Position numbers and translations under genes: made by a program. The notes under the pieces are model-generated. The model was not told where the DNA came from. It saw nothing but the letters and a program-made list of their open reading frames with translations, and ran no database searches. From assembly GCA_029550925.1 (NCBI GenBank), contig JAKPGL010000170.1, positions 1 to 37,558 of the forward strand: a stretch of DNA of 37,558 nt, written 5' to 3'. Below, one piece after another: positions 1 to 37,558 of this stretch. How positions within the stretch are numbered: position 1 is the first letter of the stretch; each line of letters begins with the position of its first letter. This DNA is from Planctomycetota bacterium. GTDB lineage: Bacteria; Planctomycetota; Planctomycetia; Pirellulales; Thermoguttaceae.

Positions 1-1393
1 CTTCATTGAGCGGGTCGTCCAAGCCCCAACCGACGTGCATGTGGAGCCGATCGGTCCAGTCGTACCACACGTCGATCCAGCCGCCGTAGGAGCGAATGGT
101 GTGCCGGCTGTACAGATCGACGCCCTGGCCGATGCCGCCCATGAAGGAGCTGAGGTTTTCGCCCATGAAGAACTCGCCCTGCACACCGAGTCGATCGGTA
201 ATCGGCGCCCGGAAGTCGGCGTTCAAGGACCAGGTGCGGAACCGGCGGTCATCTTCCGGCGGCAGACTCAGCGGCGCTGGTCCGGCGGCCTTGAAGTCGT
301 ATTCGGTTTCGCCGATGTGGCCCGACACACCCATGGTGATCGGATTGCAACCTTTACCGCGCGGCCCGATCACCCAGCCGATCCGGCCTTGGATCTGCGG
401 CCAATCTGCTGATTCCCGATCGATATTCGCCACACCATAAAAATCGGGCATCACATTCTGGGCCAACGCACCTTGCAACTCCAGCCGGAAAACATCGGAG
501 AAGTTCAGATAGCGTTCCAGGCGGAGTTGCGCCCGTCGGTAACCGATGTTTCCGCCATCCCACCCCACCGGATAATCCAGCACGCCAGGCATCAACGGCG
601 AGACCAAATCCCAGGTTTGCCCGAACAGGAATCGGAACTCGTCGTTTTTGACCTCAAAATAGGCGTGTCGCAAAAGCACCGTACCCTGGTTGGGATTGGG
701 GGCCGTGTTGCCGAAGAAGTCGAATTCTAGTTTGCCGCCGGTGGCCGCCCCGCAGAACCACGGGATGGTAGGACCGGAAATGTCGAGTCCTATGCGGGTG
801 CGGCGAGCGTCGATGATGAATTCATGCTCATTGTCTGTGGAGAAAGAGTTTACGTATAGGGTGTACGGTCCCGGCGTGGTACGATTGGTGTTATAGACCA
901 AATCGCCCCATAGAACTCCGTAGGGGACGATCTTGAAATCGCCCTTGGACCAGGCCAATTTTTTCATTTCGGCCTTCAGCTCATCCAGGGTGAAGAACTC
1001 TTCCTTGGGTTCCGGCTTGGCAGCCGCCGGTTTACCGGCAGGCGGGGCAACACCCTGGGGCGCTTCCGGCGCGGCGGGAGGCTGCGCCCAAGCAATCGGC
1101 GTCCCAGGTGCATTCGCCGCTGGCTCTTCTGCTTCGGCCTGATTGAGCCGAACGCTCCCGACCACCGGCGGCTCCGGAAGAATCTGAACCTCCGCCCCAA
1201 AAGATCGCCCGGGGAGGGGAGACGCCTGCGGCAAAGGTTCCCCTTCTACTGCTTCATCATAGACGGCCTGGGTGGCCCGGGCCGGCCCGATGGCCTGCGG
1301 CCCTGGCCAAGGCGTCCACTCCTGCCCCATCGCTCCGAAGGCCCAAAAGCCTCCGAGCACTACGACAACGGCACACACAGTTTTCCAATACAT
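1..1393 (-). CDS. DcaP-like outer-membrane porin, C-terminus cut by window edge
   Basis: The frame is open from an ATG at 1393 to the left edge (464 codons, no stop). An N-terminal hydrophobic signal sequence (MYWKTVCAVVVVLGGFWAFG) is followed by a Pro/Ala-rich linker to about residue 125. Next comes a short charged helix (LDELKAEMKKLAW), then alternating beta-strand-like sequence with FDFFGNTAPNPNQG, LLRHAYFEVKN and LFGQTWDLVSPLMPG. That pattern resembles DcaP-type and other trimeric porins with an N-terminal coiled coil, which pass small anions or organic acids across the outer membrane. The start is supported by AAAGGA 9 bases upstream. The family call is from recalled motifs; the substrate cannot be told. 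It diverges from the amino-acid permease at 1805. Confidence 0.7.
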   Translation of the reverse strand, partial: MYWKTVCAVVVVLGGFWAFGAMGQEWTPWPGPQAIGPARATQAVYDEAVEGEPLPQASPLPGRSFGAEVQILPEPPVVGSVRLNQAEAEEPAANAPGTPIAWAQPPAAPEAPQGVAPPAGKPAAAKPEPKEEFFTLDELKAEMKKLAWSKGDFKIVPYGVLWGDLVYNTNRTTPGPYTLYVNSFSTDNEHEFIIDARRTRIGLDISGPTIPWFCGAATGGKLEFDFFGNTAPNPNQGTVLLRHAYFEVKNDEFRFLFGQTWDLVSPLMPGVLDYPVGWDGGNIGYRRAQLRLERYLNFSDVFRLELQGALAQNVMPDFYGVANIDRESADWPQIQGRIGWVIGPRGKGCNPITMGVSGHIGETEYDFKAAGPAPLSLPPEDDRRFRTWSLNADFRAPITDRLGVQGEFFMGENLSSFMGGIGQGVDLYSRHTIRSYGGWIDVWYDWTDRLHMHVGWGLDDPLNE

Positions 1394-1476
1394 CGCCCGA
1401 GTCCTTTCTGGCAAAAGGGTCTCTTTTTGTTTCCCCCCTCGGTTGGAGGAAAACGAACCACAAAAATCCCTTACGC

Positions 1477-1499
1477 TTTTTTTCCCATCGGGAAAAAAA
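1477..1499. promoter_or_regulatory. Perfect A/T-rich inverted repeat in porin leader
   Basis: Seven T, CCC, loop ATC, GGG and seven A form a perfect 10-bp-arm inverted repeat about 85 bases before the porin start. Read on the minus strand it would be a hairpin flanked by T and A tracts, as in a weak intrinsic terminator or attenuator in the porin 5' leader. No function is shown by sequence alone. Confidence 0.4.
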
Positions 1500-1650
1500 C
1501 AAAAGGGAGATAAAAAACTGATCTCCTCAAAATGCAAATTTTCTTATATCCTGGTCCTTTAGAATCAGTAGAAAGAATTAAGTAAAATATTCCTTTTCAT
1601 CTACGACTCGGTTGAACCCGAGCCCCGCCGAGGAAGCCCCATGATGTCTG

Positions 1651-1670
1651 AAAAATCCCCTCGGATTTTT
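1651..1670. promoter_or_regulatory. Second A/T-rich inverted repeat, porin/permease divergent gap
   Basis: AAAAATCC (1651-1658), loop CCTC and GGATTTTT (1663-1670) form a perfect 8-bp-arm inverted repeat followed by one more T (1671). It lies between the porin leader and the candidate permease promoter, so it could stop minus-strand or plus-strand read-through. The 1394-1804 gap holds this repeat, the one at 1477-1499, a small CTCGG/CCGAG dyad at 1607-1622 and the promoter candidate, and no gene. Confidence 0.35.
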
Positions 1671-1710
1671 TCCTAGTCGAGGCCCCCAAAACCGGAAAAT
1701 TCGGAAAACC

Positions 1711-1739
1711 TTGGCTTTTTGGAAAATTGGTGGTATAGT
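1711..1739 (+). promoter_or_regulatory. Candidate sigma70-type promoter of the permease gene
   Basis: TTGGCT (1711-1716) and TATAGT (1734-1739) are separated by exactly 17 bases. They match the -35 and -10 consensus at 4 of 6 and 5 of 6 positions. A start near 1746 would leave a leader of about 60 bases before the permease ATG at 1805. The call rests on consensus matching only. Confidence 0.45.
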
Positions 1740-1804
1740 GCATGTTCTGTACGTTTCCTTAGGTTTGTCCACTGGAGAAAATCCTTTTTTCTGGGAGAGT
1801 CTTT

Positions 1805-3277
1805 ATGGCAGAAGCTTCAAAAACACCGGCTGTCCCCAAACCGCAACTGAGCCTGTTTGATTCGACGTGCATCATCGTTGGGGTGATTATTGGTTCAGGT
1901 ATCTATGAAACCAGTCCCAAAATCGCGGCGGCTGCCTCCGGCATTGCTCAAAAACTTCAAGAGTCCTGGCCTTGGTTAGGCAATCTGGCGGCCCAGCAAT
2001 CCTGGGCGGCCTGGCTGATTTCCGACGCCGGCTTCATCATCGGCGTCTGGCTTCTGGGCGGTTTGCTATCGCTGATTGGCGCCTTGTGCTACGCCGAATT
2101 GGCCAACGCCTACCCCAAGTCCGGCGGCGACTACGTTTATATCACCAAAGGATTCGGCCGAGAGATGGGTTTCCTGTTTGCCTGGGCGCAACTGTGGGTG
2201 GTTCGGCCTGCTTCGATCGGCATGTACGCCTATGTGTTCGCCCGGTACGCCAATCAAATCTTCCCTTTGCCCGAAACCGCCAATCCCTTTTTGATCTACG
2301 CCGCCGGCGCTATCCTGGTACTGACGGTCGTGAATATGCTCGGTGTGATGATGGGCAAGTGGACCCAGAACGTGCTGACCGTGATCAAGGTGCTGGGCCT
2401 GGCGGTCATTGTGGGCGTCGGCTTATGGGCTTCTCCTTCCCAAGCCGTCCCGGAAAAACCCATGGATCCCTGGTGCAATCTGGGCCTGGCCATGATCCTG
2501 GTCTTTTATACCTATGGCGGCTGGAACGAGATGGCCTACGTGGCCGCCGAAGTCCGAAACCCCCGCAAAAACATCCTCCGTGCTCTGGTCCTAGGCACCG
2601 TTGCCGTGGCAAGTATCTATGCCCTGGTCAATGTTGCCTTTATTAGGGCTTTAGGAGTAGTGGGATTTCGTTCCTCCCAGGCCGTGGCGGCGGATGTGCT
2701 CAATCTGGTTACCCCCTGGGCCGGCAAGATCATCAGCATCCTCATTTGCATCTCCACCCTGGGCGCGATCAACGGCATGATCTTTACCGGGGCAAGAATC
2801 TACTACGCCATGGGAACGGATCATCGCATGTATCGTTGGCTGGGCAGTTGGGACCCCCAGCGGGGTGTCCCCATCGTGTCGCTTCTGGCCCAGGGGGTGG
2901 TTACGTTGGCGATGGTCGTGGGTTTCGGCTGGCAGGCGGGCGCACAAGGCTTTGACGCCCTCTTGGCCTTTTCTGCGCCGATCTTTTGGTTCTTCTTCCT
3001 GATGATAGGGCTGTCGCTTTTTGCCCTTCGAGCGTTGGCGGCGGCTCAAACAGAGGCCGCCCCCGTTGTTCCTGCCACGGGAACCTATCGGGTTCCTCTT
3101 TATCCGATCGTCCCGGTGCTGTTTTGTCTTTCGAGCCTCTTTATGCTCTATTCGAGCATCAACTATGCAATCACTCAGTTAAGCGCCTATGCCCTTTGGG
3201 CTTTGGGGATCATGCTGGTCGGTTTGCTGCTTACGTGGGCGGCTCAACTGGGCGGAACGCGGCAGACCTATCGATGA
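1805..3277 (+). CDS. APC-family amino acid permease
   Basis: A 490-residue polytopic inner-membrane protein of the amino acid-polyamine-organocation superfamily, predicted to import amino acids by cation symport or exchange. The first helix carries the family signature CIIVGVIIGSGIYETSP (about residues 22-38), with the unwound GSGI segment that binds the amino-acid backbone. About twelve hydrophobic segments follow, ending near residue 480. YGGWNEMAYVAAEVRNPRKN (about 237-256) is the typical helix 6 and loop region. Length is normal for the family. GGGAG lies upstream of the ATG. The gene is alone on the plus strand and ends 22 bases before the convergent helicase gene. Substrate specificity cannot be read from the sequence. 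Confidence 0.88.
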   Translation: MAEASKTPAVPKPQLSLFDSTCIIVGVIIGSGIYETSPKIAAAASGIAQKLQESWPWLGNLAAQQSWAAWLISDAGFIIGVWLLGGLLSLIGALCYAELANAYPKSGGDYVYITKGFGREMGFLFAWAQLWVVRPASIGMYAYVFARYANQIFPLPETANPFLIYAAGAILVLTVVNMLGVMMGKWTQNVLTVIKVLGLAVIVGVGLWASPSQAVPEKPMDPWCNLGLAMILVFYTYGGWNEMAYVAAEVRNPRKNILRALVLGTVAVASIYALVNVAFIRALGVVGFRSSQAVAADVLNLVTPWAGKIISILICISTLGAINGMIFTGARIYYAMGTDHRMYRWLGSWDPQRGVPIVSLLAQGVVTLAMVVGFGWQAGAQGFDALLAFSAPIFWFFFLMIGLSLFALRALAAAQTEAAPVVPATGTYRVPLYPIVPVLFCLSSLFMLYSSINYAITQLSAYALWALGIMLVGLLLTWAAQLGGTRQTYR

Positions 3278-3299
3278 TGAATGGTTCCGGGGTTTACGC

Positions 3300-5312
3300 C
3301 TATTTTTCACCAGAGGAGGAGAGGTCGGCGTCGGCTCTTTCGATCCGCACCTGACACGGGGGCAGCGAGTTGAGGAACATTTTCCCGTAGCTTTTCGTGC
3401 GGATACGGGGATCAAGGATCACGACCATACCGCGGTCCTTCTGGGTGCGGATGAGCCGACCAAAACCTTGTTTGAGCCGGAGGATGGCTTCCGGAAGTTG
3501 ATAGTCTCGGAACGGGTTGCCGCCCCGGCTACGGACGGCTTCCAGCCGGGCTTCCAACAGAGGCCGATCCGGCACGCTAAACGGAAGCCGAGTGATGATG
3601 ACATTCTGGAGGGCCTCGCCTGGCACGTCGATCCCCTGCCAGAAGCTCTCGGCGCCGAACAGGACCGCGCGGGGAGTGTGCTGGAAGCGGCGGAGCAATT
3701 GCATTCGGGGGGCGCCTTCGGCCTGGCTGAACAGGGTGAACTGATGGCTGGCAAACCAGGATTGCAAGCGGCCGGCCACGTTTTGAAGCGTTTCATGGCT
3801 TGTGAAGAGCACCAAGGCTCGGCCTTCGGATCGCTGGACATAGCGGCAGACCATGTCGGCCAGGTATGCTTCGTAAGCTTGGGGTTGGCCGGCCGGATCG
3901 GGGCCGCCTTCGACGAGGATCAATTCGGCTTGTCGTTGGTAGTCGAACGGGCTGCCGAGCAGTAAGGTTTGGCAATCCGTAAGCCCCACTCGGGATTGGA
4001 AGAAGTCGAAGCCGCCCGCCGTCGAGAGGGTGGCGCTGGTCATGATGACGGTGGGAATCTGTTGGAACAGATGTTCTCTTAGGAGGGGGCCTACTTCCAC
4101 CGGGGCGGCGGCCAGGACGACCCGGCGGCGATGTCGGCCCCCGCTCCCGGACGTTTCCACCCAATACACGGCGTCGGGCAATTGTTGGCCGACCCAATCG
4201 GCGATGGTGTCGGCCAGCAGATGAAGCCGATCGGCGGCGGCCAACCATTCCACCCGCCTTTCCAATGAGTCCATCTTTTCCGCTTGTTTACGAACTTTGC
4301 CCCCTAGATACACCAGACCCTCGCTCAAGGGATTGGACGTGATATTGGGTTGCCGGACTCGGCCGTTGGTGTTTTTGTGCTCCGCCAGCCAACGTTCTAC
4401 CCCGCGGAAAAAATCCTGCGTCCGACTGCGACAATCCATTACCAGGGGGCGCAAAGGGGCGGCGTCCGGTTCGGCCAACAGCCCCTTGCCGGTCCGCTCG
4501 TTATAAAGCCGACTTAACAGGTATTCCACCTGGGTGTTTGCCGCTTGAATGCCTAGATGCTCAGCCGCTACGGTTTCCAGATGATGGGCTTCGTCGAAGA
4601 CGACGATTTGGAATTCCGGCAAAAGGGCCGCCCCCTGCATCCGCAAGGCCAGATCGCTAAAAAACAGCGCATGGTTGACCACCAAAATATGGGCGTGTTG
4701 CATTCGACGACGCGCCCGATGATAAAAGCATTCTGCATAGTAGGGGCAGGCTTTGGCCAGACAATTGCCATGCTCGCTGGCCGTCTCCTCCCACACCTGG
4801 GGCATCGGCCGAAACGGCAAGTCGGATAGAGAACCGTCTTCGGTCTTGGCGGCCCATTGGGCGATCTCGCGCAGTTGGTCGAACTCTTCCTGAACGGCGA
4901 AGAGGAAGCCCTGGCGATCCACGGCGGCGTGCAACCGGCGAAGACAAAGATAATTGGACCGTCCCTTGACCAATACGGCGGTCCACTCCAGGGGGATGAC
5001 CGCCTTCAAAAAAGGGATGTCCTTATGGATTAGTTGTTCTTGCAGAGGAATAGTATGCGTGGAAACGACCACCCGAACTTGGGTCGGTGTTTCGTCGCTC
5101 TTTTCCTCCCTAGCCGTCGCCAAGATGGCAGGCGTCAGATACGCAAAGCTCTTGCCTACTCCGGTGCCTGCTTCGACAATGAGATGTCGGCGGTGTTGGA
5201 TGGCCTGGTCCGCGGCTTCGGCCATGGCCAACTGCTGCGGCCGATGTTCATAATGGGGCAACCGTTGGGCGATCTGCCCTTGGGGGCCCAGAATTTCCGA
5301 AGATAAAATCAT
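3300..5312 (-). CDS. dinG: DinG/XPD-type ATP-dependent DNA helicase with Fe-S cluster
   Basis: A superfamily 2 helicase of 670 residues from the chosen ATG. It has Walker [11 protein letters not shown] (46-55) and the Walker B DEAH box (240-243). Four cysteines between them (Cys123, 184, 189 and 195, in NYLC, GNCL, KACP and AEC contexts) are arranged as in the 4Fe-4S domain of XPD/DinG proteins. The C-terminal motor domain has [19 protein letters not shown] and the Q-x-x-G-R-x-I-R-type motif in [13 protein letters not shown]. DinG proteins unwind 5'-3', acting on D-loops, R-loops and G-quadruplexes during repair. An ATG at 5357 would add 15 residues; I prefer 5312 because homologous sequence begins there, though neither start has a strong ribosome binding site. 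No exonuclease domain is fused at the N-terminus. Confidence 0.88.
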
Positions 5313-5378
5313 CGGCAGCGCCGAAGGGCGACCAGGCGCCCCTCGGTCCCTCTCCATCGCAAAAACATTGCCAGAGCT

Positions 5379-5831
5379 CTAGTCCCGAGGAATGGTGAAA
5401 TGAAATACATTATTCTGCGGCGAGACCCGAACCGGGTTCGGCCAAATGCGATCGCCGCGATACTCTTTGGGTCGAAAGCCGCCCGGCTCCGCTTCGTCGC
5501 CCACACGGATCAATTCGATTTCGTGTTCCCCTTCGATAACGCCGTCGCCGTGCTCCCAGGTGGTCGCCTCGGAAAACTCGCCGTTGCGGGTGTCCACGAT
5601 CGCTACGGCCGCCGGAGGATAATTCTTCTCTCGAACCCAATTCGCCGGGGTAAGAAAACGCAGCTCCAACCGATTGGACGGCACCAAATCGCCGTTTTCA
5701 TAGGTTACTTTGCCCGAGACGGGGATGGTCGGCGGTCGAGACTCCTTACAGCCGAGCGTCGCCATAAGGCCGCCGTATGCCAAAAGCCATCCCGCCGTAA
5801 AAATCCACCTGATCCGAGACACCCGACGCAT
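5379..5831 (-). CDS. Small planctomycete-type lipoprotein
   Basis: A 150-residue protein with an N-terminal Arg-rich stretch, a hydrophobic core and an LGC lipobox near residue 28 (LMATLGCKESRPPTIPVSGK). The mature part reads V-S-G-K-V-T-Y-E-N-G-D and continues with beta-strand-like sequence. This resembles the short carboxypeptidase-regulatory-like or transthyretin-like lipoproteins that are abundant in planctomycetes, usually of unknown role. The position before the lipobox cysteine is Gly with Leu at -2, a variant common in such proteins. It ends 66 bases before the helicase start and may share a transcript. No specific function is recognisable. Confidence 0.72.
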   Translation of the reverse strand: MRRVSRIRWIFTAGWLLAYGGLMATLGCKESRPPTIPVSGKVTYENGDLVPSNRLELRFLTPANWVREKNYPPAAVAIVDTRNGEFSEATTWEHGDGVIEGEHEIELIRVGDEAEPGGFRPKEYRGDRIWPNPVRVSPQNNVFHFTIPRD

Positions 5832-5884
5832 GGTTTTCCCAGCCCTCTGGACAAAGGACGATGATCCTACCTTGCCTTATTCTT

Positions 5885-5979
5885 AAGAAGCTCTAACAAA
5901 ACGGCCCTTGCTACTCACTTCCTCCAGGGAGGGAGAATAGGTCGAATCTTTTGGGGGTTTCGTTTTGTTAGAGCCTCTT
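5885..5979. repeat. 95-bp palindromic repeat element, copy 1
   Basis: The ends are AAGAAGCTCTAACAAAACG (5885-5903) and its inverted partner CGTTTTGTTAGAGCCTCTT (5961-5979), 19 bp with one mismatch. A second copy lies at 31054-31146, with about six substitutions and two single-base gaps along the whole length. The centre also has a CTTCC/GGGAG-type dyad. It has no coding capacity, so it is a MITE-like or REP-like non-autonomous element. It sits between the methyltransferase-fold gene and the lipoprotein gene. Confidence 0.8.
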
Positions 5980-5994
5980 CGTCTGGCTTCGGAG

Positions 5995-6034
5995 GGACGA
6001 TCTGTCTAGGTCGAGGACGATCTGTCTAGATCGA
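5995..6034. repeat. 20-bp tandem direct repeat, two units
   Basis: GGACGATCTGTCTAGGTCGA (5995-6014) is followed directly by the same unit with one G-to-A change (6015-6034), then GGA. It lies in the 5832-6290 gene-free stretch just beyond the 95-bp palindromic element. No function is evident. Confidence 0.75.
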
Positions 6035-6083
6035 GGATGTCCGGCGGGGCCAAATCAGCCGCTCCGAAATGGCCGGAGCCTCG

Positions 6084-6250
6084 CCCGCTAAAGCGGGGGC
6101 AGAGGCCGGGCGGAAGGGGGCCTTCCGAGCCGCACCCATAAGGAAGCGGCTTTCCACTGCATGGACGCAGGCGTCCATGGATATACATCGACTGGCAGCC
6201 GACGCCACGCCCGGTCCCTCACCCTGCCCTCTTCCGCAGGGGAAAGGGGG
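6084..6250. repeat. Cluster of hairpins in gene-free stretch
   Basis: Three structures follow one another. CCCGC/GCGGG with a TAAA loop is at 6084-6097. A perfect 9-bp dyad CATGGACGC-AG-GCGTCCATG is at 6160-6179. A CCCTCACCCTGCCCTCTTCC-type segment with its AGGGGAAAGG partner is at about 6216-6250; it resembles the internal part of the element at 12909-13091. I see no credible gene between 5832 and 6290. Confidence 0.5.
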
Positions 6251-6290
6251 AAAATTTGGGCCGTTTCATTCGGCGGAAATGGTACGCCGT

Positions 6291-6905
6291 TTATTCCTCT
6301 TTATCTTTTTCGGTTTTTAGTTTGAGGGGTACGGTATAAAGATAGATATAATGTTTCACCCCATCCTCATTCGAGGTCATTGCATAATCCTTTTCAGGAA
6401 TTGCGCCGGGGATGGAATAATCATGGCAGACGATCCGCGACCCCGGCTTCATCTTCTGAAACTGCGGGATGAGTTTTTTATTCATCTCCGGCAAAAGGTA
6501 GGAGGTGATCACGCTAGCCGGGGAAAGATCGACCGTGTAAATGTCCTGCTGTTTGATCTCCACCAGATGGCCGATCTTGGCCTTTTTGATGTTTTCCAAG
6601 GACTCGGCCACCCGATCGTCGTCGATCTCGTATCCCGTCGCTTTACAGCCGAACTTTTTGGCGGCGTGAATCACAATCCGGCCGTCGCCGGAGCCGAGGT
6701 CGTAAAGCACATCCTCCTTCTTCACTCCCACCATTTCGAGCATCTTGTCCACCACATCGTGGGGCGTGGGCACATAGACCACATCGGCGGTCATTTTGGG
6801 CGGCTTCTTGGCGGGGTCTTCCCCCCAGGCGCTGCAAGCCAACCCCGTGCAAACCACGATCCCCAGGATTACCATCCACGACCACTTCTGCTTTTGCATC
6901 TTCAT
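6291..6905 (-). CDS. Exported class I SAM-methyltransferase-fold protein
   Basis: A 204-residue protein. The N-terminus (MKMQKQKWSWMVILGIVVCT) is a clear signal peptide, followed by a Lys/Pro stretch. From about residue 40 it has VPTPHDVVDKMLEMVGV and motif I VLYDLGSGDGRIVIHAAKKF, then GYEIDDDRV with acidic residues suited to the SAM ribose. This layout resembles the FAM173/ATPSCKMT-like protein-lysine methyltransferase family. The oddity is location: SAM is cytosolic, yet the signal sequence suggests export or membrane anchoring. The ATG at 6905 is preceded by GAGGAG; a longer open frame to 7118 lacks support. A second ATG at 6899 would barely change the signal. Confidence 0.75.
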   Translation of the reverse strand: MKMQKQKWSWMVILGIVVCTGLACSAWGEDPAKKPPKMTADVVYVPTPHDVVDKMLEMVGVKKEDVLYDLGSGDGRIVIHAAKKFGCKATGYEIDDDRVAESLENIKKAKIGHLVEIKQQDIYTVDLSPASVITSYLLPEMNKKLIPQFQKMKPGSRIVCHDYSIPGAIPEKDYAMTSNEDGVKHYIYLYTVPLKLKTEKDKEE

Positions 6906-7138
6906 CGACTCCTCTAGGAAAATAGGAAAACCAACAATGGAAAAACTTCGTCCAGGCGTCAGATTATCTGTTGGATGTCCTTCCCCACCGACCACACAAA
7001 TCCAGTGCCTCTCCTCATGACGCGACGGGGCAAAGGAACCCTCGGGACTACCCCTGGACGCGGGAAGGACTTCCTCTAAAGGACATGTTGCTAACGGTCG
7101 AATACTCCTCCTTTTCAAACGGAGAAAGACCGGCCCAA

Positions 7139-8470
7139 TCAGTGAAAGAACACGGCCAAGCCGGGGATTTTCTTCTTCAACGCTTTAGCGCCGTCGTTGC
7201 TGACTTCGGTGTCTCGGACATAAAGCATCCGAAGTTCCTTCAGGCCGCTGAGATGATCTAAGGATTCGTCGGTAATTCCGCAGCCGATCACATTCAGCAC
7301 CCGAAGCCGTTCCAGGGACTTCAGATGCACCAGTCCGTCGCCGGTTATACGGGTGTGCCGCAAGGTGATCGTGTCCAAGTGCGTCAACGCTTCCAGATGG
7401 GCTAACGCCTCGTTGGTGATCGGGTTCTCCGCCAGATTGAGTACGTCCAACTGTTTCATATTTTTCAGATGAGCCAACCCTTTGCCGGTGATCCCGGTTT
7501 TTTCCAACGAGAGGCATACCAGGTTGACGAGCCCGGCCAGATGTTCCAGGGCGTCATCGGTAAGAGGGATCTCGCACAGATACAACCGTTGAAGGTTGCC
7601 CAGGTTTTTCAAGTGGACCAGCCCTTTGGAAGTAACTTTGCCGCCGCGCACCTCCAGCTTTTCCAGCGCCGGCAGTCGGGCGACCAAGACAAGATCGGCG
7701 TCCGACAATTGCCCTTCCGTCGCCTCCACGGATTTGACCTCGCCTTGGTCGTTCCGTTCGATCTTCACGCCCAGGGCCAAAAGGGCCTCGACCGCTTTCG
7801 GGTCCTCCTTTTCGGCGGCGGACGATCCGGCGGGTTTTTCTTGGCTTTCCGAAGCTTTCTCCGCGGGGGCGGATTTCTCGGCGGTCTGCTGTTCCGGCTC
7901 GGAGGCGTCTGCTAAGGACGTTTCCGAGGTGTTCTCCTGCCCGACGGACGCCGGTTTCCTCTTCTCGTTTTGTTCCCCTTGAGGTTTTTCCTTGGGTTCA
8001 GTCGAAGAAGGGGCTGGAGGGGCTTCCGGCTTGGGCTTTTCTTCAGAAGGTTTTGTTTCCGGGGCCTTTTCTTCCACCTTTTTTTCTTGAGTCGATGCCT
8101 TTTCGGGTTGCTCGGAAGACATTGCCGGCTTTTCCGGCGCAGTCGGTTTTTCTTCGGAACCCGGGGCGGACTTTGGTTCGACGGTCGGTTTCTCTTCCGG
8201 GGAAGCGGATTTTTCTTTGGAGGTTTTTTCCTCCGAGGCGGCAGGTTTCTCTTCCGATTTCTCGGCAGGTTTCTGCGGAGCGATCTCCGGCGGAACAAAA
8301 GGACTGTTGATCTTGATTTCCGGCGGCTTTTCCTCCGAAACCTTCGGTTTGGTCGTTTCCGGGCCGGGACCTTGAGGACCGGGTTTGCCGGGAGCTTTCT
8401 CCCCCTGACCACAGGAGACGAGCGTCCACCCGATCAGGACTACCATCAGCCATTCCACATACCGTTTCAT
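7139..8470 (-). CDS. Leucine-rich-repeat lipoprotein with long Glu/Lys/Pro-rich stalk
   Basis: A 443-residue predicted surface or periplasmic lipoprotein. The signal MKRYVEWLMVVLIGWTLVSC ends in a lipobox cysteine. About 200 residues of Glu, Lys, Pro, Ser and Ala repeats (EEKPT, SEEKPA-like) follow and look disordered. The C-terminal part has about seven repeats of roughly 24 residues with L-x-x-L-x-x-L-x-L cores, such as LAHLKNMKQLDVLNLAENPI and LEHLAGLVNLVCLSLEKTGI. This is the GALA/ribonuclease-inhibitor-like LRR type common in planctomycetes and usually tied to protein-protein contact. GGAGAG precedes the ATG at 8470; upstream in-frame codons to 8644 lie in a palindromic element and are not coding. 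No specific partner is recognisable. Confidence 0.8.
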   Translation of the reverse strand: MKRYVEWLMVVLIGWTLVSCGQGEKAPGKPGPQGPGPETTKPKVSEEKPPEIKINSPFVPPEIAPQKPAEKSEEKPAASEEKTSKEKSASPEEKPTVEPKSAPGSEEKPTAPEKPAMSSEQPEKASTQEKKVEEKAPETKPSEEKPKPEAPPAPSSTEPKEKPQGEQNEKRKPASVGQENTSETSLADASEPEQQTAEKSAPAEKASESQEKPAGSSAAEKEDPKAVEALLALGVKIERNDQGEVKSVEATEGQLSDADLVLVARLPALEKLEVRGGKVTSKGLVHLKNLGNLQRLYLCEIPLTDDALEHLAGLVNLVCLSLEKTGITGKGLAHLKNMKQLDVLNLAENPITNEALAHLEALTHLDTITLRHTRITGDGLVHLKSLERLRVLNVIGCGITDESLDHLSGLKELRMLYVRDTEVSNDGAKALKKKIPGLAVFFH

Positions 8471-8583
8471 CACACTCTCCTTTTGAGCGAAGGCGATAAA
8501 AGCAGGACCAACACACGCACTAGATAAGCTCTCAAAATAACACCCTGTCTGGCAAACGTAAAGAGGCCCAACCGAAAGAAAAC

Positions 8584-8680
8584 GAGCCGGTTGCGTTGTC
8601 CGACCCACAACCGCTTGCGATAGCATCCTGATGCTAGGCTTCAAGCTATGGTGGTTGATATTGCATAACGCAACCGGCTC
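8584..8680. repeat. 97-bp nested palindromic element
   Basis: Perfect 14-bp ends GAGCCGGTTGCGTT (8584-8597) and AACGCAACCGGCTC (8667-8680) enclose further nested pairs. These are CAACC/GGTTG, GCTTG/CAAGC and the innermost TAGCATC-CT-GATGCTA. The whole unit could fold into one long interrupted hairpin. It lies between the end of coaB and the start of the LRR lipoprotein gene. On the minus strand it is followed by a T-rich run, so it may also end coaB transcription. Confidence 0.75.
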
Positions 8681-8692
8681 AAGGAAAACACG

Positions 8693-9325
8693 TTACCGTC
8701 GGCCCGAAATCAGACGGTCGGTAATAATTTGGAACAACTCTCGCGCTACGGTTTCTTTCGGACCGGCCAGGCGGGCCGCCACACGCCCCTGCCGGTCGAT
8801 GACCTCGATTTGGGTATGCTCGGCATGTATGGCGGACGGGCCGTTCAGGACCATCAGGTCGCAATCCTTTTGGACCAGTTTTCGCCAGGCCCGCTCCCGC
8901 GCCTTTTCTGTTTCTAGGGCAAAGCCGACCATCCACTGATGGCGTTTTTGCTTGGCCAGATGGGCCAAAATGTCAGGCGTTTCTACCAGCCGAACCACCC
9001 GACCGGCGCCGGTTTTCCGCAGTTTGTGTTTGGCCGTCCGGACAGGCCGATAATCGCAGGGGGCGGCCGCGGCAATTACCCCATCGCAATGGTCAAACTC
9101 CGCCAAACAGACCTGACGCATCTGGTCGGTCGTTACCACCCAAAGCACCCGAGCCGCCGCCGGATACGCAATTTCCACCGGCCCGCTGACAAGGACGACC
9201 TCATGCCCGGCTTCCAAAGCCGCCTGCGCCACGGCAGCCCCCATCCGACCGCTCGAAGCATTGCTCAGATAGCGGACCGGGTCCAGGTATTCTCGAGTGG
9301 GGCCGGAGGTTACCAAAATCCGCAT
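8693..9325 (-). CDS. coaB: Phosphopantothenate-cysteine ligase (CoaB domain only)
   Basis: A 210-residue protein matching the C-terminal half of CoaBC/Dfp, which joins 4'-phosphopantothenate to cysteine in coenzyme A synthesis using CTP. It begins with the family start ILVTSGPTREYLDPVRYLSN and continues NASSGRMGAAVAQAALEAGH. The nucleotide-binding region includes AAAAPCDYRP and a K-x-K-like segment (KHKLRK). It ends at the NGPSAIHAEHTQIEVIDRQG region. The CoaC decarboxylase half is absent, so CoaC must be encoded elsewhere. I start at the ATG at 9325, where homology begins; a TTG at 9415 would extend it by 30 residues and leave only 12 bases to frr. It is the last gene of the rpsB block. Confidence 0.88.
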   Translation of the reverse strand: MRILVTSGPTREYLDPVRYLSNASSGRMGAAVAQAALEAGHEVVLVSGPVEIAYPAAARVLWVVTTDQMRQVCLAEFDHCDGVIAAAAPCDYRPVRTAKHKLRKTGAGRVVRLVETPDILAHLAKQKRHQWMVGFALETEKARERAWRKLVQKDCDLMVLNGPSAIHAEHTQIEVIDRQGRVAARLAGPKETVARELFQIITDRLISGRR

Positions 9326-9427
9326 GAGGCGCCCCTTCTGCTTGACCGTCCATTCGGAAGCCGGCGGCGGCCATCGACCGGCCGTCAGCCAACTTTCTAG
9401 GAGAGAAGATAGCAATGCATTCGAGGG

Positions 9428-9988
9428 CTATTCTTCCAGCACCTCTTTTTCCCGCGACTTGGCCAACTGGTTAGCTTTTTCTTCATATTCTTTGGTCAGG
9501 TCTTGGATCTGCTCTTTCACCCGCTTACACTCATCTTCGGAGAGGATTTTTTCCTCTTCCGCCTGATCGGCCGATTTGTTGCCGTCGCGGCGGATGTTGC
9601 GGATGGCGATTTTTGCTTCCTCGCACAACTCCCGAACCCGACCCACCATCTTCCGTCGCACTTCCGTCGAAAGCGGCGGGATGATCAGCCGAATAGTCCG
9701 TCCGTCGTTCTGAGGCGTCAGCCCCAATCCGCTGGCTAAAATCGCCTTCTCGATGTCTTTCAAGGTCCCCGGATCATAGGGCCGAATGAGCAGTTGATTC
9801 GGTTCCGGAACCGCAATGGTGGCGATGGTTTTTAGCGGCGTCTGTGCGCCATAGACCTCCACCCGGAGCGAATCGACCAGCCCCGGACTAGCCCGTCCTG
9901 TCCGGATACCGGCCAAGTTCTCTTTCAAAATCGAAATGGCCTTTTCCATCCGTTCTTCGACATCCAGCAGGATTTCATCCGCATCCAT
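9428..9988 (-). CDS. frr: Ribosome recycling factor
   Basis: A 186-residue protein of typical family length. Together with EF-G it splits post-termination ribosomes. Recognisable segments are ILKENLAGIRTGRASPGLVD near the N-terminus, PLKTIATIAVPEPNQLLIRP in the second domain, and the C-terminal helix with RRKMVGRVRELCEEAKIAIR and NIRRDGNK. The ATG at 9988 has AAAGGG upstream. It follows pyrH by 123 bases, as in most bacteria where pyrH and frr are neighbours. Confidence 0.97.
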   Translation of the reverse strand: MDADEILLDVEERMEKAISILKENLAGIRTGRASPGLVDSLRVEVYGAQTPLKTIATIAVPEPNQLLIRPYDPGTLKDIEKAILASGLGLTPQNDGRTIRLIIPPLSTEVRRKMVGRVRELCEEAKIAIRNIRRDGNKSADQAEEEKILSEDECKRVKEQIQDLTKEYEEKANQLAKSREKEVLEE

Positions 9989-10111
9989 AAACGACGCCCT
10001 TTGGAAAGATGTTCCGCAAGACCTTCGCTGTGTGAATCCGATTGCCCCTGCCTACCGTGGAAGAGGGAAAGAAAAATCCCTTCTCCGGCCGGCGGAAATA
10101 GCGTCCCGTTT

Positions 10112-10867
10112 TTACGGCGAACCGCCTTCCGCTTTTCGCCAGATGCGGGTACCGATCCGTTCGCCTCGGATAGCCCGTTCGATGTTTCCTTCTTTTCGGA
10201 AGTTGAACACGACGATCGGAAGATCATATTGCATACATTTGGCAATGGCTTCCGGGTCCATGACCCGCAGGTTTTGCCGACGCACCTCCTCGTAGCTGAT
10301 CTCGCTATACAGGACGGCGTGCGGATTTTTTTCTGGATCGTCGCTATAGACGCCATCGACCCGGGTGGCCTTCAGCAGCACGGAGGCTTCCAGTTCCAAG
10401 GCGCGTTGGGCCGCCGCCGTGTCCGTGGTTACATAGGGACTTCCGGTGCCGCCGGCCAGGAGGATCAATCGTCCCTTTTCCAGATGGCGGCGTGCCCGGC
10501 GATGGATATACGGCTCGGCCACGCCGTTCATGTGCAGGGCGGTCATCAGGCGGGTCTCGCACCCCAACGACTCCAGGGCGTCTTGCAAGGCCAGCGCATT
10601 CATGATCGTGGCCACCATGCCCATATAATGGGCGGTGTATTCATGAATATAGGACTGGCCGGCGATAAACTGGGCGCCCCGAATCAGATTGCCGCCGCCC
10701 AACACAATGGCGATCTGCACGCCCCCTTGGGCCGCCGAACGAATCTGCCGGGCTAAGTGCAACACCGCATCCGGGACAATCCCCCGTTGCCCAGGCTCGG
10801 TAAAACCATCGCCCGAAATTTTAAGCACGACCCGGGAATACGGTTCTACGGAGGCCGACTCAGCCAT
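10112..10867 (-). CDS. pyrH: UMP kinase
   Basis: A 251-residue amino-acid-kinase-fold enzyme that phosphorylates UMP to UDP with ATP. It has [10 protein letters not shown] at the N-terminus, [10 protein letters not shown] (glycine-rich phosphate loop), [20 protein letters not shown] and [17 protein letters not shown]. Several motif residues differ from the common forms I recall (KLSGEAL, GGGNIFRG, GTGNPFFTTD), although the catalytic glycines, lysine and aspartates are kept. AAGGAG lies just before the ATG at 10867. Its place between tsf and frr is the standard arrangement and supports the call. Confidence 0.94.
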
Positions 10868-10969
10868 CCTCGACTCCTTTTACCTAAAAATCTCCCAAGA
10901 AGAAAATCCGCCGTCGAAGTGCCGCACCGGTGCGAACCGATAGGAAATCCGTTGCCTGGCCAGATCAGG

Positions 10970-11800
10970 CTACTCCTTGCCCAATTCCCAGCGATAAAAC
11001 CCGCGAATTTCCATGCCCGCCCCTTTGGCCGTCTGCCCAACCGTCCGTTTATCATCTTTCACATACGGCTGATCCAGCAGGCAAAGCTCGGCATAGAAGT
11101 TTTTCATTCGTCCTTCGATCATTTTTTGGATAATGGCTTCGGGTTTGCCCTCTTGACGGGCGATTTCGACCTGAATGGCCCGCTCTTTCTCCACCAAGGC
11201 CGGGTCCAAGTCCTCCCGGCGAACCACCTTCGGACGCATGGCCGCTATGTGCATACAGATGTCTTTGGCCAACTCGGCGGTCCCGCCAGAAACCAACAGC
11301 AACACGCCCGGACTCCCCATGTGATGGGCGTAGCCGGCGCACGGGCCTTCCACCCGCAGAATCCTCGGAATCCGAAACACCTCTCGAATGCGGTTCATCA
11401 GTTCGTCCATGTGTTCCTGGAGGGTCTGGCCCTTTCGGACCGGCGAGGGTTGTTGCAAAAGGGCTTCGGGCGTATCGGCGCCCGGCCCCAAGGCCAATTG
11501 CCGAGCCAACGACTCGACCAATTGGATAACCTCTTCATGGTTGGCTACCGGGGCGCTTTCACATTGCAGTTCTACCATAGCGCCTCGACCGGCCTGGAAA
11601 TCGGCATAGACGCCGATCCGACCGAAGCCGGTGGCCCGGCTTAATCGAGCGCTCATCTTCGCTTTGCCGTGTTTACGAAGCCACTCCTTGGCCGCCTCCG
11701 GATCGCCGCCGGTCTCTTGGAGCGCTTTCTTGCACTCCATCATCGGCAAACCAGTCTCATCTCGAAGGGCCTTGACAGCCGCCGCGGAAATCTCCACCAT
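10970..11800 (-). CDS. tsf: Translation elongation factor Ts
   Basis: A 276-residue protein that exchanges GDP for GTP on EF-Tu. The N-terminal UBA-like region reads AAVKALRDETGLPMMECKKA followed by LQETGGDPEAAKEWLRKHG. The core contains EGRMKNFYAELCLLDQPYVK and the typical ending in which residual lysines follow the last contact helix. GGAGAGAGG precedes the ATG at 11800. It lies downstream of rpsB, but the spacer is unusually long at about 295 bases and contains a terminator-like hairpin. Confidence 0.95.
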   Translation of the reverse strand: MVEISAAAVKALRDETGLPMMECKKALQETGGDPEAAKEWLRKHGKAKMSARLSRATGFGRIGVYADFQAGRGAMVELQCESAPVANHEEVIQLVESLARQLALGPGADTPEALLQQPSPVRKGQTLQEHMDELMNRIREVFRIPRILRVEGPCAGYAHHMGSPGVLLLVSGGTAELAKDICMHIAAMRPKVVRREDLDPALVEKERAIQVEIARQEGKPEAIIQKMIEGRMKNFYAELCLLDQPYVKDDKRTVGQTAKGAGMEIRGFYRWELGKE

Positions 11801-11880
11801 AAAAACCTCTCTCCTTCGCTACATGTCGCCTACAATTCCTGAAAGACAATCCGTTCAAATACCCTTTCGCACGCCCCAGA

Positions 11881-11906
11881 AAAACCGAACCTGGGCCTTC
11901 GGTTTT
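11881..11906 (-). terminator. Terminator-like hairpin between rpsB and tsf
   Basis: On the minus strand AAAACCGAA, an 8-base loop GGCCCAGG, then TTCGGTTTT form a perfect 9-bp stem followed by T and C. It stands about 75 bases before the tsf start. In E. coli the rpsB-tsf spacer carries a partial terminator, so an attenuator role here is plausible but inferred. I found no gene in the rest of the 11801-12095 spacer. Confidence 0.45.
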
Positions 11907-12095
11907 CCCTCTTTGCCTCCTCATAAGAGCGAAAGACCTCGGCAGCCCCCGGTCCCCACCCGCCTGGAAAACTCCCGTTTCCCCCGCCCGGATGGACGCC
12001 GCCGAATCTTCCTGGTCCTTCCGCCGCCGGAAGGGACTTCCTATACGCCCTGGATAGACCCAGGAAAATCTCTTCTCCCTGCCCTCAGGGGGGCT

Positions 12096-12842
12096 TTACG
12101 CCGGTGCAGCGGCTTCGGCAGCCCCTTGCTGGGCATGTTCCTCCGGCTTGAGCACTCGGGCCGTCTGTTTGCCCGCGACAATCGCATCCGCCAAAAGCCG
12201 AATGATCAAATCAATCGAACGAATCCCATCGTCATTGCCCGGAATGGGTAAATCCACTTCATCCGGATCGCCGTCCGTATCGATCAGGGCTATCGTGGGA
12301 ATCCCCATTTTCCTGGCCTCGCGCACGGCGTTTTTTTCCTTTTTCGGATCCACCACCAGCAGGCAGTCCGGCAATCGGCTCATGGTGCGAATCCCATTGA
12401 GGTTTCGATACATCTTCCGATATTCCCGGTTGAGGGCGGCCTGCATCTTTTTGGAATAACTGTGGATCTCCTCACTGGTCCGCAGGGCTTCCAATTTTTC
12501 CAGGTGGGAAAGTCGGCTCCGAATGGTTCGAAAGTTGGTCAACGTGCCGCCCAACCATCGGTCGCTCACATAGGGCATCCCGCAACGTTGGGCTTCTCGT
12601 TCCATCGTCTCGCGAGCCTGCCGTTTGGTCCCTACAAACAGGACCATCCCCCCGCCTGCCGCCACCTGCTGGAGATATTTCCTGGCCCGAAGCAACCCTC
12701 GAACCGTCTCCCGCACGTCGATAATATGAATCATGTTCTGCCGGCCATAGATATACGGCCGCATCTTGGGATTCCACCGGCTCACCCGATGGCCAAAGTG
12801 AACCCCCGCCTCAATTAAATCTTTCACCAGGACTGTGGGCAC
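12096..12842 (-). CDS. rpsB: 30S ribosomal protein S2
   Basis: A 248-residue S2 protein, part of the small subunit head-body junction. Signature segments are [58 protein letters not shown] and [20 protein letters not shown]. The C-terminus ends in a short Ala/Glu-rich tail. The start is a GTG at 12842, supported by AAGGAGG nine bases upstream; no ATG fits. It heads the rpsB-tsf-pyrH-frr-coaB run, and its promoter probably lies within or next to the palindromic element at 12909-13091. Confidence 0.97.
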
Positions 12843-12908
12843 CTAATGGTTCCTCCTTTCGTTTCAAACTGATTCATGGGGCGTGAAAATGCTTATCGAT
12901 CAAAAATC

Positions 12909-13091
12909 GTAACATTTTAGCCGAATGGAGTAGTCCTACTTTTTTCTCTCTCCTGGCGGAAAAGGGCCAGGGTGAGGGGGAATTTTCAGGAGGCGGAACT
13001 TTTTTTATCCCCCCTCACCCGGCCCGCCACAGGCTGGCCTGCCTCTCCCACCGAGGGGAAAGGCTGTTACTTCACTCGGCTAAAATGTTAC
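12909..13091. repeat. 183-bp MITE-like element with inverted ends
   Basis: GTAACATTTTAGCCGA (12909-12924) is perfectly inverted at 13076-13091. The match extends to about 24 bp with two mismatches (inner part TGGAGTA versus TGAAGTA). Inside, GGGCCAGGGTGAGGGGG (12964-12980) pairs with CCCCCTCACCCGGCCC (13010-13025), giving a second stem. It contains no convincing gene and no clear target duplication at its borders. It sits directly upstream of rpsB. Confidence 0.7.
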
Positions 13092-13634
13092 AAATTATCC
13101 AATGAGCAAAGTTTCCGGAGGCCAGTGGGGTATCCGTTCCCTATCTCCTTGGATTCACCACCGTACTCGGAACCTGCTTGGGTAGCCTCCGTTGGCAACC
13201 ACTTTTAGGACATCTATTCCCCAAAAAGAGGTATGCTCCTTCCCGAACCCTCCACATCACCCTGTCGGAGCTTTTTCGGGAAAATGGCACTATCAGGGAA
13301 ATATAAAACTTTTATCCTACCAGCCGATTTCTGATCGGTCAATCGGGTCGTCCCGTAAAAAGCCATTCTCGGGTTGTCAGAAACCCGCTCAAGACGTAAG
13401 CTATTTACTTTCGGCGTTGGGTAAAAGAAAACGGATGGGAGTGCCACTTCAAGCGGGGAACAAGGATACCCAAAAGTAGAAAAAATGATTGGGACGGAAG
13501 GTTTTATGCCTGCTACACACCCCCCATAAGCGGGGAATCAAGCCCGCCATAGCAACCTCCCATTTTGTGATATTTTCGCCGCATTCTCTATATCCTCCAT
13601 TTTCCAGTCTGGTTCTTCTAAGGAGATCACCGAG
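13092..13634. other. Gene-free stretch upstream of epimerase gene
   Basis: Short open frames occur here on both strands, but none has a ribosome binding site, recognisable protein motif or continuous codon pattern. The stretch is less GC-rich than the flanking genes. A weak promoter-like pair, TTGTGA (13565-13570) and TATATC (13589-13594), lies 18 bases apart before the epimerase gene. I see nothing else I can name. Confidence 0.5.
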
Positions 13635-14384
13635 GTGTTTGTGGCCGCCACAAGTGCGTGTTTCGCTCACCTGCCTTTAGATACTGCTTTGGCTCGCCTT
13701 GCCGACCTGGAATATACCTGCGTAGAAATCATGATCCACGAGTCCGAAGGCCATCTAAAGCCCTCCCAGGTCCACGCCGATCTGGAGGAGGCCATCCGCA
13801 TTTGTCGGAACACCTATCGCCTGACCCCGATCGCCTACAGTGTGGACCTGGAGGCCCCAGAACCGTTGTACTATGAGCAATTTGCTTCCTGCTGCCGGTT
13901 GGCCAAGGCAACCAAGGTGGTTACCATTACCATCCGGGCCTCGGAATTGGGCACTCCATTCAACGCAGAGATCGAACGGCTTCGGAAAATGACCTCCATT
14001 GCCATGGCCGAGGGAGTGGTCTTGGGCTTACATACCGAAGTAGGCCGAATGACCGAAGACCCCGCCACCGCTATGGTCTTGTGCGACCAAGTCAAGGGCC
14101 TTTGCCTCACTCTGGACCCAAGCCACTATATCTACGGGCCCCATCATGGCGCTAACCTGGAACCGCTCATGAAATACACCTGCCACGTCCGATTGCGAGA
14201 TACCCGCAAAGACAAGCTCCAGGTGCGGGTGGGACAGGGAGAAGTGGAATACGGAAAACTGTTCTCGCTTCTCGAAAAATACGACTACACCCGGGCCTTG
14301 TGCGTCGATATCCGGCCTATGCCCGACGTGGATCAAAACGCCGAATTGCGAAAAATGCGTCTCTTGTTGGAAAGCCTGGTCTAA
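13635..14384 (+). CDS. Sugar phosphate isomerase/epimerase (TIM barrel)
   Basis: A 249-residue protein of the xylose-isomerase-like TIM-barrel superfamily. It starts with strand VFVAATSACF then LADLEYTCVEIMIHE. The metal-ligand strands are visible as LGLHTEVG (His/Glu), CLTLDPSHYIYG (Asp, His), HVRLRDTRKD (His, Asp) and ALCVDIRP. These would bind a divalent cation and isomerise a keto or aldo sugar. The GTG start at 13635 is supported by AAGGAG nine bases upstream. It has no signal peptide, unlike the related Tat-signal protein at 19854-20759. The substrate is unknown. It stands alone between divergent rpsB and the convergent DUF4254 gene. Confidence 0.82.
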   Translation: MFVAATSACFAHLPLDTALARLADLEYTCVEIMIHESEGHLKPSQVHADLEEAIRICRNTYRLTPIAYSVDLEAPEPLYYEQFASCCRLAKATKVVTITIRASELGTPFNAEIERLRKMTSIAMAEGVVLGLHTEVGRMTEDPATAMVLCDQVKGLCLTLDPSHYIYGPHHGANLEPLMKYTCHVRLRDTRKDKLQVRVGQGEVEYGKLFSLLEKYDYTRALCVDIRPMPDVDQNAELRKMRLLLESLV

Positions 14385-14523
14385 ACGGGATACCCCCTGC
14401 CCTAACGCGTCCGCCCGGTGCTGTCTGAACCGTCCTGCTGGAAAACTCGTGGTTGCAAGCTAGGTCGCTGTCTGAGCCGCCCCAGCAAGGCAACGGCGAC
14501 AGCCCGAAAATACTCCAAAAATG

Positions 14524-15156
14524 CTAGACCTGGCCAATCCTTCCGGCCGTCTGGTTGCCGCCGGTTTGGCCCGATCGGGCCAAATACGGATTGAACGCCG
14601 GATCGTTGTACATCTTAAATTGCCGATACACTTTCAGCCGTTTCCGACCGGCCAAGATGTCTTCCCACAGCTCGGCCAAGGCGCGGGCCAAGTCCTCCCG
14701 CTGCTCATACAGGATGGCCAGCCGCTGCTGGACCCGCTGATGGTGTTCCGGCCCTACATCGGTCCGACTTCGTTGTTCCTCCATGTGATAGATCCGCAAA
14801 GCCAGGATCGAAAGCCGGTCGATGATACTGCCCGGAGTTTCCGAATTCTGCCGGGCATCCGGAGCAGGTTGAACACCGCGGGCCGACAATTCTGCGATCA
14901 GCGCGTCATCCAGTTTTTCGATCAGGTCGTTCCGCTGTTGGTTCAGTTTGTCGATCCGGCGTTTGACCCCGGCAATTTCGGCGTCGCTCACGTCCTGGCG
15001 GCGGGCGATGTCTTCTTCGTGCCACAGCCGATAGTTCTGTTCATGCTGTTGGCAGACCAGGTTCAGAAACCCCTCATAGGGGTTGGCAATTTCGCTTTGG
15101 TGCCAATGGGCCACCGTGTCCTTGTGAAGTTGGAGAATTTGGGAAACATCGAGCAT
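14524..15156 (-). CDS. DUF4254-family protein
   Basis: A 210-residue mostly helical soluble protein. The family pattern is seen at the N-terminus (ILQLHKDTVAHWH, NPYEGFLNLVCQQHEQNYRL) with LWHEEDIARR, then a mid-region SIIDRLSILALRIYHMEEQ and a helix ending KVYRQFKMYNDPAFNPYL. I recall this family near glycosyltransferase genes in planctomycetes and others; no biochemical role is established to my knowledge. The ATG at 15156 has a perfect AAGGAGG; 13 extra upstream codons are unlikely. It follows the hydrolase gene by 82 bases, so the two may be co-transcribed. Confidence 0.75.
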   Translation of the reverse strand: MLDVSQILQLHKDTVAHWHQSEIANPYEGFLNLVCQQHEQNYRLWHEEDIARRQDVSDAEIAGVKRRIDKLNQQRNDLIEKLDDALIAELSARGVQPAPDARQNSETPGSIIDRLSILALRIYHMEEQRSRTDVGPEHHQRVQQRLAILYEQREDLARALAELWEDILAGRKRLKVYRQFKMYNDPAFNPYLARSGQTGGNQTAGRIGQV

Positions 15157-15238
15157 TGCCGCCTCCTTGGCGAAATAGATAAATTGGGCAAACACACACT
15201 AATCATGGTACCTGCCTTCCCAATCCCATCCCAATAGC

Positions 15239-16054
15239 CTATCCCACCATTGGCTGAGAGAGCAATGCCGTTAATTCGTCGGTAATCCGCCGACGCACGA
15301 CTTCTAAGGAAGGGATCCACAGGTGGGCTTTGGGCCGGGTCTTCGGTTCTGGAAAATCCTCCGGTCGCATCTGGTTATTTTCGTCCGCCCCGTCCACATG
15401 CCGACCCACAATCGGCAGGATGCCCGCCAGGGTCCGACGGTCAAACCGCTGGTAATAGTTGATCCATCGGGCCACATTCTCTGGCCGTTGAAACCCCATA
15501 AATCCCATGCCCCGCAACGGTTTACGCACCGGATCGACCGTAATGGCCAAATCCACCCGGATACCTTCGCGCTCCAGTGCCTTGGCCGTCTGATATACCG
15601 CATCGCCACCGTTGCTAAACCCGAAAAGCACTAATCGCATTCGGTCAAAATCCCCTGATCCCCTTGGAGAGACTTCCTTGGCCGAGGTGCGAAAAGAGGA
15701 AATGATGTGCCGGATGTCCCGCAGTGCCTGCCGCCAGTGGTTCTGGGCGTAATAGTACCAATACACTACTGGACGGTAGGACGGTTCCCCCAGACGGGCA
15801 TGTTCCGTTGGTGGATTTTCCCCGGTCTGGGGGATTTGGTCCCAGGCAATGGCACCGGCGTTTTGGATCGCCTCTCGAACCGCGTCGTACCAAAAGTTAA
15901 GCACTTGCGAGTAACTACAAATGCCCCGTTCGAGGAGGATTTGGCCCTGGGCATTTCGACGCCGGCGAGGGGCGGTCGGCTGCCCTGCCCGCGCCCACAG
16001 CGGAAAACTAGCCCGCCCTTCAAAGGCCACTATATGACATACCCACCCAGCCAT
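15239..16054 (-). CDS. Alpha/beta-hydrolase-like protein
   Basis: A 271-residue protein without a signal peptide. LVLFGFSNGGDAVYQTAKAL contains the nucleophile elbow G-x-S-x-G (GFSNG). A possible acid is the Asp in AITVDPVRKPL and a possible base the His in GRHVDGADENN, which is the usual order Ser-Asp-His. The N-terminal third is Trp/Tyr-rich (YWYYYAQNHWRQALRDIRHI) and I do not recognise it. The layout resembles lipase or thioesterase-like proteins that handle a large substrate, but the reaction is unknown. The ATG at 16054 is preceded by AGAGGTGA, part of a dyad. It is upstream of the DUF4254 gene. Confidence 0.65.
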   Translation of the reverse strand: MAGWVCHIVAFEGRASFPLWARAGQPTAPRRRRNAQGQILLERGICSYSQVLNFWYDAVREAIQNAGAIAWDQIPQTGENPPTEHARLGEPSYRPVVYWYYYAQNHWRQALRDIRHIISSFRTSAKEVSPRGSGDFDRMRLVLFGFSNGGDAVYQTAKALEREGIRVDLAITVDPVRKPLRGMGFMGFQRPENVARWINYYQRFDRRTLAGILPIVGRHVDGADENNQMRPEDFPEPKTRPKAHLWIPSLEVVRRRITDELTALLSQPMVG

Positions 16055-16065
16055 GGTTGATCTTC

Positions 16066-16078
16066 ACCTCTAAGAGGT
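16066..16078 (-). promoter_or_regulatory. Dyad overlapping the hydrolase ribosome binding site
   Basis: ACCTCTAAGAGGT is a 13-base dyad whose minus-strand right half supplies the GAGGT of the Shine-Dalgarno sequence for the gene starting at 16054. A 5-bp stem with a 3-base loop could partly hide the site, or it could be a protein operator. Both readings are inference. Confidence 0.35.
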
Positions 16079-16122
16079 TAAAAACGGGGAAATCTTCGCC
16101 ATCTCGGAACAACCCTTCTGAG

Positions 16123-16155
16123 GTGGTACGCCGGACAAAAACCCGGCGTAACCAC
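16123..16155. terminator. Strong hairpin in divergent gap
   Basis: GTGGTACGCCGG (16123-16134) pairs with CCGGCGTAACCAC (16143-16155) with one bulged base and an ACAAAAAC-type loop. There is no T run. It lies about 70 bases upstream of the hydrolase start on the other strand. It may be a dispersed palindromic repeat and not a real terminator. A weaker AACTCT/AGAGTT dyad follows at 16182-16201. Confidence 0.35.
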
Positions 16156-16295
16156 TACCCCACCACCACTATAAAAGAAAAAACTCTCCAAAAGAAGAGT
16201 TCCTCCGAGAAGCGGTAGGTAAGATACCTGGAAAAAAATTGGGAATTTTTCTGAGATTCCCTCGTCTGGTTCGCCCTACCTGATAGAGGGTGCAT

Positions 16296-16402
16296 GGTCA
16301 GGCTGCCCAGCGGAGAGCTGATGGAAAAGGGGTTTGCCCCGCTGTAGGGGCCGCTCGGCTCGACCGCATCGTAAAAAGCCTGACCCAAAACAGGTCTTTT
16401 TT
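16296..16402 (+). promoter_or_regulatory. Structured leader with mutually exclusive stems upstream of coiled-coil gene
   Basis: GGTCAGGCT (16296-16304) and AGCCTGACC (16377-16385) form a perfect 9-bp closing stem. Inside, AGCGG (16309-16313) pairs with CCGCT (16351-16355). The middle CCCC (16337-16340) can pair with either GGGG at 16329-16332 or GGGG at 16347-16350. The 3' side of the closing stem overlaps CCTG (16379-16382), which could instead pair with CAGG (16391-16394) before a six-T run (16397-16402). That resembles an antiterminator/terminator choice. It matches no riboswitch class I know, and it could equally be a dispersed repeat. Confidence 0.4.
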
Positions 16403-16420
16403 AGGTAGGAGGGCGAAGCG

Positions 16421-17233
16421 ATGTTCCAACGGCCGATGTACTGGTGGATTGGCGGCGGAATTTTGGCGGTGGTGGTTACCAGTCTAGGCATTGGCACCAC
16501 CTGGAGCTATCTGAAGACCGCTTGGTGGGGGGTTGGAGAAACCATTCGAGACGCCACGCCGATTGCCTTCGATCTCCAACGGCTTAATGTCGCTATTAAA
16601 GACATGGAGCCGGAAATCCGCCAAAATCAAAAGCTGGTGGCCCAACTGGAGGTCGAAATCGAGTACCAAGAAAAACAGGTCGCCAAGCTGAAAGAAGAGC
16701 AGGACAAGGCGTTGGCCGAGATGCGAAAACTCCGTCAGACTCTTGGCGAAGGAAAATCCGAGTTTCAGTTTGCCGGTCGTAAATTTACCCGGCCAGAAGT
16801 CGAACAGGACCTGAAACGGCGTATGGATGTGTATCAAGAGCGGGATACCGAGCTAAAGGCTAAAGAACAACTCTTGCAGAACCAGCGGCAGACGTTGGAT
16901 GCAGCGCGCAAAAAGGCAGCGGAATATCGGCGCCAATACGATCAATTGGTCGCCAAGGCCGAAGCACTCCGGGCCGAATTGAAACTGCTCGAAACGGCCC
17001 AGACTACCAGCACGGCTCGGATAGATGATTCCAAGCTCGGCGAAGCCAAGGCTTTGGCCCAGGAAATCGAAAAACGCATTCGGATGGGCCAACGCATGTT
17101 GGACGCCGATCGCAAACCCTTGGAAGGGGAAATCCCGGTCGATGTGGACGAACGGCCCGTTACCGAGCGATTTGACGAGCTGTTCGGCCCGAAACCGGCC
17201 AACCAACCGGCTTCCGACTCCAAGCAGACCTAA
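16421..17233 (+). CDS. Membrane-anchored coiled-coil protein
   Basis: A 270-residue protein with one N-terminal transmembrane helix (about 8-28, WWIGGGILAVVVTSLGIGTT). From about 48 to 215 it is rich in Glu, Lys, Gln and Ala with heptad-like spacing, for example VAQLEVEIEYQEKQVAKLKE and LKAKEQLLQNQRQTLDAARK. The tail is acidic and Pro-rich and carries DERPVTERFDELFG. I recognise no named family; it looks like a planctomycete envelope protein, perhaps a scaffold. GGAGG precedes the ATG by 8 bases. It opens a three-gene plus-strand run with the genes at 17400 and 18213 and lies directly after the structured leader. Confidence 0.75.
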   Translation: MFQRPMYWWIGGGILAVVVTSLGIGTTWSYLKTAWWGVGETIRDATPIAFDLQRLNVAIKDMEPEIRQNQKLVAQLEVEIEYQEKQVAKLKEEQDKALAEMRKLRQTLGEGKSEFQFAGRKFTRPEVEQDLKRRMDVYQERDTELKAKEQLLQNQRQTLDAARKKAAEYRRQYDQLVAKAEALRAELKLLETAQTTSTARIDDSKLGEAKALAQEIEKRIRMGQRMLDADRKPLEGEIPVDVDERPVTERFDELFGPKPANQPASDSKQT

Positions 17234-17399
17234 CCGGTCGCCCTCGGCATGTTCTGTGGGGGCTGATGCGGGTTAAGCCAGCGTATGCGGGGGGCTGGTT
17301 TGTCCGCTGGCCGAAGTCCCGAAGCGGCGAAGAGTCCGATCAGCGTCGAGAGGACCAATTCTGGAAAAACCTTCTCACGGATTCAGGAAGGCCCCTCCG

Positions 17400-18176
17400 A
17401 TGAAAATGCCTTGGCCTACGAAAATGATCTGGACTGTTGCCGGAGGGATGGTATGGCTTTGGGCGGTTGCTGGCCTGGCTGCTCCCGAAAGTCCTAACCG
17501 CTCCCAAGACGCCAACGTCAGCGCCCAAAAGGCCGGTGGAAAACCTTCATCCCCGGCGTCTGAACCATCCACTGACAAAGCACGATGGGAGAAGGCAGAT
17601 TCGTCGGTAGGGGCGGGGAGTTCTTCGGGTAGGGCAGGGAATGCTTCCGGTGGGTCGGCCAGTCGGAGCATCCGGGTCTGGGGCGATGTGGGGGTACATC
17701 CGGTGGATCGGCAGGCTGCTTGTCAGGAGGCCGAACAAAACGCCCTCGATTCGCTGTATGAAGAGCTTGGGCAATGGGCGCGGCAATTGGCGGGTCCAAA
17801 ATTATCCTATCGCCGTTTGGTGGTCGAACATGCCTGGCTTTTGGACCAGCCCGGCGTTCAACAGAGCCAATCCATGCAGGTGGAAGAGAAATCCCACGGT
17901 TGGACGGCCCGGCAAGAGATCACTCTCACCGTGCCGACGCCGGTGCTGGCCCGTTGGGCCGATCGGCTCCAGCAGCAACATCGCCAGCGAACCCATTGGC
18001 TTGCTGGCGGCGCGGCGGCCACCGTGTTAGGATGGTTGGTGGGGTTTCTGTTGATGGTCCGGCTCGACCGGGCCACGGGCGGCTATTATCGAGCCGGGGT
18101 GGTCTTGCTGATGCTGGCGATCCTGGTGGTTCTAACGGGCTTGGCATGGTGGTGGCTGGCGACGACGGTCTGGTGA
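17400..18176 (+). CDS. Exported protein with two C-terminal membrane helices
   Basis: A 258-residue protein. It has an N-terminal signal sequence (MIWTVAGGMVWLWAVAGLAA), then a Ser/Gly/Ala-rich low-complexity stretch to about residue 88. A compact domain follows, beginning SIRVWGDVGVHPVDRQAACQ and running to about 195; its pattern of AxxxAxxNAxxxLYxxL helix then strand faintly recalls LPP20/FlgT-type domains, which I cannot confirm. Two hydrophobic helices close the protein (about 200-222 and 228-256). AGGAAGG precedes the ATG. It is 166 bases after the coiled-coil gene and 36 bases before the FHA-like gene. Function unknown. Confidence 0.68.
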   Translation: MKMPWPTKMIWTVAGGMVWLWAVAGLAAPESPNRSQDANVSAQKAGGKPSSPASEPSTDKARWEKADSSVGAGSSSGRAGNASGGSASRSIRVWGDVGVHPVDRQAACQEAEQNALDSLYEELGQWARQLAGPKLSYRRLVVEHAWLLDQPGVQQSQSMQVEEKSHGWTARQEITLTVPTPVLARWADRLQQQHRQRTHWLAGGAAATVLGWLVGFLLMVRLDRATGGYYRAGVVLLMLAILVVLTGLAWWWLATTVW

Positions 18177-18212
18177 ACTCCAGGGGGAAAAGGGTTTCCG
18201 GGAGACTGGGCG

Positions 18213-19625
18213 ATGGGCGTGTTTGGACTGTTTGATCCGCCCGAATGCAAACAGGCCGAGGATTGTCTGGCCCGCAGCCAACCTGCCGAAGCCGCCCGGG
18301 TGCTCCTGGCGTCCAAACATCGCCGCCATCGCCGGGTCCAGCAACTTCTCTTAGAGACCGGCGCGCGATTGGTAGAACTGGCCCAAAACCTTGTGGAAAA
18401 TCCCCAAGGCCCCCATCCAGAAGCGGCCGCAGAGATGATCGACTTGGCCAGTCAATGTATGCACCTGGACGGCCCGGCGCTGGCCCTTCAGCAGCAAATC
18501 CAACAAATCCTCCACGACCGCCAACAATCCAACGCCTTCCGCGCCCAACTACTCCGGCAGGCCGAACAGTGGGAACAATCCGGCCGCCTCCGCTCCGCTC
18601 TGGAGGTGCTGGAACCATTGGGCGAATGGCCGGAAGCCGCAGCCCTCCGCCTTCGGCTCCAGCAACGACTCGACAGCTTTCGCCGGCATCGGGAGGCTAT
18701 GGAAACCTGTTGGAACCAAGGGCAGTTCCAAGCCGCCCACCGCCATTGGCAAGAGGCAAAAAAACTCTGTCCGCACGAACCGGAATTGGCCGAGTGGGCT
18801 GCTCGCATTGCCCAAGCCCTGGCCCAACCCCCAGGACGGCGCCCCCCTGAGGCCGACGCCCTCAGCCCAGTTGCTAGCGCCGTCCCTCGTCCATGCACGG
18901 CTTTGCCCATCTACCAACGGATTCAGTCATTTCTTCTGGCCGATTGGGCCTTGGTCCTTAATAGCGGCGAAGCCTGTCTGGGCACCCCCCGATCCGAAGG
19001 CGTCCAAATTCCCCTGCTGGGCCGATTGCATCGGCGTCATGCCCTGCTGGTCCAAGACGGCCAAGGCTGGCAACTCATGCCCCTGGCCGATAAACAGGGT
19101 ACGCCTTGTTCCGTCTGGCTCAACGGGGTGCTGCTGCTTGGGCCGGAACGCCTTCGACCTGGCGACAAAATCGTGCTGGGCGGCGCCGGTTCGGCGCCCG
19201 GTTCCAGCGGGGGTTCCTGTTGGCAATTCACCATGCCGGTTCCTGGTTCCCGGACCGCTGTGTTGGAATCATCGCCGGGCAATCAGAATCTTATCTGCGT
19301 TTCGTCGGCTCGGTTGGCGCGGGCAATTCTGTTGGCCGATACGCTGGTGATCGGCCCGCACCCGCCCGCCCATCTGGTCCTGCCCGATTTGCCCTGCCAA
19401 CGGATCGTCTTCCGCTGGCAGTCGGAGGGCCTTTGCTGGCAGATAGAAGGAGGTCAAGCCCGGCTAGAAATCCCCGGCCAAACCATCGACCAGGCCGACA
19501 ACCGACTCTATCTGCCCAGCCAACTGGTCGTAGAATCAGCCCTGGACGAAGCCGAACTGCTAGGCCGGGCCGCCGCCGGCGCCGCCCCAGAAACCCAACT
19601 GACCCTCGAAATAAAAATGTGCTAA
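18213..19625 (+). CDS. Helical-repeat protein with C-terminal FHA-like domain(s)
   Basis: A 470-residue soluble protein. The N-terminal half (about 1-215) is helical and TPR-like, for example ECKQAEDCLARSQPAEAARV and LRSALEVLEPLGEWPEAAAL. After a Pro-rich linker, about residues 255-335 read like an FHA domain: a glycine strand IPLLGRLHRRHALLVQDGQG, then SVWLNGVLLLGPERLRPGDK and IVLGG. A second, weaker FHA-like unit starts at LVIGPHPPAHLVLPD. FHA domains bind phosphothreonine, but the usual S-R-x-H is here H-R-R-H, so binding is uncertain. There is no membrane segment, so it is probably a cytosolic partner of the two membrane proteins encoded just upstream. Confidence 0.7.
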   Translation: MGVFGLFDPPECKQAEDCLARSQPAEAARVLLASKHRRHRRVQQLLLETGARLVELAQNLVENPQGPHPEAAAEMIDLASQCMHLDGPALALQQQIQQILHDRQQSNAFRAQLLRQAEQWEQSGRLRSALEVLEPLGEWPEAAALRLRLQQRLDSFRRHREAMETCWNQGQFQAAHRHWQEAKKLCPHEPELAEWAARIAQALAQPPGRRPPEADALSPVASAVPRPCTALPIYQRIQSFLLADWALVLNSGEACLGTPRSEGVQIPLLGRLHRRHALLVQDGQGWQLMPLADKQGTPCSVWLNGVLLLGPERLRPGDKIVLGGAGSAPGSSGGSCWQFTMPVPGSRTAVLESSPGNQNLICVSSARLARAILLADTLVIGPHPPAHLVLPDLPCQRIVFRWQSEGLCWQIEGGQARLEIPGQTIDQADNRLYLPSQLVVESALDEAELLGRAAAGAAPETQLTLEIKMC

Positions 19626-19671
19626 CAACCTCTCATCCCCCCTCTAACGGGAATCCCGACTCCTGGATGTC

Positions 19672-19717
19672 CGCCCCATGTCATTCCCGCGCATCGCCCC
19701 ATGTCATTCCCGCGCAA
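19672..19717. repeat. 23-bp tandem repeat, two units
   Basis: CGCCCCATGTCATTCCCGCG followed by CAT (19672-19694) is repeated at 19695-19717 with only the last base changed. Each unit holds the TGTCATTCCCGCG core of a widespread bacterial palindromic repeat. It lies between convergent genes. Confidence 0.75.
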
Positions 19718-19812
19718 GCTCTCAATCCAGGGTCCTGTGAGGCGGCTCCATTGTTATTCCTCCCAAGCAACGGCAGCAAGAAGCCTGGATTCCCGTTTGC
19801 GAGGGAATGACA
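19702..19812. repeat. Inverted pair of TCATTCCCGCG-type repeats
   Basis: The segment 19702-19731 (TGTCATTCCCGCGCAAGC, ending in AATCCAGG) is inverted at 19784-19812 (CCTGGATTCCCG, ending in GGGAATGACA) with several mismatches. It resembles the common TCATTCCCGCGAAAGCGGGAATCC repeat family in an inverted-pair layout. It may serve as a transcription end for both converging genes. Confidence 0.65.
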
Positions 19813-19853
19813 ATTCCTGTCTCCTGGGAGATAGGAAATAGGGCTGCCGCCTT

Positions 19854-20759
19854 TTAGCCTGCCAATTCCTTAGCCGTCTTTTCCACGAAGGCCACGCACT
19901 CGGCCATGTCCTTCATCAGGGCGTCCGAATCGTGCTCGTACTCGATCACCAGCAGGCCCCGGTAGCCTTGCCGATGCAGTTCCTTGAGCACCGCCCCGTA
20001 ATTGGCCTTGCCTTGGCCCAACGGCACATCCCTGGCCTCCGGCTTGCCCGACTCGATGACATCCTTCAAATGGAAGCCGAGAACCCGCCCCTGCGATTTC
20101 CGCAAGCACTCGACCGGATCCAGACCGGATCGGACCCAATGGCCGGTGTCGCAGCAAGCGCCGATCCGTTTGCTTCGACCCTGGCAGACCTTCAGCACAT
20201 TCTCCGGGTTCCAATACTGGTAGTTGGGCCGTTTGGGATGGTTATGGACGGCCAGGTTCAGCTTGTACTCTTCGCACAGTTTGTCGAGCATCTCGAAGGC
20301 TTCCGGCGGAGGCTCGGCCACCACGGTTTCGGCGCCCATTTCCTTGGCAAACTCCATCTTTTTGCGGGCGGCGCCCTCGTCAGCGCCCAGATCGGTATAG
20401 AAGCTGGCCATCCGGATACCATGGTCGGCCAGCCGCTGACGAAGCTCTTTGCGCACCTCCGCTGAAAGCGATTCGTTCACCTTCAAGTCCGGCCGTTTGC
20501 TATCCAGGCGGAGGAAAAACGCCGGCTCGATGCACGGAATGCCCAGCTCTACGAGTTTGTCCAGCGTCTCATAGAGCGAGAACCGGCGGAAGGTATATTG
20601 GGCGCAGCCGAGCGTCCAACCCAACTTTTCCGCCGTGGGAGCGCCGGACTTGACCGGAGCGGCCCAACCGGCCCGATTCAACCAGCCGGCCACACTCAAC
20701 CCGGCGCCTGCCGCCACACTTTGACGTAAAAAATCCCGACGATCATAGAGGTTTCGCAT
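19854..20759 (-). CDS. Tat-signal sugar phosphate isomerase/epimerase
   Basis: A 301-residue TIM-barrel protein preceded by a twin-arginine signal (MRNLYDRRDFLRQSVAAGAG) and a linker to about residue 45. The barrel carries GIPCIEPAFFLR, LAVHNHPKRP (His), GACCDTGHWVRSG (Asp/His), GFHLKDVI (His/Lys/Asp) and LLVIEYEHDS (Glu), consistent with a metal-dependent isomerase or epimerase acting outside the cytoplasm. AAGGAG precedes the ATG at 20759; 18 extra upstream codons are unlikely. Exported members of this family are typical of planctomycetes. The sugar is unknown. It is separated from the DUF2461 gene by a repeat-rich gap. Confidence 0.85.
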   Translation of the reverse strand: MRNLYDRRDFLRQSVAAGAGLSVAGWLNRAGWAAPVKSGAPTAEKLGWTLGCAQYTFRRFSLYETLDKLVELGIPCIEPAFFLRLDSKRPDLKVNESLSAEVRKELRQRLADHGIRMASFYTDLGADEGAARKKMEFAKEMGAETVVAEPPPEAFEMLDKLCEEYKLNLAVHNHPKRPNYQYWNPENVLKVCQGRSKRIGACCDTGHWVRSGLDPVECLRKSQGRVLGFHLKDVIESGKPEARDVPLGQGKANYGAVLKELHRQGYRGLLVIEYEHDSDALMKDMAECVAFVEKTAKELAG

Positions 20760-20844
20760 CGTAGAAGCTCCTTGAGGAAAAAGGTTTATTCTGAGGGAGA
20801 AATTCCAGGGCATTCAAAGGGCGTCAATCTCCGGCATCCCGGCT

Positions 20845-20965
20845 CGTAACTTAGCCTGTCCAGGCTGAGTTGACCGCCGGCTAACAGCCGGCGTTACGTA
20901 ACTTAGCGCTACGTAACTTAGGCTGTCTAGCCTGAGCAGTGGCCGTCTCGACAGACGGCGCTACG
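20845..20965. repeat. CGTAACTTAG palindrome array
   Basis: CGTAACTTAG occurs at 20845-20854, 20897-20906 and 20912-20921. Between and after these lie small dyads: AGCCTG-TC-CAGGCT (20853-20866), CGCCGGCT-AAC-AGCCGGCG (20875-20893), AGGCT/AGCCT (about 20920-20933) and CCGTCT-CGAC-AGACGG (20943-20958). A related array is at 32286-32349. The layout suggests a family of small mobile or structural repeats in the gap between the epimerase and DUF2461 genes. Confidence 0.65.
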
Positions 20966-21004
20966 GTACCGACTAACCGCCGGCGGCACATTCGGGGCGA
21001 ACAT

Positions 21005-21778
21005 CTAAAACGGCAATTGTAATGCGTTGCACAAAAATTGCATGAACGGTCGGGCGGCGTCAAACGCCCTGGCCACCTGATCGACAAACTCCGGCCGGTA
21101 AGCGTCCGCCTCCTTCACATCTGCTACGGCGATGTAATCAGTCCGTTTCAGGTCGTCGATGCAAGGGTGATCCGGCGGAAACCCTTTGGGCGGTCGCTGC
21201 ACCGCGTCGCCCTCCAGGGTCCAAAGGGCCTGGAAGCGGCGGCCGGAGACGGCCCGTTTCCAACCGACCGGATCGTCGGCGATTCCCTGCCGGAGGGCGG
21301 CCAAACTGTCCCGATCCGGTCGCCACACTCCCGCAGCCAGGAAACATTCGCCCGGCTCCAGATGCACATAAAAACCCGGCGCATGGATGTCCTGGCCCAA
21401 TTCGTGTCGAAATTGAATCCCCACATTGGTCTTGTAGGGCGTTTTGTCTTTGCTGAAGCGGGTGTCCCGGTAGATGCGCAAAAGCGAGCCGCCCACCAGC
21501 CGATCGCTCGCCAAGAAAAATTTGGAAATCTTGGCCAGGTGCGGTCGAAAGGCCCGGATAAACGCCAAGGCCGGCCCTCGAACGTATTGTTCATACCGGT
21601 GTTTGTTTTGGAGGAACCAGGGGCGCTCGTTATGGTCGGCCAATTCCTCCAAAAACTCAAATAGCGCCGTCGGAAAGCCGCCGAAAGTCGTTTCGGTCGG
21701 CAAACCGGCTTTCCTCGTTTTCGAGGCGGCTGAGCCGGCCGCCTGTTGCTTACCACGGTCGAAGCCGCGCGGACTCAT
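21005..21778 (-). CDS. DUF2461/TIGR02453 family protein
   Basis: A 257-residue protein. After a basic N-terminal tail of about 30 residues it has the family pattern TALFEFLEELADHNERPWFL, then KHRYEQYVRGPALAFIRAF. Next come GGSLLRIYRDTRFSKDKTPY and KTNVGIQFRH, then HAPGFYVHLEPGECFLAAGV. It ends with DAARPFMQFLCNAL. Members are found in many bacteria and fungi; the function is not established. The strictly kept R-D-x-R-F-S-x-D-K-x-P-Y-K segment looks like a phosphate or nucleic-acid contact, which is my inference. The start at 21778 is the ATG nearest the homologous region. It follows the sugar-isomerase-like gene by 34 bases and may be co-transcribed with it. Confidence 0.8.
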   Translation of the reverse strand: MSPRGFDRGKQQAAGSAASKTRKAGLPTETTFGGFPTALFEFLEELADHNERPWFLQNKHRYEQYVRGPALAFIRAFRPHLAKISKFFLASDRLVGGSLLRIYRDTRFSKDKTPYKTNVGIQFRHELGQDIHAPGFYVHLEPGECFLAAGVWRPDRDSLAALRQGIADDPVGWKRAVSGRRFQALWTLEGDAVQRPPKGFPPDHPCIDDLKRTDYIAVADVKEADAYRPEFVDQVARAFDAARPFMQFLCNALQLPF

Positions 21779-21812
21779 CGTTCAATACAACTCTCACCAA
21801 TCCGGGAGAAAA

Positions 21813-23408
21813 TTATCCCAAAAACTCCCATTTGATGCCCACGCGTTTTAGTGCATAGCCCAGTTCCCGATGGTAATCGCCGTAGCAGGTCATCCAGTGG
21901 AAGCCGCGCATCCGCTGCGCCACCAGGAGCGGATCGCACTTGAAGCGGATGTCGATCTGGTCCCGGCAAATGGCCAGGAACGGGGCGTCCACAATCTCGC
22001 CCAGCAGTCCAACCCACCGCTCCGCCTTGAAATCGGGGATGATATTGGTAACCACCTGCCCTTTGCGCATTTCGACCTTGGGGGCGGCGCCGTAATCGGA
22101 CTCGAAATGCGTAAGAATCCGAGCCGGCTCCACGGTTTTGCCGTCCATTTTGCGCGGTCCGGTGCAATGGGCGATGGTAGTAATCCCAAGTCCCGGTGCG
22201 GCAGGGTCGGGATAGGGATAGGTCGGATCGTTCAGGAACTGAGGCCGGCCGGAGATATTGCCCAGCAGGATCCCCGACGGCACGACCACAAAGTCCGACT
22301 CGCAGAAGGCCATCCAGCCGTCGTCGTTCAGCGTGCTTAGCGGCAGGCAGGCCGTCGTCTGCGACAGAGGCATGATGGTGCCCATACAGGCGTTGATGGT
22401 GATGGCCCGGCAGTCGGCCTTTTGCATAAGCCGCCGGAAGATTTCTTCCAGCAGGAACGCCCGATCGACAAAGCCCCGGTCGGTTTCCAGTTTGGTGCCG
22501 GGCAGGGCCAGATAGGCCTCTGCGCGGCGTTTGGCCCGGGCTACCGCCTGCTGGTCGGCCATGGCCGCCTTGATCAGGTTGGCCAGGTCCGGCTCATACG
22601 GTACGGTAACAATATCCAGTTTGAACCGCTCTTTAGCCAGGTCCGGGGCTTTGGGACAGGCCCAGCCGCTCGGTCCGCCGACGGCCAAAATTCGGGATCC
22701 CATCGTGTTCTTCAGTCCACATAGCGCCCGAAGCCGCCACGTTACCTCGTCCAAACTGTCGATCACCACATCCTCTTCGTCCATGCCGGTTATCGAAAGG
22801 ATGTCGGTATGTTGGCGCAGATACCGCGGGCTGATAATCTCGTACCACAGATACACCGGGCCGGACTTATGCCGGCAGAACACGATCACCGGTTTTTGCA
22901 GTTTTCGGCACAGGTTAAGGACTTCGACCGAGCCGCCGGCCGCATAAACAATGGCCGCATCGGCCGATTCCAGATCCTTGACCTTTTCCAACTGGCCGCC
23001 GTGCGGCAGGGCGGCAAGCGGCATGAATTCAACCGGGAAATCGGCGGCGGCGCGGATTTTTTCCAGTTCCCCCTGAATGCGGGCGCATTCTTGCTGAGCT
23101 TGTTCATGGGTTTCGATGCCGCCCCAAGGCCGCCAACTGGTTTGCGGCCGACGCTGGGGCGTCTCGTAGGTCAAGATCGGTTTTACCCGCAGCGGTTTGC
23201 GCGGCGGCGCCTGGGGGATTTCGTCGGCTTCGGCGGCCAGGAGGCTGGTCCAAGAAAGCCCCGCCAAGGCCATGCCGCCAAAAGCAGCCGTACCTAAAAA
23301 ATCCCGTCGGCTTATCTGGCCGACCGAGGCTTCACCATCCGGTCCATGGCAGCTACACGGACAACAATGGGCGTGGAACGGTTTCGGAAGCAAAGGTTTC
23401 TCGTGCAT
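21813..23408 (-). CDS. Tat-signal L-fucose/arabinose-isomerase-like protein
   Basis: A 531-residue protein. A Cys/His-rich leader (FHAHCCPCSCHGPDG) comes before the Tat motif SRRDFLGTAAFGG at about 33-45. The body has the sugar-isomerase alternating fold: VPYEPDLANLIKAAM, ITINACMGTIMPLSQTTACL, PLSTLNDDGWMAFCESDF and a C-terminal FHWMTCYGDYHRELGYALK. The ACLPLSTLNDDG and CESD segments recall the C-terminal half of L-fucose/L-arabinose isomerases, where Glu and Asp bind Mn. I infer an exported or membrane-anchored aldose-ketose isomerase or a relative that has lost catalysis. GAGGAGAA precedes the ATG at 23408; the longer open frame to 23894 overlaps the divergent methyltransferase and is not coding. 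Confidence 0.72.
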   Translation of the reverse strand: MHEKPLLPKPFHAHCCPCSCHGPDGEASVGQISRRDFLGTAAFGGMALAGLSWTSLLAAEADEIPQAPPRKPLRVKPILTYETPQRRPQTSWRPWGGIETHEQAQQECARIQGELEKIRAAADFPVEFMPLAALPHGGQLEKVKDLESADAAIVYAAGGSVEVLNLCRKLQKPVIVFCRHKSGPVYLWYEIISPRYLRQHTDILSITGMDEEDVVIDSLDEVTWRLRALCGLKNTMGSRILAVGGPSGWACPKAPDLAKERFKLDIVTVPYEPDLANLIKAAMADQQAVARAKRRAEAYLALPGTKLETDRGFVDRAFLLEEIFRRLMQKADCRAITINACMGTIMPLSQTTACLPLSTLNDDGWMAFCESDFVVVPSGILLGNISGRPQFLNDPTYPYPDPAAPGLGITTIAHCTGPRKMDGKTVEPARILTHFESDYGAAPKVEMRKGQVVTNIIPDFKAERWVGLLGEIVDAPFLAICRDQIDIRFKCDPLLVAQRMRGFHWMTCYGDYHRELGYALKRVGIKWEFLG

Positions 23409-23561
23409 GTTGGTTCTCCTCGAAAAGGTTCTAGGAAAGTTGACTCTATTTCTCCCCTTCCTCTTTTTTACTTGTTGAGACCGGCAAATAGGCGGGAGTT
23501 TGCTGGACCGTGGGTTGGAGGGTAGATTGCAGAGGTGTGCAGCTCGGCTCAGAATGTTTTT

Positions 23562-23590
23562 CTGACGGCGGCGTAAAAGCGTTATATACT
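23562..23590 (+). promoter_or_regulatory. Candidate promoter for methyltransferase gene
   Basis: CTGACG (23562-23567) and TATACT (23585-23590) are 17 bases apart and match consensus at 4 and 5 of 6 positions. The resulting leader would be about 150 bases. The 23409-23748 gap separates divergent genes and holds no gene I can support. Confidence 0.35.
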
Positions 23591-23748
23591 GACAAACCAG
23601 CCTTTGGGCTATTGTTTGTAGAGTATGCTCTGGCCGACGGAAAGTCAAGTAGCGGGCAAGGGGTTTTGCTGATTTTCCCGCCCGAACAAATGGCCTTTTG
23701 CAATAGGGGGTTATATGTTTATGCCCCCCCGATGGAGATGGATAACCG

Positions 23749-24489
23749 ATGGATGATTCCCTTCCGAGGGATTGGGCGTTATTGGCCCAACAGGCGGAGT
23801 GGTTGACGCCATTTCGTGCAGTGCTTTTGCGACGGGCCGCGATCGCCCAGCGGCACTGTGTGCTGGACCTTGGATGCGGCCCCGGGCTGATCACGGCGGA
23901 ACTGTTGCGCCGAAGCGGCGGCCGAGTGGTGGCTCTGGACCGAAATCTCCAGGCCCTCGTGCAGTGTACGGCCCTTTACTGGGCAGAAACCAACCGGCAA
24001 CCGGCCCAGCCGATCTGCGCCAATGCCGTCCGATTGCCTTTTGCCGACCGATGCTTCGATCTGGTGTTTTGCCAGTGGGCACTACTCTGGATGCCGTTGG
24101 AAGAGGTCTTAAAAGAGATCCATCGGGTGCTGGAACCGGGAGGCTATCTGGCGGCGTTGGAGCCGGACTACGGCGGCATGATCGAATATCCCCCGGAGAT
24201 TACCTCGGCCGATTTATGGCGTGCCGGGCTCCGGCGGGCAGGCGCCGACCCCGAAGTGGGCCGAAAAATTCCACCCCTTTTGGCCAAGTTGGGTTTTCAG
24301 GTGGAAGTGATGCTTTTGGATCGGCTTCGGCCGGCGGATCCGGCTCGATGGAAGATGCTTCAGGAACTGCCGTTGACGGCGGCAGAACAAGCTCGGCAGC
24401 ATGCGGCCATGCGCGCCGAGGCCCAATTGCCGCCTCAAGCCGCCACGGTCCATCTGCCGATTTTCGGCATTCTGGCCCAGCGGGGCTAA
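23749..24489 (+). CDS. Class I SAM-dependent methyltransferase (UbiE/Methyltransf_11-like)
   Basis: A 246-residue cytosolic protein. Motif I is CVLDLGCGPGLITAELLRR, followed by VVALDRNLQAL, then a motif reading ANAVRLPFADRCFDLVFCQW and the post-motif EVLKEIHRVLEPGGYLAALE. This is the standard small-molecule methyltransferase layout. The C-terminal third (about 165-246) may shape the substrate pocket and I do not recognise it. The ATG at 23749 has GGAG about 12 bases upstream, a rather long spacing. It diverges from the sugar-isomerase-like gene and converges on the transporter gene. Substrate unknown. Confidence 0.82.
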   Translation: MDDSLPRDWALLAQQAEWLTPFRAVLLRRAAIAQRHCVLDLGCGPGLITAELLRRSGGRVVALDRNLQALVQCTALYWAETNRQPAQPICANAVRLPFADRCFDLVFCQWALLWMPLEEVLKEIHRVLEPGGYLAALEPDYGGMIEYPPEITSADLWRAGLRRAGADPEVGRKIPPLLAKLGFQVEVMLLDRLRPADPARWKMLQELPLTAAEQARQHAAMRAEAQLPPQAATVHLPIFGILAQRG

Positions 24490-24514
24490 AAGGAGCAGGA
24501 TTTTTCGGACGCCC

Positions 24515-24535
24515 TGCCTCTACGGAGGCATTCTT
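24515..24535 (+). terminator. Small hairpin terminator after methyltransferase gene
   Basis: TGCCTC (24515-24520), loop TACG and GAGGCA (24525-24530) form a perfect 6-bp stem followed by TTCTT. It lies in the 59-base gap between converging genes, where a terminator is expected. Confidence 0.45.
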
Positions 24536-24548
24536 GCTTGGAAAGGGG

Positions 24549-26288
24549 TTACGGTTCCCAGGGACTGGAACCCCCTTCCGCTGCTGGAGGCGTCGGCCCG
24601 GCCGACTCGGAGGGTGGCGAGGGTTGGCCCCCTCCCCCCGCTAAGGAAACATCCGCTCCTGAGGCGGTAGGCGGAGCGGACTGGACGCCGGAGGTGGGCT
24701 TGGCCGACTGCTCCATGCTGGTAGGCGAGGCAGGTTCGCCGGACGGAGCAGCAGCTTCGGCCGCCTGGGCGTCTTGGCCGCCAAACCAGAACATCACCGC
24801 TACCACCGCGGCCAGCAACGCGGGCCAGAGCCAAATCGGCGGCCACCGGTGGTTGGCTACCCCTTGCCACTCCTCATAACTGACGACGCTATCCCCGTTG
24901 GCGTCTGCTTTTTTGAACACCTCCAGGAGTTTATCTTGCGGATAGATCGTTTTTTCTTTCACTTGGCCTTGTTCGTCTTTCTTCTCGACCACATAGCCCT
25001 CGCCCGGCAGATGCCATAAGACGTTCAGGTTTTCCAGTAAGGCGATCTTCGGGCCGCCAGCGTCGATCATGATCGCCTTCGTGCCAGGCAACACCTTTTC
25101 AAGCGGCGTCGGCGTCGGCTTTTGCGCTTGGAGCATCTCTTTCCATTTGGGCAGGGGTGTGGCATCTTGCTGGACGGGAGTTTCCGTACCTTTTTGGACC
25201 GCAGCGGCCACGGTCATCGGACCATATACGTCGCCGATCCAACCGGCCAATTTGGCCCCCACAAACATCCCCAGTCCCCACATGAGAAACGCCAAAAAGC
25301 TCTGCACACTGGCGCTCAAGCCGGGCGGGGCCTTCCGGTCCGCATAAATGAACGACGCCACAAACACAAAACAGTAGCAAAACCCATGCACCAAAAGCCC
25401 CAAAATAATCAGCGGAAAACTCATCGTGGCAAATAGCAGATACCGCACCAGCCAGGCCGTCATGCCGATCACCAGCACCGCCTTCAGTCCGATCTGGCTA
25501 ATAAACCAGGGCATAATCAACATGACAATAATTTCGGAGCATTGGCACAGGGTCATTAGGGCGGTCGGCTTGGGGCGATCGGTTTCCACCAAAAAGGCGT
25601 TCATCCACGTAAAGTAGAAGGTGAGCGGGATACTGATCAAAAAGACCGATAACGCGAAGATCAAAAACGAAGGGTCCGTAAGGAGCTTCACAGCGCCCAG
25701 GCCCAAGACATCCCCGCCGGATTCCGCCCCTTTGGGCGGGGTGTGCGGCAGGGTGAAACAGTAAAGCCCCATCAGAACCCCGCCGAAGGCGGCCAGATAG
25801 AAGAAGTTCGGCTTGGCGGTCCCGCCTAAGATAAAATCCACCACCAGCCCAGAGACAATCCAGCCGATCGTCCCCCACACAGCTATCCAGGAAAACTTAT
25901 CCCGATCATCGATATTGCGGAAGGCCAGCGAATTGGCCAGGGCCAACGTCGGCATAAAGCACAGGCAATTGACCAACAGCAGCCCCATCAACGGTCCGAA
26001 GGTCGTTACCCTCGAGGCCAATAAAAGACATAACGCCCCCACCAGATGCAACACGCCTAAGACGATCTGAGTCGGGAAAAACCGGTCGGCCACAAAGCCC
26101 ACAAAAAGCGGCGCAATGATCGCGCCTAGGGCCGTGGTGGTATAAATCCAGCCGATCTCCGCCCCGGTAAATTGGAGAGTGCTATTCATGTACCCGCCAA
26201 TCGGCACATACCACGAGGCCCACACCAAAAACTCTAAAAACATCATCACCGAAAGCCGAAGCCGAATGTTCGTTACTGCTGCTGCCAT
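24549..26288 (-). CDS. NupG-type nucleoside MFS transporter with EF-hand insertion
   Basis: A 579-residue membrane protein. The N-terminal 350 residues match nucleoside:H+ symporters of the major facilitator superfamily: LEFLVWASWYVPIGGYM in helix 1, FVADRFFPTQ between helices 2 and 3, and eleven hydrophobic segments to about residue 355. A loop of about 125 residues then separates helix 11 from helix 12 (about 483-503). That loop carries a canonical 12-residue EF-hand, DANGDSVVSYEE (462-473), with Asp462, Asn464, Asp466, Ser470 and Glu473 in the X, Y, Z, -X and -Z positions. The C-terminal tail of about 75 residues is Pro/Ser/Gly-rich. AGGAAGG precedes the ATG. Substrate is inferred; calcium sensing by the loop is a hypothesis. 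Confidence 0.82.
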   Translation of the reverse strand: MAAAVTNIRLRLSVMMFLEFLVWASWYVPIGGYMNSTLQFTGAEIGWIYTTTALGAIIAPLFVGFVADRFFPTQIVLGVLHLVGALCLLLASRVTTFGPLMGLLLVNCLCFMPTLALANSLAFRNIDDRDKFSWIAVWGTIGWIVSGLVVDFILGGTAKPNFFYLAAFGGVLMGLYCFTLPHTPPKGAESGGDVLGLGAVKLLTDPSFLIFALSVFLISIPLTFYFTWMNAFLVETDRPKPTALMTLCQCSEIIVMLIMPWFISQIGLKAVLVIGMTAWLVRYLLFATMSFPLIILGLLVHGFCYCFVFVASFIYADRKAPPGLSASVQSFLAFLMWGLGMFVGAKLAGWIGDVYGPMTVAAAVQKGTETPVQQDATPLPKWKEMLQAQKPTPTPLEKVLPGTKAIMIDAGGPKIALLENLNVLWHLPGEGYVVEKKDEQGQVKEKTIYPQDKLLEVFKKADANGDSVVSYEEWQGVANHRWPPIWLWPALLAAVVAVMFWFGGQDAQAAEAAAPSGEPASPTSMEQSAKPTSGVQSAPPTASGADVSLAGGGGQPSPPSESAGPTPPAAEGGSSPWEP

Positions 26289-27119
26289 AACCCATCCTTC
26301 CTAAAAAACCAACCCTAAAAATCCAGAAACATTTCCGTCAAACAGAGGAATATCTCCCTGCTGCGCAAACGGCAGTCCAGGATTGTTCCCGCAAACCGGA
26401 TAATCCAGAAAAACGCCCCCCTGCCCGCCGTCCTAAAAGAGCTATGCAGCGTGGGCTAGATTCCCGCTTATACGGAAAGGACAAAGACATTGCCTCTCGA
26501 AGGATACCCAAAATAGATCGCTCCTTCACCCGGCTGAACCGTTCCCCATCGGAAAAGCCTTGACGCCTGGGTACTCAGGCACACACTGGCTCTACACCCA
26601 GCCTTTAGGCTGGACTCCTAACCAGAAAGGAAACCCTCCTTGGAACTTGGCCCTAGCCTATCTCTGCCTAGGTCGAGTGTCAAGAACCCCGAACCCAAAT
26701 CCTTCCAATTTTCCCTGCTTTTCCGCCTCCTCCCATTTCCGCCCGTCTGCCTAACCAAAACTTCCATAACCGTTGCACCGCCTGAAGGAACCTAGACCTC
26801 CCCTCTCTGCCCAAACAGCAGAACTTCCGGGTAGTGTGAATTTTGCGGAAGACGGAATCCAGGCCCCTTGTATGGAGCACCGTCTGTTCGATGGTACGTG
26901 GTTGGTCCCCAGGGGAACCCGACGGGGTTCCAAAAAGGATGCCCCCCCTTTTTATTCCCACCGGCGGAACCGAGTCGATTTTTCCTAACCCGTAGATTCC
27001 TGCTAGATGGAATAATTCTTAAGCTCGGCAAAACCGGAACCCGATACTTGCCTTGAGGCCCCATCGATCTGTCTTTTGGTTTGCCCCCACAATGGGGGAT
27101 ACAGCGAAAGCGGATTCCT
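26289..27119. other. Gene-free stretch with degenerate repeats
   Basis: No credible gene is seen in these 831 bases. Hairpins include CCAGCC-TTTA-GGCTGG (26598-26613) and GGAACCC-GACG-GGGTTCC (26914-26931). Purine and pyrimidine tracts follow (26932-26960). A degenerate TCATTCCCGCG-type repeat lies at 26453-26489. Promoters for the gene at 27120 presumably fall in the right-hand part, but none stands out. Confidence 0.5.
26453..26489 (-). repeat. Degenerate TCATTCCCGCG-type palindromic repeat
   Basis: Read on the minus strand this stretch translates as a SFPYKRESS-like peptide, a telltale of the widespread TCATTCCCGCGAAAGCGGGAATCC repeat. The two halves GGAAAGGAC and ATTCCCGC still form a partial dyad. 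It is a degraded relative of the elements at 19672-19812. Confidence 0.5.
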
Positions 27120-28391
27120 ATGAAACTCTTCCCGGTCCTAATGAAAGAACTGTTGGATAATGTTCAATCTAGGGGGGAATCCCTAACTCCCCCGGTAATC
27201 CCCACAGAGGCCAATTCGTTCCCCCCAGAGCCAAAGGAACTTTTGGTCGAGATTCCAGACGTAACAGACCCGCCGGCGGGGGGGGCAATTCTGCCGGAGC
27301 AGTCAGCCCATCGCCCAGCGGGACGACTTTTCAGCCAAAGCCTTTCCGCCCGGATTTTGCTGGGTGGGGGATTGTTGTTATTTTTGATAGCGGCTATGCC
27401 GGTGTTGTTTAGGTCCCATTCTCCCTCTGAGGATGTAGGATCAAAACATCCTGGAGAGGGGAGGCAACCACCAGCTCCCACTGCCTCCGAAGTTCCCCAA
27501 TGGACCACCCCGGCCCAGACGGCTCAAGCCCCTTCGGGGACTGCTTCCACCGGCCCTTCCCAAAAAACACCTTCCCCGACCATATCTTCCACGAATCCTC
27601 CAGAAAAGGCATCCCGTCCTTCTGAACAGGCATCCCGGCAGACTGCCCAGACCCTGAACCAAACTCCAGGGAGCAATTCTTCTGCCCGGTCCTCGGCTGG
27701 CGAACCTACTTCTGCTGGAAATTCCGCCGGAACTCGAGACGGCCCCTCTTATTATCCGACCTCCATAAACTACCCATATTCCCAAAATCGCCAACTCGTC
27801 TATTATCCCGGTACGGATGGCAGGTGGTATCCTGTGCCTTTTCCTCCGGGCAAACCGCCGCAGCAAAATCTGGCCTCGGAAAACACTGCTTCCCCAGACC
27901 GAAATGGTTGGGAAAATCCTAATCCTCGAACACCAACCCCCACGTCTGCCTCCTCCGGGTACCCTTACCCTCGGACTGGGTATGGACCATCGACCCCATA
28001 TCGGGAGACTTCCCGGAAGGAAATCGTAGAACCTGAATCAACCTACCCGTCTGAAAATGATCCCCGGTGGCAGGTTCGTGCAAGAGGAGAATCCATGCCC
28101 GGGGCTTACCCATCAGGTTACAGTCCCGCTGCCAGGCAATGGAACCAGCCGGGCGATTTTTCTGCCCAGTCCCAAATCCCTTACGGATCGACTGCTCCCA
28201 CCCGGAGCATGGATAGGCAAAGTCCGTGGCGAGAAGGTGTTCCCAGGACGGAGCTGGGAGGCCCTGAGCCATACGATTCGGGAAATCTAGGCCAATGGGC
28301 AGAAGAACCCGGGGTGGCGCGGTTTAAGGGAACGATCGAAAAACCTACGGTCAGGAGTGCCTATGAAGGCACTGGATCAAGCCTTTATTAA
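27120..28391 (+). CDS. Single-pass membrane protein with long Pro/Ser/Gln-rich tail
   Basis: A 423-residue protein. A cytosolic N-terminus of about 78 residues is followed by one transmembrane helix (about 79-97, ILLGGGLLLFLIAAMPVLF). About 320 residues rich in Pro, Ser, Thr, Gln and Tyr follow and look disordered, with repeated YPYPRTGYG and PSYYPTSINYPYSQNRQLVY segments. No named family. The ATG at 27120 follows a weak upstream context; a TTG at 27081 is in frame but unsupported. Its last 29 bases overlap the start of the P-loop gene, so the two are probably translated together. A role as membrane anchor or cell-surface protein for that module is inference. Confidence 0.68.
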   Translation: MKLFPVLMKELLDNVQSRGESLTPPVIPTEANSFPPEPKELLVEIPDVTDPPAGGAILPEQSAHRPAGRLFSQSLSARILLGGGLLLFLIAAMPVLFRSHSPSEDVGSKHPGEGRQPPAPTASEVPQWTTPAQTAQAPSGTASTGPSQKTPSPTISSTNPPEKASRPSEQASRQTAQTLNQTPGSNSSARSSAGEPTSAGNSAGTRDGPSYYPTSINYPYSQNRQLVYYPGTDGRWYPVPFPPGKPPQQNLASENTASPDRNGWENPNPRTPTPTSASSGYPYPRTGYGPSTPYRETSRKEIVEPESTYPSENDPRWQVRARGESMPGAYPSGYSPAARQWNQPGDFSAQSQIPYGSTAPTRSMDRQSPWREGVPRTELGGPEPYDSGNLGQWAEEPGVARFKGTIEKPTVRSAYEGTGSSLY

Positions 28392-30198
28392 AGCCTATCT
28401 TCAGCAGGCGGATGGACTGAAGGCCAAGCCGGATACTCCACCTCCGGGATCGGAGGGGGAACGTCCTCCGGAGGGGCTTTCTCTGCAAGGTTCCTCGGAC
28501 TCACCGGTTGGGGGATCGAGGGGGCCATTGCCGCCCGCCAAGAAGACCTCCCGGCCGAGCGAACCAAGTTCTGGGCTGAGCGAGCAAACCCACCGGCCTC
28601 AGAAGATGACCCAAGAAGCGTCCGATCCAATCCCAGAGGCGAAAGAGCCTCCCAAAACGCGGGGGCATCGGGGGAACGCTTTGGCCAAGCGAGGCGATTC
28701 TCGAACAGTTCGCGTCTCGCTGGAAGAAACTCTATCCTCGGAAACTCGGCAGACGGTGGTGGGACTACCGAATCGGAGGGCCTTACAGCAGTTGGCTTCT
28801 GGGGCTTCTCAGACGACTCCATCTCGTCCAGCCATTATTCCAAGGCCCCATTTTCTTTCGATAGGCAGAGGAAAATTTTCACAACAAGAGGCCGCCTGCC
28901 AACCGCCTATCCGGTCTGGAAGCGAACTATCCGAGGAGTCCCAGTCGGCCTTGATCGAAGCGGATTCGAGTCAGGGGCCGGAATGTATTTTAGACTTTAC
29001 GGGCGGTTCGGCGGAGAAGTCCACTCCGCCGTCCACGGGGCAGGAAAAAACACAGAAACAAAAGCTCCCGAAAAATCCGCGTAAGGTCACCGTGAGGGAT
29101 TTAGAGATTCCCCGAGAAGTTTGTTTTTTTGAACCTCCTTCGCCGACAATCCCCTTACAGGAGGATGGGGACCGACCGAAGGTCCGAGGCCGTCCGGAGC
29201 TAGCCCGGCCTTCTGATCCTCCTCGGTTGAATCTCGTTGTGTTTGAACCGGCGAAGGAGGGCCGGTCGGTTGGCCCGGCGGCAGACAAAACCAGTTCGGC
29301 TGGTCCGGTAGGCGGGAAAGCGAACCGGGGAGAGCCGAAGGGAGCTTGGCCTTCGGACCAGGCGCTGAAAAGTTGTGATTTGACGCCCCAGAGACCTCTT
29401 CGTCTGCACAGTCCGCCCGAGGCGTATGTTTCAGGCGGAGCCAAGGAAACGATTTCTCCGTCTGGTTCACCGAAGCCCACCGGTGCGGATCGGAGCGTCC
29501 GGCAGGCGGCTGCGGAACCTTCCAAGGCGTTTTCTCCGCACTGGCGGGTGGCCCACTTGCATTGGCCGAGCGTCTGTTTGGCCTTGGAAGCAAAGGCATT
29601 GGGGGCGCTGGATCGAGTAGCCGATGCCATTCTGTCGGCCAGCCGGGATGGCAAGAAGATATGCGGATTTGCTTCCTTCCGCCGAGGGGAAGGGGCGACG
29701 ACGCTTCTGCTATGTGCGGCCCGCCGATTGGTGGACGGAGGACGGCGATTGCTGCTGGCCGACGCCAACCTACAGCATCCGGATTTGGCCAATCGGTTGA
29801 ACATGGCCCCCCAGGCTGCCTGGGATCAGGCGGCGGAAGGGAAGCGATCTCTGGAAGAAGTGCTCATCGAATCGCCGGCGGACGGAGTCACTCTTTTACC
29901 GCTAACGGATTCCAACCCACCGGTGCTAGAACGACTGGGGAACTGCTGGGGATGGGCGACCCCGGGGTTGACCGAGCTTCGCCCATTTTACGACCTCATC
30001 TTGGTCGATCTGGGCGCCTTGGAAGACCTGGATAAGGAGCAGGTTTCACGAGCGAAAAATAGTGCCTGTCCGGTGGAGGGATTAGTGGTGGTCCGCAATG
30101 GGCGGGTCCAGACAGATCGGGTGGAGATTGCCGATTTGCGGCGCTGGCTTCAAGCAGCGGGGATGCCGGTGATTGGCGTCGTGGATAATTGTATGTGA
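28363..30198 (+). CDS. BY-kinase/ParA-like P-loop protein lacking the Walker A lysine
   Basis: A 611-residue protein. About 400 residues at the N-terminus are low-complexity (Pro, Ser, Gly, charged). The C-terminal 180 residues form a ParA/MinD/BY-kinase-like domain. FASFRRGEGATTLLLCAARR (about 436-455) stands where P-x-G-E-G-K-S/T is expected, so the Walker lysine is Ala. LLLADANLQHPDLANRLN is the Walker A' region with D-A-N in place of D-A-D-x-R. YDLILVDLGAL is Walker B. There is no transmembrane Wzz domain and no C-terminal tyrosine cluster. The ATG at 28363 has AGGAG 5 bases upstream; the GTG at 28357 is too close to that site. It is 35 bases before the ExeA-like ATPase gene. Confidence 0.75.
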   Translation: MKALDQAFIKAYLQQADGLKAKPDTPPPGSEGERPPEGLSLQGSSDSPVGGSRGPLPPAKKTSRPSEPSSGLSEQTHRPQKMTQEASDPIPEAKEPPKTRGHRGNALAKRGDSRTVRVSLEETLSSETRQTVVGLPNRRALQQLASGASQTTPSRPAIIPRPHFLSIGRGKFSQQEAACQPPIRSGSELSEESQSALIEADSSQGPECILDFTGGSAEKSTPPSTGQEKTQKQKLPKNPRKVTVRDLEIPREVCFFEPPSPTIPLQEDGDRPKVRGRPELARPSDPPRLNLVVFEPAKEGRSVGPAADKTSSAGPVGGKANRGEPKGAWPSDQALKSCDLTPQRPLRLHSPPEAYVSGGAKETISPSGSPKPTGADRSVRQAAAEPSKAFSPHWRVAHLHWPSVCLALEAKALGALDRVADAILSASRDGKKICGFASFRRGEGATTLLLCAARRLVDGGRRLLLADANLQHPDLANRLNMAPQAAWDQAAEGKRSLEEVLIESPADGVTLLPLTDSNPPVLERLGNCWGWATPGLTELRPFYDLILVDLGALEDLDKEQVSRAKNSACPVEGLVVVRNGRVQTDRVEIADLRRWLQAAGMPVIGVVDNCM

Positions 30199-30233
30199 AA
30201 CGTTCTTTGGGCGTCTATCCGACGGCGTAGGCG

Positions 30234-31055
30234 ATGTATCAGGCGTATTGGCAGCTTACGGAAAAACCGTTCGAAAATACGATGGATCCGCGGTTTTATT
30301 ATCCCAGTGCGTCCCATCAGGGGGCGTTGCTGAAACTGCGCTATGGCCTGGAAAACCATGCGGAGGCGGTCCTCGTGGCGGGAGAGCCTGGCATGGGGAA
30401 AACGCTGCTGGCGGGGATGCTGTGCAATATGCTGGGCCACCGGTTTCGCCCCTGGGTCGAGATTGGTTTTCCGCAGATGTCGGCGGAAGAACTGATAGCG
30501 TATTTGGCCGACGCCCTCGAACCGGACGATTCCCCCTCAGACCCTCTGCCTCTGCACCGCAACCTCCGACGGATCCGCCGCCTATTGGACCAAGCCGCTC
30601 AAGAAAAGCGACACCCGGTGGTGGTCTTGGAAGACGCTCATCTGCTCACCGAGCCGGAGTGGTGGGAGGCGGTTCGGCTGCTATTGAACTTTCGATCGGG
30701 AATCCGCTCTGGATTCAGCTTTCTTCTGGCGGCCCAGCCAAGCCTGCTTCCCCTGTTGGAGCGGATGCCAAGCTGGCGGGACCGAATCATGGTCCAATGC
30801 CTTCTACGACCTTTCAATCCGATGGACACGTCCGGCTATGTGGGCCATCGACTGAAAACGGCCGGGGCAACTCGAGAACTGTTCGAGCCCAAAGCCCTGG
30901 ACGCTCTGCATCAACTGGCCCAAGGCGTCCCCCGCCGGATCAACCGCTTGGCCGATCTGGCCCTGCTGGTCGGTTACGCGGAAGGCCAAGACGCCATTAC
31001 CGCCGAACAGATCGAAGCCGTCGCCGAAGAACTGCTCACAACGGCCTCTGAATAA
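30234..31055 (+). CDS. ExeA/GspA-like AAA ATPase
   Basis: A 273-residue cytosolic ATPase. The N-terminal YWQLTEKPFENTMDPRFYYP is the family opening of ExeA/GspA proteins and the related XrtA/PEP-CTERM-locus ATPases. Walker A is VAGEPGMGKTLLAG and Walker B is VVVLEDAHLL. Sensor and arginine-finger-type residues appear in LLLNFRSGIRSGFSFLLAAQ and RPFNPMDTSGYVGHRL; the C-terminal helical lid reads LAQGVPRRINRLADLALL. ExeA has a C-terminal peptidoglycan-binding domain that is absent here. It follows the P-loop gene by 35 bases, and its last bases form the edge of the 93-bp repeat. It has no strong ribosome binding site, so translational coupling is likely. Confidence 0.85.
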   Translation: MYQAYWQLTEKPFENTMDPRFYYPSASHQGALLKLRYGLENHAEAVLVAGEPGMGKTLLAGMLCNMLGHRFRPWVEIGFPQMSAEELIAYLADALEPDDSPSDPLPLHRNLRRIRRLLDQAAQEKRHPVVVLEDAHLLTEPEWWEAVRLLLNFRSGIRSGFSFLLAAQPSLLPLLERMPSWRDRIMVQCLLRPFNPMDTSGYVGHRLKTAGATRELFEPKALDALHQLAQGVPRRINRLADLALLVGYAEGQDAITAEQIEAVAEELLTTASE

Positions 31056-31146
31056 GAAGCTCTAACAAAACGGCCTTTCCTACTCACTTCCTTCAGGGGG
31101 GAGAATAGGTCGAATCTTTTGGGGCTTCATTTTGTTAGAGCCTCTA
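31054..31146. repeat. 93-bp palindromic repeat element, copy 2
   Basis: It has the same 19-bp inverted ends as copy 1 at 5885-5979: AAGAAGCTCTAACAAAACG (31054-31072) and CATTTTGTTAGAGCCTCTA (31128-31146), with one G-to-A change in the right arm. Its first two bases are part of the TAA stop codon of the ATPase gene, so insertion or evolution at the gene end is likely. The element may work as a terminator for that gene. Confidence 0.8.
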
Positions 31147-31243
31147 AGACAGATTCTCTACAAAAATGGGCGATCTTTCAGCCGGTTGCAGCCCAGCGAC
31201 TTTTTCTCCCGACAAGGACCTCCTTTGGGGAGAAATGTTGCTG

Positions 31244-31897
31244 TTATTTTTCTAGGATTTCGATGTCCTTGAAACGGACTTCCATCACGCAGCCGGCGTG
31301 CATCTGGAGTGCAAAATGTCCTTCGGGCCGACCCTTTTCATCGACCAGTTCGGCGGTTTTGACGCCGTTGAGGGTAACGATGATCTTCGGTCCGACGGCT
31401 TCGATCTGCATGAGGTTCCAATCGTCGGTTTTGAGGAGCTTTTTTTCGAGTTCTACTGGGGGTTTGACGAGCCAGCCTCGGCCATAACTTTCATAAACGC
31501 CGCCGCAGCCGCTGCCGGCCGGGCCTACTTGGACTTGTAGGCCATGCGCTTGATCGGGTTCCTTGAAAACGGTTCGGATGTAAAAGCCGCTGTCGCCGGT
31601 GTTGGACTGAAACTTGAACCGGACGACGAAATCTTTGTAGGTTTTGTCGCTAAACAGAAGGCCGTAGAGCTTTTCGTTGTTGGCCCGACCGACAAACGCC
31701 CCATCTTCGACGGTCCATCGCCCCATGCCGACCGAATGCCAACCGGTCAACGTTTTGCCGTCCATGAGCGGTTTCCAGGCGGACGGGGCCGGCGGTTTGG
31801 CCTCGTCGGCCGCTTGGATCGTTCGGCCCGCCATCGCCGCCGCACCCACAATAGCTACCCACATCGCCAGACTCATCCAACAGCTTCGGTGCGTCAT
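31244..31897 (-). CDS. DUF1080 (3-keto-disaccharide hydrolase) domain protein
   Basis: A 217-residue exported protein. The signal peptide MTHRSCWMSLAMWVAIVGAA is followed from about residue 40 by WKPLMDGKTLTGWHSVGMGR, then FVGRANNEKLYGLLFSDKTY and DFVVRFKFQSNTGDSGFYIR. It ends EGHFALQMHAGCVMEVRFKD. This is the concanavalin-like DUF1080 fold very common in planctomycetes; the domain is annotated as a 3-keto-disaccharide hydrolase, although most members are untested. AAGGAG precedes the ATG at 31897; longer in-frame sequence to 32062 crosses a dyad and is not coding. It is transcribed alone, opposite the ATPase gene. Confidence 0.88.
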   Translation of the reverse strand: MTHRSCWMSLAMWVAIVGAAAMAGRTIQAADEAKPPAPSAWKPLMDGKTLTGWHSVGMGRWTVEDGAFVGRANNEKLYGLLFSDKTYKDFVVRFKFQSNTGDSGFYIRTVFKEPDQAHGLQVQVGPAGSGCGGVYESYGRGWLVKPPVELEKKLLKTDDWNLMQIEAVGPKIIVTLNGVKTAELVDEKGRPEGHFALQMHAGCVMEVRFKDIEILEK

Positions 31898-31946
31898 CGT
31901 GGAGACTCCTTGCAAAACAGGTTGGAAAGAACGATACAACCAAGTG

Positions 31947-31971
31947 AACGACCGGCCCCGAATCGGTCGTT
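31947..31971. promoter_or_regulatory. AACGACCG dyad upstream of DUF1080 gene
   Basis: AACGACCG (31947-31954), a 9-base loop and CGGTCGTT (31964-31971) form a perfect inverted repeat 50-75 bases before the DUF1080 start. Its size and position suit an operator for a dimeric regulator, but a repeat-derived hairpin is equally possible. I see no gene in the remaining sequence up to 32373 apart from the array at 32286-32349. Confidence 0.4.
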
Positions 31972-32285
31972 CCTCCGCAAACAACAATCCTCTTCCGCTC
32001 CCCAGACTGACCTTCGGCCCGGTTGGCCTTGGGACGATCGGGCCAGAGGCGTTTTTTCCCAAACGGCGGAAGCAGGATCATTTTTCATTATACTCTGGCC
32101 GGAAGAAAAACACCTCCTCCGAAGAGAAGATTTCGGCCAGGAGCGAAACCGTCGGCTTGGAGGGCCCCCTCCTCGGCGGCGTCGGGAATCCTCAAAATTG
32201 GCCCAAGCCCTTAAAATTCTGGTAGTTTGTTTTCTGCCTCGATCCTGGGACTACCTAGACGGAATCGCATAGAGCATACTGTGGT

Positions 32286-32349
32286 GTAACCTAGTCTGTT
32301 AGACTGGCTGGAATGCTAAGGGATCGGAAACCTACCGTCCAACAGACGG
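32286..32349. repeat. Second TAACTTAG-type palindrome array
   Basis: GTAACCTAGTCTGTTAGACT (32286-32305) contains the dyad AGTCT-GTT-AGACT (32293-32305). CCGTC-CAACA-GACGG (32335-32349) follows. Both resemble units of the array at 20845-20965, in the same order, with changes. It lies just before the radical SAM gene. Confidence 0.6.
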
Positions 32350-32373
32350 CGACTACATACCAAGGGCCGGAAG

Positions 32374-34680
32374 GTGATTCGAGTGTTGTTCGGCGCGGCC
32401 GGTTGGCCCAGCGGAGTGCTGGAAGTGGGCAGTTGGGCGAAGGCGCAGGGTCTGGCTCAGGTGGTCATCCGCCAAATCCACCCCGCCAAAGTCCTCCAAC
32501 TGCAAGAGGCCGAGGCGGAGAGTCTATGCGCCGGAGAAGCGCCGGAATGGTTTCAAGAACGATGTCGAGACGCAGAACTTTCGCCGCCATCCCCGGCCCG
32601 GCTGGCCGACATGCCAGGCGGATGGGTCGTGGAGGGACCGGACCGACAAGTGCATTTCTATATTCTTCGTCGGGGCACGAAAGCCGACGTATTGGAGGCC
32701 CAGCGGTTGGCTTGGCCAGCGTGTGCGGAGGCGGTTCGAGAGTATGAAGATCGTACCGGCCAAAGGGGACGATTTCTTCGGCCTGGCAGGGCGGCGGCGA
32801 GGACGCCGAGTATTTCGGCGACGATGTGGGAGGCATTGGCGGCGGTGGGCGGGGCCTTTGTGGAGCGTCTGATTCAGTTTCGGCCCCATGTGATCGGTTT
32901 TCGTCTGGAGGGCGGGGACCAGGATCAGGTAGCCGGGTTTATTCGCGCCTGCCGATTGTTTTCTAACGCAGAGGTGGTCTTGGGCGGGCCCACCGCAACG
33001 AGTCATCCGTCGGAAGTCCTAGAAGACCTAGGGGCGGATTATGTATTTGCCGGCGAGGCCGAAGAAACATTCGCTCAGTTTCTTCGAGCCGCCCGAACGC
33101 CCAACTCCAGAGACCTTGCGGCGGAAATCCCCGGCTTGGCGTATCGGTATGGAGGCCGAATCTTCCATAACACGCTCCCCTCCGACGGCTACGGGCGAAC
33201 CGCCGCCAATGGAACCGAGTCCCAGCGGGAAACTGCTAGACTGTTTGGTTTTTCCCTTCCTTCGGGACCAGACAGGGGCCGTCCGATCCCAGCCGGCGGC
33301 TTGGCTGGGCATACGGAAGGAGTTTACCCCCTGGGGCAGGCCGTCGAAGAAGGAGGCGGCTTCGATTCTGCTCTGTGCGCGGCTGCGGAAGAGGTTGGGG
33401 CGATGCAGAGTCGTGTCCGTCCAACGGTTTCGTCGGCTCTTTTGGAGGCGAACCGGCTGGATTGGTCGCTGCTAGAGGGCTTTGATCGGCCGATGAAAAG
33501 TCTCTTTTTTACCGGAAGCCGGGGTTGCCCGGGCGGGTGCAGTTTTTGCGCCAAACTGCACGGCAACCGGGTGCGATGGAAAAGCGCCCGTCGGCTTCTG
33601 GAAGAGATTCAGCAGGCCGACGCTTGGGTGCAATCCGGGAAACTGAAAGTGGAACGGTGGCCTCTTTTTGCCTATACCGACCGGCCGGATTTACAGGAAC
33701 TTCAAGTAGCCTGGGCGGCCGTTTATGACGAAGATTTTTTCCTGCTTCGGGACCGGGCCATCGAATTCTTCCAACTTTGGGAGACGAGCGATCTGCGGCG
33801 TCGGTATCGGCTCAGTTTCCAGACCAACCCACGCAGCCTGTTGGAGCGAACCGGGCGGGTGGATGGGGAACTGTTGGCCTGGATCGACCGGCTGAAACCG
33901 ATGATCCAACTGGGCGGGGAATCTTTTCATCCGGAACTGCTGGCCCGATGGCGCAAACGGCACACCGTAGCCCAGTTGGAACAGGCAGCCGACGCCCTCG
34001 AATCGACCCGGCAAGATTATACGGTGTTTATTCTGCTGAGCGATTTCGACGCTCCGGCCGAGGAAGTGGTGGATGCGGTTTGGCTGTTGTGCCGGGCGGC
34101 GCTTCGGCGGCCCCGGATGCGGATTGCCAGCAGTCCGTTTACCATTCCGCTGTACGATAGCCAAACCCGGCGAGACTTGGAATATCGAGGTCTTTTACCG
34201 CCGGGGCGGGTGCGAAACTATCGAGAGTACGAGCGGCCTCAGCCGGGATGGATGGACCCCTGGGCAGCCCAATTGGCCGACCGGGCGGACGCCGAGTTGC
34301 ACTTCGCCATGCAACCGGCGTATCGAGATGCCGCTTTGGTGCGGGCTATGGAAGTGTTGGTCGAGACAATCCGAGGGTGGGCAGAACCCGACAGCAACTC
34401 TTTCGTTGCCAGCCGACTCGGAACCCCAGCCCCCACCCCGCCGCACCGATCCGTCAGTCCGGCAGACGAAAACCAATCCGGGCAGGCGCCGCTAAAGAAG
34501 TCGCATTTCGACCGCCCCATGACGAAAGATCGCCGTCGGCTTTTGCTCCGGCAAGCCGAGTGGGCCTTGCAGCAGGTGCGTGAAATGGCGTTTCGATTGC
34601 CTGCTGGAATCCATCCGGTGGACGGCCCGGATAGAATGCGAATCGAACTTCCTCGCCCGCCGGAGCACCCCGTGGGCTGA
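32374..34680 (+). CDS. B12-binding-type radical SAM protein
   Basis: A 768-residue protein. The cluster motif C-x3-C-x2-C (Cys385, 389 and 392, in SRGCPGGCSFC) binds the 4Fe-4S cluster that cleaves SAM. Before it, about 180-250 reads VVLGGPTATSHPSEVLEDLG, ADYVFAGEAEETFAQFLRAA, the usual B12-binding-domain tail. A B12 lower-ligand D-x-H-x-x-G motif is not seen. The first 150 residues begin IRVLFGAAGWPSG, possibly the first part of the same domain with an insertion. After the cluster come RLSFQTNPRSLLE, LIQLGGESFHPELL-type and RIASSPFTIPLYDS segments, typical of this family. The start is a GTG at 32374 with only weak context. The reaction is unknown; many relatives modify lipids or cofactors. 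Confidence 0.78.
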   Translation: MIRVLFGAAGWPSGVLEVGSWAKAQGLAQVVIRQIHPAKVLQLQEAEAESLCAGEAPEWFQERCRDAELSPPSPARLADMPGGWVVEGPDRQVHFYILRRGTKADVLEAQRLAWPACAEAVREYEDRTGQRGRFLRPGRAAARTPSISATMWEALAAVGGAFVERLIQFRPHVIGFRLEGGDQDQVAGFIRACRLFSNAEVVLGGPTATSHPSEVLEDLGADYVFAGEAEETFAQFLRAARTPNSRDLAAEIPGLAYRYGGRIFHNTLPSDGYGRTAANGTESQRETARLFGFSLPSGPDRGRPIPAGGLAGHTEGVYPLGQAVEEGGGFDSALCAAAEEVGAMQSRVRPTVSSALLEANRLDWSLLEGFDRPMKSLFFTGSRGCPGGCSFCAKLHGNRVRWKSARRLLEEIQQADAWVQSGKLKVERWPLFAYTDRPDLQELQVAWAAVYDEDFFLLRDRAIEFFQLWETSDLRRRYRLSFQTNPRSLLERTGRVDGELLAWIDRLKPMIQLGGESFHPELLARWRKRHTVAQLEQAADALESTRQDYTVFILLSDFDAPAEEVVDAVWLLCRAALRRPRMRIASSPFTIPLYDSQTRRDLEYRGLLPPGRVRNYREYERPQPGWMDPWAAQLADRADAELHFAMQPAYRDAALVRAMEVLVETIRGWAEPDSNSFVASRLGTPAPTPPHRSVSPADENQSGQAPLKKSHFDRPMTKDRRRLLLRQAEWALQQVREMAFRLPAGIHPVDGPDRMRIELPRPPEHPVG

Positions 34681-34748
34681 GCATCTCCCCCATCCGAAGC
34701 AGCAGAGAAACGTAACCGATCCGCCGAACGGAGCAGACGCCTTGGAGG

Positions 34749-34765
34749 TGCTAGCAATGCTAGCA
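34749..34765. terminator. Palindrome between convergent genes
   Basis: TGCTAGCA occurs twice with one A between (34749-34756 and 34758-34765). Each unit is itself a palindrome, so several hairpins are possible. It lies in the 127-base gap between the converging radical SAM and BON genes. There is no T run, so termination is uncertain. Confidence 0.3.
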
Positions 34766-34807
34766 TGGACTAGCGCCGACGAAACCCGCCCCTTCGCTGG
34801 CCGATGG

Positions 34808-35095
34808 TTACCGGACCTCAATAAGGTTGATGACCTCATTTCGGCCAGCAAAGCTCATGGCCGCATGTTGGGCCAGTTGCTTAAGATAATACGTGGTACA
34901 ACAGCCGAACAGGAGAATCTCCTTGGCCGTCACGGTGACCTGGAGATTCCGGATACCGCCGTGGGTCTCTTGTTGGACGGCACGTTGGATGGAGGCGGCG
35001 AGCCGTTCCAGATCGGCCGACGTTTCCGGCAAAGGAGGAGACAATGTTTCACTCGTCCCCCCCTCCAGGATTAGACGACCGGGGCGCTGGTCCAT
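34808..35095 (-). CDS. Small BON-domain protein (paralogue 1)
   Basis: A 95-residue protein. Residues about 30-95 match the BON fold (alpha-beta-beta-alpha-beta): LAASIQRAVQQETHG, LQVTVTAKEILLFGCCTTYY and LKQLAQHAAMSFAGRNEVIN with a final IEV strand. BON domains bind phospholipid or other ligands and occur in osmotic-stress proteins. No signal peptide is visible, so it is probably cytosolic. AAGGAGG lies directly before the ATG at 35095. It resembles the next BON gene upstream on the same strand, especially in the Y-x-K-Q-L-A-Q helix and the I-N-x-I-E-V end, so the pair arose by duplication. Confidence 0.75.
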   Translation of the reverse strand: MDQRPGRLILEGGTSETLSPPLPETSADLERLAASIQRAVQQETHGGIRNLQVTVTAKEILLFGCCTTYYLKQLAQHAAMSFAGRNEVINLIEVR

Positions 35096-35276
35096 GGGCT
35101 CCTCCTTAAGCGGCGTCAGGGCTCATTCCATTGAACGACGCCGACAAGCAAAGCACGGAAAACTTCCCTGTCTTTCCTCCCGCACAGACATCCTCCGGAC
35201 AAACATGGCCAAAGCCCAATGGGGCTGGGTTCCTTCTGGCAATACTAGCGCGGCCAATCTCGCCGCGAGCAAAAAC

Positions 35277-35310
35277 TTCGTCCTATAATTTCGTCCTATA
35301 AGTCCTATAA
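35277..35310. repeat. Short tandem TTCGTCCTATAA repeats at gene end
   Basis: TTCGTCCTATAA occurs at 35277-35288 and 35290-35301, followed by a partial GTCCTATAA at 35302-35310. The last unit includes the stop codon of the second BON gene. The 35096-35304 gap otherwise holds no gene I can support. Confidence 0.7.
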
Positions 35311-35559
35311 GCTGTGCGAACTCGGCACCTCCGTCGCTTTGACTTCAATCCGATTGATCACACGCAAACCCAAACGGTCGCAAAAAGAACGGACCAGTTC
35401 CTGGGCCAATTGCTTGTGGTAATAACTAGAGACCCTCCCGGAAAGCACAAAAGCATTCCTCGCAGGCGCCACCTGCACCGTCCGGAGTTCGTAGATGGGG
35501 CTGTCGGCCAAGGCCGTCTGCACCCGAGATAAAATTTCCGTTACCTTTACGTCCGCCAT
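35305..35559 (-). CDS. Small BON-domain protein (paralogue 2)
   Basis: An 84-residue protein matching the BON fold along nearly its whole length: ILSRVQTALADSPIYELRTV, AFVLSGRVSSYYHKQLAQEL and VRSFCDRLGLRVINRIEVKA. Its Y-H-K-Q-L-A-Q helix and V-I-N-R-I-E-V end mirror paralogue 1. The start is the ATG at 35559 with AAGGAGGG upstream; 39 extra in-frame codons to 35676 are unsupported. It is 209 bases upstream of paralogue 1 on the same strand. Ligand and role unknown. Confidence 0.75.
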   Translation of the reverse strand: MADVKVTEILSRVQTALADSPIYELRTVQVAPARNAFVLSGRVSSYYHKQLAQELVRSFCDRLGLRVINRIEVKATEVPSSHSL

Positions 35560-35751
35560 GAGCCGGTAAACTCCCTCCTTGGGCAAATGAGACGAGAGAA
35601 GGCCTCCATTAAATCTATCAGGCTTCCTTGGTTCGTCAATCCCCCCGGAAAGGGAAAAAAGAAAAAATTTCCCCAACCGATTTTTGAGAGACAGAAAAGA
35701 ACATCCCCAAGGGGTGCAATAGGATGCCTCTCAGGGGGTATTGGGAAAAGT

Positions 35752-37558
35752 TTACAATTTCTGGGAGGCCCGCACCCAAGCAAACCGTTTCCAGAAAAAG
35801 CCCCCTAGACTGAGGAGCATGAGAATCCAGCCGAGTACACTCGGCCAAAGCCAAAGCCACCAGACGCCTCCGGCAAGGACTCCCCACACCGACGCCCCTC
35901 GGGCCAAGGAGGATCGAACGGAAGGTTTCCGTATTGCCCAGCCCAAGCCAGCCAACCCGCCGGCAAGACCTGCTGCCAGAAGCCAGCGCAAGAACATGCC
36001 GGTATTTTTTTTCGGCGAAAATGTCAAAGCGAATCCTTCGGCGCCGCCGTGGAGCACCCCTCGGCAAACCAATCCGTTTCCTTCCAGCCAGTCTAACCAC
36101 AGCTTGGCGGCATCGGCCGAAGGCGACGGCGCCGAGGAATTTCCTGCCGGTGAATCGGCGATTCCCAGGGTTTCGGCCCATTGGGCCAATTTGAGTTGCC
36201 ACGATTGGGCCTCCGCCCGCACCGTGCGATGCAACTCCGTGGGCGGCGGCAGAGCAAGCTGGCGGAACACCTGCCCCAACATGGCCGAAAACCGCCCCCG
36301 CCAAACCCGGTACCATCGCAAGAAGTCTTCTTTCTCCCCCATCTGGCGGCATCCGATTTCTACCAATTCTCCTATGGCCCGAAGCCGATACGCATCCAAC
36401 CGCAAAGGGCTGACCCGCCCGCCCCCTTCCGGGTCGGCCAATTCGTAGCCTGCGGGAGGATAAATGGTCCACAAAGAAGCGGCCACAGGCCAGTTTTCTA
36501 TCCAAGGGCTAGGAAACGGATGCTGCCCTTCTCGTACTCCCGGCGCCAACATGCCCATAAAACTGACCTGCACCACCTGGGGCAACTCCGCAGAACCCAA
36601 CAGCACCGTCCATCGCTCGGCCTGCTGATCCAGCAGCAGAGGTGCAGGATTGTGTTCTACCTGCACGTGGAGCAATCGGAAGCCCTTCGGCAAGCAGACC
36701 GTACAACGGTCCTGACCAGCCGGGAGAAGGTAAAACCAGGCTTTGCCGGAGCATGCGCCGTCGGTTTCCCAGCGGAGATGGAAGTCGGCCAAACGGACTT
36801 CGGGACGTTGGGGTTGGTCGGCCGCCGGACGAACCCGGGCGGTGAACTGGGGAGAGACGACCCGGTAGGCCTCCCAGGCCTCTTGGCCGATCCCCTCCGA
36901 CGCCGCGGTTTCCGGAAGCTCCGTCTTTTCCAACCCTTGGGTTTCCCACACCAACGGCTGGAGCTGCCATTGGCCGGGCAGGACCAACAGGTGTTCGGAT
37001 TCGGGGACGTTGAGGGGGAGAATTTTAGGCAGCTCCTGAGGGCCTGTCTTCGGCCAGTGGATAGGCCCGGCGATGCGAATCCGATAGGTCCCTTCGATAG
37101 GAGCTAAGGGACGAAGCACCAACGCCCGGCGTCCCTCGCCAAGTTCCTTCGTCGAGAGAGTGACCGGCGCCATGGTTTTATAGGGTCCGGGCCAACTGGG
37201 GGGAACTTCTAAGAGGATTTCGTCCAGGAGTCCCCGTTGGACGTGCAGGTGCAACTCCACTTCGGCCTGCCAATGTTCTATATCCGGACGAACCAGGGTC
37301 ATTTGCCGGAGACGCCACTGCGGTCGATTCGGCAGGACCTGGATCTCTGCGCCGGCGATCTGTCGGGGATCGACGGCAAAAGATTTCAGCGGTCGGCCTA
37401 AGGAAGATTTGGCGTCGCTGGACGGCGGCAGTTCCATTTCCGTAAGCCCATCCGATTTGGCCAGCCGGACCACCACCTCGGGCTGGCGGAACAGTTCCAG
37501 GGTAGCCCATTCGGTCTCTGCCCCTTCCATTTCCACATAAGGCACTGGCCGACGTTGA
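35752..37558 (-). CDS. Large C-terminally anchored membrane protein, N-terminus cut
   Basis: The frame is open from the right edge to a stop at 35752 (about 602 codons visible). An in-frame GTG at 37545 exists, but the frame continues to the edge, so the true start lies outside. Most of the visible part is beta-rich with paired strands, for example VEVPPSWPGPYKTMAPVTLS-like and RIRIAGPIHWPKTGPQELP stretches, suggesting repeated beta-sandwich domains outside the membrane. Two hydrophobic regions close it: LRWLLAAGLAGGLAGLGWAI and ASVWGVLAGGVWWLWLWPSV, with LGWILMLLSLGGFFW just after. The short C-terminus is basic. I recognise no family. Confidence 0.68.
   Translation of the reverse strand, partial: QRRPVPYVEMEGAETEWATLELFRQPEVVVRLAKSDGLTEMELPPSSDAKSSLGRPLKSFAVDPRQIAGAEIQVLPNRPQWRLRQMTLVRPDIEHWQAEVELHLHVQRGLLDEILLEVPPSWPGPYKTMAPVTLSTKELGEGRRALVLRPLAPIEGTYRIRIAGPIHWPKTGPQELPKILPLNVPESEHLLVLPGQWQLQPLVWETQGLEKTELPETAASEGIGQEAWEAYRVVSPQFTARVRPAADQPQRPEVRLADFHLRWETDGACSGKAWFYLLPAGQDRCTVCLPKGFRLLHVQVEHNPAPLLLDQQAERWTVLLGSAELPQVVQVSFMGMLAPGVREGQHPFPSPWIENWPVAASLWTIYPPAGYELADPEGGGRVSPLRLDAYRLRAIGELVEIGCRQMGEKEDFLRWYRVWRGRFSAMLGQVFRQLALPPPTELHRTVRAEAQSWQLKLAQWAETLGIADSPAGNSSAPSPSADAAKLWLDWLEGNGLVCRGVLHGGAEGFALTFSPKKNTGMFLRWLLAAGLAGGLAGLGWAIRKPSVRSSLARGASVWGVLAGGVWWLWLWPSVLGWILMLLSLGGFFWKRFAWVRASQKL

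Follow-up and report, generated by a model that had tools for sequence, protein, structure and literature searches.

The window analysed in this study is the whole 37,558-nucleotide stretch of contig JAKPGL010000170.1, from a Planctomycetota bacterium of the family Thermoguttaceae, and it carries on its minus strand a gene for a transporter of the major facilitator superfamily (MFS), the features of which are listed in Table 1. The PF03825 profile matched residues 7-355 with 292.1 bits, against a curated cut-off of 25.9, which places the protein in this Pfam family. A sequence search of the PDB returned YegT (8zoj, E 9.8e-69) ahead of NupG (7dla, 4.8e-47; 7dl9, 9.2e-47), and YegT was also the top PDB match by fold when structures were compared. 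The protein had been described beforehand as a NupG-type permease; the assignment to the YegT/NupG group was confirmed, but the label is loose, as YegT is the nearer of the two. Judged from its sequence, the product is an inner-membrane MFS transporter of YegT/NupG-group descent, and it is treated here as a homologue by descent and not called a proton symporter. The nucleoside substrate named beforehand is likewise putative, with Ala136 and Cys306 standing where relatives have a conserved Arg and Asp. For YegT itself, ITC gave no significant nucleoside binding, according to the accessible part of the source (PMC11979927). One PF03825 gene is present in the genome of the window, and no second copy of the transporter gene was found there. 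The closest named relatives come from metagenome-assembled genomes, namely the Thermoguttaceae proteins L032 (81%) and L033 (75%) and the Pirellulales protein L034 (58%).

The transporter gene is convergent with a plus-strand methyltransferase gene (23749-24489), and a 613-aa open reading frame at 28357-30198 matched VirC1 weakly, with 20.2 bits where the cut-off is 24. The congeners L032 and L033 share different neighbours (Iso_dh, ACPS, nitroreductase and protein kinase). No clue to the substrate was found among the gene neighbours in the window or in these two congeners, and neither an Rfam family at gathering scores nor a tRNA was detected in the window.

Table 1 Features of the transporter gene, with positions in the window and residues of the encoded protein
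Feature	Position	Strand	Basis
PF03825 (Nuc_H_symport) MFS transporter gene, YegT/NupG-related	24549..26288	(-)	579 aa, stop within coordinates
Ala136, aligned with the TM5 Arg	25881..25883	(-)	alignment
Glu252, aligned with the TM8 Glu (NupG E264, YegT E255), retained	25533..25535	(-)	alignment
Cys306, aligned with the TM10 GxxxD Asp (NupG D323, YegT D315)	25371..25373	(-)	alignment
Insert between TM11 and TM12, residues 355-481, predicted periplasmic; EF-hand domain with one canonical hand remaining	24846..25226	(-)	alignment, model
Region corresponding to hand 1 of relatives (roughly residues 409-420), lacking a set of EF ligands	25029..25064	(-)	alignment
Predicted E helix of hand 2 (residues 451-461)	24906..24938	(-)	AlphaFold model
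Loop of EF-hand type (hand 2, residues 462-473) with ligands D462, N464, D466, S470, E473	24870..24905	(-)	sequence, Pfam, alignment
Predicted F helix of hand 2 (residues 471-478), directly before TM12	24855..24878	(-)	AlphaFold model
TM12, residues 482-503, first residue Trp482	24780..24845	(-)	alignment, model
C-terminal tail, residues 504-579, Ala/Pro/Ser-rich	24552..24779	(-)	model mostly low confidence; cytoplasmic if N-in

AlphaFold modelling of the full-length protein with 34 sequences gave a mean pLDDT of 81.4, with TM11 at residues 325-354 and TM12 at residues 482-503. Between the end of the one (354) and the start of the other (482) lies an insert of 127 residues, in good agreement with the loop of about 125 residues reported earlier. 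Counted from a fixed column in TM11 to the start of TM12, the distance is 139 residues in the window protein against a median of 21 (quartiles 20-24) in relatives, the median being that of the 133 measurable proteins among 134 relatives that keep the TM5 Arg and fall outside the EF lineage defined below; the earlier statement that a short loop is normal at this place was thus correct for these relatives. The modelling that had been suggested as a check also predicted helices on either side of the putative calcium loop (residues 451-461 and 471-478), within a block of pLDDT 85-91 over residues 431-480. Residues 403-424 and 524-579 fell below pLDDT 50, and the stretch of the window protein that is aligned with hand 1 of its relatives, being loosely aligned and within the first of these regions, is approximate. 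Folded by itself, with 4 sequences, the insert gave a poor model (pLDDT 41). With the insert excluded from the count, Lys and Arg residues number 10 inside and 4 outside in the N-in topology; given this charge distribution and its place between helices 11 and 12 of an MFS protein so oriented, the insert should be periplasmic. The 76-residue C-terminal tail shows 26-29% identity to the tails of the congeners, compared with 85-91% for the core.

Residues 462-473, translated from the minus-strand open reading frame, read DANGDSVVSYEE. All five ligands that had been named for this EF-hand (D462, N464, D466, S470 and E473) were found to be correct, so that ligand positions 1, 3, 5, 9 and 12 of the 12-residue loop are all occupied. 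Position 6 is Ser467, where 14 of the 17 relatives aligned carry Gly, and the match to Pfam EF-hand_1 (18.2 bits, E 0.0017) lies below the cut-off of 25.4; because of these two features, the predicted Ca2+ site of the window protein itself is uncertain. The window protein has one hand only, and paired hands are present in L008, L213 and L214. Across the window protein and L003, L004 and L005, positions 1, 5 and 12 are invariant, position 3 is Asn or Asp and position 9 is Ser or Thr, with positions 2, 4, 6, 10 and 11 variable. The loop is not better conserved than its surroundings, as its identity to both congeners is 8/12 and that of the rest of the insert is 55-69%.

A single sub-threshold motif, which is all that the window alone offers, might be the chance product of a long polar loop. 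When the window's own loop was shuffled 200,000 times, the strict EF pattern appeared in 0.26% of the shuffles. The search for homologues with EF-hands in the same loop, proposed in the preliminary description, was carried out, and a strict EF loop was present in 41 of 69 long-loop relatives (score of at least 440 bits, loop of at least 80 residues) against 1.2 expected from shuffles, in a set gathered partly with a profile of 12 EF-bearing proteins and thus favouring EF bearers. With the window protein as the lone query, 11 of 29 relatives had the strict loop. Among 215 proteins, all 41 motif bearers belong to one lineage, termed here the EF lineage, with none elsewhere, and the EF loop was found in none of the 20 further proteins chosen from the phylum-wide search. 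These counts, together with a constant register of the motif to the Trp at TM12, led us to reject chance, which we regard as extremely improbable. Of the earlier proposal of a calcium site adjoining the last helix, the EF-hand-type site, its flanking helices and its position before TM12, which starts at residue 482, were upheld; gated uptake was not.

Alignment of 56 related loops revealed two hand positions, hand 1 and hand 2. Hand 1 is canonical in 26 of these loops (including L132, in which the hand lies at a contig end, also matches as hand 2 and was counted as hand 1) and hand 2 in five (the window protein, L003, L004, L005 and L008), while 26 have no canonical hand, one of them (L135) being cut by the contig end. 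A search of the order, in a sample of 396 genomes and with 20 fetched stretches (the phylum search sampled 392), added L213 and L214 with both hands, L212 and L215-L218 with hand 1 only, and L220-L222 and L224 with hand 2 only. The view of L008 as one lone intermediate was abandoned after this search. Canonical hand 2 has its first Asp exactly 20 residues before the TM12 Trp in 11 of 11 proteins. The same register was followed in 17 proteins taken as members of the hand-2 subclades after the tree had been seen, with no filter for the motif: Asp is found at position 1 in 16, Asp or Asn at position 3 in 16, Asp, Asn or Ser at position 5 in 12, Val, Ile or Leu at position 8 in 16, Thr or Ser at position 9 in 17, Glu at position 12 in 13 (Gln in L215-L218) and Trp at position 13 in 17, with positions 2, 4, 7 and 11 variable. 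In L213, residues 470-492, corresponding to hand 2, score above the Pfam cut-offs of EF-hand_1, EF-hand_5 and EF-hand_6.

Phylogenetic analysis with IQ-TREE was performed on 99 core sequences, selected from the 215 proteins by a score of at least 440 bits and a gap filter and supplemented with hand-picked outgroups, and the tree was rooted by hand on L060/L083. The EF lineage formed a single group of 75 of the 99 tips (support 88.6/93), with the short-loop protein L011 as its sister (88/96). L135 is cut inside the motif and was excluded from the hand counts, leaving 74 scored tips, of which 3 have both hands, 30 hand 1 only, 8 (among them the genus of the window) hand 2 only and 33 neither; as further stretches were fetched by choice, mostly on score and open-frame length, these counts are not natural frequencies. 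Tips without a motif number 58, comprising 34 inside the lineage (L135 included) and 24 outside. By genome label, the lineage is found within the order in families f1, f2, f5, f7, f10, f16 and f116; L219, which has Thr at position 8, is its sole representative in f16. L142, from a genome outside the order (G366), has no canonical hand and nests within an f1 subclade, in the window's family, which indicates either transfer or a misbinned contig.

If this pattern derives from a two-hand ancestor with no regain, hand 1 must have been lost 8 times and hand 2 lost 6 times. The window protein has probably kept one half of an older two-part domain of calcium-binding type that was common to its relatives. 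It is also possible that a one-hand insert gained hand 1 later, because no hand 1 is seen in the subclade that branches first (hand 2 only in L220-L222 and L224, the position-8 Thr in L219, and the hand lost in L223).

The transmembrane core of the window protein also departs from that of NupG. NupG Asp323 and YegT Asp315, in the TM10 GxxxD motif, are proposed protonation sites, and the D323A mutant of NupG shows similar uridine binding at pH 6 and pH 8, as given in the accessible part of PMC11979927. In the window protein the motif reads GFCYC, with Cys in place of the Asp. In the first tree, of 193 sequences, the TM10 Asp is absent from all 66 proteins of the window's clade (Ser in 35, Ala in 22, Val in 5 and Cys in 4) and present in 118 of the 127 outside it, the other 9 being without it. 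The TM5 Arg (NupG R136), which we take to have a role in substrate binding, is likewise absent from all 66 (Phe in 52, Ala in 12, Val in 1 and Thr in 1) and present in all 118 Asp-keeping relatives outside the clade. The TM8 Glu is Glu in 211 of the 215 proteins, including the window protein. The joint loss of Asp and Arg maps to one event, and the node uniting the clade without the Asp has support of 79.6/77. Both residues are retained in 13 members of the EF lineage, so the EF domain was probably acquired before they were lost; L213 and L214 are among the relatives that keep the Asp. Because the clade lacks the TM10 Asp and the TM5 Arg, and given the behaviour of NupG D323A at the two pH values (PMC11979927, accessible part), its proton coupling is probably altered relative to NupG, and its substrate perhaps differs as well. 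In a set of 20 further proteins (the second frame of L239 having been dropped), 10 are without the TM10 Asp and all 20 have the TM5 Arg; ten short-loop relatives, L243-L252, have Ala, Gly or Cys for the Asp and keep the Arg.

We lean towards a reading in which the periplasmic TM11-TM12 loop of the transporter acquired an EF-hand domain in an ancestor within the Pirellulales lineage, a domain with two hands being the simplest case, and in which the surviving hand now serves a Ca2+-stabilised periplasmic cap. In the lineage of the window, hand 1 would have gone and hand 2 been left, joined almost directly to TM12. Filling of the surviving hand by periplasmic Ca2+ would fix its two helices, and the fixed hand would anchor the cap domain where TM11 and TM12 end on the outer side, and there the cap might stabilise the carrier or shape its outer mouth. 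Ca2+ usually swings in the cytosol and not in the periplasm, where a site normally meets enough Ca2+ to be filled; a stabilising cofactor is for this reason likelier than a switch. One hand or the other has frequently survived, which suggests that a single filled site can suffice for the cap, and the tips with neither hand imply that Ca2+ is not needed throughout the EF lineage.

The preliminary description had proposed calcium-gated uptake, in which Ca2+ in the loop would switch or tune transport; ferroportin, an MFS exporter, offers a case of such control by extracellular Ca2+. The hand adjoins TM12 in the AlphaFold model, and elements between TM11 and TM12 matter to transport in Rv1410/MHAS2168 and in QacA, where truncating or deleting them impairs or abolishes it (PMC10576003, accessible part); ferroportin, moreover, requires extracellular Ca2+ with a K0.5 of 0.8 mM, although its Ca2+ site lies among the transmembrane helices and not in a loop hand (PMC6079014, accessible part). 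Homologues that keep the loop without the ligand residues, which the preliminary description had itself named as evidence against gating, proved to be many, the 26 of the 56 aligned loops described above among them. As the loop is predicted to lie in the periplasm, where Ca2+ rarely swings, and so many homologues lack the ligands, gating was not supported and we consider it unlikely. The hand could instead be a relic that no longer binds Ca2+ in the genus of the window, with the insert acting as a spacer or docking surface. Ser at position 6, the Pfam score under threshold, the disappearance of hand 1 amid the repeated losses that a two-hand ancestor implies, and the occurrence of unrelated inserts at the same place in other lineages are all consistent with a relic, but in the window protein and L003, L004 and L005 the ligand positions are held fixed or restricted as other positions vary, and we find this reading doubtful.

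A more elaborate proposal accepts that a two-EF-hand domain came first and that the window's clade lost the Asp and Arg afterwards, and adds that protons have ceased to drive uptake, which would depend on external Ca2+ acting at one surviving hand, not the same hand in every lineage; we judge it quite improbable. The related idea that the EF domain replaced proton coupling is weakened by the 13 EF-lineage proteins that keep both residues, and by the short-loop relatives that also lose the Asp. For the Ca2+-stabilised cap, which we continue to favour, known systems offer partial parallels. YegT and NupG, of the same NHS family (PF03825), are alike in sequence, fold and the TM8 Glu, and differ in having neither the 127-residue EF insert nor the substitutions by Cys306 and Ala136. 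The MFS exporters Rv1410/MHAS2168 and QacA resemble the window protein in carrying a TM11-TM12 element outside the membrane; MHAS2168 differs in being a 14-helix exporter with an element of 31-38 residues made of extended helices, for which no EF-hand is described in the accessible part of PMC10576003. Ferroportin and BbFpn are MFS proteins that need Ca2+, the ion being a cofactor and not transported, and they differ as metal exporters (PMC6079014, accessible part). EF or EF-like loops are found in calerythrin, EfhP, the Caulobacter CaBP and an EF-hand-like alpha-amylase, which, as far as the accessible parts of the sources go, are separate proteins or enzymes and not inserts in transporter loops; at the EF-like sites of amylases, Ca2+ aids folding and thermostability (PMC10574481, accessible part). 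Among the literature matches listed, drawn from papers outside subscription journals, no description of an EF-hand in an MFS loop was found. The natural variants, with both hands, either or none and with the Asp present or absent, form a set for testing a calcium domain on an MFS carrier, and the same set would allow the need for the TM10 Asp in coupling to be tested with natural proteins instead of point mutants.

The site between TM11 and TM12 looks like an insertion hotspot, because other Planctomycetota lineages bear unrelated inserts there. These are seen in L166, L203, L020, L227, L229, L233 and L234, are coiled-coil-like by eye, and occur in proteins that keep both the TM10 Asp and the TM5 Arg. 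In g21, a genus of the window's own family (L196, L198 and L202), and also in L027, an Ala-rich, repeat-like 11-12 loop replaces the EF domain.
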